Positions 1 through 64,000 of a stretch of DNA of 64,000 nt are shown in pieces. Under the pieces are notes generated by a model. The model was not told the DNA's origin. It saw nothing but the letters and a program-made list of their open reading frames with translations, and did not search any database. Each line of letters begins with the position of its first letter. The first letter of the stretch is position 1. A program made the position numbers and the translations under genes. Source of the stretch: Fusarium oxysporum f. sp. lycopersici 4287 (lineage: Eukaryota; Ascomycota; Sordariomycetes; Hypocreales; Nectriaceae); NCBI RefSeq assembly GCF_000149955.1, contig NC_030986.1, forward strand, positions 3,905,333-3,969,332. Reading direction: 5' to 3'.

Positions 1-1169
1 TTCCACTATCCTTAGGGTGGGTTGCTGCCCTTGAGATGGCACTATCTCCTTTTCTTGTTGGTAGGCGGCTGCTGGCGCGGCAGCGCCCCGGCTGCGTTCC
101 TTTTGAACGAGCTCCCATCCCATCATCCCACTTTGAGCCTCACGCAGCTTATTGGATAGCACGAACAGTATCAATGGCTGCATGTAGAGTCCGGCGAGCG
201 TTGAAGTTCTTCTTGATATTAGGCAGAAGGTTCTGGCTCTCGCCCTCGGCATTGATAAAGCCGGCGACGAATGGATGCTGGAGAGCCTCATGGGCAGTGA
301 TACGCTTAGTAGAATCGATAGTCAGGCAGCGCTGGATAAAGTCCTTGGCATGGCTGGAAACGCCGCGCCAGTATTCAATAGGTGTGAAACTATAATCTGC
401 ATTGAGAATGGCCTGCATCTCTTCGAAGTCAGAGTCACGATCGAAAGGAGTATAACCGCAAAGCAAGAAGTAGGTGATGACACCGAGAGCCCAGAGATCC
501 ACAGGCTTGCCATGACCTGTCTTCTTGAAAATTTCGGGAGCCATGTATCCAGGAGTACCACAGGTTGTAGTCAGGACGTGGAACTGTTCCTCATCCATAA
601 TTCGCGAGAGTCCAAAGTCTGCAATAAGCAAGTCTGCGTTGTCCTCGGGGGTTCGGAAGAGTAGATTTTCAGGCTTCAAGTCGCGATGGACGATACCATG
701 GTCATGGAGGTAAGCGACAGCTGACAGTGTGGCGCGAACCAAATCGGCAGCATCTGACTCAAAATAGGAGCCCTTTCGGCAAATTCGATCGAAAAGCTCA
801 CCACCTAGTGCAAGATCGGTGACGAGGTAGAGATTGTTCATGGTCTCGAAATAGTCGACAAGAGTAAGGATGTTTTGGTGGCCCATGGAGACCTTCTTAA
901 GCACGGCGATTTCGTTGCGAACCTATCGTTGCGCATGGCGTATTAGAAAAGGACAATGGACCTGGAATTTCAGGGGACAATAAAGCAATTCTCACCATGT
1001 GTTCGCGACCAGCCATGAGCCGCTTATTGATGACCTTGGCAGCATAGTAACGACCAGTGTCTATGTGGACACATTCTTTGACGACGGAGTATGAGCCAGC
1101 TCCCAGTGTCTTGCCAACCTTGTATCTACAAGGCTGAACTTGAGGCTGTTGGCGGGCTGCAGAATCCAT
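1..1169 (-). CDS. Calcium/calmodulin-dependent protein kinase (3' end beyond window; apparent frame break)
   Basis: Ser/Thr kinase of the CaMK I/II type, which phosphorylates targets in response to Ca2+-calmodulin. Exon 1 is 996-1169 and starts at ATG 1169. It holds the glycine-rich loop (GAGSYSVV) and the ATP lysine in AAKVINK. A 73-nt intron (923-995, GTGAGA donor) follows, and exon 2 runs down from 922. Visible in order are HRDLKPEN, DFGLSR, the CGTPGYMAPE activation segment and the autoinhibitory/calmodulin-binding stretch (ARRTLHAAIDTVRAI). The frame then meets TAA at 149-151. If one C of the CC at about 155-156 is dropped, the frame reads on as NKLREAQ, the usual fungal continuation, and stays open to base 1. 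I infer a one-base overcall or a true frameshift. The family is clear; the C terminus is not in the window. Confidence 0.9.
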
Positions 1170-2176
1170 TGTGAGGATATGGCGTTGAAGTTGGGAGAAG
1201 TCGAGACAGAGAGTTGATGAGAAGATCGCGATGCCCCGCAGAGCGTACAGATGCGAAACAGAGGGGGGTGACTGTCGCGCGACGTCGCGATGAAGTATGA
1301 AATATAATAGAAATATCTGGTTCGGAGAATCGGGTGGCTGTTGTTGAAGGGAGAAACACAGGAATCGAGAACAACTCAGCTGAAGAGAGTAGATATCAGC
1401 GGTCGAGATGGCGATACTGATGGGCTGAAGTGAAGGGGTTCGGTTGGGTTGGTCAGAAGGGTCGGGGCTAAAGAGGTGGGCGGGGTCGTGTCAGACAAAG
1501 TCTAGCTGAAATATGGATGGGTGAGATAATGACAATAGACAATAATGCTCAAGGCGTTTTAGTTCTGGACCCTTATTGATACGAGAAGAATTGGTACCCG
1601 ACCGTGATTCTAATTATGAATGCCAGGCCATCAAATGTCTATCCGTATCCCTTCTCAGTAGTGACCTGCCTTATATTCACCTACCATGCATAAAGGGAGG
1701 TATCGCAGTTAATGATGACCCTTACCTATCAATGGCGCGGAGTGACAATGACGATATTTCGCCTTTAAACCCATCATAACTGGGGTTTCTATTCCTGAGA
1801 GAAATCATGCCGTAACTCATGCTCTGTTCTTGTCGGGTCTCATTTCAGCCACTCTACTGATACCGAGACGCAGTAGTCACCTGCTGCGAGACCTTGGACC
1901 ATCTACCGCAAATGTTTGCTTTCTAACTAAATCAAATAGTGGCAGCTTCCTTTCTTTTAATTTGTGCGTACAATTTCGGCTTTCACCATCTAAACTCTAG
2001 TCCTGCTCTGCAACATCGAGAAAGAACAGTAGGTTTCTTTTGAATAAGTATTCAGAATTATATCGAGGTTCGTACTCAATTCATTGTACATACCTTTTCG
2101 CAAGCTAAAGATATCTCTATATCGCCATCAAGTTAATACTGCTGGTTTTGTCTCGCTTTGTTTGACTAACGTTTGC
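1170..2176. other. Intergenic: CaM kinase promoter/leader
   Basis: About 1 kb between the kinase start and the stop of the next minus-strand gene. It must contain the kinase promoter and 5' leader. The short ORFs here (for example 1126-1374 minus and 1576-1779 plus) lack family motifs and splice context. I see no RNA gene or repeat. Confidence 0.6.
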
Positions 2177-2865
2177 TCAATCAGAAGGCCCTCTCCGTGA
2201 TTGTTTCTTTGCGCTGGTAAACTTCTTCTGTTTTATCCTTGTTTCGTGGAATCTTCTGCCACTATTTGATGTTAGCAATCGTTTCTCAACAAAGGAAGCA
2301 ACTGACATCTCCTCATGTTTCTTTTTCTTTTCTGCGCTTGTTTCAGCAGGTATCACATCTTTGTAGATGCTTGTTACCTCCTCAATAAGCTTTCTTCTGT
2401 TGTCTTCCGCATTCGCATCCCGTGATCGTGAATCTTGCGCTTGGAAAGTCAAAGAGTCATTGGTTGCTGTGTAGTACCTGGACTTGCGAATGCCAGGATG
2501 TAATGACTTGGGGAGTACTGGCAGCAATTGTCCCAATGGATATGCTGTGATTGCTTTTGTTTCGGTCCTTTCACCTGTGAGTGCTAAAGACTTGCTTGAA
2601 TGTAATTACGTGCATACTTATTGACGTGTTGACCTCCTGGTCCACTCGAGCGGGCGTATGTAGTATTTCCTTTCGGTAGTTGTGTTGGGCTGAAAGATTG
2701 AAACCACGAGCGAGCTTCAGAAAGAGCCTCTTGGTCGAGCCCGGTGTCGAAAGCCTGGTATCTCTTGAACCGAGGCGCAAATGGACGACTTGTCAGATAT
2801 GCTGGAACATTTCTCAGACGCGGCGCCAGAACAAAGTGTCGCTGAAGCATGGTGAAGTATAACAA
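2177..2865 (-). CDS. Mitochondrial class I release-factor-like protein (GGQ domain; ICT1/C12orf65/Rso55 type)
   Basis: Predicted 197-aa mitochondrial protein that hydrolyses peptidyl-tRNA on stalled mitoribosomes. The model is three exons: 2618-2865, 2307-2567 and 2177-2261. Residues 1-40 are basic and hydroxylated, like a mitochondrial presequence. The catalytic motif SSGPGGQHVNK ends exon 1. The 50-nt intron (2568-2617) joins it in frame to TETKAITAYP. The C terminus is the lysine-rich tail (KKFTSAKKQSRRG) typical of the codon-independent rescue factors. The codon-recognition domains of RF1/RF2 are absent, which fits the short length. A second, 45-nt intron (2262-2306; GTCAGT donor, GCTAAC branch site, TAG acceptor) has no stop and a length divisible by three, so retention would add 15 residues. 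It shares a divergent promoter region with the NAB3-type gene. Confidence 0.85.
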
Positions 2866-3779
2866 TCGAACGATCTATATATTACATCTGACAGACCGAA
2901 ATAAAGGATATTTTAGTTTGTTAATTCCTCTGAGTTCAATGTCTCATATAACACTTGAAAGTTGGGGTCTCCCAAACTCTTGGCTTTCGCATGATGTTTG
3001 TCTGTGGCTGAGATCTTGGTTGTGAGCCAAAGACAAATGATTTGTTGACCGCCTTGCCAATTCTGGACTAGCTTGTCGTTAGCTGCGGTTCACGCCTGCG
3101 CCCGATCAGCCTCAATTGGGACCCCGAAACCCAGCCTTTCACCTCTCTGACTTGCCCTACCAGGCCTTACCTTACCTTACTTAACCTAATCGACCTACCT
3201 CGCCTGTTCAACCTTCATCTGCTCATTTCCCTCAACCTGCGACACATCGTCGACCTAACTCGTACCGCCATCTTCAATGCTCTTGGTGTCGCGACTACCT
3301 AGATCCTCTCTTTAGTCCATCTTCCTTTGCTCTCACGTGCCTGTGTCCGAGCCCCAGTCTTCTTGAGAACTCAACTCATTTGGCGCGATTAGCCAAGCGC
3401 CGACGTCGCAAAACCCTCTACCCGACTGCCTCCCCTGTCAAAAAAGCTGGTCGAGTCGTCCGTCTTCCTGGTGACCATCTGGTGAGAGTGCCGATTCTCT
3501 TGTGGCTTTTCATCCCGCATCCGTTTGGTCTACAGGTCAACCTTTTCGTATTTCGTCTGGAAGCGCTTTGACCGCCACTCCGTCTATTCCATCACGCTTC
3601 CAGCTTCCGTCTTGCGCCAGGCCATCGCCTGGCGGCACTTCTCACTGACCAAGGAGCCGAGCTTTTTGTTTGATCTTCAGTTGCACCATCTCTTGGTTCG
3701 CATTGTTTGTACGACCAGCGCTGCTTCAGAAGGTCGTCCAATATACTGCACACCAATCTCCAATCCCAACCTTAATTAA
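2866..3779. promoter_or_regulatory. Divergent promoter region and NAB3-type gene leader
   Basis: About 0.9 kb between two divergent starts. It includes CCTTAC-type short repeats near 3165-3190 and a pyrimidine-rich leader on the plus side. An open frame at 3525-3779 ends in TAA directly against the ATG of the downstream gene, in the same frame. If the leader is transcribed from upstream of 3525, this would be an upstream ORF. I see no other gene. Confidence 0.5.
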
Positions 3780-6415
3780 ATGACAGAACCCGAGGCAGAG
3801 CTTCAGGCGACTGCCAACCTCTCCCCGGTCTCCCCATCACCTGTTCATTCAGCCACCTCGTTGGCGGTCCCTGTGCTTCAAGAGACCGTTGAGACCATCG
3901 ACGCCATGGTTGCTGCCGCTGCCGCTGCCGCTGCTGACGCCAATGGCTCTATCAACAAGGCTCCTAATCTTGAGCCCATATCAGGGGCTGGTGGTGATGA
4001 CGATATCGTAGATGACGACAGCCTCAACGACCCTTATGGTGAAGACGACACAGACGTGGCCGCCCAGCAAGTGCCGCAGCCTCAGGTTGAACAAGAACTC
4101 CCCGACAGCAATGACGATTACGCAAAGACTTTTGATTCACCAATTGGGACGGAGGAGGGTGAAGACGGAGTCGTCGAACCACAAGATGTATCATCGCTAC
4201 CACGAGAATCCAACGAAATTTCTCTTTCATCCGATCATTTGACAAATCGCACATCTCAAGTCTCCCATGTCGTTCATGAATCATCTTTGTCGGCCCAGCC
4301 AGGCCAATCTGCGACATCAACTACTTCCAATGCTTCCTCCGAAGCTCAAGCTGCCGGCGTCGCAAATACCTTCACGTCGCAGCCATCCAACCAGCAAACG
4401 TCGTCTCCAAGCACGGCCAAGCCGGGCGCCAGTAACGCTGCCAGCTCTGCCAGTCCTTCAGCTGATATTCAACGCCTGGTTGCTGATCTCACAGCGCCTT
4501 CCAACCCCAACACACATTATGCTCCGTCCGTCTTAGGTGAACATTCTCTCGAGTCTACTATTCCGTCTTCAGCCTTCTCATCGTCAGCTTCTCTTCCACC
4601 GAGGCCTCCGCTATCACAGGCAGTTCCTCAGACGTATGCCTCGCAGCACCACCCACCTAGCATCAATGCCAGTATTCCCTCGAACCTAGCTGCGCCCCCC
4701 ACGCCCGGGCAGCCATCCACTTATGTGGCAACTGGCGCGCCTGTTGCAGTCCCTGATGCTCTGGGTGAATTTCCGGTTCCGCTTGGCTCCGGTCTCCAGG
4801 CGCCTATCGCCATCACTTCTATGAACGCCCCTCCATACCCACCTAAGCCTGCTCTCTATAATACTGATCAAGCTCAAGATTCCGAATATGAGCGCCAATG
4901 GAATCAATTCTTAGCCGACGAAAACCAGTATATAGCTGAGGCCAAATGGGACCGTTTCCCAGAGGGTTCACGCATTTTTATTGGTACACGATCCGCGTCC
5001 GGCGCGTCCAAAAATGGCGCTCACATATTCGCTACAGGTAATCTCTCGAGCGACAAGGTGTCGAAACAGGATGTTTTCGATCTATTTCATCGGTTCGGAA
5101 GGATTGCTCAAATCTCACTCAAATCTGCGTACGGCTTCGTCCAGTACCATTCTATCGAGGAAGGACAGAGAGCGATGGATAATCTGCAAGGCATCGAGAT
5201 CAAGGGTCGCAGAATTCGTAAGTAGTGCTTGTTGGTTTTTCCATACTGTGCTTCTAACACCATCAAGATCTAGAAGTATCGCGTGCTCAGGACAAATCGA
5301 AAAAGGACAAGACTCGAAGCCCAGACAGGAACAAAACCCGCGACAGTGGTCGCCGAAATGAACGGCAAGGCCACCAAACCCGGGATGATTATCGGTCTAG
5401 TCGCGGTCATTCTCCTCATCGCAACGATTACGGAAGAGATGAGTCGTATGGTCGAGATCGAGGCTTTTATGACAACAGCAGGGGGCGTGCACGATCTCGG
5501 TCCCCGGGATACGGTCGCAACGGCAAGGACAACAATTATCGACGAAGAAGTCAGAGCCCTTATGGGCGACCTCGACATGAGGCTGAGCTTGATCTCCCAC
5601 GGAGGTATGGTGCTGACGTCCCTGACGTACAGGTCATCCTTCAGCCAGATGTAAATCGCGACTTTGTCAACTGGGTGGAGCAAGCTTTCAAGTCCCAAGG
5701 TCTTAGGTCTGAGGTTATGTTCCTGCATCCTAGGATTCCCAAGGACATGGTAGTTCAGCGGCAAGCGGCCGAAGGTGTTCATGCCGTTGTTGATCTCGAT
5801 ATTCGAGCGCAAAGCTCGGGCAAGATTCCGGTACAGGCCTTTGATCGCTCCGCTGGCTCCAACAATGTTCGATATGATCAGTACGAAAACCTGGACCCCG
5901 CTACTGCAGCCAAGGTTATTCTTCAAGCCAAGGCATCAGGAGGCCCTCCTAACTATGGTCAAACTTACAGAGGAAATGGCTATGGTAGTGCTCCTTATGG
6001 AGGCCAGCCCCCGTATCAAGCGCCTGCGGCCAGTTACCCTGGCCCTCCCCCTCCCGCACAATACGGTCAACAGCAGCCTCCTCCAGCCAACGTCGCTGAC
6101 ATTGCGAATATGATGGGTCAGCTCGACCCTGCGTCACTTCAGCAATTGCTTGCACAAGTTCAAGGGGGCGTCCAAAACCCAACGCCTGCTCAAGGTGGCA
6201 CAAGTGCAGCTGCCGCTGGAGCACCTCAACCTGACATCCAGGCACTACTTGGAAGTTTGGGTGGGAATGGTGCGGCTCAGCAACATCAACAACAGCAGCA
6301 CCCTCCAGGCCCATATGGAGCTTCCTACGGGCATGTGCCACAGCCACCGTCGAACGGAGATGCAGCGGTTCAAGTTCAGAATATCATGGCACAGCTGGCT
6401 AGATACCGGCAGTGA
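3780..6415 (+). CDS. NAB3-type nuclear RNA-binding protein (RRM)
   Basis: Predicted 861-aa protein resembling Nab3, which in yeast acts with Nrd1 in termination and surveillance of non-coding transcripts in the nucleus. Exons are 3780-5217 and 5268-6415. The intron 5218-5267 has a GTAAGT donor, a TTCTAAC branch site and an AAG acceptor. That acceptor restores GRRIHLEVSRAQ, the end of an RRM; the next AG (5273) would give a poorer join. Order of parts: acidic, Ser/Thr/Ala/Pro-rich N terminus (1-380), RRM (about 398-485, with AYGFVQY as RNP1), an RS/RD-rich linker, and an anticodon-binding-like fold around VQVILQPDVNRDFVNWVEQ. A Pro/Gln-rich low-complexity C terminus follows. This order (acidic N terminus, RRM, P/Q-rich tail) matches Nab3. 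The ATG at 3780 follows an in-frame stop immediately upstream. Confidence 0.85.
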
Positions 6416-7253
6416 GACTGAACGACAATCTGTGAGCTCTCGATGAAGATGAGATATTGGGTGTGGCTGATGACACCCTCTTATGATACCAGCAAAGGTT
6501 ACGGTTTCTTTTAGACGTTGGAATTTCTGATATTGCCTTGTTCTTGTTGTTTATTCATACTCTAGATTTCATGCCGTCTTAACGGCATCCCTACTTAGGG
6601 TTAGATAACGGAGTGTGGTGCGTTATTAGTGAGGGTCGGAAGATGGGTGAGGCGTTGATGGACGAAATTCTTGATGGCTATTACGATGGTTTAGCAAGGA
6701 GAAGACTGCACCTCGCGCGAGCATAGAATATGATAGTATGGCCTATAATGACGGTGGTGTTGTATTGGTGTGCATTCTATACCGAATTGCTTTGGGATGA
6801 GGTATGGCTGGTGTTTTGAACCTAAGATACCCAACGTGGTCTTTAGATATTCATAGTGCGCTCACTATTGGAGCAGCTTCCTATTCTTTTCGAGTTTCCC
6901 TGCGTTGCCAGGTTCGTGGGAGCATGACTGACCTCTTGAACCAGGCCCAAGCGGTAGAAGGTTTTCTCTGTAAGGCATAACCGTCTCTACAGTTTTCTAC
7001 ACGCCATAATGCTTTGAGACCAACCACGGTCAAGACAACCAAGGGGTCGCGGAGCGTCTACCTCTAGCTCGACATGGCGACCTAAGTTAGGTTGTGGAAG
7101 TTGTGGAAGTTGTGGAAGTTGTGGAATTTTGCAAGGCTTACAACCAAGACGCTGCTGTTTTATGTGATCTATTTGCTAACTAATCACTCTCAACCAACAT
7201 ACTTCAGGCTGAAAAGGAACAGCCATGGTGCTCGTCATACATTGTCTTTCCAT
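6416..7253. other. Convergent intergenic region with 3' ends
   Basis: About 840 bp between the convergent NAB3-type and ferric-reductase-type genes. It should contain both 3' UTRs. Apart from the short tandem repeat at 7092-7127 I see nothing gene-like. Confidence 0.6.
7092..7127. repeat. Four-copy 9-bp tandem repeat (TTGTGGAAG)
   Basis: Three exact copies of TTGTGGAAG are followed by a fourth with a terminal A-to-T change (TTGTGGAAT). It is noncoding and lies close to the 3' end of the ferric-reductase-type gene. Confidence 0.9.
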
Positions 7254-9018
7254 CTACCATCCAAAACTTTCATTGTGCCACCAGACTCTGCGTCCCTTCA
7301 TCACCCACGGTGTCACACTCTTGCGTAGCTCTCGGCTCATCTCAACAGGACCGCAGACCAGAATAGCCACACTATCCTGCTGACCCTTTTGGAACGTATC
7401 GTCAACGATCTTTTGTAGATCAGGCCTTTTGCTGTTTCGAACGACCGGACGAGTGCTCTGTTGAGATAAATTGTTCATTTCAACGCCAGCTGCGTTATCG
7501 CTGTCATTGGCGACACCCATGTCTCCCGTGAGGAAGAGCTGCACTTGATCATCGTCGAGAAGAGACTTGCCAGTAGGAGTTGAGGCGGCCCAGGTTGCGT
7601 CGCCTGCACTTCGAATGGCCCAAACGAGCTGGACATTTGTGGTTGAGTTCTCAGCTAGAATAGCGTGGTAGAGCGGTACAGCAAAGGTTGCTCCCACACC
7701 ACCCGCCACGATGAGTATACGGTTGATACCTGAATTGATGAGGTCGTTGAACGTCTTTCCTATGGCACCATAAGGACCCTCAATATTAAGTTCGACCTTC
7801 TCAGTCGACCCTCCAGCGTTGGTAGTCGAGGACAGATGGTGCAGACGGTTCGTCATGGGGCCATTTCTTGTGCGTGCGACAAATGTCAACTCACCCGTCT
7901 CCTGATTGGTAGATGCCACAGTGAAGGGGTTATAAAGAAACTCAAAGACGAGATAAGGAGCTGAGAATGCCCAAGTCCTGGTCGCGAAGCTGCAGGGACG
8001 TTGAGATAGATGTGAGATCCTGGGCGGGCGGTGTACTTGGCAATCTTTGGAGCTGGAAGCTTGGCAGAGACTTTGACGAGACTTGTGCCAGGGATAGCTT
8101 CGATGACAGCGGGAGCTGTGATGGTGGTGATCTTTCGTGCGGCAAGGTCAAGAAAGAAGACGCCAACGGCCTCGGCAATATAGAATCGCGAGGACGGTGC
8201 ATGATAGTAGATCAAGGGGGGGATAGCAAAGGCTCCAAAGAGGTGAACGATGAAGAAGAGTCGGTATGAAGCTTGACGAACGCGAGCCATTGCTGTACCG
8301 TTAAGCACATGGAGAACAGTAAAACCAGCAACGCCTGCAAAGACAACCGGGGCGAAGAAGCGTTTGAACCATATTCCAGACTCTATGAAGAAGATGTTGT
8401 ATAAGATAGCATGAAGTATGAGCAGGGAGTAGATAATGCGACCAAGGACACGATGATATCGATTGAGATGTTCGTGAGATGAGTGAAGCAGATATGCGTA
8501 AGGGTTGAGCGCTTTGAGAGCGAGGAGATACTGAATAGGCATCTGAGAGGTTGCAACGATGCCCACTCGCTTTGTGAGATGAAGATAATCTGTATTGTCA
8601 GCAACAAGCTCATATGAATCAGAGATGGACTTAACATACCCTTTCCTGTGCCACGAACGCTCAAAACTAACAACCAAACTGTCCAAGCAGTACCCAAAAC
8701 CCATTCATCACGTTGTCCCCAATGCCTTCCCATGAATACGACGTCCTCACCTAGCCACCACTGCACAATGGGTCCTTTCTCCATAACTCTAGAGATCCAT
8801 CGCTGTCGATTCGCTTTGACGCCTGGTGAGCCTGGAACTTGAAGATACCCGCTGTTACGGCCCTTGCGCACACGATTGATGAGTCGAATGACGAGAAATA
8901 ATAGCGCCGGTACGAAAGCAGAGAGGTGTGCTATATATGCGTAGTAGTCGAGGCTCAGACGACGTTGATGCTTTTCCTCATCTGTTAGAGTGAGGAACTC
9001 ATATGGCCAGCCCATCAT
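7254..9018 (-). CDS. Ferric reductase-like transmembrane oxidoreductase (FRE/NOX family; one apparent frame break)
   Basis: Membrane flavocytochrome that moves electrons from NADPH through FAD and two haems to an acceptor such as Fe3+. Exon 1 is 8640-9018 (ATG 9018). The 50-nt intron is 8590-8639 and exon 2 is 7254-8589. Several membrane segments surround two His pairs, HRVLGRIIYSLLILH and HLFGAFAIPPLIYYH. Each pair is spaced by 13 residues, the family's bis-haem signature. The FAD motif NPFTVAS, the nucleotide loop GGVGATFAVPL and VCGP follow, and the end is ESFGW. Between the core and NPFTV the frame must move by one base near 7970-7972 (a run of three C on the plus strand). One missing base makes the total 572 codons. 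A TATA-like TATATA lies about 72 bp upstream of the start. Substrate and cellular membrane are not decidable here; AIM14/YNO1-like and FRE-like roles are both possible. Confidence 0.88.
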
Positions 9019-10384
9019 GAGTTAAGTTGCCTTTGGCCGGAATTGGAGGAAGAGCTCGCGCGGCTGTTGATGAGGTAAACCAGGAATATATAAGTCAATT
9101 GGATGAAATACGGCTACATTCATGCATCTATTGGGTCCTAATCGGTGAATATAGCTCAAGAGGACAAGACATGTGAATTCATGATTGACTTGATTATCAG
9201 TCTCCAAGGAGGACAGCATGCAAATTGCATCAACCTCATTGGTCAGCACGTCCTGGGCACCCTCGATCTGCACCCTACCCTGCATGATGGCTAGGTACTC
9301 TGAAAGCAAATAACTACGCAACTCTCCCCTGTAAAAATTCTTTCTTGGCACGCACTGTTAGTGCACTGTTAGGAGCGGGATTTTCTACGGGCTACTCGGC
9401 CACACAATACTGCGGGGACGCCATCGGCTCCCTAACAGCAGTTTTCAGAGAAGGAATTTTGGAGAGTTCACCTTCTCTGACAACACCTTTGTCGGATCTA
9501 ATGGCGGCACCTCAGAACCAGAACGCCTTAGATATCGGAGGACGGTGCCCGTGGCATCGGTAGCGACATCCTCCCGATCAACGACGCCGATTGCGATGGG
9601 TTTTTCCCCTTTGAAGGCAAGCCGCACCGCCGGCCTCTGATTCCTTCCCAAGGTTTTTCCCTGCCGCCACGACAGTCGACTACGAGCTACAACTTGGTTA
9701 CTGGAGATTGTGGACTGCGTCAGCAGATGTAGTGATGCGTGAGAGAATTCTGGTCGGTGGAAAAAGCTCGACAGTAGATTGCCCCCGAACCCGCTGACGG
9801 GTGACGGGCTTGAGAAATACAGCACCTTTTGTGCCATTGGTATGCTGGATGGTGAAGGAAGCGGGGTTTCCCTGTACCTAGCTAGCTCAGCACGTCTTTT
9901 GCTCCAGTAGGAGATCTGGCTTCGTTACAGCCACCCAGACGAAAAATATACAAACAAACAAACAAACAAAAGCAAATAACTACGTTGATTCAAATGTGCA
10001 TCCTTTTACAGCACAAGTATCGAAATACGAGAATTTAACTTGAGTTTTCGATTTCCACAATCATGATACTCTTATCTTGATATTCATGTCTAAGTAGCTT
10101 GAACCAAACATTCCTCGTGCAAACCAGTCCATCTCACCACATCCTAATCAGGACTTGACCAGACCAGACTGCAAAGGAAAGCCCAGAAAACCATCATAAC
10201 ACCGGAGCTCCACTAGCAATGCCAATCGTCAAACTCTTCATCTATCAAAATCGTTGCTGGCGACTCTGCATCTACGGTCAGTCTTTGTCTCCAACAAGGT
10301 GGGCTCGAATTAAACCGTACAAGGCACATTACGACCCTCCCATATCACAATGGCTGTATGTTACTCTTGAAAATAAGACAGAAT
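9019..10384. other. Intergenic: reductase promoter and TMEM115-type 3' end
   Basis: About 1.4 kb. Minus-strand frames at 9022-9351 and 9445-9837 are open but have no recognisable domain or splice structure, so I do not call them genes. A (CAAA)n simple repeat lies near 9950-9970. Confidence 0.5.
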
Positions 10385-11520
10385 TTAGCTCTTCGCATCG
10401 TCATGATCAGGCTCGAACTTGGTCTCGCCAAGCATGGGGCCGGGTGACGACGTCATGGCAGTCTGTGTAGCCGGCTGAGGCTGGCTTTGCACTGTTGGAC
10501 CTGTCGGCCGGTTTGTCTGCGCTGGCTTCTGCGCTGGCTGATTGCTTGTAGCGGCATGTAGTCTCTGATCTAGCGCCCTGAGGGCAATGGCTCTCCTCCT
10601 CTCGGCCTCTGCGCGAGCGCCTCCAGGGGCAGTCCGTTGGATCCGGCTGTCGTTTCGAGAGGCGTCTGCCGGTGTGAAAGGCGTACACAATCTCATGGCA
10701 ACCATCACCAGGAAGATCTGATCGGCGATGGCAGCGACGAATGGCTTCACCGGGCCAGGGAAGAACTCGGCAAACGCAAATGTCTCGCTCGCATCACCGC
10801 GGAGGGAGGCGTCTTGTGCCGAGTCGAGGTCGGGGAACACAGTCTTGTAGAATCGGAGATAGGTCCAGCTGGTCAGGAATCCAAAGATGGCAAGCCACAA
10901 AGCAGCTCTGGTAAGGAGAGGCGTAAGAGAGAGAAGGAAAACGGCGCCGATGTAGATGAGAGGAAATCGAGGAACTCGGAGAGATATGACGCCGCGGAAG
11001 AGGGTTACAGTATGCGCTGGGACGAGTTGGCTGAAAGCGACGAGGAAAGCAATCTGAACGGGAATGGTTCCAGCAATGACAGTCAGGCTATACAATTGTG
11101 TCAGTTTCTCTTCATCTAACATTGTGAGCGCAGTATAATACATACGTCCAGTTCTCATTACGTGTAAGCGTAAAGCAAAGCACCATAACGCAGAGTGTCA
11201 GGAAGTTTGGAGCCAGCGATACAATAGCGACAAACTTGGCCAGCTCAGCCGATGACCATGCTCTTTCGAGATATCGTCCTCCGTGGTATATCGTTACAGC
11301 AGCAATACCGAGCGTAAACACATTACTCTCGACAAAAGTTGATGTTATGAACGTCCAGGGATAGATAATAGACAACTGCGGCACCAGAGTCAAGTAGGGG
11401 ATGACGATGTTTGCGTTGCAGTCCATTGCCGATATCTTATGGCAGCGCTGAGGATGGACTGACTAAGTAAGAGCGATGAGAAGATACGTGTAACCGGCGC
11501 ATATTTATTCGAGGCGGCAT
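10385..11520 (-). CDS. TMEM115/DUF1751 family Golgi membrane protein, rhomboid-like (two apparent frame breaks)
   Basis: Eukaryotic integral membrane protein; animal TMEM115 is a Golgi protein related to rhomboid folds. Exon 2 is 10385-11087, the intron 11088-11145 (58 nt, GTATGT donor), and exon 1 is 11146-11520. The join gives ENWTLTVIAGTIP. Family landmarks are SAAIRYRQW, IVIPYLTLVPQLSIIYPWTF and YHGGRYLERAW. The soluble tail is Ala/Pro/Gln-rich. ATG 11520 starts MPPRIN, but reaching APVTRIF needs one extra base near 11503-11506. A second extra base is needed near 11411-11420, between RYRQWTA and NIVIPYL. Adding both makes the total exactly 360 codons. I infer two base deletions, probably in short homopolymers. 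The N gap lies just upstream of the start. Confidence 0.85.
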
Positions 11521-11529
11521 CGTGACTTG

Positions 11530-11662
11530 NNNNNNNNNNNNNNNNNNNNNNNNNNNNNNNNNNNNNNNNNNNNNNNNNNNNNNNNNNNNNNNNNNNNNNN
11601 NNNNNNNNNNNNNNNNNNNNNNNNNNNNNNNNNNNNNNNNNNNNNNNNNNNNNNNNNNNNNN
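11530..11662. other. Assembly gap (N)
   Basis: 133 N, ten bases upstream of the TMEM115-type start codon. The promoter of that gene is therefore largely unseen. Confidence 0.99.
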
Positions 11663-14600
11663 CGTTGAGGCTATCACAGGTTGATATGTTGGCCGTGGCG
11701 CGATATATCGGCAATATTAACTCGTGATTCGTCAAACAATCCGATACTTGGTAGTGATTCTTTTTGCGCTGTAGCTATTGTCGTAATCGGGAACTTTTGT
11801 TGTCGGCGCTGGCCTTTACAAGGTCTTTATTCTCTTGATTCCCCTTTGATGCCACGAGATTGAACTGTCCTCTGTAAACTTATCCCTGCCGTTGCCAGCC
11901 TCACCACTTTAGGGGACCACAGCCTCTTGTGGCGCACAGCTCATTCAGGGGCCTAAGGCAGCCACAACTTGCAATCCCGCCCATGCAATTTGAATCCCTG
12001 CATATGAGCGCCTGATCAGTCAATTTTGATGAGGCCTCTTTCTCCTCATTTACGTAGGATCCGAGAGTTCTAAGCGATACTTGAACTATTTTGAGGACCA
12101 ACAGTTCAAGTATTAATTTCTCTATGTATAATGACTTTCTTAGAGAAACTCAATCAATAGAACTCGACGCGCTTTGGGATCTTCACCACGAACCTCAAGG
12201 TTTCAAGATCTGGCAGTGGAGACTTTCGTGATGCGGCTACGTTCAAGACATTGCTGCTCCAAATCTACTGTATATGAAACAGTTCTATCACTTCAAAGTT
12301 CACTGGTTTATGCAAGCCCTAGACCGAATTCCATCCTCCACAGCAAGTTATTAACCCGCTCTGTTAGGACAAGCTAAATATCTAGACATTTGGCGGAGGG
12401 ACTTTGATTTGAGACTTTTGTCAGCAAGGAAGACCATTAGGATTGACGTCCTTGATCCGCTAGTGCCCACACCTTTAGCGATAAAGCCACGGTTAGAGTT
12501 TGAGATTGAGATTTTGCTGAAAACTTCATTTGTTTCACCTGTTAGCGTTGCATATTCAAGGCCATGCTGAACTCAATAACCCTTGCCTCCGGGAATACCT
12601 CCCAATGTTTAGATGCATGGCCATCGAACTCAAATATTACTGATGTCGTGTCCTGTATCATCAGTATTGAATCGGGAGATGGGGATACTAAATTCGGTCA
12701 AGATTCGGGGGCCTCGGCAAAGAACAAGATGACGGGTGCCATTCAACGCGACTAATTCTTGACTCACATCTGATTGGTCAAGAACGTTTAGATTGTCGAT
12801 GCTGTTCCCCTGTGCCTCTCGAACATCCATCAAATGGAGTCGGTGGGGCCTCCCGACTCTGGAATGTCGTGCAGGGCAAAGCAGAGACAGCCACATCTTT
12901 CATCTTGCCATGGTCTTATTTCGTTGCCAAGGTGAGGGCATTCGAGTCGGATGTCATTCTCGATTTTCAACATACCAACAAAAATGACAACGTCCAAAAT
13001 TGGGAGCTCCGTGGTCGATACGAAACCGGAGATTTGTGATATAGCAACGGCTCAGGCCATGTTGCGTTGGTGGAGGGTCCAAGTACCGACGGGAGATGCA
13101 CAAGGTCAAGAACCTCGGGAATGTCACGGGAGGCTTGCAACAGGACGGGTCACGTGACGAGAAGCCATTGAAACGATGGCGTGTTTACACTCAATGAGAC
13201 CTTCTAGGATGGAGGACATCATGAATACAGGTGGTGGTGATGCTCTTGTCCTGGACGAGCGAGGAGCTCATCATCAAGTCTGCGCATTGACATGATAAAA
13301 ACAGAAGAGGGAGAAAGGAAAAGCACGGGACCCTGTCGAAGTCAAAAGGTGCGGGTACCCGCCAAGTTCGGAGGTTTGTTGTGGGCTACTGTGCATGTGT
13401 GGGTGGAAGCAAGGCGTGCATTCGTGGGTGCTTTTGAGGCAGCGAGTTGGGGCTGTTATGCTGTACATCCAAGAGATCACAGCTCCGTGTCCTGGGGTGA
13501 CGATGATGAGGTTGTTCGAGTCGCGTCGCCTTCGCGAAACAGTTGAAACCATGATCCTTTAAAAAACGATTGCTAAGCTGGTGGTTCAAAAACCCGGGCA
13601 TGGGCAGCCGCTGGCCCCGGTTGCATGGTGGGCTGGCTGCTTGGCGGCCCCTTTGAACGAGCTAGAGTATTGCCACGTAATGACGAGAGTTCAGACAGGG
13701 CTGTGAGTGAGCGAGAGCACCTTTTTTTTTTTTTTTTTTTTCGATAGACGGGACGGGCCAAACATTCTAGTTACTGTGTTTCTCTGTGCGCAGTCGCTGA
13801 CAACAGTCTTTGTTTCTGTTACACGAGATGTTGCGAGGGTTTTGAGCAGTTGCACAGCTTATGAACCGCAGTTTGGAGATGACGCTGGCAACCTGGTAAG
13901 CAAGCAATGGAACCAAGCCAAGTCGTGAACATGCCCTGCAACCTATAGCCCTGCTTGTCCTCGCAACAGTTGATCAGTGAGTCTGCGAGTGAGCGCGTTT
14001 GTCTTTCTCTCCGCCTGCCTGGCGGCTATCGGTGAGCGTAGCGAGTTGTGCATATCATGTCACGCAGAGACAGTTGGATGGATGGATGCTCAGAATGGAC
14101 TAGATGACATTGGGTGTGGCATCCTTGCAGCTTGTCCGTGGTGGCATCTGCCCGTCCGGAGCTGTGGGAGCCAGGCGTGCGGCGTGCAAGGCAAGCCGGT
14201 GTTTATGGTGGGGCCAGTTGATTGTGAGCTTGTCTTGAACCATCCATTCGCCTCCCCAGACTGGTTCGACGGAAGGTTGAGTTGAGTTGAGTTGAGGTGG
14301 TGGAGGTGGTGGCGGATATCGTTGAGGGGCTTTTGCTCCATTGCTTCGTCGTTCTTCCCAGGTAAAAGACTGGGTAGCAACAACGAGCTGCCTCTACCGA
14401 ATCGTGACATCGCGAGTCCAGAGACCATGAGGCCAAATTGGACTCGGATTCTCTAGCCCATTGTGACATTGCGACCTCGAATTGGAGTGAGTACCGCAGG
14501 GGTGAAAGGGATGGGCGGGGGACAGAACCTGACACATGTTCAAGTAGAGGTACACTGATCAAGTCGAGTCTTGAAGCTTGGGTCTTGAACCTCCATGACC

Positions 14601-16337
14601 CTACCCCTGTCGTGGCCGATCTGCATCCGTCCGTCTCAGATTTTTGGGAGGAAAGGCGAAATGCATCAGCCCAAGCCCTGAAGCATGGCATGGCATTCAA
14701 CGCGGGCTAGCCGTGACTAAGGCAGCCGACGTCATATGATTGGGCAAGGATTCAAGAAGCCTCATGCACAAACTGGGGGGGAATCATTGACGGAACACCA
14801 TCACACTCGCGGCGGCAGGGGCGTAATCTAATTGATGACGAGCGATAACAGAGTTGCTTGGCTGGTTTTCTGCTGATAGAGACAGAGCAGGCAGCAAATG
14901 AACGAAGGGGGAAGAGACGAAGCAATCTTTTCCTGGCTATGACCCGTCGGTTGCCCCTCGTTCTCAGTCACTCTCGAGTGTCATCATCCAACAAGGGCAT
15001 GATCTTCGAAACCTTGCCATTCTCGTGGACGGACGCTTCTGTTGAAGACGAACCTAACGATGATGGAATGACCAACAACTGAACAGACCAAGCCAGGGCA
15101 GGCCAGGGATATCTACCGTTGTCTTCAATGTGGCACGGTCATGGCTAGAGGCAGGGGGTGCGTGCTGTTATTTCAGTCATCAATCATCTTGGAGGTTACA
15201 TTTCACCATCAATATCCGCCATGGCCCAAACGGGTTCAAGGACCTTCAAATGCTCACAGCGAACCCCTGCTTGTCCGAGCATTCAAGGTCCACAATCCGC
15301 AGGTCCACGACCCCTGCTCAGCGAATCGATTGGCTGCCACTCCACCATCTTCAAAGTACCGATACTTTTAGCAGCGCACCAGACATGGGTGTCACTGTTT
15401 TTCTCCTCTAAAAAAGAGAAAGGCTTGTTGGAGAGTTCGGTTCTGTCTGTTTTTCCATCCTTCGACCTGGCGTTCGCTAGCGCCTGTCCCATTTCAAGCC
15501 CGCCGTTCAGTGGGTTAGCTCCCTTGCACCCAAAAGCATCTCGGTAATACGTGAGTTCAGTGTGTACCACTTGGACGTTTTGTGCTTTTTGGTCGTCGTC
15601 CCGCTATTTGACGAGAACAGATGCCACGAGCAGTCTTGTCCGATCACGCTGTTTACCGTTGCTCAGCTTATCAGCCTCCCTGGTCTGTATCACATCACTG
15701 GAAGCTTTGGGGCTATTCGTGGATCGAACGAATGGATTGGATGGTTCTGTACCTGCAAACTCCCCCCCAGTCAGCCCCGTGCCTAGCTCCCCGTAAAGGC
15801 CCCGTAGCTCCAGCGCGAGCAATGTCGCTTTATCCTTGGCGTTTTAAGGGTACCTCGACAAGGTATCCGTATCCTTCCAGCCCATCCAATGCATCAATGA
15901 ATCCTTGCAGCACCCCAACTAATTCGAGCTAGCAGAAACGGGGAGAGAGCCACAGGCAGAACGACCTGATCCTGTGCTAGCTTGGTTGTGCCTGTTAGGG
16001 ACCTTGCACAAGAGCAGAAGCATTGATTGAATCTCGGGCTGGGCTGGGACGGGAGTGACCTAAGGTACAGCACAGTACAGGGGCGGTAGAGGTGGAGGAG
16101 GGAGGTACGTACCCACTCATCACCGCCCCGACTGGAACCTTGAATTTCATCTTTCTTTTGCATCTTCACTTACCTTTCCTCGGACAAACCCCATAAACAA
16201 CATCGAATAATCCAGCCTCTCCTTCGAGAATAGGTTGGCTTCCCGGGACCCTGCTGACTGCTGTCTTGAATTACGCCTCACATCGTCAACTGCGACCCGT
16301 CAGCGACTCTGCGCCTTTTGCGGCGCTCTCTGGGACC
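11663..16337. other. Long region without convincing protein genes; 5' leader of SIF2/FTL1 at its right end
   Basis: About 4.7 kb with only short ORFs on both strands. The longest (14203-14700 minus, 165 aa) shows no domain and no splice-joined neighbours. Present are tandem inverted repeats at 12077-12148, a 20-T run at 13722-13741 and a GAGTT/GGTGGT microsatellite near 14275-14315. Base composition is not strongly AT-rich, so this does not look like a heavily RIP-mutated repeat. It could hold a non-coding RNA or an extended promoter for the WD40 gene; nothing in the sequence decides this. Confidence 0.5.
12077..12148. repeat. Two adjacent inverted repeats (tandem hairpins)
   Basis: First repeat: 11-bp arms ATACTTGAACT (12077-12087) and its complement (12103-12113), with a 15-base spacer. 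Second repeat: 8-bp arms TTTCTCTA (12117-12124) and TAGAGAAA (12141-12148), with a 16-base spacer. Both are perfect. The function is unknown. Confidence 0.8.
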
Positions 16338-18694
16338 ATGGTCGTTAAGGAATTCCTCGACTCGGATAGAGTCAACTTTCTTGTTTGGAGGTTCGTCACT
16401 ACTTCGCGTCCTCGACTCGCAATCACCGCGCCTAGTCGCCTTCTCGCCATCACCTTTTTCCCCTACCGCCGGACCTTTTTGCTGACCATGAATTTCTGCG
16501 CGCCTACAGATTTCTTCTTGAAGGCAGTATGTATTATGTCTGCGCGCTCACGGCACCACAGCTAATCTAACCACACTCGCCCACAGATTATCGAGAGACT
16601 GCTGCCAAATTTCAAAAGGAGTGGCACGTCAAGCAACCTCACAGGGAATTCGCCTTTGCGCCCCACGTCAAGAGCCATGCATTGGTTTCAGTGATTAATC
16701 GTGGCCTTGTTTACCACGCGCTTGAGCGTGAGCATTTACGGAAACTGGTAAGTAATCTTTTTGGGGAATCATTGCAATCTATCGAGAGTTTCGGCGCTGC
16801 GCCTGTTCCCCCACCCATTAAGGCGAGGTGGGCTGTATTCATGACAAGGCCAAATTTCCAAAACGGTCAGAGGCTGACAAAATTCACCATATGCAGCTGC
16901 CTCAGGATGCAGCAGCGGAAGCAGCCGACTCGCTGCAGATGGGCATTTTTGGACCTCTGGACGCGCATCCACAAGGAAGAATTGAGGCAGACGAAGAGGA
17001 AGATGCGGAAGGAGAGGAAATTATCGAAGAGGAGGTTACGAGGAAACGTGCCCCTCAGCAATTATCGAATGTGTCGCCAGCAAAACGACAACGGTTAAGC
17101 AATGGGTTGGAGAATGGCGCCGATGCACCGGCTGCAGTAACGGTGCCAGCATCAGCACCAACGGCAACAACAGCAACAGGAACAGGAACGGATTCCACCA
17201 CAGCAGCACCGGCACCAGTAACGACACCTATGGAAATTGACAACCAGCCTGATAACCATGCATATCCTTCACCTCTCGAGGGTGAGCAAGCGCCAGAGCC
17301 AATGGTGCGGACTGACGGCCCTGAACAGGGTACCCAGGTAGACAAGGTCGAGGAGCTGGCTCCCGAGACGACCTTTATCCGTTTGGTATATGACGGCCAG
17401 AATCAAATTCAGGGAAACCGAGGCGCTACGCCATCACCTTCCTCGCCCTCTGGGCAAGACAATGCTCCCATCCTTTTGCGATGCGAGTGGAACCCAAGAG
17501 ATCCGTCCATCCTCGCAGCTGGTGGCACCGATGCGCTAGCCCGTGTTTGGACAGTCCCTCGCGCGGGCCCCATCGAGCCGGGCCAAGATCACGTGTCACT
17601 TCAAGGTCACTCCCTTATCGATCGTGATGTGCCCCGCGATACCATAACGACGGCCATGTCGTGGACCAGCGATGGCGCTGCAATTGCAGTAGCCACAGAC
17701 TCAAGGAACCATGCCTCGATCAATGTGTGGTCCGCTGAAGGCGCACATTTGCAGTCAATGGAATTATCAGAGCCTCCAATCATCAAGATGCTATGGAACC
17801 CTAACAACACAGCTCTACTAGCCATTTCCCCGGACAAGGGTGGTACTCTTATTACCGTTCACTACCCGCCCGCTGGAAACTCTCTGTCATATGTCCTCCC
17901 GGACCACAATATTGATGCTACACCTTTCGATGCAGCGTGGACTGGAGAAGCAGAATTCTTGCTATGTGGTGGCGACCTAATGCTATGCCTGCAATGCACA
18001 GAAACAACGATAGTGCAGGCCAGAAAATTTGAGACCAAGGACGACGATCTATTTTCCCAGGTCCTTTTCGACGGACGTTCGCGACTGGCCGCTACGTCCA
18101 GCGACAAGGGCACACTTGACGTAAGAATTTACTCCAGAGTAACATATTGAAAAGAGATGCTAACTGTGGTATAGCTGTGGGATGAGAGTGGTCAGCGAAG
18201 GTCCATCTCTGCGCACCAAGGCACCATTACTGCGATGCAATGGCAGCCTCTGCCCGAAAACCAATCTGGACCTGACGACGAGCGTTTAATTGCGACTGGA
18301 GGAGACGACTGTGCAATTCTTATCTGGAATGCTCGAATGCCCGAAAGCAAGCCCAAGTGCTTCTTGACCATGGATTCACCAATTATGAGGCTCGCTTTCA
18401 CGCCAGACGGTGCATTTATCGCGGGCGCGACATCAACTCAGATCTTGATTTGGAAAGTTGGAAGCTACGCTGTGCCGCGAGCAAGCTGGAGTCGACCGGT
18501 GCATCCAGGCTGGCTCAGCCCCAAGGCCAGTGCCGAGACGGACGAAGAAGATGAGCACTGCTTGTGCTGGGATGCTGATGGCCATAAATTGGCCTATGGC
18601 TCCAATAGCAGGGTGAGTCAGGGGATGGTACCATATGTTCAGTTGCACTCTGCTAACACTTGAAAAGCTTGCCATCATCAACTTCCGAAGATGA
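16338..18694 (+). CDS. FTL1: LisH/WD40 transducin-beta-like protein (SIF2/TBL1; Fusarium FTL1 type)
   Basis: Predicted 639-aa subunit of the Set3/SMRT-type histone deacetylase complex in the nucleus. Six exons keep one frame: 16338-16390, 16510-16526 (a 17-nt microexon), 16587-16747, 16897-18120, 18175-18612 and 18668-18694. The N terminus (VNFLVWRFLLEG, then YRETAAKF) is a LisH dimerisation motif, followed by HALVSVINRGLVY, a TBL1 landmark. Then come an acidic stretch with a KRKR-like basic patch and an Ala/Thr-rich linker. WD repeats fill about residues 230-639, for example WNPRDPSILAAGGTDALARVW and GGDDCAILIWNAR. The short last exon ends LAIINFRR, as in the family. The symbol follows the F. 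graminearum homologue, a known pathogenicity gene; assignment is by domain order, not by alignment. Confidence 0.88.
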
Positions 18695-20713
18695 CGACTA
18701 CACCAAAAAGGATAACGTTTGCAACATTAATAGGATCTAGATGTGCGAGGAGGCAGTACGGAAGCCCTCATGCCAATTCGCTACAAGAAAAGGCGGCTTG
18801 TTCAGGCACGTCTTAGGAAGACAGTCGAATGGACTGTGATGCGAAATGGGCATGGTTGGAAGCCCTTAATGTCTATTCCCGCTTGGACATGGTTGAAGCA
18901 ACCATTTGTACGAAACTGCGAACTCGCGAAAGCTCTCTCTTGTATAACACGACGACGAACTACGGCTGGCTGGCCACGAGGGTGAAAACTGAACTCTCTG
19001 ATTGGCACATACACAACACTATCTGGGCACCTCTCTAAGCACGAACTCTTTGTTGAATGAAGGAACATGGATAGAGGTTATAGGAGTACAAACGACATTG
19101 CTTTCATCGCATTACCTTTGTTTTCTTTTCTTTGTCTTTTTTAGGATCCAGGGGTTCTGAGGGCGGGCTGGTTTACCACGGGAGGTGAAGGCATACGAAG
19201 GGCAAGCAAAGTACTGGGGATGCGGTCTGATCTGAGATTTGGGTTCTTGGGGAGCCTCATACCCAGTCTTCACGGTGTTATTGTTTTTGGGGGGGGGCTT
19301 CTGCGTTATTTGTACGATTATATACCATCTGGGGTGATGAAACGGCGCAGAAAAACACAAGAGGCTTGTTTTTACATATAAGGAGTTGAGATTGGTTCTA
19401 GCCAAACCGACGATGTCAGTAAAGCAATAGTTTCAAAGAAAATAACTAACATTATGACGTATCGCCGCCAACTACACAGAGTGAAAAGGGGGCTCGAATG
19501 GGAGGGAAGAGGCGCAGTAACATATTGGGTCAACAAGGTGACCTACATAACTTGCAGTTTGTTGGCTCGATACCGAGATGAAAAGTAAATGGTGTAAAGA
19601 CGGACGGAAGAGATGCACTCGAGACTTTACAGTGATAGGGTATATATACGAGGGGCCATAGCGTCGGGACACATTCAGGTTTCTAGACCTTGCCTGATCA
19701 AAGCCAATCGGATCTGAAGAGTGTAGAATTCTCAGCTGTAGAGTTGTTGAGGCTCAGCACGACAGGGAATCTCACCTGTAGTCGTCTATATCAGGTAGCC
19801 GAGGATCTCATGGCCCCCCTCTCCCCGTCTCTTCTGGCGTAGTCATTTGTGACAGAAGGTCGTGATTGGAGGTTGCATTGCAGACTGAGACACCACGCAC
19901 TGTTTGCCTTGCATGTCTCAGCCTCAGCTGCAGATCGGAAAAGTATATAATGCATTATCATGGATGTGAGAGAACAGGTCATTGTGTGTGTGCGTGTGTT
20001 GTTTTTTTGAGGCGTTTGACTTTGGTATTTGGCAATCGTTGCGTTATCTTGACAGGACTGTGAAGTGTTATGGAAAGGTTATAGAACAAGTAGGCGTATA
20101 CATGTCGTAATGATTCTCTATCATGTGAGATGGCGTCTCCCTCATCTTAGACCACGGCATCACCGAGTCACTCACTCACTGTGAGTTGGTGCTTTCTATC
20201 GTCGATGGATGGTCTAGCCCCCCAAAATATTCCGTCCCCACAAAGTTTGGTTCGTTCGCCCGATTTTCCATTTCCCTTCGAGGCCATGTGCATTTGTATG
20301 TTCCCTGCATTAGCTCTGTATTTGCATTTCTCTTTTGTTTCCTCCTCTCTCTCTCTCTCTCTCTCTCTTTACTTTCGAGGTTTATGTAAGTGACGTGCGC
20401 CCCGCTTCCAATGGAGGGGTTGGTTCCTTTTTTCAAGGTCAGGCCCTGTCTCTCGCTTGTTGTCACTGGGAGTTTATTAGTTGAGCTGTATTGGATGTGA
20501 ATGAATCTGAATGACTCGGGAAGTCATCAATCACTTTTTGTTTCTGCCTTTGTCTCATTATTTATAACGAGAAGCTGTTTATCGTCTCTGAACCACCTTC
20601 ATCTTAAAAACCTCAAACATACATCTTGAGCACTATTCTCAAAGAAGCCAACAAACTCTTATCAACTCTCTTCCTACTACCACCAACCTCCACCAAAAAT
20701 CATCCATAACACA
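18695..20713. other. Intergenic with 3' UTR and a CT microsatellite
   Basis: About 2 kb between two plus-strand genes, with no coding evidence. A (CT)n tract lies at about 20344-20368. A TATA-like element (TTTATAA) near 20561-20567 and a CA-rich leader precede the next start. Confidence 0.55.
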
Positions 20714-21193
20714 ATGTCTACATCAACACAACACCATCAACCAAATCGCTCGTCAGGATGGACGGAAGAAATGCGCGATAGGCAAGCCCGCGGGAAAAAC
20801 CCATACAGCGAAGAAAGCGACGTGAGCGATGGCGAGCCAAGGCGTCTTGGACCGCGGTATCGTTCTTCGGCTTCACGATCTTTCAGCGCCGACGCTGATT
20901 CCTACAGTCCCGTTTTTGAAACACACGTAGAGAGAGAACGGAGAGGAGAGGCTATGTATATTCTGGATAACCATGCGGCTCTCATGGCACATGCGCAAGC
21001 GACCGGCGATGTATGTATCATCACCATATTAATATTGAAAATACTAGTCGTGCTAAACCATCGTGTACAGAGCATCGCTGGGCAACGCCTTCGATTTATG
21101 CGCCAATTATGTGGCTTCGAAGATAAGCACGACGACACCAGCACGGCGAGGAGTAAACAGAGTCGCCGAGTTAGTGATAAAATCTCTCGATAG
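20714..21193 (+). CDS. Small hypothetical protein with one intron
   Basis: I do not recognise this protein. The model is exon 20714-21010, an intron 21011-21070 (GTATGT donor, TGCTAAAC branch region, ACAG acceptor) and exon 21071-21193, giving 139 aa. The intron is 60 nt and stop-free, so an unspliced reading also stays open (159 aa). The protein is polar and charged: an SSGWTEEMRDRQARGKNPY start, an acidic SEESDVSDGEPRR stretch, a predicted helix around ERRGEAMYILDNHAALMAHAQ, and a basic C terminus. There is no signal peptide or membrane segment. Support comes from the splice signals, the TATA-like element and the CA-rich leader. It could be a lineage-specific regulator; the function is unknown. 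Confidence 0.55.
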   Translation: MSTSTQHHQPNRSSGWTEEMRDRQARGKNPYSEESDVSDGEPRRLGPRYRSSASRSFSADADSYSPVFETHVERERRGEAMYILDNHAALMAHAQATGDVCIITILILKILVVLNHRVQSIAGQRLRFMRQLCGFEDKHDDTSTARSKQSRRVSDKISR

Positions 21194-21940
21194 TACAGAG
21201 TTCTCGTCATAGGAAGGGAGAAGGCGGCCCTTGGTGAGATAGGGATCTTTTAGCAAACCATCACAAGCCTTTTATAATGAATCACGACTTTCAAGTAATA
21301 GAATTGAATGAACCTGTATTTGCTTATCCATGCAGCTGTAGTAAATGTTTACTGTTAGTAACCGCCATCTGGTTCAAATCTCTGGTGCAAGTAGATGAAA
21401 TCAAATAAATACTGGCATTTTGCCTCTTCTAATTGTCGTTATAGTCTTGTGCTGCTAACATCTAACATCGACGTGTATGCGTGTACCGCTGTGTATGTGA
21501 ATGTGTCTGTTCCTTATGCGTTTGTCCACCAACTACCTGTCCCATAAGTACTTCTCCAAGTCCGCCGTCTTGTATGTCCTGATTCGCTTATCAACAAGTT
21601 GAAAACAATGTCAAGATGCATGTGCGGAAGTCCAAATCCATTCCGTACAAAAAAGACTACAAGAAAGCGATACAATGTTCAAACCAATGTGCCCAGAAAA
21701 GAAAACGCCGGCAAATGCTGTATCGGGACATGTAAAATCCGCCCCTTTGTATCAAAAAGAAGAAAGAAAAAAAAGTCTAAGCATATCTCATACTGCGCGT
21801 CCTCTGTTGCTGCCAGCCCATTGATGTAATCAAAATAGAGGCGAACTGATAGGGGCCGTATGGAGTTAGGAGAAAGTCCCTCGAGGAATATCAGGGCAAC
21901 GCGACTAGTGTTTGAGTATTTTTGTATGCCCTCCGTGTTG
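21194..21940. other. Intergenic between the small gene and the ADAM 3' end
   Basis: About 750 bp. It has GT-rich stretches near 21470-21510 and no coding evidence. A GGTTCAAATC sequence at 21371-21380 resembles a tRNA B box, but no A box or cloverleaf accompanies it. Confidence 0.5.
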
Positions 21941-24247
21941 CTATACGTATTGTTTAGATAGTGCTTGAACGACGAGCNNNNNNNNNNNNNNNNNNNNNNN
22001 NNNNNNNNNNNNNNNNNNNNNNNNNNNNNNNNNNNNNNNNNNNNNNNNNNNNNNNNNNNNNNNNNNNNNNNNNNNNNNNNNNNNNNNNNNNNNNNNNNNN
22101 NNNNNNNNNNNNNNNNNNNNNNNNNNNNNNNNNNNNNNNNNNNNNNNNNNNNNNNNNNNNNNNNNNNNATTCTGACATCGGCCGCCGCCGCCGCAAGGTG
22201 TACCATCGAGGAAGTTTTGGTTTCGTTGCGTACAGAAGCCATCGCCTGATGCCTGGCAAGACAAAAGACAGCTGTTGGTACAAGCCTTCACACTGGAGGA
22301 TGTCGTATTTTGATAGTTTGCTCGGCACTGCTCATCTCGCGATGTACACTGACCAGATGCGCACTGGAGGCTATCACCACAGTCTGTGCCATCGTCGCTG
22401 TGTTTGTCCTTGGGGCATGTCGCGCTGCTTCCTGTGCACTTCTCCTCGGGATCACAAGGGCCTGTGCTCGATCGACAAACAGTACCTGAAGATGCGAACT
22501 TGCATTTATCCGTGCAGCACTCTTCGTTCGAGTTATCGCACTCAGCCTGGCCCTTGAATTTGCAAGTCTTTGCATCACAGCAAGGATTATCGCCACAGCT
22601 GGCCTCACCGCCGCAGTCGCAATCTTCGCCTTCTTCGACGATTCCATTACCGCACTGCTGGCCCGAGATGGTCTTGACGTTTCTGTTATCAGTGAGGCAT
22701 TCCGTATTAACATTACGTCTGAAACCTGAGCAGATGTTTCCAATGGTGCAAGGAGAGAATTCACTGATTCCCTCCCTTGAAGATGGGTTCATGATGAAGT
22801 CACCCTGAGCATCACACGAACTCTTGCTCAAGGGGCAGCACGACTGCGCATCGGACGAGACTGGACAAGTCTGAGAAGTGCAATCATGGACGGCACCGAA
22901 AGTATGCCCTGTCTCGTGAGCAAATACCTGCCATTCTGCCGAAGTCTTGACAACCACATTGGCTCCAGCAACTGTCTCGTTACGACCTCCAGTGTTGGAG
23001 TTGGCTGAGGCCCCGGGGCGGCAGAGCTGACCCAGCCATGCAAGGCCAACAGCAGAGTCGGTGTTGCAAGTGCTCAGAAGAGTCCAGTAGGCGTTGCTGT
23101 CCTCATTCTGACCGCGCCAGGCGGAAAACAAGTTAAGGCGATCGGACAAGTCGACGCTGTTGGAACACTTCTGGTTCCAAGGAGCTGTATCCGATGGGCT
23201 TCCGGGGCATGATCCGTCACTGATGGTGAGGTTCTGGATACCCAGCGTAATGTTGAAGCTCTTTTCGTAAACTTCGGAGGCATCATTGACCATCCTTATG
23301 ACATTCTTCCTCAAAGCTTCAGTAGAGTTAAATGTGGAAGTGTATCCACAGTCAGTTGCGATTCCTAGAAGGGCAACCCTTCTGCTAGTTGGACAGCCGT
23401 TCACAGAACCAATTGTAGATTCAAGGTCAACACTCGAACCGTCGTTCCCTGTGCCTGTGTCGATAGATTGGCGACCGAAAAGGGATTTGGTGTTTGCCGC
23501 GCCAAATGTGTCAAAGTCTTGGAGCTCATGAAACTTGCTGTTGAAACCCAATGTGTCAGAGTCACAGAGTGCAGCCGAAGCCCCACGCCTCTTGAGCTCA
23601 GTAGGATTAAAAGACATGATATCCGAGTCCCGCCAGACAACCATAACATCATCCCGAGCCTCTGATGCTGACAGAATAGGGTCATCTTCATGTCGAACTT
23701 GCTGGTAGTTGGTGCCGGTATGGATATGGTGATGGTTGCCGTCGATCCGCAGAGTGCCCTCAAAAACAGGTTCCTTTCCATCGCGATGCATCGTTATCCT
23801 TGCCCAGCCAGCATTTGTCCAACCTTCCCGTCCGACTCGCTGAATAAACACATGTCCCTTGAATACTTTTTCGTCCTCCCGGTTTACTGTCTCGACAGAT
23901 CGCACGGCACCGTCGGCGCCAATGTGAGTAATAGCGAAGTTCTCGTGCAGAATGTCGTGGTTCGGTTCAAGCTTGAGGCGGATCTTTTGTTGTCCATTGT
24001 GTAGTGAGAATAGGAGATCAAAGTGCGAGTCGGCGCGTATACGGTGTGATGGTGTGTTGATTACAGGCTCATCGATGAAAGATATATAGTTAACGGCGTT
24101 GCGCTTAACTGAGCTCGCTATTCCGAGGATGTTAGAAGACTGCCCCGGACTATGAGGCAAATTTCGAGTGTTGAACATACCTAGTGAGGTTTCAAAGAAC
24201 AAAGCCACACCCGCAATAGCGGTCGCAATCGACCGCAATGATACCAT
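21941..24247 (-). CDS. ADAM-family zinc metalloprotease, fungal (C-terminal part lost in assembly gap)
   Basis: Secreted or type I membrane protease of the adamalysin/reprolysin class. ATG 24247 opens a hydrophobic signal peptide (about residues 1-23). A prodomain follows, with a possible cysteine switch near residue 228 (ALCDSDTLGF). The catalytic motif HETGHTFGAVHD is at about 444-455; its three His bind zinc and its Glu is the base. A disintegrin domain (about 530-620, CGNGIVEEGEDCDCGG then CCDAKTCKF) and a Cys-rich region come next. The reading is uninterrupted until 191 N at 21978-22168. Fungal ADAMs usually carry a transmembrane helix and short tail here, so those are probably hidden in the gap. 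The frame after the gap, and hence the true stop, cannot be fixed; 21941 is the end only if the gap size is exact. A (GGA)n repeat lies upstream at about 24533-24575. Confidence 0.9.
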   Translation of the reverse strand: MVSLRSIATAIAGVALFFETSLGMFNTRNLPHSPGQSSNILGIASSVKRNAVNYISFIDEPVINTPSHRIRADSHFDLLFSLHNGQQKIRLKLEPNHDILHENFAITHIGADGAVRSVETVNREDEKVFKGHVFIQRVGREGWTNAGWARITMHRDGKEPVFEGTLRIDGNHHHIHTGTNYQQVRHEDDPILSASEARDDVMVVWRDSDIMSFNPTELKRRGASAALCDSDTLGFNSKFHELQDFDTFGAANTKSLFGRQSIDTGTGNDGSSVDLESTIGSVNGCPTSRRVALLGIATDCGYTSTFNSTEALRKNVIRMVNDASEVYEKSFNITLGIQNLTISDGSCPGSPSDTAPWNQKCSNSVDLSDRLNLFSAWRGQNEDSNAYWTLLSTCNTDSAVGLAWLGQLCRPGASANSNTGGRNETVAGANVVVKTSAEWQVFAHETGHTFGAVHDCTSQTCPVSSDAQSCCPLSKSSCDAQGDFIMNPSSREGISEFSPCTIGNICSGFRRNVNTECLTDNRNVKTISGQQCGNGIVEEGEDCDCGGEASCGDNPCCDAKTCKFKGQAECDNSNEECCTDKCKFASSGTVCRSSTGPCDPEEKCTGSSATCPKDKHSDDGTDCGDSLQCASGQCTSRDEQCRANYQNTTSSSVKACTNSCLLSCQASGDGFCTQRNQNFLDGTPCGGGGRCQNXXXXXXXXXXXXXXXXXXXXXXXXXXXXXXXXXXXXXXXXXXXXXXXXXXXXXXXXXXXXXXXXLVVQALSKQYV
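21978..22168. other. Assembly gap (N) inside the ADAM gene
   Basis: 191 N replacing the expected membrane-anchor region of the metalloprotease. The true size is unknown. Confidence 0.99.
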
Positions 24248-26327
24248 GGTGTTTATCGGACCTCGAACGGTCCTGGGAGAGAAATGGCGACGCGCCGATT
24301 GAGAGAGATATCACTGCAAGGCCATACAGTAACACAGAAGAAACAGTCGAGTTGAGGGGAACGGATGTTGTAAGATGAGAAGTAATCAAGGTGAGACGAA
24401 GATCGTCAGACGGAGCGGCCGAAAATAGAGTCGGAAGTATGACGGAACTTATTGGGAACGTCAAAGGAGAATGTGGAGAAAGAAGTCAGAGTCCAAGTAT
24501 CTCGAGGTAGAACAAGAAGGATAGATACACAAGGAGGAGGAGGAGGAGGAGAGGAGGAGAAGAAGAAGAAAAGATTTCGAAACGGTTAATCGTGTAGCAT
24601 GATCAGCATGAGATCTGAATAATACAGTACATGGAACTAAGGTACGGGATGGATATTTCAGCTCACTCCAGTCCGATTGTAGGGAGTTGGAAAGGCAAAA
24701 CAGAGTGTGGCGGAGGGTGCTTAGAGCCTGTTGGCTGTTAGGTCAGGTTAGATCCTTCCAACGCCGTTGGCTTTTACCTCTCACGCCAAGGGATCCAAGG
24801 TTCCCGAGGGCTGGGGTGTGGATGCTGGAGGGACAACCAAGTCTCTTGGCCAGCGAATCACGAGCCAAAGGCCGCGCGGTTCTCCCACTGCATAGCCTCC
24901 CTAACAACAAGCGTCACGCTTGTCAGCCATTACTAGACTAGCAACTGTCAACTTTGCCGTGAATCTCATCTCAGAGTTGTTATGAAACTCAGTGTTAACG
25001 GATGTTGACAGATCCATCTTCGAGGCTTGGCAACAGAAATCGATAACCCTTGTATTCAGCATACAGCTCAACTCCGATTAATAGTGCAGTCCATCTGATT
25101 ACAGGCGGCCTCCCAAAGCCTCACCGGTGCATCCGACCGAGGTCAATATGTTTCCGCCCTCGTATCTTTTCATCCAACCATTTACAATCCTAGACTAGAC
25201 TAATCTTCCCCGCTGCTAGTCATTTACATCTTCAAGTTTCTTGGCATTGACGAGTTTGATATTTATGGGACATAAAAGGTGTTGATGACAGACTTTATTA
25301 CCCAGATAAACGATAGACTCTGCTGCCACGTTGTTGCTACTTTATCGCGCTGTCCCAAAATTTCTTATCAAACGCCGTGGCTTAAAAGGCTTGTTTTACA
25401 ACGATGTCACGATGTCATCGGGAACTCATTTAAATCATTGCTCTTTAAATACCTTAGGTATACGAGCCAAAGAATCAAGTCGGCCCCTCAACTTTACGCA
25501 GCCTCCAGTCAGCGGGAAATAAAAATTACCTACTCTCAAACTATCCCACCCTTGCAACTCACACACCAACAGCCCTCAAAAACGATGACGGCTTCATCAC
25601 CCTTGGCACTCCAGTGGGACCATCTATTGGCGCCTTTGGCTCGTGGAGCTGGTTGATATCTCTGCAACTGTGAAAACCGTTCAAGTCCTTTCTCGTTCTA
25701 GACCTCCCGTGGTCCCACGCGACGGCCCAGAAATACTGAAGCTTAAATCTTGGAACGTCGTTAAAAATTATCGTGACCGTTTGCTCTTCAGCTTCATCCC
25801 ACTTGATATCCCACTTCAAAGCGATCTGTGTCCACGCGTCCTTTGGAAGCTGGCGTAATAGGCTGTTTTTCTTCATCCAAATCTCCTCCAAGTTAAACTT
25901 AACAAAAGGAAACATCCAGCCATTCGAAGACAGGTTCGTGCAGAACCTTGTTTTGACATCAATCACTTGTTGTGGTTGCAGTTAGGTTCTTTGACACCAC
26001 TACCCTGCACCACGGACGTCATTGATGTCTTAACCAATGTTTCATTATTGGACTTTCTTTTTGCCTTGCTAGCTTAAAAAACATGTGAGAAAAATTAGAC
26101 CGCAATGCTCATAAATCAACCTCATAAAAATGGTTCTTAAGCCATCAAGATCCTCTTCCAGGTCGTGGCTGAATCCCAACATCAACCCCAAACACCGAGC
26201 GGGAATCTGATTCCAGGCCGCTTCCGTTGTCGGCAAACTATTCCTTTCCCGCTTGCCTTGTATCCATGGTATATAACTCCACTAGATAATATGCATCATG
26301 TCTTTATAACCCTTTTTGTCACTGACC
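24248..26327. other. Intergenic: ADAM promoter side and ACS 3' side
   Basis: About 2 kb. It starts with a GA-rich/GGA microsatellite in the ADAM leader. The rest has only short unsupported ORFs (for example 25559-25966 minus, 135 aa, without motifs). I see no RNA gene. Confidence 0.55.
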
Positions 26328-28860
26328 TCACTTGCGCTTGGCATCGTGAACAGCCTTGATAATCTTCTCAACAACAGAAGGATCAGAAAGCTGTGTGTTA
26401 TGTTAGCTACAAATGCCACTTGAGGTAATTGAAGGAGATGACTTACAGTAGTAATGTCTCCGAGCTGGTCCTCCTCACCAGCAACAATCTTCCTCAATAC
26501 TCGTCGCATAATCTTGCCACTTCGTGTCTTGGGCATGTCAGGCACGACGTACACCGCCTTGGGAGCAGCGAAAGGACCAATGCTCTTGCGCACTTGGACA
26601 ATAAGCTCCTTGCGCAGAGCATCACTTGATTCAACGCCCTCTTTGAGATCAACAAAGGCATTCACAGCTTGGCCAGTAAGCTCATCAGCGATACCGACGA
26701 CAGCTGCGTCAGCAACAGAGTGGTGCTCCAACAGAGCAGCCTCGATCTCAGCAGTGGACAATCGGTGGCCGCTGACATTGACGACGTCGTCAACGCGACC
26801 CCGAATCCAGTAGAAGCCCTCGTGATCTCTAGCAGCTCCGTCTCCAGTGAAGTAATAACCCTTGTAGACATCAAGGTAAGTCTCTCTGTACCGGTTATGG
26901 GCTCCCCAGACGGTGCGAGCCATGCTAGGCCAGGACTGCTTAAAGGTCAGTACACCCTCGACGTCGTTTCCGTGAATCTCTTCGCCGGAAACAGGATCGA
27001 TGAGAGCGGGCTCAACCCCAAAGAAGGGCAAAGAACAACTGCCTGGCTTGGTTGGTGTAATTCCAGCCAAGGGCGTGAGAACATGAGAACCAGACTCGGT
27101 TTGCCAGTAAGTCTATGATCAATGTTAGCGGCGGCCACCAAACCCATGCCTATGAAAAACTTACATCAACAATGTGGCACTCCTCCTTTCCAATAACTTC
27201 GAAATACCACTTCCAGATCTCGGCGGCGATAGGTTCGCCGACCGAGCCCAGTACGCGAAGGTGAGCGAACTTGCCACGAACATGCTCGTCACCGGCACGC
27301 TTCAGCAGTCTCAAAGCGGTGGGGGCAACGTAGAACTGAGTAACGTTGTGTCTCTCGATGATGTCCCAGTATCGCGAAAAGTTGGGGTAGGCAGGTGTAC
27401 CCTCGAATACAACTGTGGATACACCGAGCATAAGAGGAGCATAAACGACATAGGTGTGACCGGTAATCCAGCCGACATCACCACCACAGAAGTATCTATC
27501 GCCCTCGTGGATGTCAAAGACATACTTGCCGGTCATAGCAGCGCCGAGGAGGTACCCGGCGGTTGTATGCAGGACACCCTTAGGCTTGCCAGTGGAGCCG
27601 GAGGTATAAAGGAGGAATAGAGGGTCCTCGGAAGCGACAGGCTCGGGAGGGAAGTAGTTGGGCCACTTTTCAACCTCCTCATGCCACCAGAAGTCACGGC
27701 CGCTGGTCCAGGGAATTTCTGAGCCAGTACGCTTGTAGACAAGGACGTTCTCAACAGCAGGGCACTGCTTGAGAGCGTCATCAACAATCTTCTTCGTGCC
27801 AATCAACTTGCCACCTCGCTTGCCTTCATCAGTTGTGATGACAACCTTGCAGCCGGCGTCGACAACACGGTCGCGGAGAGAGTCGGAAGAGAAACCAGCA
27901 AAGATAACGGAGTGCACGGCACCAATACGGACACAGGCCATGAGAGCGATGATGGCCTCGGGAATCATGGGAAGGTAGATAGCAACGGTATCGCCCTTGC
28001 GGACACCCATCTGCTTGAGAACCCAGGCGGTACGAGAGACCTCTCGGAGGAGCTCTCCGTAGGTGACATTGCGACCCTCGGTGGGCTCGTCGGCCTCATA
28101 AATGATGGCAACACGATCGGGGTCCTTAAAAGCATGACGGTCGACACAGTTGTATGAGGCATTCAGGCGGCCCTCGTTGAAGTAGGAGACATCAGCATTG
28201 AGAAGAGAACCACTTCGGGTGGTCTGGAAGTCGCGGTCCCAGGAGATGAGCTCGCGTGCGCGCTCAGCCCAGAACTTCTCGGGTTGAGTGATGGATTCCT
28301 TGTAAAGTCGCTTGTATTCTTCGAGGTCTATGAGAGTGGGTCAGCTCATGTTGAGGCTCCGGTGCGGAAACCGGGATCACTTACTGGCAAGGTGGGGCCG
28401 GTGGGGATGCTCTGCCGGGTTGCAAGGTTAGTATGAGCCAGGTAAACGGAGCACGATGGAGTCAAGAATAAGCAAAGAACCACACAGCAGGGTCTAGCGG
28501 GAGACACTGCGGCGAGTAATTTTGCCTCAATAGAAAACAAAGGGGCGCAATTGACATACTAGCAAACATGCGCTGAGGAGGGTCTAAGCTGAAAGTTAGC
28601 GATGCAGCTCCAACGACAGGTAAAGTTGGTTGCGCAAACTTACGGTAGGTATCAACGAGATGAGCCTCAGCGACTACAGGAGCCTTTGTCTCTTGAGCGG
28701 GAGCGGGAACCTCCTCAGCTCTCAATGAGACAGTTTCGGTGGCTGCAGGAGCGGGAACGGGAGAAGCGACGGCGGCTGGGATGGCACTCTTGGGGAGAGA
28801 CTCGGGAGCCGAAGTCCTGAGCTCCTGGGGCATTTGGGGTTGCTCGACGGCGGTTGCCAT
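26328..28860 (-). CDS. Acetyl-CoA synthetase (acetate-CoA ligase, FacA/ACU-5 type)
   Basis: Makes acetyl-CoA from acetate, ATP and CoA. It is needed for growth on acetate and for cytosolic/nuclear acetyl-CoA. Six exons give 719 aa: 28644-28860, 28560-28583 (24 nt), 28385-28411 (27 nt), 27165-28327, 26447-27112 and 26328-26390. The two microexons join as [30 protein letters not shown]. Domain signs are the adenylation loop [21 protein letters not shown], the motif [10 protein letters not shown] spanning an intron, [10 protein letters not shown], and the C-terminal TRSGKIMRR with the catalytic, acetylation-regulated lysine. The N terminus (about 70 aa) is Ala/Pro-rich and longer than in many homologues. 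GCGGGG and CCGGGG in the promoter could be CreA-type sites. Confidence 0.95.
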
Positions 28861-29185
28861 TGTGTCTGTCGCTGGGGGTTGATTTCAAAATAGTTTTTTT
28901 TTTTCGTTGAGCGTTGCGCCTGCAGGTGCGACGTTGATGGCGGGGTAGCGTGACCGTGTAGCTTGTCAGAACTGCTTGTATTTGCAGGACTTACAGCTTT
29001 CGGTGTTGCTGTTCTATGGAGATACAGAGATCCCGCAGTTGAGTTGTAGGTACCTGAATTGGAGGAGAGATTGGAGAAGACAATGAAGAGTAAAGTAGAG
29101 AGGAAGTGTTTAGTTGGATTTAGAGTAGGGGGAGGAGCTGGAGAAATAGTTGAGACGGATCCAAAGGTTTGATGAGGTCCGGCTT

Positions 29186-29333
29186 GCGGGGGGGAGCTTT
29201 CTTTATGGCAAATGGGTCCATCATCATTGGAAGGCCCGGCCGGCTGTTGTGACTTGTCACTGGTACCTGCACCAACTGGGATCAGTCTCAGTGGTGTTGG
29301 CACCAAACCCGAGCTGCGGCCGGCGAACCGGGG
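29186..29333. promoter_or_regulatory. Two candidate CreA/Mig1-type sites upstream of ACS
   Basis: GCGGGG at 29186-29191 and CCGGGG at 29328-29333 fit the fungal CreA consensus SYGGRG, about 330 and 470 bp upstream of the ACS start. Acetate-utilisation genes are known CreA targets. Six-base matches are common, so this is only a candidate. Confidence 0.3.
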
Positions 29334-30464
29334 GGGTCTTGCCGTGATCCTTTCCCCCGAGCCACCTCAAGTCCCGAATAACCAGTAGCGAGTTAGCGAC
29401 TCACATCCGCTGGAAATTCTGTAATAGTGCATACAACCTGAAAGTTTGATAGTCGTTATTGATCGTCACCAAAGATTCACACTTGAATTCTCGGCATTCA
29501 GAGTGGCCAATATCCTAAGCACGGCATCTGCCCGTGAGCAATATGAGCCTTGGAAATAAGATGCGACTTGACGTCGGCATTACACAAATGCCAATGTGAT
29601 ATACATACAAGAACTTGTGAACTGTGGCCGCTACATTTGATACTCTTTTGCCGCGCCATGATCCTATTATCCTCCCGGCCATTCATCCATATCAGACCGC
29701 ATCGGTTCTAGCCCGAAGCCCTACGCCCGAGAAAGAATGCATTAATGGCTTCACTAGCTTTTCTGCTTTTGTCTTCCTTATAACACGATGGCCTGAATGC
29801 TACCATCTACTTTATTACCATGCTGTCTGGCCTATGCTGGTTTTTCTTGTCGTTCTCTACTGAAAACACAGCGCAGAGAAAGTTCACTTCGACTTGGTTG
29901 AATGATACATGCCGTAATTACGTAGCACTGCCCCCGATAATTAAGGATGGCCGTATCTTCTTCAGGCTTCCACTGGACGTTACCTAGGTAGGCAGCCATA
30001 ATCATTGACATGTCGCACTCTGTTGTTGGTGATGAATTAAATTAAGAGAAATATACTTGAGATAATAGGTAATGAGATACTAGAGTTTCTACGAGCATTG
30101 ATACCTTCTCAGCCCTCATTACTGGAGGCTCATGCTGCATAGTAACATGACTTCGAATTTGATATCATCGACGATGCATTGGCATATCCACCTATCAAGA
30201 ATTGGCGTCATCAAATCCCTGTACTCGCTAGCTTGCCGAACTATCTGCGGCAGCCGGATAGACAAATGCTTCAAGGTCAACAGAAGATTATTTCTTAAAC
30301 AGAACCGGTGATGTCAGCCAGCAGACAGACAGCCAAAGCATGCACAATTAGGTGTGTCATCACCGCCAGAGTAACATTCCGGCTACTATGATTGAGATAT
30401 TACAGAACATTACTCAGGAAGTATGATTGAACAGCCTTGGGAAGAGATGCATCCACCTCAGGGA

Positions 30465-30588
30465 GCAAGAAAACTTCAGACCCTAAGTTTAGGTGTCAAA
30501 AATAATTAGTCTAAAGGTAAGTTAAGCCTCACCTAAGTTTACCTAAGTCTTTTTGTCATTTAGGATTGAGTTCCTGAAGTTTTCTTGC
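30465..30588. mobile_element. MITE-like 124-bp inverted-repeat element
   Basis: Perfect 15-bp terminal inverted repeats (GCAAGAAAACTTCAG at 30465-30479 and its complement at 30574-30588) bound an AT-rich core. The symmetry continues imperfectly inward (CCTAA/TTAGG motifs), so the whole element can fold back on itself. It has no coding capacity. No clear target-site duplication is visible, and the ends do not match the Fusarium mimp terminal repeat. It could be a MITE or a static palindrome. Confidence 0.5.
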
Positions 30589-32475
30589 CTCTCCTTGATC
30601 CAAAATGACGGAGCCGCTATGGGGCCGCACACAGAAGAGTACCGATAGCCAAAACGTGTTATGTGATTGATCGTAGTCACGAAGGAGGTGGAGTTTTGGG
30701 AGGCCGGCAATATAGTGGAACCCGGTTAAGGCGTTGCATTTCGCCAATGCAGGACGACACTGACCCTGTCTGTCGACAGCGAGCCGAGATCGCTACCACG
30801 ATGAGTGCCCTGTTCGGAGGGTTCAGTGCTCTGGCTCCCAACTGGCGACACTTCCAGCAGTAACGTCTGCATATACGGCGTGTTTCCTTATCTACTGGTT
30901 GTGCTCTTATTGCCGTTTCGAGGCAATCGGTTTTAATGGGCTTCAATTTGACCCCACATTGTTGCAGCGTGGCAGCTGCAGATGCCCCTCACACGCCCCC
31001 CGCATTCGGGGTCAAGATTTGTACAACTTGATTGGCCTATCTTAGCCTCCGACTTCGCCCCTTCATGGCTAAACATTCAGGGTCTAATTCCCTGTGAGTT
31101 CCCTCAACAAAGTTGAGTTTGTTAGGACATTTCCGTTGTCCCTCTGCGGGTCTTTGTAGAGAATACTGTATGTACTCTATACTTCCCTCTTTTGGAGAAT
31201 GTTTTTTACATATTTCTGATGCAGCACCTTTGGTACGGTATTGAAGATTGTGTACCAAAGTGACTCGAACATATATAACACAAATTTGGAGACGAGGACA
31301 TTGTTCTACGTGCTACTGCATTTATCAACATGTGTACAACATGTGTCTCAAAGATCACTAATTTCATAGATTCTGTAACGAAAAATAAAGGCTAAAGCGA
31401 TTCTCCGTGTCGCCGCTAGCTTCCCGCAAGATCGCCCATCATGATGACCGTCCCCAATTGGTATCCTCGTGTCAATCTTTCAAGTCAATCCCTGTCCCCA
31501 TGTTGATCTGTGCCCCAACGGTCGGTTCGACGTGCATCTCATAGCCGAAGCCACTGAACCCCCAAGATTGTGGCTTCGCCCGTAATTCCAGCCACGCTTT
31601 AGATCTAGAATGTTGCCGGCTGGCCGTATCTTCGGGACTCGACCGAGATATTGTCATAAAGTGATGCAATCAACGAATGGAACTTGTCCGTTTGCCATGA
31701 CCGCCTTTCCTTTCCCATGCAGTATCCTGAACTTGCACTCGTTGGAAAGACAGTTCACGCACACACTACGGAGGTCAGATCTGGCTCCTCCTCTCATCCA
31801 GCCGGTCTTCCTCATGAGTTCCCGCGGTTATTCTCAGTGGTGAATGCGGCATCACACGGTAAACTTTTGTTTTTCACTAAAGTTACTGAAGAGGATATCG
31901 ATTACTCCCATATTCGCAATAAACTAGCTGGCTTAAGTTTTACAGATCTCTTCTCATCCTGGCCGCTAAAGAAACTGAAATAAAAGATATAATAACTTAC
32001 CAAACAGGCATCTCTATATAAGACCAACAACGGACTTAGCATGGTAAGTTTGTCAGTATCAGTGATGCTCTCCAACTTGTAGGAAATACCATATAGCCAA
32101 TAATACTCCTTCCATTTCTCCATGCGTTCTAGCCAGGCACACGGTATCTAAACAAGGTTCCGTTTCCCCATCCTCATCCCCCGCTTCATCATGACCCTCC
32201 GTATCGGGTCCGGGGCTCCACGGTATGTTTCTATAGTAAGGTGTTTCAAGTTTGACGTTTCACGAGACCCGTGTGTACTCTTTAGAGCCAATATCTCTTG
32301 TTCAGTCACTTCACAACATGACCATGATTCTCCTTTACCAGCTTATATCATGCAGTACATTACAAGAGTTATGACTGGTAGTGAGATAGAGTGAAGCATC
32401 GACACGCACGTACCGTCGAGTTCCGTAGATTTTGCTACATCAACCTTCCTAAACGCCGAATATCCTCTAGTATAA

Positions 32476-33652
32476 TTACATATCCATACTCATCAAATAC
32501 ATCTCGACAATTCTCATGAACTTCGCCACGAAAGCTTCCAGATGGAATATAACCTTGGTTCCGGTCTTGATACGATGCTCATAGAAAGCCGCCCACTGAA
32601 TAACCTCGCCCTTCAATCCATCGTCAATGAGGGCAATCAGCTTGAACGCCAAGGTCTTGAGGATAGTAGTGGGGGGGATGCAGTGTGTCAAGAGGTCGTA
32701 AAGCTTTGACCGCACCTGCAGGATCCTGGCTGGCGAGTGTTCTTCCAGGATCTCCTTTGCGATCTGGCCGATAAGGGCCTCCCAATCTGCCGGTGGGATG
32801 ACTGTGCTATCAGTGACTTTCTCACTATCAATTAGGTTAGCTTTTACTTCACGCCACAGCCATCAACTTCGTTAGGGGAAACGTACTTTTGTGCATGGAC
32901 GGCTTCGTACATCAAGAGAGCTCGTCGAAGGTTTCGTCCACTCTCCTCCGCTATTCGCTTGTGAAGACCCTCCACAACGGGCCAGCCCTCTTTCTTCGCC
33001 GATACGGCTAGCACATCACATATTTCCTCGTGCGTTGGGGCCGCTACTCTGACCAGTAGAGTTCTTGAGCGAATCGGAGCAATAATATTGGCAGTCGAAT
33101 TCGCCAAGAGGATTAGTCGTAGGTTGGGCGAGTACTTTTCCATCGTTCGTCGCAGAGCTGCTTGTGCATCTCTCGTCAGGTGGTCCGCTTCGTTGATGAC
33201 CACGACTTTGAACTTTTGCTTCGCTGATTGATCCACCTGTTGCGTTTGCGCAACCTCTTTAAGAAGGTCCTGAACAACAACTCTGTCGTAGTTTCCAACG
33301 TCGGATGGTGTGATTTCGAGGTGATAGACGGAGGCGACAATGTTGAACTCGAGCTTGCGATTGCTAGTCGTCTGGAATACTCGAGCATCGATTTTGATCT
33401 TCTCCACACCTGGTCCATAGAGCTCCTTCAGCGTAGCGACGATTCGGGTTTTCTTTCCAGCACCTGAAGGTCCGTACACAAGTAGGTGAGGAAAGTCACC
33501 GCTCTGGGCCTGAAAGTGATACTAGTCAACAATGCTGCTCATCCAGGCCAGGCTTATTGACTTACAAGAGAGCGAAGACGATCTGACAACTCATTATGGT
33601 ATGTGAGGGTCTCAAGAGACCGAGGTCGGTGCTTGTCAACAATAAGTGCCAT
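32476..33652 (-). CDS. RFC5: Replication factor C small subunit (yeast Rfc5 / human RFC3 type)
   Basis: Subunit of the clamp loader that opens PCNA at primer-template junctions. Three exons give 352 aa: 33566-33652, 32887-33509 and 32476-32824, close to the usual length of about 354. The start MALIVDKHRPRSLETLTYH is typical. Walker A is GPSGAGKKT. Walker B reads VVINEADHL, the NEAD variant that marks this subunit rather than the DEAD-type subunits. The sensor region LANSTANIIAPIRSR follows, and the C-terminal collar (LLTHCIPPTTILKTL) lies in exon 3. Introns are 56 and 62 nt. The promoter contains ACGCGT and TCGCGTAA 66-81 bp upstream, and RFC1 lies 1.6 kb away. Confidence 0.95.
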
Positions 33653-34053
33653 CGTGGAAGCTGCTTGGTCTGGAGATGAGAATTGTGTCGAGACAGCTTT
33701 TTGGGAAATGGTGGAAGACGCGTTGTCGCGTAAAGTGGCAGAGTGGATGATGTCTTGAAAATGAAGTGGACCGTGCACAGCATCCAAGTGTGACCGACAT
33801 CCGTTCAGCAGGCAACGAGCGATAGGATAGGTATTGCACGAATTAAAATTGTTTCGACAAGGAAAAGCATTTATGGTCGCCAAGAAAAGATGAACTTTAT
33901 CGTCGGTTCTATGCCGCTGTAAGACTATTGAATATAAATCTCATTTTGTTTATTTCCAGAATTAGTAGATCCAGAATTTGGTATTCATACAAGTTACAAC
34001 AACAGATCTACACCTCTATAATGTACATGGCATTGTCTCATCAGTCTAAATCT
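33653..34053. other. RFC5 promoter and uL16m 3' end
   Basis: About 400 bp between two minus-strand genes. It contains the MluI-box-like pair listed separately; nothing else is evident. Confidence 0.6.
33718..33733. promoter_or_regulatory. Paired MluI-cell-cycle-box-like sites (RFC5 promoter)
   Basis: ACGCGT (33718-33723) is followed two bases later by TCGCGTAA (33726-33733). In yeasts the MBF factor binds ACGCGT to drive G1/S replication genes. The pair lies 66-81 bp upstream of the RFC5 start, a sensible distance for a promoter element. Confidence 0.5.
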
Positions 34054-34914
34054 CTAGGGGTTGCGGGAAGCTTCAGAAGTGCTCCCGACCAGAGTCTCAG
34101 TTGTAGGCGACGAAGCCTCCAGCAGTTCAACGGGAGCAATGTGTCGTCGAGGTCTTTTCAACTCTTCTAGAGTCACGCCGTCCAACTTGGTAATTCCAAC
34201 CATGGGAGGCTCTCCCTTCTTAACGAATTCCCATTGACCTGAGATTGTGATTAGTTGTGCTCAATAAATAAGGTTGTAAGATATTCACCAGGCAGCTTGT
34301 TACCAGCCAAACGGAAAGCATCTCTCACAACTTGCTCGTGAAGTCGTCCTCGGATTTCGAACAGTATCTGGCTAACAGCCATTCGGGTTGCCCAGTGATC
34401 GAAGGAACCTTTACCCTTACCCATACGCATCTGTAAAGCCATAAGCCGAAGTTCCACCCAAGTCCGGGAAGGCCATCCTTACATCGTTACCGCTGACATA
34501 TACACCGACGTTACAGTTCTTTCGCTTATACAATCGGTATTTTTGACCTCGAAGTCGCACTTTAATGGTGTCCTCGGCCATCTTCAATTGCTTGGCGCTG
34601 ATTCTTCGGTGGTGATCCGTCATTCGCAGACCATAGTCGCCCCAAATCACTGTCGTACCCTTGGTCGAACCACCTGTAGCCACACGAGGTCGTCCCTTTG
34701 CCATCTTCTTCTTTCGGTTCAGGTTTGGCTCAAGCCAGTTGCCCAACATTGAGGGGGTCGTCGAAAAGGCTCGGACATTTTGAGGTCGTCGAATCGCATC
34801 AAGGGTCTTCGAAGATTGCCGAAGAGGGGCGTGAAGTTGTCGCAGAGGCGAAGAGGCACATAACCTCAATCCCTGGAAGGCATTGAGCAATGCCGAGGTG
34901 TTAGCGATCTTCAT
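34054..34914 (-). CDS. MRPL16: Mitochondrial large-subunit ribosomal protein uL16m (MRPL16)
   Basis: Core protein of the mitoribosome large subunit near the tRNA sites. Exons are 34483-34914, 34289-34430 and 34054-34238, giving 252 aa. I chose ATG 34914 because it opens a typical presequence (MKIANTSALLNAFQGLRL, rich in Ala, Leu and Arg). The frame is open to an ATG at 35013 that would add 33 residues. Family motifs are KGTTVIWGDYGLRMTDHHRR, the intron-spanning RMGKGKGSFDHWATR, and IVEIRG-like ILFEIRGRLHEQVVRDAFRLA. Introns are 52 and 50 nt. The C-terminal tail after MVGITKLDGVTLEEL is an extension, common in fungal versions. It is divergent from RFC1. Confidence 0.93.
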
Positions 34915-35247
34915 GGCGGCGACCGGAGTTGACTTGAAGCTGCCTCGAACAACGGAGCTCCAGAAAATCTTCCCGATGCCGAAGGTGGGCTGATATTGAG
35001 GCCTAAATTTCAAGGCTCACAACCTGGAACCACTTTAGCTCGCAGTCACGGACCTCGCGTCAGCTTCGCGTTTGATAGGAGCTACCGTGCACGTCACTAG
35101 ACTCGGACTTCTAGGCTGCTCCTTGATTGCCTGGGATTCACGTTACCAATCCTCACCCAGGCAACATTGGCGCATGCCATTAAAACGGTCGATGCACTTC
35201 TTCAATCACAAGTAAAACAAGAAGAGAAAAAAGCGAGATCGCCAAAA
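34915..35247. promoter_or_regulatory. Bidirectional promoter MRPL16 / RFC1 with two TCGCGT boxes
   Basis: 333 bp between divergent starts. TCGCGTCA (35055-35062) and TCGCGTTT (35066-35073) lie about 190 bp from the RFC1 start. The same TCGCGT core stands in the RFC5 promoter, which suggests shared cell-cycle control. That is an inference from motif similarity only. Confidence 0.45.
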
Positions 35248-38200
35248 ATGCCTTCTGATATCCGGTCTTTCTTTGGACCCAAGGGTGGTGGCGCCCCAAA
35301 ACCTGCCCCAAGAAGAGCTGAGGAGCTGGCCAAGAGCAAGCGCACAAGTAAGCCAAACGATACTACTCTTGGACTTACAACGGTACTAATATAAGTGCAG
35401 AGGGAAGAAAGGTCGTTGAAGATAGCGACGATGACGAAGATGAAGCAGTAGAGTAAGTTGTTTTCCTTCCACTTGTTATTACAACCAAGCTGATCCCAAG
35501 TAGAGTGCAAAAGCCTACCACTAAACCCGCACCAAAGAGAAAATTCAAGTTTGTCTTTGACTTCTGTCTTGTCAATTGCCCTCTGATTGACTTTTTACAG
35601 GGAGGAGGAAACCAAGGGCGTGGCTATTTCTGCTGATGATTACTTCGCTTCCGCAAAGAACAGCAAGCCTACAAGTTCAGCAACACCCAAAAAGCCTGCT
35701 GCAAAGCCTGATATTCCCGTTCGATCAAGTCCCCGAGGAAAACCTACTGCTTCGAAGCCCGCAGCACCAGCGAAGAATGGCAAAGCCCCTGCCACACGAA
35801 AATCAACAACCTCTTACTCACGCCACAATGCCGATCAGGATTCTGATGCTTACATGGATGACGGAGACGAAGACGACGAAGATATCTTTGCAGCTGATGC
35901 CAAGGGTGGAAGTAAGCGCAAGAATGACGACTACGAGGAGGACGAATCCGAGGATGAGGAACTTCCTAAGCCAAAGCGAATAGCGACCCGAGGCCGCCCA
36001 TCCGCCGTCAAGAAGGAAGAGAAGGAAGAAGAAGTCAAGCCTGCAGCAAAAGGCAGAAAGCGAAAATCTTTATCCGAAGACTCAGAAGAGTCTGAAGAAG
36101 AGGCTCCACGCAAGAAAACGGCTACAGCCAAACCTAAAGCTGCAGCCAAACCTCGGGCTCCAAGAAAGAAGAATGACGAGCCTGAAGATGATGAGATCAA
36201 GGATATTCTCGACAGTGTTGCCACCGTTCGTGCCCCTACACCACCGCCCAAAGATGCCAATGCCAAGTTTGATTGGCGAAAGAACGCATTCGGAGGCGGT
36301 AATGCATCTGCTCAGCCAGCTGCAGGTGCAGCTGACCTTCCTGAAGGTGCGGATGAATGCTTGACTGGTCTTAGTTTTGTCTTCACGGGTGTTTTGCAGA
36401 CCATCAGTCGTGATGAGGGGCAAGCTCTTGTCAAGAGGTATGGTGGTAAAGTTGTCGGTCAGCCAAGCAGCAAGACAAGCTTTGTGGTTTTGGGAGAAGA
36501 CGCTGGGCCAAGTAAGCTGGCAAAGATTAAGTCTATCGGAATCAAGACAATTGACGAGAACGGACTTTTCGAACTGATCCGCAAACTTCCTGCATTTGGA
36601 GGTGGCGGCAAAGGGGCCCAGAAGGCCCAGGAGAAGAAAAAGGCCGAAGAAGACAAAGTCAAGAAACAAGTTGCAGAGATGGAGGCCGAAGAGAAGGCTC
36701 GAAAGGCAGAGGCTGCGAAGGCCGCCAAAAAAGCGGCCGCTGCTGGAGGCCCTCCTGTGAAGGCTGCTGCGGCACCCCCCGTTCAGTTACTGACTTCAAA
36801 GTATGCGCCCACACAGCTCGGTCATATTTGTGGCAATAAGGCCCAAGTCGAAAAGATCCAAAACTGGCTCAGAAACTGGCCAAAACACAAGAAATACAAC
36901 TTTCAAAGAAGAGGTGCTGACGGGATGGGTGGCGAGCGCGCCATCATCATCTCTGGACCCCCTGGAATCGGCAAGACAACGGCTGCTCACCTAGCTGCGA
37001 AGCTGGAGGGATATGACGTTTTGGAGAGCAACGCAAGTGATACTCGAAGCAAGAAGCTCGTCGAAAACGGAGTGAGCGATGTGATGAACAATACGTCGCT
37101 TCTCGGGTACTTTGCTGGCGATGGCAAAGATGTGGATGCAACCAAGAAGAAGATTGTTCTCATCATGGATGAGGTTGACGGTATGTCTGCGGGCGATCGA
37201 GGCGGTGTCGGTGCATTGGCAAAGTTCTGCAAAAAGACACAGGTTCCCCTGATACTCATCTGTAACGAGCGAAGACTGCCCAAGATGAAGCCTTTCGACC
37301 ATGTAGCTTTCGACATCCGATTCAATCGCCCAACGGTGGACCAAGTTCGATCTCGCGTCATGACTATTTGCCATAGAGAAGGGCTCAAGCTTCCTCCTTC
37401 TGTGGTAGATGCTCTCATCGAGGGAAGCAACAAAGATATTCGACAGATCATCAATATGATTTCCACGGCAAAACTAGACCAGACCAGTATGGACTTCGAC
37501 CAGAGCAAGGCCATGTCTAAGGCTTGGGAAAAGCACGTCATCCTTAAACCATGGGACATCTGTCAAAAGATGCTGGCAGGTGGATTGTTCACCCCCGCAA
37601 GCAAATCAACACTCAATGACAAGATTGAGCTCTATTTCAACGACCACGAGTTCAGCTATCTTATGATACAAGAGAACTATCTCCGAACAAAACCTATGGC
37701 CTTGAATGGAAAGGGGTATAACCAACGCGAGCTCAAGCTCAAAGCTCTCGAACTGTTCGATAATGCAGCAGAGAGCATCAGCGACGGAGACCTTGTCGAT
37801 CGCATGATTCACGGACCTCAGCAACATTGGAGCTTGATGCCCACACATGCTGTGTTTAGTACGGTCCGCCCCGCCAGCTTTATAGCAGGCCAGCTCATGG
37901 GCTCCAACTTCACGTCGTGGTTGGGCAACAATAGCAAGTACGGAAGGTTGGGCAGATCGATTCGAGAGGTTCACTCTCACATGCGCCTCAGATCTTCTGG
38001 CGATCATAACGAGATTCGCCAGCAGTACCTTCCTATCCTTTGGACGCAGCTTGTAGATCGTCTACAAAAGCAGGGCAACGAGGCAGTGCCAGAGGTCATT
38101 GATCTGATGGACAGTTACTACTTGACTCGTGAAGATTTCGATGCTGTTCAGGAACTCGGTGTCGGACCGATGGACGAGGAACACATCAAGATTGAGACCA

Positions 38201-38598
38201 AGACCAAAGCTGCTTTCACCCGAACGTAGGTTGACCATTTACCCATGCTCCGACATGCAACTAACGAGCTCTCTAGATACAATGCAATGAGCCACCCAGT
38301 TCCCTTCATGAAGGCCAGCAATGTCGTCGCTCCCAAGGCTCAACCCAAGGAGGTTCCTGATCTTGAGGAAGCTGTCGAAGATGATGATGCCGAGGCAGTC
38401 GAGGCACCCGAAGTCGACGAAGAAGATGACGAAATCGATTTTAAGAAGGACAAGTATATCAAAAAACCGAAAGCCAAGAAGGTCACCAAGAAGGCGACCA
38501 AGGCTGCTGCCGACGACGAAGAAGAAGACGAGGACAAACCTAAGCGAGGGCGACCCAAGGCCAAGGCTACCAGTGCCAAGGCTAAGGGGAAGAAGTAA
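35248..38598 (+). CDS. RFC1: Replication factor C large subunit 1 (clamp loader)
   Basis: Large subunit of the PCNA clamp loader. Five exons give 1047 aa: 35248-35347, 35401-35452, 35504-35548, 35601-38225 and 38277-38598. The N terminus MPSDIRSFFGP is the PCNA-interacting motif seen at the start of RFC1 proteins. A long acidic/basic linker with AT-hook-like GRP cores follows (ATRGRPSAVKK). A BRCT domain lies at about 313-395 (LSFVFTGVLQTISRDEG), Walker A at about 515 (GPPGIGKTTAA) and Walker B at about 583 (IMDEVDGMSAGD). The RFC1-type collar then follows. The end is acidic and Lys-rich with another AT-hook-like KRGRPKAK. The third intron (35549-35600) has a less usual GTTTGT donor, but all joins keep frame. 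Confidence 0.96.
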
Positions 38599-39397
38599 AT
38601 GACGGCCGAGTTTTTGCGTGGCATTAGTGTAACAGATAATGTTCGGATGTGGTTCATTGTAAGTAAGCTAGAGGCATATCACACTCAGTTGGTGTTTAGT
38701 ATGGAGGCGAGATCGGGAAAACGGAGTCAACGGTAACGAGCCAGCCCTCGTTGTATTATAGATTTCTAGTAATAACTGAGAAATAGGATTTAGACACTCT
38801 GATAAAGAGTAGCCATACTTTGATCTCTGGATAGACTCTGAAGTCTCAGGAATTTGATCAAACAAAGTTACTGCCAGCTGCAGTGTCCCAAGCAACACTG
38901 TTCATTGTAGATGGGCATTATCGCATGATCAACTGAAAATTTCTAGTGCTTGTATAATATCTATTGTTTTCATATAGGACTATGGAGCTGCATGTACTGT
39001 GTGAATACAGGAGATTCTGTAGGAAGATCGGCCCTGTTGCCCCTGGCAGTGGCACTGAAGCTGCCACCCGCCAGTGCGAACCGCCCATGACCCTATTCCC
39101 ACTTTGCTTGCCAGTTGCTGCCAGCTGCCAGGGACAACAGCAGTAGCAGCTAGAATGATTCATGCTCATTGTTTCTAAACAAGCGCTTCCCGCTCCATCA
39201 TATATATCTTCTGTTCCCTCCGTCTGTTTTCTTCTCTTCTCTTCATCACACTCAACTTCTTCACCCTCACTCAATACCATAACATCATCTTAACATCCTA
39301 ACATCAACACTTCATCTCACTACAGTAACCAAGTCTCCTCAACCTACCTTGTTGTCATCATCTTCACCCACTGAATTTCTCCCAAACATCTTTCACG
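38599..39397. other. Intergenic: RFC1 3' end and orphan-gene promoter
   Basis: About 800 bp. A TATATATA-like element near 39199-39208 and a CT/CA-rich leader precede the next start. No other gene is seen. Confidence 0.55.
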
Positions 39398-42300
39398 ATG
39401 CAGGGCTCTGCATCCTACCCTGCTGCTCTTGGGAGCAGCAAATGGATCGCGAGCTTCCTAGCTAGGCACCGATATGACGACGGCATCTACGCCCGTACCT
39501 CTACCAGTAAGTCGATACCAATATGTTGTCTTCTATCACGTCGAGAGCATCATACTGATATTATGGTAGGACCTTCTTCGCCGCAAGAAGTCAAATTCCG
39601 TGACTTTGTCAAGAAGAGTAAAGCTGAGCTGAAAAGTGAGCTTCATACCCACCCGTCAAAGCATATCAGGAATATACTAGATCATGTACTAACTGGCATT
39701 TCAAGATGTATTCTCTGCGAATGAAAAGAAAAAGTCCGAGGCGGGCGCCGATGGTATGGAACTGAGTACTTTGTTTACCTATTTGCTCAACTAACCTTTG
39801 CCCTTCTAGAACTACGCAACGCGAACGACACCGGCCCAGAACGAAAGAACAAGAAACTATCCTGGGCAAATATATTCGATACAAAGTCAGGAAACAAGCT
39901 TCATAAGCGAGCAAAGTCCGCTCCGGGTGACATTCACGTCCCACATCAGCTTGATCCTATCACCGAAGTCGGTGAAAGTAGGGAGACACAAGCCGACCTC
40001 GTATCTGCCAACACCTCATCACGAAAGCCTGTTGGCGAGAACCATCAGTGCTCTACTAGTCGTCAGACGGACGGCGACGACGTGTCTGTTTTGACAACAT
40101 GCACAACTATAATCCAGCAAGCTAACCTTCAGGGCGTCTCTGAAGGAAACGCCCGCGATGCCGCTACCAACGATGAAAGCACCGCGATCGGCGGGCGAAA
40201 CTGTACATCCAACCCATCCACGCATCTCAGCAGTGGAAACTCAAACAACACTGAAGACGAATATCCTTCTCTAGAAGAAAGCGACAACACATCAGATGGC
40301 TGTGTAGCCTCAATGGCACGTTACGAGCTTCTTACATCTCAAAGAGAATACTTTGTTACTCTACAGAAAGATATTACTCTACAGAGAGAGAAGGCTGAGC
40401 GAGAGCGCATTGATCTACGGACATACATTACTAAATAGGAAAAGGATGTTCGACCGGAAGAGAATGCTCGACAGGAGGAGAATGTTCTACAGGACGAGAA
40501 CCCTGGGCAAGAACAGATAAACAACAAAGATCTCACGAGTAAATCGTCGTCAAAATTTTCATTGAGATCTGTCTTGAGTATGTTCATGGGCAGCGACGGG
40601 TCTGATGAAGAAGCAAAAGCCAAGAGTGATGGGACCAGAAAGTTGAAACGCAAGGGCCGACTATCTCCTCGATTGAGAACATTGCTGATTGGAAAGACCA
40701 AGTCGGAGTCTTCTACCAAGAGCCATTCCCAATCCTCCTCGCAAGATCTCAGCCAGAGTGATGCGCAACTTGCCAATCAAATTGTCGAGTAAGTATTCTT
40801 TGCAGATGTATTCAGCGCGATCGAGAACACTAACAACAGTTTTACAGGCAGGATAGAACATTCAAGGGCCTTGATTGGAAGCTTCCAGTTGGGCAAAACG
40901 AAATGGGCCAGCTTATTCGAGAGTTCTCTGGCGACCTCAACACTGCCACGCAGGAAATGGTTCACAAGACCCCTGTTTCCCCAAAGACTTCAAGCCTCCA
41001 GTCATATCCGTCAAAGTTTGATATTTCGATAGACCAAAATCTCCTCCCTCGGCCTGCAATGGCTCCGGCCTTATATTCTCACGACCAAGGCCACAACCAA
41101 CAAGTGCGCAATGAACCCACTAGCAAAGACACTCTGGTTGCTAAGGCAGTTCACATGGAGAACAAACAGGCGCAGCTTGTTGAAATCAAGACTCGATCTG
41201 ACCGAGCCATGAACCAAGATACTCGTGGTGACGCCAACCAGAATCAAGTTGCGCAAGAAGTTGGCCGATCAGGCAAAGAACCAGTCGAGCGTGATACAAC
41301 CAACGGTAAGTTTCCACAAGTCTTTTTCTCGTACAAACTAACAGCTCCTAGACGTTCACCCACCACGGACCTGGCAGCACGGAGGAGACCCTGCAGAGGT
41401 CGAGACTGTTGAAGAGGTAAGTTTGCTGTGGTATTGGCTAGGACATAACCGAGATCAGACGTCTGACTGTCAGCTGTAGGCATATGCCCGCCACCGAAGT
41501 TCTCTTGCAGTTGTTGATCGAATTCGTAGCGTAGGGCTGCTTGGACCAAACGTCGATGAAACAAAATCGATCGCCGCAGACGAACCGAAAGAGTTGGACG
41601 AACGGCGATTGCTGCGAGAGATGACGGAGGACTTTGAGCTTTCGCCCCATAAAGTCGCCTTCAATGAATCTTTGATCGCCGCCACGAACAACTCTCAAGT
41701 TATCCCGAGTATCGAGCATCAGAACACTAACCTTGGGTGCGAGGGGCAGAAGACCCCAGAACCAAAGGTTGAGCAGACTGACGATGCCAGTGACCAAACT
41801 GAGTTGATCCTGACAAGAGCCAGAAGCTCGGACAGATTCGTCCCTGAGGGATTGTATTACCAAGAATCAGTGGACGGCGAATAGTACTACGCCGCCACTG
41901 ATGACATGGTATCCGAATTACAGGGATTTGAGGAGGAAGAACTCCCAGAGGACTTTACTCCAGGACAACCAGCCACGGAGGCTTTGATGAAGGAGCTCGA
42001 GATAGAGAGGCTTGGCGGATTTTTCACAACCCTCCAGAACGTCCGGAACGAAAGCCTTGAGCAATTGATTGGTAAGTTGACACATGCTGCTCTCTCTCAT
42101 AGACTTACTAAATCGCATAGCTGCTCGCGATCCTAGAGCTGTAGTCACTTGGCGAGATGAAGTTGCCGAGTTGACCTCGAACGGCGGGATGATTCGTAAC
42201 GACAAAGCAGAACAGCTGTACCAACCAGCTCCTTCAACTGCCGGGAGTGATGGAGCATTGTCTGCCATGACTTACAAGCCAAGTCGTGTAAGTATATTTC

Positions 42301-43002
42301 CCTTTCTGTCTTTCAGTCTTTGATGCTAATATGAAACTCCAGGCTGAAGTCAAAGCCGCCCTCGCGCACCCAGAAGCGCCCGTCATTCAGGGCTGTAAGC
42401 CACGAAGGGTTCTCACCGAATGCGACCGTATCCAGGAATATATTCACATAGATTCCCTGGCAAAGAACAAATACACCTCTCAGATGCAACCGGCTATGTC
42501 CCGAAACGAAATCATCCTCGACGAGTGGGATCGAGCAGATGCAGTAGCCTGCATACACAAGCACAACCAGCAGCAGAAGCTGAAGCAACAAGAGGAAGAG
42601 AGCGAGGAGGCAGCTCGTCGCCGGCGTCTCAAGATCTACCGATCTGTGGAAAGACACATCGTCAAGGGCCGGCGCCTTGCGGTCAAAATCAATCGCGAGG
42701 CGACCGCCGCCTTTCAAATGTGCGAGTACTTGGATGAAGAGTACGAGAGGTTGAGGGGGCAAATTCTCCGTTATGCCGAAGATTGTGGCCATGAGCCCAC
42801 TGACAACCTGCAACACGCCGTCGATCTCATCCGAAAAACGCAGCAGGAAGAGGAAATCACGTACCGCAAGTATGAGGGGTGTGAGTCTGCGGATCCTGAG
42901 AGCCCCGAATCCGTGGTGGCTGCTCACTATGGTCGCGATTATCATGAAATCGCTGGTAACCATGTCGACAAGACCGTTGATCCAGCCAACGAGTTCTTTT
43001 GA
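39398..43002 (+). CDS. Orphan nine-exon gene with two in-frame UAG codons (candidate A-to-I edited gene, or recent pseudogene)
   Basis: Not recognised. Nine exons keep one frame: 39398-39506, 39570-39635, 39706-39753, 39810-40788, 40848-41305, 41352-41416, 41480-42071, 42121-42287 and 42343-43002. All eight introns have normal GTAAGT/GTATGG/GTGAGC donors and AG acceptors, and lengths are 46-70 nt. The 1048 codons are interrupted only by UAG at codon 284 (40436-40438) and codon 710 (41882-41884). Without recoding, the product is 283 aa. The protein is polar: a basic N-terminal patch (KKSKAEL, KRAKS), Gln/Glu coiled coil around the first UAG, and a Ser/Lys-rich middle. A charged helical C terminus (QQQKLKQQEEESEEAARRRR) follows. 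No signal or membrane segment is seen. Open frame and intact splicing long after both stops argue against old decay. Stage-specific UAG-to-UGG editing is one explanation; readthrough or recent CAG-to-TAG mutation are others. Confidence 0.7.
41868..41900 (+). promoter_or_regulatory. RNA hairpin presenting the second in-frame UAG in its loop
   Basis: Left arm 41868-41879 (with A41874 bulged) pairs with right arm 41890-41900 in 11 Watson-Crick pairs. The 10-base loop 41880-41889 contains UAG 41882-41884. Fungal A-to-I sites are reported to prefer U at -1 and hairpin loops, and both are met here. Folding was judged by eye. Confidence 0.6.
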
Positions 43003-44048
43003 TCTCCTACCAACAGAAATGGGAGACGACGAAGCAGAGAAAAGGTGAAAGAAAGAAAGAAAGAAAGAAAGAGGAAAATAAGAAAAAACACGAATAAAAA
43101 AAAAGACATCTACTGCAGAGACTGTTTATTTGAGGCTCTCTTTAAACTACTTGCTTACTTACCACAACATCTCCAGAAGTCACACGATATCTCGACAGCT
43201 GGCTCTACATTGGAAACCAAGATTTAACAACCCTACATAAACAACTTGGTGCAGCTATTTAGCGCCCACAGATACCTAGCTATCTCCCTTTTTACCTATT
43301 GCTTTTGCCATGAAGTGCAAGACTATCATGATGATACATACCATGATACCCACGATGGGCATACGCCCAAACACGACTTGACGCAGCGATGAGCGCGCGC
43401 GCTATTGGCTTTGCCTTTGGTTTGCTTTTATACTTGCTTTTCCCTTTGCGATGTTTGTCTACGAGACTGACCTACGACGATATGGACCAAACGCCCCATC
43501 CACTTGCAAAAAGTTGAGACAACACCTACCAATTACTATCATATGAACTTTTGTTCCTACCAGCCACGATGTTGAGATGAGAGGGCATTAAGCGTCCCAA
43601 AACCCCAGAAGAGTCCTACAGGATACCGAGCACCGATGGAAGGACGAAGATGAGGATTGCTTGTTTGATTTGTTGGTGTTTTTTTTTTTTTTTTTTTTTT
43701 GGAAGTGTCTAACTGTTGGTCAATGGTTGCTGCCCTGAGCTGAAGAAATTAGATCAAGATTGTTAAACCGGCTCTGGTACAGATTGCTAGACTCTGGATT
43801 TGAGAGGATGTCTTGGTGAAGAGTAGATACCAGAACCAGACAGGTTAGAATCAGACAGTCAAGACTGATTCGTTGTAAATATTGCTCCTGGTGAAGTGAC
43901 GCGTGCTAAAGTCTCTTGATGTGAAATAACTATGCTTAGTTATATCATCACCAACGATCCTTTGTGATTATTTGCCTTGAGATCTTGTATTACTCGGTCA
44001 TTAATTCGTTATCCGCAGGGTATCATAAACAGCGTTCCAAAGCTCCCA
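43003..44048. other. Convergent intergenic region with simple repeats
   Basis: About 1 kb between convergent genes. It holds a (GAAA)n tract at about 43049-43072 and a 22-T run at 43679-43700. No gene is seen. Confidence 0.6.
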
Positions 44049-44471
44049 TCACGCCCCCTCGTGCTTCACTGTAGTATCGCCTTCTTCTTCATGATGCTCC
44101 GTCTGATCAGCCTGTTCCGTCTCGCCTTCAGCCTTGCCATCTTTGTCCATGACGTTCTCGAACTGCGACCATAGTGCCTCGACCGAGGAGAATTCGTTGC
44201 CGACCTGTGCATCCATTTCTATTAGCTTGGTCCTCTTGAAAAAGACTGTTGTTCATACAGCAGTGACTGCCTCGAGAGATCGGTTCAACTTGTTGATATT
44301 GGCCAAGACGTGCTCAAAGCTCTGGACAGTATAATGTTAGCATGAACGCTATTGACTACGGGAGACGTAACGTGCCATTGCGATCTCGCCAATCAGAGCC
44401 TCACGCTGCTGCTCGAAGTACGTCTTCTCGTGACCGCCCATCGCGGATGCTGACCTTGAGTGGGAGGCCAT
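44049..44471 (-). CDS. DAD1: DASH complex subunit Dad1
   Basis: Small kinetochore protein of the DASH/Dam1 ring, which couples chromosomes to spindle microtubules. Three exons give 104 aa: 44376-44471, 44259-44321 and 44049-44204. Family motifs are [17 protein letters not shown] in exon 1, [19 protein letters not shown] in exon 2 and [19 protein letters not shown] in exon 3. A charged tail ([18 protein letters not shown]) follows. Intron 2 (44205-44258) has a GTATGA donor and a GCTAAT branch site. Intron 1 (44322-44375) is best read as a GC-AG intron, cut after ATG before GCACGT, because this gives the family's EIAMSFEHVL. A GT donor nine bases later (GTCTCC) would insert ARY. The gene is too split for simple ORF calling and was found by its conserved peptides. 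Confidence 0.92.
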
Positions 44472-44891
44472 AACGAATGTATTTCTGTGTGTCCTTTGAA
44501 GGCTGTGGAAGGCTGTCGTTGGTTTCAACGCGTTGCGCCAGCGTGAGGAAGTTTTTGGCGGGGTTGTTTACTTTACTTTGCAGTGGGTATTTATTCTAAT
44601 TGGTGGGGCTCGGCTCATGAAGCTCTTGAGCCTCTCACAACACACTTCAACAAAACATCAAAGCGACGAATCAGTAGAAGGGACGATACCAGGTTTGCTT
44701 GCATTGTCAACTTCGCTTGTCCAATCAATAAAATCAGGTACAGTGTAGGTATATAATTTACATAACACTCAGACCGCTCATGCTGCATAGCCTATCGCCT
44801 CAGTTGCGCCAAACTCATGATAGTACTCCTAGATAGAATACGAAGCCTGTCTGACTTCCAATGTATGAATATAAGTCATCCGCATATCGAT
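44472..44891. other. Intergenic: DAD1 promoter / SNT1 3' end
   Basis: 420 bp between two minus-strand genes. No feature beyond the expected promoter and 3' UTR is seen. Confidence 0.6.
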
Positions 44892-47800
44892 CTACCTCCT
44901 ATAGTGATCTGGATGCCTTTCGTACTCATGTGGTCTCAGTCCTCCCCTCATCATGTCCCTTGGGTCTCTTGGATCCCCCCTTGGGTCACCTCGAGGATCT
45001 CCTCGTGGATCTCTCGGATCATGGCCGGGATAAACAGGTGCTCCTGGCGGAGGCTGGGGTGGCCCGCGTGAGTCGTAGCTACTGATGGGCGTGTAGCTGC
45101 GGCCGGGGATCTCTCGAGGCGGGCCAGGGCCAGGGGTAGAAGCATAACGTGAGTATGGTTGCGGAGGTGGCACTGACTCTGGGCCACGCGACACTGTTGG
45201 TGGGTAGCGTCCTTGCATCTGATGCTGCTGCGGCGGCATGCCAGGTCCACTGGCAAAGTAAGAATTACGGGCCATCGTCTCTCATGGACATATGGTGAGC
45301 TTGCTGAGGCGAGGCTGTGAAGGTGGTTGTGATGGTGCCCAAGATGGCGCTGGGGTTTGAGGCTTGGACGAGGGATGTTGCGTAGGCCAGGGTTGTTGCT
45401 GTTGCTGCTGCGGTGGGGGTTGAGCATTTGGTGGCTGTTGAGATGCCCATCCAGGCGGCTGCTGCATGCTGGAAGGAGGTTGTTGAGGCGGCGGCCATGA
45501 AGCCTCGCGGCCACCCTGGGGTACTTCTCGTGCCCGAGAGGCCGATGGATGAAGCGCGTATTGCCCTCCTGGCGATCCGGCATGGGCTGGTTGACCTGCT
45601 GCAGCATATGAAGTCGGATATCCCTGGTTCTGGTACTGAGGAGGCCCGGGGGGTCCAGGAGGTCCAGGAGGAGCATATCGATGGCCACTTTGTGGTGAGT
45701 TCGTTCGGCTGTGGCTACTGGGTTGGTAAGGATTCTGCCTGTAGTAGTCTCTTTCTGCTGCTGCTTCTAGGGAGACCCCGATGGATGCCCTCGAACTGCC
45801 GATGTGCTGAGGCTGAGGGGAATCCGCATATGTTGGCTTGAGGGATGGCATTACTGGGGTTCCTCGACCGTAAGGAGAGTATGACTCTGCCTCGCCCCGT
45901 CGCATCTGAGAAGGCGGTGCTGGCCCTGGGAGCGTACGGCCCATGGCCTGGGGCGGAGGAGTAGGTGATGGTCTGGTAGGAGTGCTAGTCACATCACTGA
46001 CACGCTTGGGTTGTGGAGGAGGATCGTCATTAAGCAGGGACATGATGTTGAGACCTCCCTTACGAGGCTCTGCTGGACGTGGCGCCGCTGCCGGTGGTTG
46101 AACTGGAGTGCCAGCTTGGGGTGTTGCCGAGCCATATTGTTCGTGCATCGAACCAGATGACGGTCTATGCTGGAGAGCAGACATGGGGCGGCTGGATGGA
46201 GTGTTCATCTGAGGTGATCGAACAGGGGTTTGCTCGCCCATCAGGTTTCGTACCGGCTGCACAGGGGCTTGTTGCTGCATAGGAGGAGCATAAGATGGAG
46301 GGCGTCCAGGCTCTTGCGGTGGCCTTGCCAGCGGCTGGCCCCCAAGACTTCCTTGTTGACGATGGCCAAACGGTTCGTAGCGATGCGGCTGTGGGGTCAC
46401 TTCAGGCTCCTGCTTGACCCGTCTTTCTGACTGTCGAGCCAGTTCGAGCTGCTCCTGTTCGAGCCGCTGTATGTCCATCTTTTGACGTTCCATTTGAGCA
46501 TTGTGTTCAATCATAGCTTCGCTCCGGGCTGGCTGTAGAGGCTGCGCGGCAGCCAGAGGCCGCTGCTCCCGTGGTTCCGAACCAGGAGGTCTAGAGGAAG
46601 CCTTCTGTGGAAGAGGTACCCGGACACTTTGCTCGCGGTCACGCTCTCGCTCGCGCTCGCCGTCGGGAAATCCGAATTGCCGTACAGGTGCTCTTAAAGG
46701 CCTTTGTCCTGGTGACATAGTCTGAGTTACTGGCTGGGTTGTTGAATGCTGTCCAATAGGCATGGGTTGCTGTTGGGGTTGGACAAGCGGTTGCTGCGTA
46801 ACAGGTGCTTGGGCGATGGGGCTGCCATACATGCCAAAAGGTTGACCACGAGGGGGTTGAACTGATGGCTCCATCTTGGGTTGCGACGTCTCTCCGTGTA
46901 GATCGATACCCGGGGCAACAGCCAACGGCCGGGAAGCTGCAGCTGAACTGTCATATCTCCTTCCTCGGACGAATCGTGAGTTTTATTAAATTTCCTTGTC
47001 TCTCTCTGTTCTGTTTTTGTTTCGCTTCTGTTTTTCCCCTACCGTCATCAACTGGATTTGCCCTGATCCTTTTGACGGACGAAGTAATTTTTCACCTATC
47101 GAGCGCATTAGTAGTGGACCTACGAGAGACAGTCAGAACTTACCATAACTGCGGTTTTGGAGCCCATATGGGCTGCGATCCCTGTCCAATCCGAGCCGAA
47201 CGAGCGCAGGAGGTGCGGGAAGTCATTAGATTCAGACACGCTCCAGTAGCTAGATGCCTGAGTAGGCGCTTTGCGCTCTGATGGCGGGTGGGCTAGGTTG
47301 AATGTAGCCATTGCAGGCTGAGGCGGTGGGTCAGGCCGAAGTGAAGGCGCTGCCATGACTTCAGAGATGGAGGATGGAGCAACTGACTGCTGTCGTTCGA
47401 GGGTTTGGATAGGCTGTTGTTGTGGTTGTTGCTGCTGCTGCTGCTGCTGCTGTACGGAGAAGGGGAGCTGTATACCAGCAGGGTGCTGCTCGAACTGACC
47501 TGGGAGACGATGGGACTCGGCGGCTGGAAGTGGAGTTGAAGGACCGTCGGTATTGAGCGCTCTGGAGTTTGACCTCGATCGTCCCTTGCCAGGCCCAGGG
47601 GCTGCGGCCAACGTCTGGTTCGCCTTGGCTGCCTTGGGCTCCTTTTCCTTCGGGCCTCTTCGCCTCTTTCTTCCATCCACTTTCTCGGGATGGTCGACCT
47701 TCGCGGACCCGCCACGTCTACCAGGTGTCGCATTAGGTGTCGAGTTCTCTGTGTCAACTGGCGGCTGTTCGAAGCCCCATGTAGGCGCAGCCGCTCGTCG

Positions 47801-50800
47801 TGGTCGTCGCCTCTCGCCATTTTCTCCCGTGTCGTGGTTCTCTTCCGTTTCTCCGTCTCCGTTGCCTAGCTCCGACACCAATGCACTGGATCGTTGCTTC
47901 GCTTTGCCCTTTCTGCGCCTCTTAGGCTGCTTCTTGAGTTTCTCCTTCAGATTAAGGTCCTTCTTGTTCATGTAGTAATACTGAATGCAAGAACCGAAAT
48001 CACGATGCGGAATCGCTTCGGCAACCCGACCCCATTGCTTAGGTGCTTCCAAGTATCTCTTCTCAAACAAGCCGGCTTCTTCCTCAGTGAAGTTATTAAC
48101 TGGAGGCAAAACCCGCCATGCTGATACCAACCGGTCAACAGGCGTGAATCCGCTCTTGTCGAGGTATTTGGTATTATCCTTCTCTTCCTGGTTCCAAATC
48201 ATGTTCGGAATGATGGCTTCCTTATCAGTGCGATACTTCTCCTGCTGCATTCTAAGTTCGCGCTCTTTCCTCTCCTCGTCCTCGCGCATTGATGCTTGCA
48301 AAACTCGTTCCAAGTCTCTTTCGGTTGCGAAACGACGTCCACGACCACTTCCTTCATGTTTTGGCTCAGGCGTTACGGTGCCTGTAATTTCAATGCCTGT
48401 CGACACTGAAAACTTTCCACGACTTTTGACAGCCGCTGGATCATTCGACATTGTAAAATCTAGGTACCGTTCATAGTTGTCCTTATAGATCTTCCTGTCG
48501 TGGTCCTGTTCAGCCGACTTCTCCAGATGCATCTTGTCGAGGTGTTCGACCACAAAGTCGTCCAATGTAATGCTGGAGTCGAGGGTCTTTAAGAAAGCAC
48601 TATCTTTGTCCCAAGGCATGCAGCTGTAGTCAGGTAGACTATCGATTGGAGGCGTGGTCATATACTGTCGAACGGTATCAAGGTTCATAAAAGAATCGTC
48701 TTCAGACTCAGTCTCGTCGTCGTCGACCTGTGACGGCGTACTAGGCGGTTTCGATGCTGTTTCCGTCGTTTGCAAAACTACATTCGGGCACACCACAGAA
48801 ACAGGAGCACCTTCAATTGCGACCTGTCTATGCCCAAGAGCTTCAGCATTCTCTGTTAGATTCTCGGGGCGAGGTTCAGTAAAAAGTTCTGCAGGTTTCT
48901 CCGAAACAGCATCATCTGGTTTTCCTGGAGTAGGCTCAGGGAGGGCTTCGGTTGGCTTTTCCACCAGGGTTTGTGTCGGCTGTACACCATTCGCCTTTGC
49001 AGTTATGTCAACTGGCTTGTCCTTGTCAGACTTCTCCTTGTGAGAATCCTCGCACGCCCCCAGAGGTGTTCGTTCCGTCTTCTGAGGCTCAAGTGACTCT
49101 GTAGGCGCAGTCTCACTTGCTATGGAAGGCACATCCATGGCCTTCTTGTTGGAAGGAGATGGTGGACTTTCAGGTGCGACTCGATCAGTCTCAATAGGAG
49201 GCTCGTCGATATCCATATCTCCCGACTTTGGTTCAAGTTCGGGTGCAACGAACATCTCGGTATCCTCGTTCTCAGCCTTTTGTACAGGTTTCTCTGCATG
49301 ATTCTCTTCCGTTTCTTCAGCAGGCTTTCCGATAGACTCTTCGACGGGTTTCTCGACAGGGTTCTCGATACGTTGTTCGTCAGACTTCTCGACATGACTT
49401 TGATCGGGCGTCTTGTCAAGATTCGGAGCAGCCTCTTCGTGGGAACTGTCATCAATCTTCTCGCCAGCTGCCTTCGCAGCATGTTCGACGGGTCTTTCGG
49501 TAGTCTCCTGACCAACTTGTGCCGAGGATTCTGGAGTGGGGGCAGCTTCAACAGGCTCCTCAGAACCCTTGACTTGAATAGAATGCTCGGGCCCAGGATC
49601 CAGCTCGGCCTGTACCTCCTGATGCAGTTCCTTTGGTGGTTCGGAATCAACTTTGTCCGTGCTGTCAACCGCGTCGGCCATTTCCACATCTTCCTTCTTT
49701 GCCTGCTCGATAGGTGTCGGGTCATGTATCTTTTCAATGACGCGCTTATTCACTGCCTCCGGTAGTTTTTTCACCATTTTGAGCAGTCCCTCCCCTTCTC
49801 CGATTATCTTGACCATTGAGCCGTGAGACAGAGCTGCAAACCGGGCCATGACTTGAGTTGGTAACTTCGGCTTCTCCAGTTTACTTAGTTCAGCCTCGGT
49901 CTTCCCAATCTCCATGTCGAAATAGTCGGCCATATCATCATCGTCGTCAGATTCGGAGTTCTGCTCCACAGGTGCTGGTTTCGGGGGAACTTCGAACCTG
50001 ACCGCTCTGATTATTGGTTGCGAGCGTTTTCTTCGGGGCGCTTCCTTCGGAGCTTCCCTTGGGTCCCTTGCGCGTAGTTCTGACTCCTGGCCAAATCTGG
50101 GCATGTTCTCCATGGTAGGTGAAGGGCCAGATCGATAAGAATCCCGTCTGGAAGCATTAGCAGGTCGTGTATCTCTATCCATCGATGCCCTTGCAGATTG
50201 AGACTCCCGTTCGGACTTGACGGTTATTTCTCCAGGTTCCGCGCTATAATTAGTTCGCGCACGATTATCGTAATGTGGTTCCGACTTCGCATCGCTACTA
50301 CGTGGCCGCCTTTCATCATCGTGATAATGATCATACTGGGAACTACCGCGGCGTAAGGGTGGGCGTTGTTGCACAAAGCTTGGTGACCTCATCAACTTAG
50401 GAGAGTCAGGCCCCTTCTTTAGATTGGGATTGATCCACTGCTTGCTAGAAGGCCTTGGTGGCGGCGGCTGCTGGGCTCTGGGACCAACTGGAATCGAGGG
50501 GCCATCATGCATCATGCCTTTACCGAGACCGACTGACGGCATTGTTGGGTCGTGTCCCGCTGACGGGGGGCGATCATTGAAAGCGCGGGGGGCTGTCGGC
50601 GGGATTTTTGTTGCAGCGCTGGCTGAAACATAACCCTCTCCAACACTCAATCCTCGATTAGGAACGGGTCCGAAAGCAGATGCAGAAGCCGCGGCAGGAG
50701 GCGGTGATACCTCTTTGCTGGAAAGTCCCGAGTCGTGTCCGGCATTGGCACGAGCCTCTAATTTGTTTCGGAACAGTTCACGGTCGCGGGGGTCGCGATC

Positions 50801-51706
50801 GTCTCGAATGTCTCGTCGGGTATCTGGGTCAGCATAGCGATCCATCCGGTCCATCCGGTCCCTGTCATCACGGTCTCTTCCCCAGCGACCTTCCTGAGAC
50901 CGACTGCGCGGGTAGCGATCACCTCTATCATCCATATAAGGCCCTCTGCCGCGACCTCGCTCCGAAGACCAGTCACCCCTCCCACGACCTCGTCCTCGGT
51001 GGAAACCCCCACCGCGAGGGTAGGGTGCCATGCCAAACTGGGGATCGGAAGAAGATGATCCTGCCGAGGGAGGTCCTCCATCTCTTGAACCGCGTCGAGA
51101 TCTATCTGCATCTACTCCCAAAGGACCATCGCGGTCTCGGAAATCTCTTGTTGGTGACCTTGCACGGCCAATAGGTGAGCGTCGTGATCTGAAATCTCTT
51201 GGCTCACGCCACTCTCTATCGCGCTCGCGATCCCGGTCGCGTTCACGGCTTCGATCATCATGGTACCGGTCACGGAAATCGATGTCTCTATCTCGACCTC
51301 GATCTCGGCTGTCGTCTCTTGAAGACCATCCCCTACCGCGCCCTCGCCCACGACCACCACGAAACTCTCCTCCAAATCCTCCGCCTCGAGGGCCACTAGG
51401 CGCATCGATCAAGGCTTTTGGTCCGCGAGGTGGTTCGCGTCGCAATGGGTCACCAAAGTCACGTCCTGGCTGAAACCCGCCATTACCTGCTCGGGCGTCA
51501 GACGGTCGGCGTCTGTCTCCGTCGTTGTACTGCGGAGTTCGGTCAAATCGGTCAGGCGAGCGGTCACGGGGTGATCTGGACCGTTCATAGCGTGAGTATC
51601 TTGAGGCCCTGGATGGATGAAGTCAGCATGAAGACGATCCCGCAGAGGGCGAATGGCGTAGGGACCGACTCGTGCGGTGATATTTAGAATCTCTCCTTCG
51701 CCGCAT
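44892..51706 (-). CDS. SNT1: SANT/Myb-domain corepressor, Set3 complex subunit (SNT1/NCoR type; one local frame disturbance)
   Basis: Very large nuclear protein, scaffold of the Set3/SMRT-type deacetylase complex. The model is exons 51666-51706, 47144-51608, 47053-47095 and 44892-46942, about 2199 aa. The N terminus is RS/RGG-rich with many RD dipeptides. An acidic Glu/Pro/Lys repeat region (about 650-950) follows. SANT 1 is at about 1170-1235 (EEEAGLFEKRYLEAPKQWGR) and SANT 2 at about 1455-1515 (SSYWSVSESNDFPHLLRSFG). The C terminus is Pro/Gln-rich and includes GDPR repeats. ATG 51706 lies 78 bp below a CTATAAATAA box. The first intron (51609-51665) has a weak GTCCCT donor, but it removes an in-frame TGA and joins HRTS to RASRYSRYERS. 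Intron 2 ends just inside SANT 2. An in-frame TGA at 45282-45284 lies in a stretch of about 15 codons that reads better one frame over (PQQAHHMSMRDDG). I infer compensating single-base errors. Confidence 0.85.
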
Positions 51707-52720
51707 GACTAGAATTGAAAATTATGGGATGGGGCAATTGTTCGTACATTTCTCAAAGGCCGCAGGAAGCCCCAAGGAAGTGGTTATTTATAGGCAGCCC
51801 ATGCACCCAGTTATGCAAAAGTCAAAATTATGACACCGAATATCGTGCGCCACGTAAAGCTCCGTAAGTTTAACACTGAAGAAATTGACTCGTCGAGATT
51901 TACTAAACTTTCGCAGGTCTTGTGTCGCCGTGTCGTACCCAGATCGTTGACGTCGCGTCTCGGTTACCAAAAAACACCCTTAATCCGTCGAATGAATGGG
52001 GTATCAAATAAGAAGTCAAAACAGACGTAGAACTTATTAGCGTTATTATATGCGAGCACCGTGTCCGAGACAAGTAAATCGCGATGAAATGAGGGTCGAT
52101 ATGCAAAGGCGACAGTACCTTTTGCGATAGAGGGATGGTTGGATGTAGGTTGAAGGTTTGAGGATCGAAGTCAAGCCTCAGGCGTGCATTTGGATCCTAG
52201 GGGCCTAAGCTTAAGCGACCCCATCCTGCAAATTGGAATGGACACTGTCGTGTGGCGCTTAGTGGTGGATGGAAGGGCTCCTCAGTGAATGTCCAGGGGC
52301 CTTGGCCCAGAATTGCCATGAGACGCTAGACCCCAAATAGATCTGCCAGTCGGAGGGATACATGCACGCCCACTTTTTGAAGCCCCGATGGACCCTGCCG
52401 TTTTTTTCAATGTGGAGCCCGGAGCCGTGATTTTCTCATGGAAGAAATCATGAAGATAAGAGTCACAATGTTATTAACGAATCATAGAATAAGTAAGTAT
52501 CTTTAATGAGAAAAGCAAATCTGATGATACATTGCCATTGGGAAAACTCTTTTCATTCTTAAATTTTTTTATACATCCTGGCGTTGTGTTCAACATTTGC
52601 TGAGGTTTCGATTGGCCATTGAATTCTGTGTTGTCCGTCCACTATTTTACCTACAAACTTACGACTCGAAACATACGGCTCACCACTTACATCAACACCT
52701 TGGGTGCGAAATTTACGACA
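51707..52720. promoter_or_regulatory. Divergent promoter region SNT1 / deoxyhypusine synthase
   Basis: About 1 kb between divergent starts. CTATAAATAA on the minus strand (51784-51793) is the likely SNT1 TATA element. No gene is seen within. Confidence 0.55.
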
Positions 52721-53920
52721 ATGACTTCCAACTCCGATGCTCCGCCTTCGGCGGCAACAGAGGCCGTCTTGGTCAAGTCCGAGGAGATGCCTGCTGATGC
52801 TCAGAAGGTCGAGGAGTTGGACTTCAACAAGTTCAAAGGCCCCATCACTGCGGAGAATCTCTTCGAGGGCATGCGTCACATGGGCTTCCAAGCGTCTTCT
52901 ATGTGTGAGGCCGTGAGGATCATTAATGATATGGTGCGTTTCGATTCAGAAACTCTATACTAGAGTTTCAAACTCTGAAAGGCACACCACCTTGGCTAAC
53001 AACTGGTAGCGTGCATGGAAAGACCCGGAGACGGGGGATAAGACCACAATTTTCTTGGGATATACTTCCAACCTCATCTCATCAGGCCTTCGTGGTGTCC
53101 TCCGTTGGCTTGTCGAGCATAACCACGTGTCATGTATCGTCACCACGGCTGGTGGCATCGAAGAGGATTTCATCAAGTGCCTTGGTGACACATATGTTGG
53201 TTCCTTCAGTACCCCTGGAGCCGAACTCCGCCGCAAGGGTCTCAACCGCATTGGAAACCTCGTTGTTCCTAATGCGAACTACTGCGCCTTCGAAGACTGG
53301 GTCGTCCCCATTCTCGACAAGATGCTTGAGGAGCAGGAGGCTAGTAAAGGCACTGAGGAAGAGATCAACTGGACGCCATCCAAGGTGATCCATCGTCTAG
53401 GTAAGGAGATCAATGATGAGCGATCCGTCTATTACTGGGCATACAAGAACAATATTCCAGTGTTCTGCCCTGCCATCACTGACGGAAGCCTCGGCGACAT
53501 GCTCTATTTCCATACTTTTAAGTCCTCGCCCCTTCAACTGAAGATCGATCTGGTTGAAGATATCCGACGCATCAACACCATTGCTGTCCGAGCCAAGCGG
53601 GCCGGTATGATCATTCTGGGTGGTGGTATCATCAAGCACCACATTGCCAATGCATGCTTGATGCGCAATGGCGCCGAGTCGGCGGTTTACATCAACACAG
53701 CACAAGAATTTGATGGCAGTGATGCAGGTGCTAGACCAGATGAGGCTGTATCGTGGGGCAAAATCAAGATTGGAGCTGATAATGTGAAAGTAAGTCGACA
53801 CGTCTCTTCTACTCCTGCTAGCCACTGACCATTCACAAGGTATACATGGAGGCAACAGCATGTTTCCCCTTTATTGTGGCAAACACATTTGCAAAGGATA
53901 TTGGAAAGTCTGACAAATAG
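52721..53920 (+). CDS. DYS1: Deoxyhypusine synthase
   Basis: Transfers the aminobutyl group of spermidine to one lysine of eIF5A, the first step of hypusine formation; cytosolic and essential in yeast. Exons are 52721-52933, 53010-53789 and 53840-53920, giving 357 aa. NAD-binding and active-site motifs are [43 protein letters not shown] and [12 protein letters not shown]. The catalytic lysine is K322 in AVSWGKIK, 35 residues from the end as expected. Introns are 76 and 50 nt. The last exon encodes [19 protein letters not shown], which is conserved. No anomaly is seen. Confidence 0.97.
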
Positions 53921-54189
53921 AAAACAAAAGAATAGAACGCAAAAGTATGTCAAATAAAGTGTATTACAGGTGCGGACAACATGTGATCATCCGTCATCGC
54001 AAAGACATAATTGACAAAACACCGATATTGCTCCAAAGAACTCCAAAGCAGACATGAAAGCAACCGATTTCTCCTTGGGCCTCTGGTCGCTATAATGTGG
54101 AAAGACCCTAACGCCGAAATCGCCTTTTGTGAGTGTAAATGCAAACCCATGTGCCTAGGTAGTTGCCTTCGTTTCTTCGTGGTCGGTTT

Positions 54190-55162
54190 CTAGGATTCAA
54201 TATCAACTCTAGCCTTTTTTGCTGGAGGCTCGTCGGTGTCGGCCATATCTTGCCCCTGCTNNNNNNNNNNNNNNNNNNNNNNNNNNNNNNNNNNNNNNNN
54301 NNNNNNNNNNNNNNNNNNNNNNNNNNNNNNNNNNNNNNNNNNNNNNNNNNNNNNNNNNNNNNNNNNNNNNNNNNNNNNNNNNNNNNNNNNNNNNNNNNNN
54401 NNNCGTTCGGCCTTTTCTTTCTCGATCTGACCACGAGGTCGATATCGTCGTTTGTTTCTCTGTCGACGCTCTTCTTTGAGCCTGGCAACCTCTGCTTCTT
54501 CTTCCTGTTGGCGGTGGATCGCATCGAGGTCAATAATCTCCCGCCCCATACTCTCGACGACCATCCGCCCTTCGTCTAGCCTAGGCCAAGGGTTGAGAAC
54601 TCCCCCCTTTCTTGTCATCAGCCAGTCCACGACGTCGAAGCCATCAATGGTCCCATTATCGCGTTGAACAGCCATACATCCTTCATGCCAGAGGGCGATC
54701 TCTTGGCGTGTAGGTCGCTCCCTAGGGCAAGGCGGGAAATGGGCGGGGAGGGAAGGAGTTTCCGGGCTTCCAGGGCTTTCCTTGCCACTCTGCGAATCGT
54801 CGCTGTCACGTCTTTCTGGGGATCGATTTTTCGGGATTGGAAGCAGACCGTTGGTATTGACTGTTGGAGAGATAGTTGATGAACGATCGTCATCGCAAGT
54901 GTCCTTAACTGGGGTGAGAGGAGTACTTTCTTGCACATACGGCTCTCGGGCATCATCAGACGAGTGGGGAGGAGAATTCATCTCGGTGGGCGATGTCACA
55001 ACATCTTCTGCGGGTTCGATGGACAACTGAGGTCTAGGCACAGCCCGTGAACCTAAAAGTAAGAGTTAAGGGAAGGAATCACGAGGTGCAGCATCAGAAA
55101 GCATCAGACTCACCAGGTCGGAGACCGAAGTCTCGTTGGACGGCGTCTCGACGAATACTCAT
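54190..55162 (-). CDS. Hypothetical charged nuclear-type protein (assembly gap inside)
   Basis: Function not recognised. Exon 1 is 55114-55162 (MSIRRDAVQRDFGLRPG), the intron 55053-55113 (61 nt, GTGAGT donor, TTTTAG acceptor) and exon 2 is 54190-55052, with 143 N at 54261-54403. The N-terminal half is Ser/Pro/Asp-rich and probably disordered. A compact block around RPTRQEIALWHEGCMAVQ and IDGFDVVDWLMTRKGGVLNP may be a folded domain. A highly charged coiled coil follows (RQQEEEAEVARLKEERRQR). The visible end, DEPPAKKARVDIES, has a short basic nuclear-signal-like patch. The splice join and long frame support a real gene. Whether the frame is continuous through the gap cannot be checked. It is convergent with deoxyhypusine synthase, 270 bp away. 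Confidence 0.7.
54261..54403. other. Assembly gap (N) inside a coding exon
   Basis: 143 N in the coiled-coil part of the hypothetical gene. The flanking Lys/Glu codons suggest low-complexity sequence that failed to assemble. Confidence 0.99.
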
Positions 55163-55537
55163 GATATAGTTCTGTGTTTGGAAACACGGGCACGACGTTT
55201 CCTGGATAGATCAAATATTCACTGCGACCGATGAAAGCTGATGGGATCATAAGAGGCGGTGAAAGGCGAGTTGTGATGAACGCGAATGCTCTCGTGAATT
55301 TGAGAAAATGTGAGAGGAAGAAAAAAGTTTATGTTATTGATAGTAAGAGAAGTGGTGTGACAGGGAAGGTCAAGAATGTATGTGAATGAATCAGAACGCG
55401 TTTGGTACCAAAGGTAAAGTTGACGACTTCCATTTTCTATCACTGGCAGAAACTGCGAGTCTGCCTCTACGTCCCTAACGCCAACAGTACCAACCGCCTG
55501 AGCACCACTGAAGATTCAGACGTATTCAGAGAAACCC
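55163..55537. other. Intergenic: promoter of the hypothetical gene and aldo-keto reductase 3' end
   Basis: 375 bp without coding evidence. Confidence 0.55.
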
Positions 55538-56492
55538 TCAGACTTCCCCGATACTCTGCTTAAACTGTTTCAAAGCAGAATTCCATTCAGCTGTTCCGTC
55601 CGTCTCCGCCCAAGTAGCAACTTTCTCGATACCTTCAAGATCATCCTTCATGTGATTTTCAGTCGTTGTTCCATCCAGAACCGTTACGCCTTCGAGCCCC
55701 AAGACCAGAGAATAGTACGCAGCTACCTCGGAAATTCCAGCCTTCTCTGCGACCATCTTAACTGGCTTGGTAGCAGCGAGCCTGGGGTTGGCGCTGAAAG
55801 TCCAGAATGACTGGAAAGCAATTCCTTGCTCTCGACAGTAGGCTCTGAGATCTACCTCGAAGCTGGTATCAGGGTAGAAGCGGTTCTGGACAACACTTGG
55901 TTTAACAGTGACAGCATCGTTGAGTGCTTTAAGGATCGGAAGTGTCGTGTTAGAGATGCCTAGGTTGCGGATCTTGTGAGGCACGTATGTCTCCAGAGTC
56001 TTCCACGCAGTGATAGTTTCCTCGAGAGTTCGCAGGGGGCTATGCAAAAGCACGCTGTCAAAGTAAGGTTCCTCGCCTTCGACGGTGAAGTAAGTCAATG
56101 ATGACTGAATAGATTGGTGAATCTTATCCACAAGCGGTGCATTAAAATCATAAGGTGCATTTTCATCTTGGTTCCCTGGAGGTGAGAACTTTGTTTGAAG
56201 CTGAGGACAGGTCAGTGCCTAGTTTGTTGATGTATATGGTGACGGAACCTACAAAGAGTCCTTCACGTTTAATGAGGCCCTCCTTGATAGCTCTTTGCAC
56301 ACCCTCCCCAACGCCCTTCTCATTGTAATGCTTGGGTTGTCCTGCTGTATCGACTCCGCGAAAGCCGTGCTTGAGAGCGAAATAAACAAGATCTGCTGAT
56401 CTGTCCTTTTTCCACGCTGTGCCATAGACCAGCTTTGGCATGGCAGTGGATGAGCCCTTGAGGGTGAGGTCTTTGGCTAGTTTGGCTGCCAT
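55538..56492 (-). CDS. Aldo-keto reductase
   Basis: NAD(P)H-dependent carbonyl or sugar reductase on the AKR (beta/alpha)8 fold. Exon 1 is 56253-56492, the intron 56201-56252 (52 nt, GTAGGT donor, CTGACC branch site) and exon 2 is 55538-56200, giving 300 aa. The catalytic tetrad can be read in order: Asp of GVDTAG, Tyr of KHYNEKGVG, Lys of LQTKF just after the intron, and His of VLLHSP. RNLGISN and SVVQNRFYP are family strand motifs. The cofactor loop region (GVTVLDGTTTENHMKDDL) ends the barrel. The substrate is unknown. A TATATA element lies about 50 bp upstream of the start. It diverges from a Gfo/Idh/MocA dehydrogenase and probably shares its promoter. Confidence 0.93.
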
Positions 56493-57431
56493 TTTTTAAA
56501 AAGTACCGCTGAAAGGTGAGGATAAGATGGAGTTGACTCTATATAAGTACTCAATTGGTTTGTTGGTGTTGATAGAACACAGAAACTGGGAGAGACAGTG
56601 CTAGAGGGGTGTTTGAAATGTGAAGAGGTGGAGTTTGGAGATAGTTTAAGCTGGTGATGCTGGTCAATTACGCCATGTTGAGCCTCAAACCACCTGTACA
56701 TCGGCGTCAATTTCAACGGCCAACACATGACTAGACAGCCAATCATTGACTGCAAACATTGAGGGTTCCCCGCGTATAGACATGCAGTATTTGGCTGAGA
56801 GATCCATGGATGCGGCCGTCTAACTAATCCGATGCCTTCATAAACCAATAAACTTCAAGCTGAGCGTGAGACAACGCTGAGCTATTCAAACACAGTTGGA
56901 GAAAGTGTACAGTAGATTCGTGTTCGGCGAACATTGAGAATATGTTGATGTGGAAATTAGCCGGACATAACAAGATCATGTAAGTCAATTCATAGTTAAC
57001 GTCGATATTCTCGTCTTCAACCCCCACGTCGACGCGGGGTTGAGGAATCACAACCAATGGACAGTATCAAGTGCAAGTATTCACGATCAATGAGTCACGC
57101 CGTTGAAATGAACAGTGCTCTATTGATCGGCGATCTTACAAGATAGCTGTTGCTCAGAGTTGTTCCTAAAGCTGTCTAGTATAGGACAACGGGCCGTATT
57201 TCCGGATATGCCAAGTGAATTCAATTCTGCATCTCTCCACAAACCGCCATGGACATAATTGGATTGGATTGGATCTGGCAATTGCCCCGCCATAGCTCTG
57301 AGGGGTCGAAGCGCATCAAGATATGTAACGTCACTTGAGTTGTTGACTTTGAGGATACTTATTAACCTCCTCTTTTCAACATCTTGGTCCTTTGCGTGAC
57401 ATATCAACTTCATCGCCAATCAATTGTAATT
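56493..57431. promoter_or_regulatory. Divergent promoter of the oxidoreductase pair
   Basis: 939 bp between two divergent oxidoreductase genes. It contains the GC-rich palindrome at 57017-57043 and a GGATT repeat near 57259-57277. Weak ORFs inside (for example 57120-57419 minus) have no support. Confidence 0.55.
57017..57043. promoter_or_regulatory. Palindrome of two opposed CreA-type sites around a GTCGAC core
   Basis: CCCCAC (57022-57027; GTGGGG on the minus strand) and GCGGGG (57034-57039) both match SYGGRG and point outward. They flank a GTCGAC hexamer. The symmetry continues to TCAACCCC/GGGGTTGA at the edges. CreA often acts through paired sites, so this is a plausible carbon-catabolite operator for the gene pair. 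Confidence 0.5.
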
Positions 57432-58709
57432 ATGGCTCCCTACACTGCTAAATGGGGCATCTTGGCTACCGGTGGCATCGCTGAGTGTGAGTTCAGCTCT
57501 GTAACACGATGAACAAGGCACTAAACTCCCATCATAGGCTTCACTAAGGATATTCTTACAGATCCTGCCGCTCGCGATGTCAACGATGTACAGCATGAGA
57601 TTGTCGCCGTTGCCTCATCCAGCTCCGTCGACCGTGCGCGCGACTTTATCAAGAAGATTGATGGCCCCTCATCCGCTGCTGTCTACGGCTCCTACGCTGA
57701 GCTAGTCGCCGACCCAAACGTTGACATCATCTATGTTGCTACACCTCACAGCCACCACTTCCAGAATGCTATGCTAGCCCTCGAGGCTGGCAAGAATGTT
57801 CTCTGTGAAAAGGCACTCACTGTTACTGCTGCACAGACCAAGAAGCTGTATGAGGTCGCCAAGTCCAAGAACCTCTTCTTTATGGAGGCTGTCTGGACAC
57901 GATACTTCCCTCTCAGTATCAAAATTCGAGAGTTGATCCAGTCTGGTGCCATTGGTACTGTTTATCGCACATTCGGTAAGAAGAATGCCTGCCGAAGTTA
58001 TACGATAAAGCTGACTCCTCCTATAGCCGACCTCTCGTTCAACAAGAATACTGATAGCCAAGATCTTGACTTTCCTGATTCCAACCGCATGGTCAATCCT
58101 GATCTTGCAGGTGGTGCTTTGCTCGACCTCGGCATCTACTCCTTGACCTGGGTCTTCCAATCTCTCTATCATGTTCAGCCCGAGGCCGAAAAGGAGGCTC
58201 CAAAGGTTGTAGCCTCCATCAACAAGTATCGCACAGGTGCCGACGAGTCCACGAGTATCATCTGTCAGTTCCCTAAGCACAACTCTGTCGGTATTGCGAC
58301 TACCTCACTGCGCATCGCCACCGACGTCGATGGTCTCTACACTGGTGGCCCCGCGATCCGTATCCAGGGCTCTAAGGGGGAAATTCAGGTTACTGGTCCT
58401 GCGTTCCGGCCAACCGAGTACAAGGTGATCAAGTCGGACGCCAATGGCAAGGTGGAAGTAGTGAACTGCCCAATTCCTACAGATCCTAAGCGCAACAACT
58501 GGGGCCACGGTATGTTCTGGGAGGCGGATGAGTGTGCACGTTGCCTACGAGATGGCAAGAAGGAGAGTGCTTCAATGCCTTGGTCAGAGAGTATAGTCAT
58601 CATGGAGGTCATGGACAGCGCACTCAAGCAGGGCGGTGTGTCCTACCCCGATCTCATCACCACTGATGTCTTCGATCCCAACAGTCCTCTCAATACTGGC
58701 AAAAAATGA
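57432..58709 (+). CDS. Gfo/Idh/MocA oxidoreductase (dihydrodiol / D-xylose dehydrogenase type)
   Basis: NAD(P)-dependent dehydrogenase resembling fungal D-xylose 1-dehydrogenase and animal dimeric dihydrodiol dehydrogenase. Exons are 57432-57486, 57538-57975 and 58027-58709, giving 391 aa. The start MAPYTAKWGILATGGIAE is the nucleotide-binding strand and glycine loop. Next come DIIYVATPHSHHF and the family motif GKNVLCEKALTV, where EKP is more usual. FMEAVWTRYFP and GGALLDLGIYSL follow in the catalytic half. The second intron (57976-58026) is 51 nt, stop-free and a multiple of three, so retention would insert 17 residues without breaking the frame. I treat it as an intron because its signals are good (GTAAGA, GCTGAC, CTATAG). 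The substrate is inferred only from family resemblance. Confidence 0.92.
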
Positions 58710-59592
58710 AGATATGACGTGTAATGCTGGACATAATCCTAGAATTCATGATGAAATAAAAGTTCGAGGATATGCAGGGATAATCACAGCATTGAGCTGT
58801 ACCACGCACCTGCGTCAATGCGTCGAGTGACATGTGAACTCTAACCACTTGCATAAGATGCGTACTATATGCATCGTCAGAGGTCAACAATCCTGGCGCT
58901 ATAGGCGGGTGCTTGAGATTAACGGTTCGTGTCGAAAGTGACATGACAGGGGAAGACCCTTGGGTTTCAAAAGCAATCACCAACACCTGACGACTCTGCT
59001 TTGGCCGGATGACAAAGAATAAAGCAAGAGAGGAAAATTGGCGCCTGGCGGATTTATTCCACTCCATGTTGCATTGGCCCCTGGTGCAAATCCAAGGATG
59101 ATCATCCAAGCCAAGACACCAATTTACACGCTCCTCTGCTGAAGCACAAGTTCGAGACTCGAGTCTCAGCTTATGATGACGTGCAGCGTACTTTTCAAGC
59201 GAGCGGGAGCACCCATGCCCACAGCTCACAACCCCTGGCATGAACGGCTTATTATCAATCGTTGAAGATTATCCCAGCCGTGTATGCCCAACTTGACATG
59301 GGAGGGGGGTGCAGAAGATGCCCGAAATGTGTTCCATAAGCAAGGCAAGGACTTGTTGGTTCCTAATGACCGAGTGGCGGAGGATTCGCGTCGTGTGAAT
59401 GGGGCGATGAGATGTGAAGACGAGTGATGGATGCAATGTGAGAGAGATGAGATTGTGGGGTCCACGATATAAAGACACCGTCTGAACAAGGTATCTTTAC
59501 CCTGAAAAGAAGCTTTGACTTTGAGGCCTGGAGGCGGATCCGAGGTGTTCGTGACAAGGGGCCTCAAAATCTAACAGGGGATATAAGAGAGG

Positions 59593-59653
<61 letters not shown>

Positions 59654-60287
59654 CATATGTAATTTAACTTTGATCGCAACACTTCAATCCTTGACTGAAC
59701 CAACTGACTGCATTGTATTTTATGGTGTAAGAATCATCAACTTGGCACTCAGCCACCAATATACAGTACTCGCACGGGGCAATGGTTGGTTTGGTCTCAC
59801 TACTAACCTAGCAAATCAATAAGCCAGGTACCTAAAGTTACTTGAATCATCAGAGACATTTATTAGTATGAGCCATTATTCATGACTGACGACCGCTGTA
59901 TAAGGTAGTAATGGAGTGAACATGTTCCTTCAAGCCACAAGACGAAGACGGAGCCGCCCTAAAACATGACTCCACCAAATACTACTAGTACCTTACGGTA
60001 GATAATCGCAGACCACACCCACTAATTACCCCAGTCGAGCCCAGCCCAACACAACCCAGACCAGGGCATTCACTCACTACTTGAATATTGAAGAAATTAG
60101 TTAGCATCACAAGAAACACAACCAACCAACTCAATCATAACCTCATCTCTCAACGCTCAGACGCAACAACTTCGCACCCCCTCTCTCCCTCTCTAGGTCA
60201 TCTCAGATACATCCGAGAGACAAGGAAGATTATACTCCACAAGGCGCCCTGTAAAGAACCTGCACGGAACCTTTCATCGTCTTCATC
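58710..60287. other. Intergenic with a 59-T homopolymer; TRM9 leader at right
   Basis: About 1.6 kb. Short minus-strand frames near 58690-59570 have no motifs. The poly-T run is listed separately. The last 200 bp are a CA/CT-rich leader. Confidence 0.5.
59595..59653. repeat. 59-base poly-T tract
   Basis: An uninterrupted run of T, far longer than the other runs in the window (20 and 22). No retroelement body or flanking duplication is evident beside it. It may be a length-variable simple repeat. Confidence 0.95.
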
Positions 60288-61130
60288 ATGGCAAGTGCTT
60301 CATCGGCCACGCCGGCTGGAGATCAAGATGACAGGCCACTCCGGCAACCCAGCTCTCAGGCACAAACCAACCAGACATCGGCCCCCACAGAGTCAGAGTC
60401 CTTCTCACAATCTGCAGCGGAGGAGGCGCCAGAGACATACGAGGCCACCCACGTTCACGCAGTCTACGAAGCCATCGCACCGCACTTCTCGGCCACCCGC
60501 CATAAGCCCTGGCCTCGGGTTGCCAGCTTCTTGCTATCTCAACCGCCCGGTAGTCTCGGCCTCGATGTGGGCTGCGGCAACGGCAAGTATCTACGTGTCA
60601 ACCCATCTGTACATCTGCTTGGCTCCGACCGGAGTCCAGCTCTCGTCCAGCTCGCCCGGACTGAGCTGAGACGGCCGCGGGAAGACGGTGTTGAGCATGA
60701 TCCTAGAGTATCTGATGTAGATGTTGCTGTCGCCGATGGCTTCGCGCTTCCTTATCGCAACGGAGCCGCTGACTTTGTTATCTGCATCGCTGTTGTGCAC
60801 CATATGTCGACACGCGAGAGAAGACAAGCCGCCATTGCTGAGTTACTGGCACTCGTAACTCCCAAAGCCGGCCGTGTGCTTGTCTACGTGTGGGCTCTGG
60901 AGCAGGCGTCAAGCCGTCGCGGGTGGGACGCGAGCAGTGACCAGGATCGCCTGGTGTCGTGGGTGATGCGGAAGCCAAAGGGTCAAGAACCCGGAGGCAC
61001 GTTCCAGCGCTACTACCACCTGTACAAGGAGGGTGAGCTCGAGGAGGATGTCAAGGCGGCTGGGGGCATCGTTGTAGAGACCGGCTACGAGAAGGATAAC
61101 TGGTGGGTGGTATGTAGTCGACCGTCGTGA
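60288..61130 (+). CDS. TRM9: tRNA (wobble uridine carboxymethyl) methyltransferase, TRM9 type
   Basis: SAM-dependent enzyme that completes mcm5U at the wobble position of certain tRNAs, in yeast with Trm112. It is a single exon of 280 aa. A Ser/Ala/Gln-rich leader (about 50 aa) precedes the diagnostic block VHAVYEAIAPHFSATRHKPW. SAM motif I is LGLDVGCGNGKYL, followed by LLGSDRSPALVQLA and the catalytic-half motif VHHMSTRERR. The end has RYYHLYKEGELEEDV and the aromatic terminus NWWVV. The length is near that of yeast Trm9. ATG 60288 is chosen because the frame has no earlier ATG that extends the family alignment. Confidence 0.94.
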   Translation: MASASSATPAGDQDDRPLRQPSSQAQTNQTSAPTESESFSQSAAEEAPETYEATHVHAVYEAIAPHFSATRHKPWPRVASFLLSQPPGSLGLDVGCGNGKYLRVNPSVHLLGSDRSPALVQLARTELRRPREDGVEHDPRVSDVDVAVADGFALPYRNGAADFVICIAVVHHMSTRERRQAAIAELLALVTPKAGRVLVYVWALEQASSRRGWDASSDQDRLVSWVMRKPKGQEPGGTFQRYYHLYKEGELEEDVKAAGGIVVETGYEKDNWWVVCSRPS

Positions 61131-62016
61131 GACCTCATCAACGGTAACCTGAGGCGCAAGGCAAGATCTTATAGGCGTTACAAAAAAAAAAAAAAAACTT
61201 CGGATACCTTATGCATATGGTTACCAACCTTGACAGGAATCTTTCACCGATATTTACGCTACATGTTTCGCTCTTGTCCAACCATGGAAGAGTACTTGGC
61301 CGTCTTCAGGCTGGTAATATATTCAAGATATTGCTCAACTAAGGTAACAACGCTAACTGTACAATCCATCTACACCGATATCTTCTCTATCACATCTCCA
61401 TATGTGTCTATCAATGGGAAAAGGGATACTAAACAGGTAAAATGCAAACGCTGTGCAACAAAACAACACTGTCTCTCTTTCAACTCCGGTTTCCTGAGGT
61501 CATCCTTGACCTCACCCTTTCTGATGCTTCCATTGCTAGGTCCTCAAACAACCAGTATCCATTGCCATGCAGATGCCTCTGGTCAATGCAAATTGTGATA
61601 CAAAAACATAAACATAATAAAAAAGACAATTCAAAGAACCGAAATGAGAAGAAAAAACACACCAATGGTTTCCCCAACAAGATTTTCTTTACATTAAGTC
61701 ATGTCCACATTCCATCCTGTCCAATCCATTCCGTTCCGTCGTTAAAACCCATATGCTATTGTGTTCCTGGGTATGCTTCAATCAGACCCGAAGGCAATAG
61801 ATTGGCGATAAGTTAAAAAATGTTGTTCTGTTCCTGTCCGTGTAGTTATGCAACCCCGTGTTCTTAACACCATCATAATAAGTCGTACATTCTTTACCGC
61901 ACTTAATAACCCAAAAATTGTCGCCTTATGAGACGAGATGCAAGACAAATGTCCTGGAAGACTCAAGGATCACTCATCAAGCGCTCATATAGTACAGTTG
62001 CCTCAACCATGGCAGG
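61131..62016. other. Convergent intergenic region
   Basis: About 890 bp between TRM9 and the Myb gene. It contains a 15-A run near 61183-61197. No gene evidence is seen. Confidence 0.55.
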
Positions 62017-63391
62017 CTATGTAATTCGGCGCCGCTGGTTCGCCTCGTGCGGATATTCATCTGGGGAAGCTCTTCGTTTGGACCCGGCCGATTCCATCGA
62101 GTAACCGGCGAGTGTTGAATACAGAGGGCCCTGACCTACCCCGGTTATAGGTCCCATGTTAGGCACTGCAGCAGGTGTACTATAGGGGCTGACTCCTCCA
62201 GTAAGTTCAGCAACCCCAGGAAGCATACCAGCTGTCCGAGGTGGTGGCTGGTTCTGGATCGGGGCCAAACCTGGCCCTGGTACATACTGAGCTTCAGCAG
62301 GATCTGGAACCATGGACAAAGGAGGCGGCGGAGGAATCGACTCTCGGCGGGGAACCATAGTTCGGCTGCTGGCAGGCATTGGTGGAGGTCTGTTGTACAC
62401 AACTCGAGGCGATGGTGCTCCAAGATCGCGAGGCATGCTTACTTGGGGCTGCGAGTGGATGTGGCTGCGTGAGGGGGAGCTCCTGTGACTGTTGTTTCCC
62501 TCGACATTGACTGCAGCTAGAGAGAAAGGGATAACGCCTGCACGTCTAGCCATATCTGCCTCACCAAGCTGCCAATGCATGGCCTCTGCTGCTCGCCAGG
62601 GCACTGCCATCTCTTCTGCAACTTTTGCCCACATTTCTGGTTTGAACCTGAAGTCTTGTCAGTATGTTTCCTAAAAGACCAATTGCTTACACCACCCCTT
62701 ACCTCTCGTAAAGTCTGGCCAGTTTATTCTTGCGCTCTTCGTCCCATTCACTCCGTCTTTCGAGGTAGTTCTGGTAGTGTAGGCGGCAGCTGATGGCACT
62801 CCTGCCAGGCAGACGCTTTGAGATATCCTCCCACTTCATATTGCGTCCTCGAAGCTCGATGATAAGGGCATCTTCCTCCGGTGACCACTTGCTCTGCTTC
62901 TTCACGGGTGGCTGATCTGTAGCATGGGGGTGCATGCCGCGTCTTCCAGACATTTGTGTCGAAGCTACCTGCGGTGGTGGCGCCACATGCGCAACAGGCC
63001 GTGGTGGAGCTGGCGATGCCTTAGGAGGAAATGGCTGATAAGTGGGAGCTGGAACAGGCTGGGTCTGGTGAAGCGGCGAGACAGGAGCCTCATGAGATCC
63101 AGATGCCTTCAGAAGAGCAGCAAAGTCTAACGCGACAGTCTGACCATCCAGTCTTCCCGCGTATGGACCGTTAGCATATGAGCGAGGCGTACGCCCCCGC
63201 TCAAGACGGTCTTCTACACCCACGATGGATGGCGGTAACTCTGCCCGCAAGAGGCAGAGTGGGGACTCGCTCTTGAGTTGGGCCAGCTCGGCGACTTTTT
63301 CTGGTTGTGTTGGCGAAGAAATGTCTGTTGCAGCGGCTCCGAGAAGCCTGGTGCTGCTTAAAAGCGTTGTATATCGGGTGTCACGAAATCC
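62017..63391 (-). CDS. Myb-like DNA-binding protein (5' end unresolved)
   Basis: Probable transcription regulator with two Myb/SANT-like repeats. The first is KWSPEEDALIIELRGRNMKW with recognition helix RSAISCRLHYQNYL. The second spans the intron: WDEERKNKLARLYER joined to FKPEMWAKVAEEMAVPWRA. Exons are 62703-63391 and 62017-62647. The 55-nt intron 62648-62702 has a GTAAGG donor. The flanks are Pro/Ser-rich, and the C terminus ends in a basic patch (SKRRASPDEYPHEANQRRR). The 440 codons read here lack an initiator Met. The frame meets TAG at 63392-63394, which looks like an intron acceptor (ACATAG), so a first exon probably lies further right. Fusarium has Myb-like regulators named MYT1-3; I cannot say whether this is one of them. 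Confidence 0.8.
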
Positions 63392-64000
63392 CTATGTTTC
63401 TTTCCACTGTACAGATGGTTGAGTCGGCTGGAGGTGCGTGAACTATGTTCGTGAGATCGAGGTGAGGTAATTAGTTTGCTCCTTGAAACCTCCGGGAATG
63501 AAGTCACTTGTGTTGATGTCGCCCTTAGTGTCTATAAGTCTTGAAGTGTAGTAATGGAGGCCTTCTCGTATTGACTGATGCGTAGTGGTGGGCAGCTGGG
63601 TTAGGTATCGATACAGTTGGGCTCTGTCAGGTACCGGGTTGCCACAAAGATGCAAAAGGAGAAAGAACTGTCTCGGGAGGCAACAGTGATGGCTGTTCAG
63701 ATCATAAAGCGTGGCTCCAAGACGTTGATGGGCAGATGGCAATGTGATTGGTGATGTCCAGGGTTCTCTTCAGCCAATGGATGCAAATAGGATGATATGG
63801 TGAGGCAGAGCAAGTCGTGGGGCGCCAATCGAGGTAAATGAGGCCAAGGTAAGGCTTGTTATCTCAGAAGCTGTTATCGAAAGCCGTGGGGAGAGTAGAG
63901 AATAGATGAGATGGCAATAGGTAGGAGGCAAAAAGAAGATCTTCGAGGGTCTTTCACTTTGAGTAAGAGAAAACTCGGTCAGATCTTCCGCTGGGCCCCT
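63392..64000. other. Upstream region of the Myb gene (first exon and promoter not resolved)
   Basis: About 600 bp. A minus-strand frame at 63443-63742 starts with ATG, but no donor in it gives an in-frame join to 63391. It may be leader sequence. The initiator of the Myb gene is somewhere here or beyond the window. Confidence 0.45.

What the first reader, a model, noticed from the sequence alone, without database searches (positions are those of the whole stretch)
39398..43002. Orphan gene readable for 1047 codons except two UAG stops: candidate A-to-I recoded gene
Seen: nine exons and eight well-formed introns hold one frame on both sides of UAG codons 284 and 710. The frame stays open for more than 700 codons after the first stop, and both stops are UAG. 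Known: Fusarium graminearum and Neurospora edit A to I in mRNA during sexual development, and a set of genes with premature UAG is restored to UGG (Trp) in perithecia. Inference: this may be such a gene, producing a 283-aa vegetative form and a full-length sexual-stage form. Alternatives are recent CAG-to-TAG mutation or stop readthrough.
Basis: partly seen in the sequence, partly recalled or inferred. Interest (0 to 1): 0.9.

Follow-up and report, generated by a model that had tools for sequence, protein, structure and literature searches.

The report
Twice-stopped Fusarium gene awaiting RNA editing
This gene, from a fungus whose proteins match Fusarium oxysporum, has two stop codons inside a 1047-codon reading frame, and public protein models from a dozen related species break at the same two places while the code beyond stays readable, so the stops are likely decoded by A-to-I RNA editing, which matters because that editing is known mainly from sexual stages never observed in this fungus.

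Summary
In detail: nine exons give 1047 codons broken only by UAG at codons 284 and 710. The gene is no orphan: 38 protein records match it or parts of it, the named ones all Fusarium. In F. oxysporum and near relatives, 21 of 21 proteins spanning codon 284 lack a residue there (17 skip it with a predicted intron, 4 end at it); 18 of 18 lack one at codon 710 (14 skip, 4 end). Skip boundaries are mutually incompatible, the published signature of edited stops hidden by automated annotation (PMC4817773). Sequence after the stops is about as conserved as before. UAG710 sits in the loop of a 13-pair hairpin, the most stable of 498 hairpin-loop TAGs in the window; 36 of 20,000 synonymous codings fold as well. 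UAG284 has only a weak hairpin. Ame1 and Tad3 homologues carry residues published as needed for editing. No RNA could be examined; editing is inferred. Best reading: a new member of the known premature-stop-correction genes, notable for two distant stops in a species without observed sex.

The parts
39398..43002 (+). Nine-exon gene, 1047 sense-or-UAG codons plus TGA; introns 39507-39569, 39636-39705, 39754-39809, 40789-40847, 41306-41351, 41417-41479, 42072-42120, 42288-42342
   Evidence: exon structure mostly followed by homologous proteins
39398..40435 (+). N-terminal segment, 283 codons (interrupted by introns); F. proliferatum, F. verticillioides and F. musae have annotated proteins of exactly 283 aa
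40436..40438 (+). In-frame UAG, codon 284; candidate editing site A40437 (U at -1, G at +1, A at +3); weak local hairpin
40355..40438 (+). 84-nt stretch (codons 257-284) that automated models of relatives splice out; poor donor (GTTACT); T content 0.23, between exons (0.19) and real introns (0.32); third-position GC 0.33, below the rest of the gene (0.49-0.58)
40439..41881 (+). Middle segment, codons 285-709 (interrupted by introns)
41866..41902 (+). Predicted RNA hairpin: 13 base pairs with one unpaired A, 10-nt loop 41880-41889 containing UAG710
41882..41884 (+). In-frame UAG, codon 710; candidate editing site A41883 (U at -1, G at +1, A at +3), in the hairpin loop
41885..43002 (+). C-terminal segment, codons 711-1047 and TGA (interrupted by introns); no Pfam family passes its cut-off; annotated alone as a separate protein in several relatives

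Best explanation
The gene is a conserved protein-coding gene interrupted by two UAG codons whose full-length 1047-residue product would likely be made only when A-to-I editing of the mRNA turns both UAG codons into UGG. Unedited mRNA would give a 283-residue protein and, with introns downstream of the stop, is probably degraded. Editing of site 284 alone would give 709 residues and editing of both sites 1047. Editing would be done by the tRNA deaminase pair Tad2-Tad3 with the cofactor Ame1, acting on the adenosine in the hairpin loop. Shown here: the gene anatomy, the breaks in relatives' protein models, the conserved frame after the stops, the predicted strong hairpin at UAG710, and the cofactor homologues. 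Inferred: that relatives' stops are UAG, that editing happens, when it happens, and what the protein does.
For: Positional conservation: 21 of 21 proteins of F. oxysporum and near relatives that span codon 284 lack a residue there, and 18 of 18 (one of them the more distant P0018) lack one at codon 710. In 16 of 17 skipping models the exon restarts exactly at codon 285, and in 5 of 14 exactly at codon 711 (read by eye; the aligner put the YYAATDD residues elsewhere), so codon 284 or 710 served as an intron's AG end; a stop codon ending in AG is TAG (inference, assuming GT-AG introns). Incompatible models within one species: F. xylarioides P0007 versus P0033, F. proliferatum P0017 versus P0025, F. 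oxysporum P0001, P0003, P0015, P0035. Conserved frame: identity to the window before, between and after the stops is, for example, 83/84/90% (P0002), 84/78/81% (P0004), 82/76/73% (P0013); neutral expectation about 9 new stops. Hairpin at UAG710: -21.6 kcal/mol, z -6.57, 0 of 200 shuffles as good; lowest energy of the 498 TAGs, out of 1172 folded, that lie in a hairpin loop; 36 of 20,000 synonymous codings as good, and none of 56 control positions with so low a z. Machinery: Ame1 homologue with M,V,E,R,D,H at the published spacings, two paralogues without the full set; Tad3 homologue with H-M-H-P spacing and the inactive V. Published precedent: PUK1 and 69 further genes hidden by false introns (PMC4817773, passages).
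Against: No RNA was examined. UAG284 has no strong hairpin (z -1.43 and -2.17 against shuffles; z -0.44 and -0.89 against synonymous codings). By probability of lying in a hairpin loop, regardless of stability, the sites are not outstanding among the 18 UAGs of the transcript: UAG710 ranks 3 to 5, UAG284 5 to 9, depending on flank. Relatives were seen as proteins only, so the stop type, the hairpin and dN/dS in them are unseen. One relative of unknown species, P0030, ends at the position of codon 277, six codons early. F. oxysporum has no observed sexual stage (PMC10318998, PMC13097639, passages). In two distant relatives (P0020, P0021) a sense residue, though unsafely aligned, faces codon 710.
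Confidence: 0.72

Rival explanations
1. Mixed decoding: UAG284 is removed by an alternative in-frame 84-nt intron (40355-40438), while UAG710 is edited. FgBUD14 is a published gene where a stop is handled by both editing and alternative splicing (PMC11156358).
For: 14 of 17 skipping models use exactly codons 257-284; 84 nt is a multiple of three; UAG284 has no strong hairpin; the stretch's third-position GC is lower than that of the rest of the gene.
Against: Donor GTTACT scores 1.9 against 5.4-9.8 for the eight real donors, on a score built from those same eight; the CTAA branch-like motif lies within 5 nt of the AG (sequence); F. proliferatum P0025 has Ile at codon 257, so no GT can stand at that donor; the 27 residues before the stop align without gaps between the window and four related species.
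Confidence: 0.12
2. Both stops lie in real introns and the gene is an ordinary spliced gene.
For: 14 protein records (P0001-P0014, 12 named taxa) are modelled with a skip at both positions.
Against: Boundaries are mutually incompatible between and within species; the 45-nt candidate 41840-41884 has donor GTCCCT, score -2.1; four proteins end exactly at residue 283 and four at 709; the flanks of UAG710 form a hairpin that synonymous sequence rarely gives.
Confidence: 0.07
3. The stops are decoded by programmed translational readthrough, or the downstream parts are separate genes.
For: Six proteins are annotated as a stand-alone C-terminal part starting at the Met eight codons after UAG710.
Against: The stop contexts UAG-GAA and UAG-UAC are not the known strong readthrough contexts (recalled); the same species is also annotated as one gene (P0007 and P0033); residues between UAG710 and the Met are conserved in the four models that show them (YYAATDD twice, YYDATDD, CYAATDD); the hairpin loop over UAG710 fits editing, whereas readthrough structures lie downstream of stops (recalled).
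Confidence: 0.05
4. Pseudogene or recent nonsense mutations in this strain.
For: Two stops in one frame; no product known.
Against: Both breaks appear in models of 13 named taxa, F. oxysporum included; the post-stop frame is intact at 73-90% identity in near relatives outside F. oxysporum, where neutral drift should give about 9 stops at 78%.
Confidence: 0.03

Closest known systems
PUK1 and the 69 PUK1-like premature-stop-correction genes of F. graminearum (PMC4817773)
   Same: In-frame UAG inside a conserved coding region, avoided in automated annotation by false introns; U at -1 and G at +1; hairpin-loop placement (UAG710)
   Different: PUK1's two stops are adjacent (UAGUAG) in a kinase domain; here they lie 426 codons apart in a protein without a recognised domain; editing not yet seen; host has no observed sexual stage
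CHE1 of F. graminearum and relatives (PMC11169179)
   Same: Conserved premature UAG across related Fusarium species; the three kinds of mis-annotation described there (ends at the stop, false intron, restart at a later Met) are all seen here too
   Different: CHE1 has one such stop and zinc fingers and is edited in hyphae, more so under oxidative stress; for this gene stage and trigger are unknown
FgBUD14 (PMC11156358)
   Same: A premature UAG that may be handled by editing, splicing, or both, which remains possible for codon 284 here
   Different: For FgBUD14 both events are reported; here the intron rests on gene predictions and has a poor donor

Membership tests
Fusarium premature-stop-correction (PUK1-like) genes | In-frame UAG inside an otherwise conserved coding region | tested here: met
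Fusarium premature-stop-correction (PUK1-like) genes | Stop hidden by false introns or truncations in automated annotation | tested here: met
   17 skip and 4 end at codon 284; 14 skip and 4 end at codon 710; boundaries incompatible. That the introns are false is inferred, not shown by RNA
Fusarium premature-stop-correction (PUK1-like) genes | Sequence preference: U at -1, A or G at +1 and +3 of the edited A | tested here: met
   Both sites have U at -1, G at +1, A at +3 (sequence; preference from PMC11156358)
Fusarium premature-stop-correction (PUK1-like) genes | Edited A in a stable hairpin loop (preference, not absolute: 62.4% of sites in PMC4817773) | tested here: inconclusive
   Met for UAG710; UAG284 lies in a loop of the best fold at +/-30 nt but not at +/-20 nt, and is not more stable than synonymous codings
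Fusarium premature-stop-correction (PUK1-like) genes | A-to-G change in RNA, specific to or highest in perithecia | not testable with these tools
   No RNA data held
Fusarium premature-stop-correction (PUK1-like) genes | Gene listed among the published edited genes of F. graminearum or F. verticillioides | not testable with these tools
Fungal Tad2-Tad3-Ame1 mRNA-editing machinery in the window's genome | Ame1 residues M500, V501, E546, R548, D589 (H629 and S531 as spacing marks) | tested here: met
   L009 (G000:C4:1885891-1886931) matches all by spacing; paralogue L010 has E, D and H but not MV or R, and L011 has D only (residues from PMC11087585). Not aligned to the F. graminearum protein itself
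Fungal Tad2-Tad3-Ame1 mRNA-editing machinery in the window's genome | Tad3 residues H114, M120, H130, P178 and inactive V in the catalytic core | tested here: met
   L022 has the H-x5-M-x9-H-x47-P spacing and HCV where active deaminases have E (residues from PMC11087585, and PMC11156358)

The most novel reading that the evidence does not exclude
F. oxysporum, a fungus never seen to mate, keeps a gene that can be read in full only if two far-apart UAG codons are both edited. The gene works as a three-state switch (283, 709 or 1047 residues), and its maintenance shows that F. oxysporum still runs the editing programme, either in a hidden sexual stage or in vegetative cells.
Probability: 0.35. 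Interest if true: 0.85.

Novelty: new member of a known kind. Interest (0 to 1): 0.6.

Why it matters
About 70 F. graminearum genes are reported to need UAG-to-UGG editing (PMC11156358), and that editing is tied mainly to fruiting bodies, with rare hyphal cases such as CHE1. A gene with two distant stops, held in a species complex whose sexuality is disputed (PMC10318998 argues for sex from population data; PMC13097639 treats it as asexual), gives a molecular test of that question: look for edited transcripts of one gene. It also suggests that most public annotations of this gene are wrong.

Tried and rejected
Recent nonsense mutation: rejected, since the same breaks recur in models of many taxa. 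Ordinary introns over both stops: judged unlikely on donor scores and incompatible boundaries. Paralogue as source or rescue copy: none found; the C-terminal segment matches only itself in the genome, 3 exon matches at this locus. Domain or function: no Pfam family over its cut-off in the three window segments or P0019, P0020, P0022, no NCBIfam match for P0001, P0019, P0022, no PDB match for the 25-row profile at E up to 0.1. AlphaFold of the C-terminal protein P0033 with six relatives gave mean pLDDT 43.1, too low to use, so no fold search was made. PUK1 as an in-genome positive control: of 134 kinase matches listed (122 of 300 candidates scored), 16 contain a TAG, and 7 of these 16 were read; they look like intron ends or match edges, and PUK1 was not identified, so this control failed. 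Outgroup state at codon 710: alignments too weak. Relatives' DNA: by their descriptions the collections with scans left hold bacteria, archaea, viruses and plasmids; none was scanned, so dN/dS, stop type and hairpin covariation in relatives were not tested.

Dropped before the counts: P0018 is left out of the codon-284 count (more distant, different local sequence) but is in the codon-710 count; P0019-P0024 are left out of both as too distant to align; P0029 and P0031 do not reach codon 284; P0030 stops short of it; P0036 starts downstream of the Met. The 57 member sequences behind P0015 were not seen individually.

Full report
What is there. The window lies in a 61.2-Mb genome of 71 contigs. 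The gene's protein is 100% identical to a partial F. oxysporum Fo5176 record over the aligned 56% of the N-terminal segment (P0029), and 97-98% identical to three F. oxysporum records in the segments they cover (P0003, P0015, P0016); a fourth, P0001, is 90-93% identical. So the host is taken to be F. oxysporum (inference). The 337-codon C-terminal segment has no second copy found in the genome.

Relatives. A search with X at the stops found 24 proteins, one with the N-terminal segment found 7 and one with the C-terminal segment found 7. All named ones are Fusarium. The 17 closest models (P0001-P0017) all lack codon 284: 14 skip exactly codons 257-284, three skip other stretches that include it. 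Four more (F. proliferatum, F. verticillioides, F. musae at 283 aa; F. globosum at 302 aa with an extra insert) end exactly there. That makes 21 of 21. At codon 710, 14 of the 17 skip it and three end at residue 709; the more distant Fusarium sp. DS 682 (P0018) also ends there, 18 of 18 in all. In DS 682 the neighbouring locus tag encodes the downstream part (P0018 and P0037). Six proteins consist of the C-terminal part alone, starting at the Met after codon 710 (P0032, P0033, P0034, P0035, P0037, P0038). A result against strict conservation: P0030, from an unnamed source, ends at the position of codon 277.

Why the skips are probably not introns. They differ between close species and within one species. 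In the window, the favourite candidate (40355-40438) has donor GTTACT, scored 1.9 against 5.4-9.8 for the eight real donors on a score built from those eight; the candidate 41840-41884 scores -2.1. F. proliferatum P0025 has Ile at codon 257, which cannot supply the GT. The 27 residues before codon 284 align without gaps between the window and four relatives, with 15-17 of 27 identical to the window for the three compared. Base composition is less clear: T content of the stretch (0.23) lies between exons (0.19) and introns (0.32), and its third-position GC (0.33) is below the rest of the gene. The same signature, exons falsely annotated as introns to avoid UAG, led to 69 edited genes besides PUK1 (PMC4817773, passages read), and all three kinds of mis-annotation described for CHE1 (PMC11169179, passages read) occur here.

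Selection. Identity to the window in codons 1-255, 285-690 and 718-1047 is similar in each near relative. A substitution-only neutral simulation over the 762 post-stop codons gave 9.35-9.49 new stops on average at 78% identity, with 0 of 400 runs stop-free. Other gaps of five or more residues exist in the models, some shared (539-545 and 609-614 in several relatives) and some isolated (59-74 in P0001 and P0013, 847-865 in P0003, 319-335 in P0014); since gene models can hide a stop in a false intron, single hidden stops in single relatives are not excluded. dN/dS could not be computed without relatives' DNA.

RNA context. Both sites have U at -1, G at +1 and A at +3, the published preference (PMC11156358, parts 1 and 2 of 3 read). 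UAG710 lies in a 10-nt loop closed by 13 pairs (41866-41902): -21.6 kcal/mol, z -6.57, 0 of 200 shuffles as good; the lowest energy of the 498 hairpin-loop TAGs among 1172 TAG triplets folded on both strands (the 674 TAGs outside hairpin loops were not ranked); 36 of 20,000 synonymous codings as stable at +/-20 nt and 8 of 8000 at +/-30 nt; z -3.74 against a lowest control z of -2.66 at 56 positions. UAG284 is ordinary in the same tests: z -1.43 and -2.17 against shuffles, 5962 of 20,000 and 1463 of 8000 synonymous codings as good; it lies in a hairpin loop of the best fold only at +/-30 nt among the two flanks tested there. By loop probability alone, regardless of stability, neither site stands out among the 18 UAGs of the transcript: UAG710 ranks 3 to 5 and UAG284 5 to 9. 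So the structural case for editing is strong at 710, through hairpin stability, and weak at 284.

Machinery. Of three DUF726 loci found in the genome, one (L009) has M,V at -31,-30, E at +15, R at +17, D at +58 and H at +98 from the catalytic Ser, the spacings of the residues studied in F. graminearum Ame1; L010 has E, D and H only, L011 D only (residues from PMC11087585, passages and section 17 read). L022 is a Tad3 homologue with the H-M-H-P spacing and V in place of the catalytic residue; L023 looks like Tad2. The editing apparatus therefore appears intact at the residues checked; its expression is unknown.

Mechanism. The likeliest reading is stepwise stop correction: unedited mRNA gives 283 residues, editing of site 284 gives 709, editing of both gives 1047. 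Decay of the unedited mRNA is expected from introns lying downstream of the stop (general knowledge). The structure model of the C-terminal part is too poor to use, and the protein's function is not known; a role in sexual development is inferred only from the kind of gene.

Known or new. By membership this meets the features of a premature-stop-correction gene that could be tested here, except that the hairpin test is inconclusive at 284; the decisive RNA test is open. It may already sit in published tables for F. verticillioides, which could not be opened; six homologue locus tags occur in 0 papers of the held library, and a search for F. oxysporum with RNA editing, stop codon and hairpin listed one review on synthetic biology (listing only). 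What would be new is its occurrence in F. oxysporum, considered asexual (PMC13097639, passages) or cryptically sexual (PMC10318998, passages), and the two stops 426 codons apart.

Noticed in passing
   Followed up: partly
P0020, P0021 at the position of codon 710: F. longipes and F. heterosporum models seem to carry a sense residue (P or Q, alignment unsafe), hinting that UAG710 arose within the genus.
   Followed up: partly
window 266-931, minus strand: Protein kinase domain; the TAG counted at its upstream edge looks like an intron end.
   Followed up: partly
window 35587-38229, plus strand: Upstream neighbour is the large subunit of replication factor C (RFC1, BRCT and AAA domains).
   Followed up: no
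window 21941-24247, minus strand: Uninterrupted 768-aa frame with reprolysin and disintegrin domains, an ADAM-like metallopeptidase.
   Followed up: no
G000 contigs C3, C6, C62: Eleven kinase-domain matches of the same length with the same four internal stops (3 TGA, 1 TAA), apparently a repeated family; introns not excluded, identity not measured.
   Followed up: no
window 43050-43075 and about 43680-43701: GAAA tandem run just after the gene's stop and a run of about 20 T further downstream.
   Followed up: no
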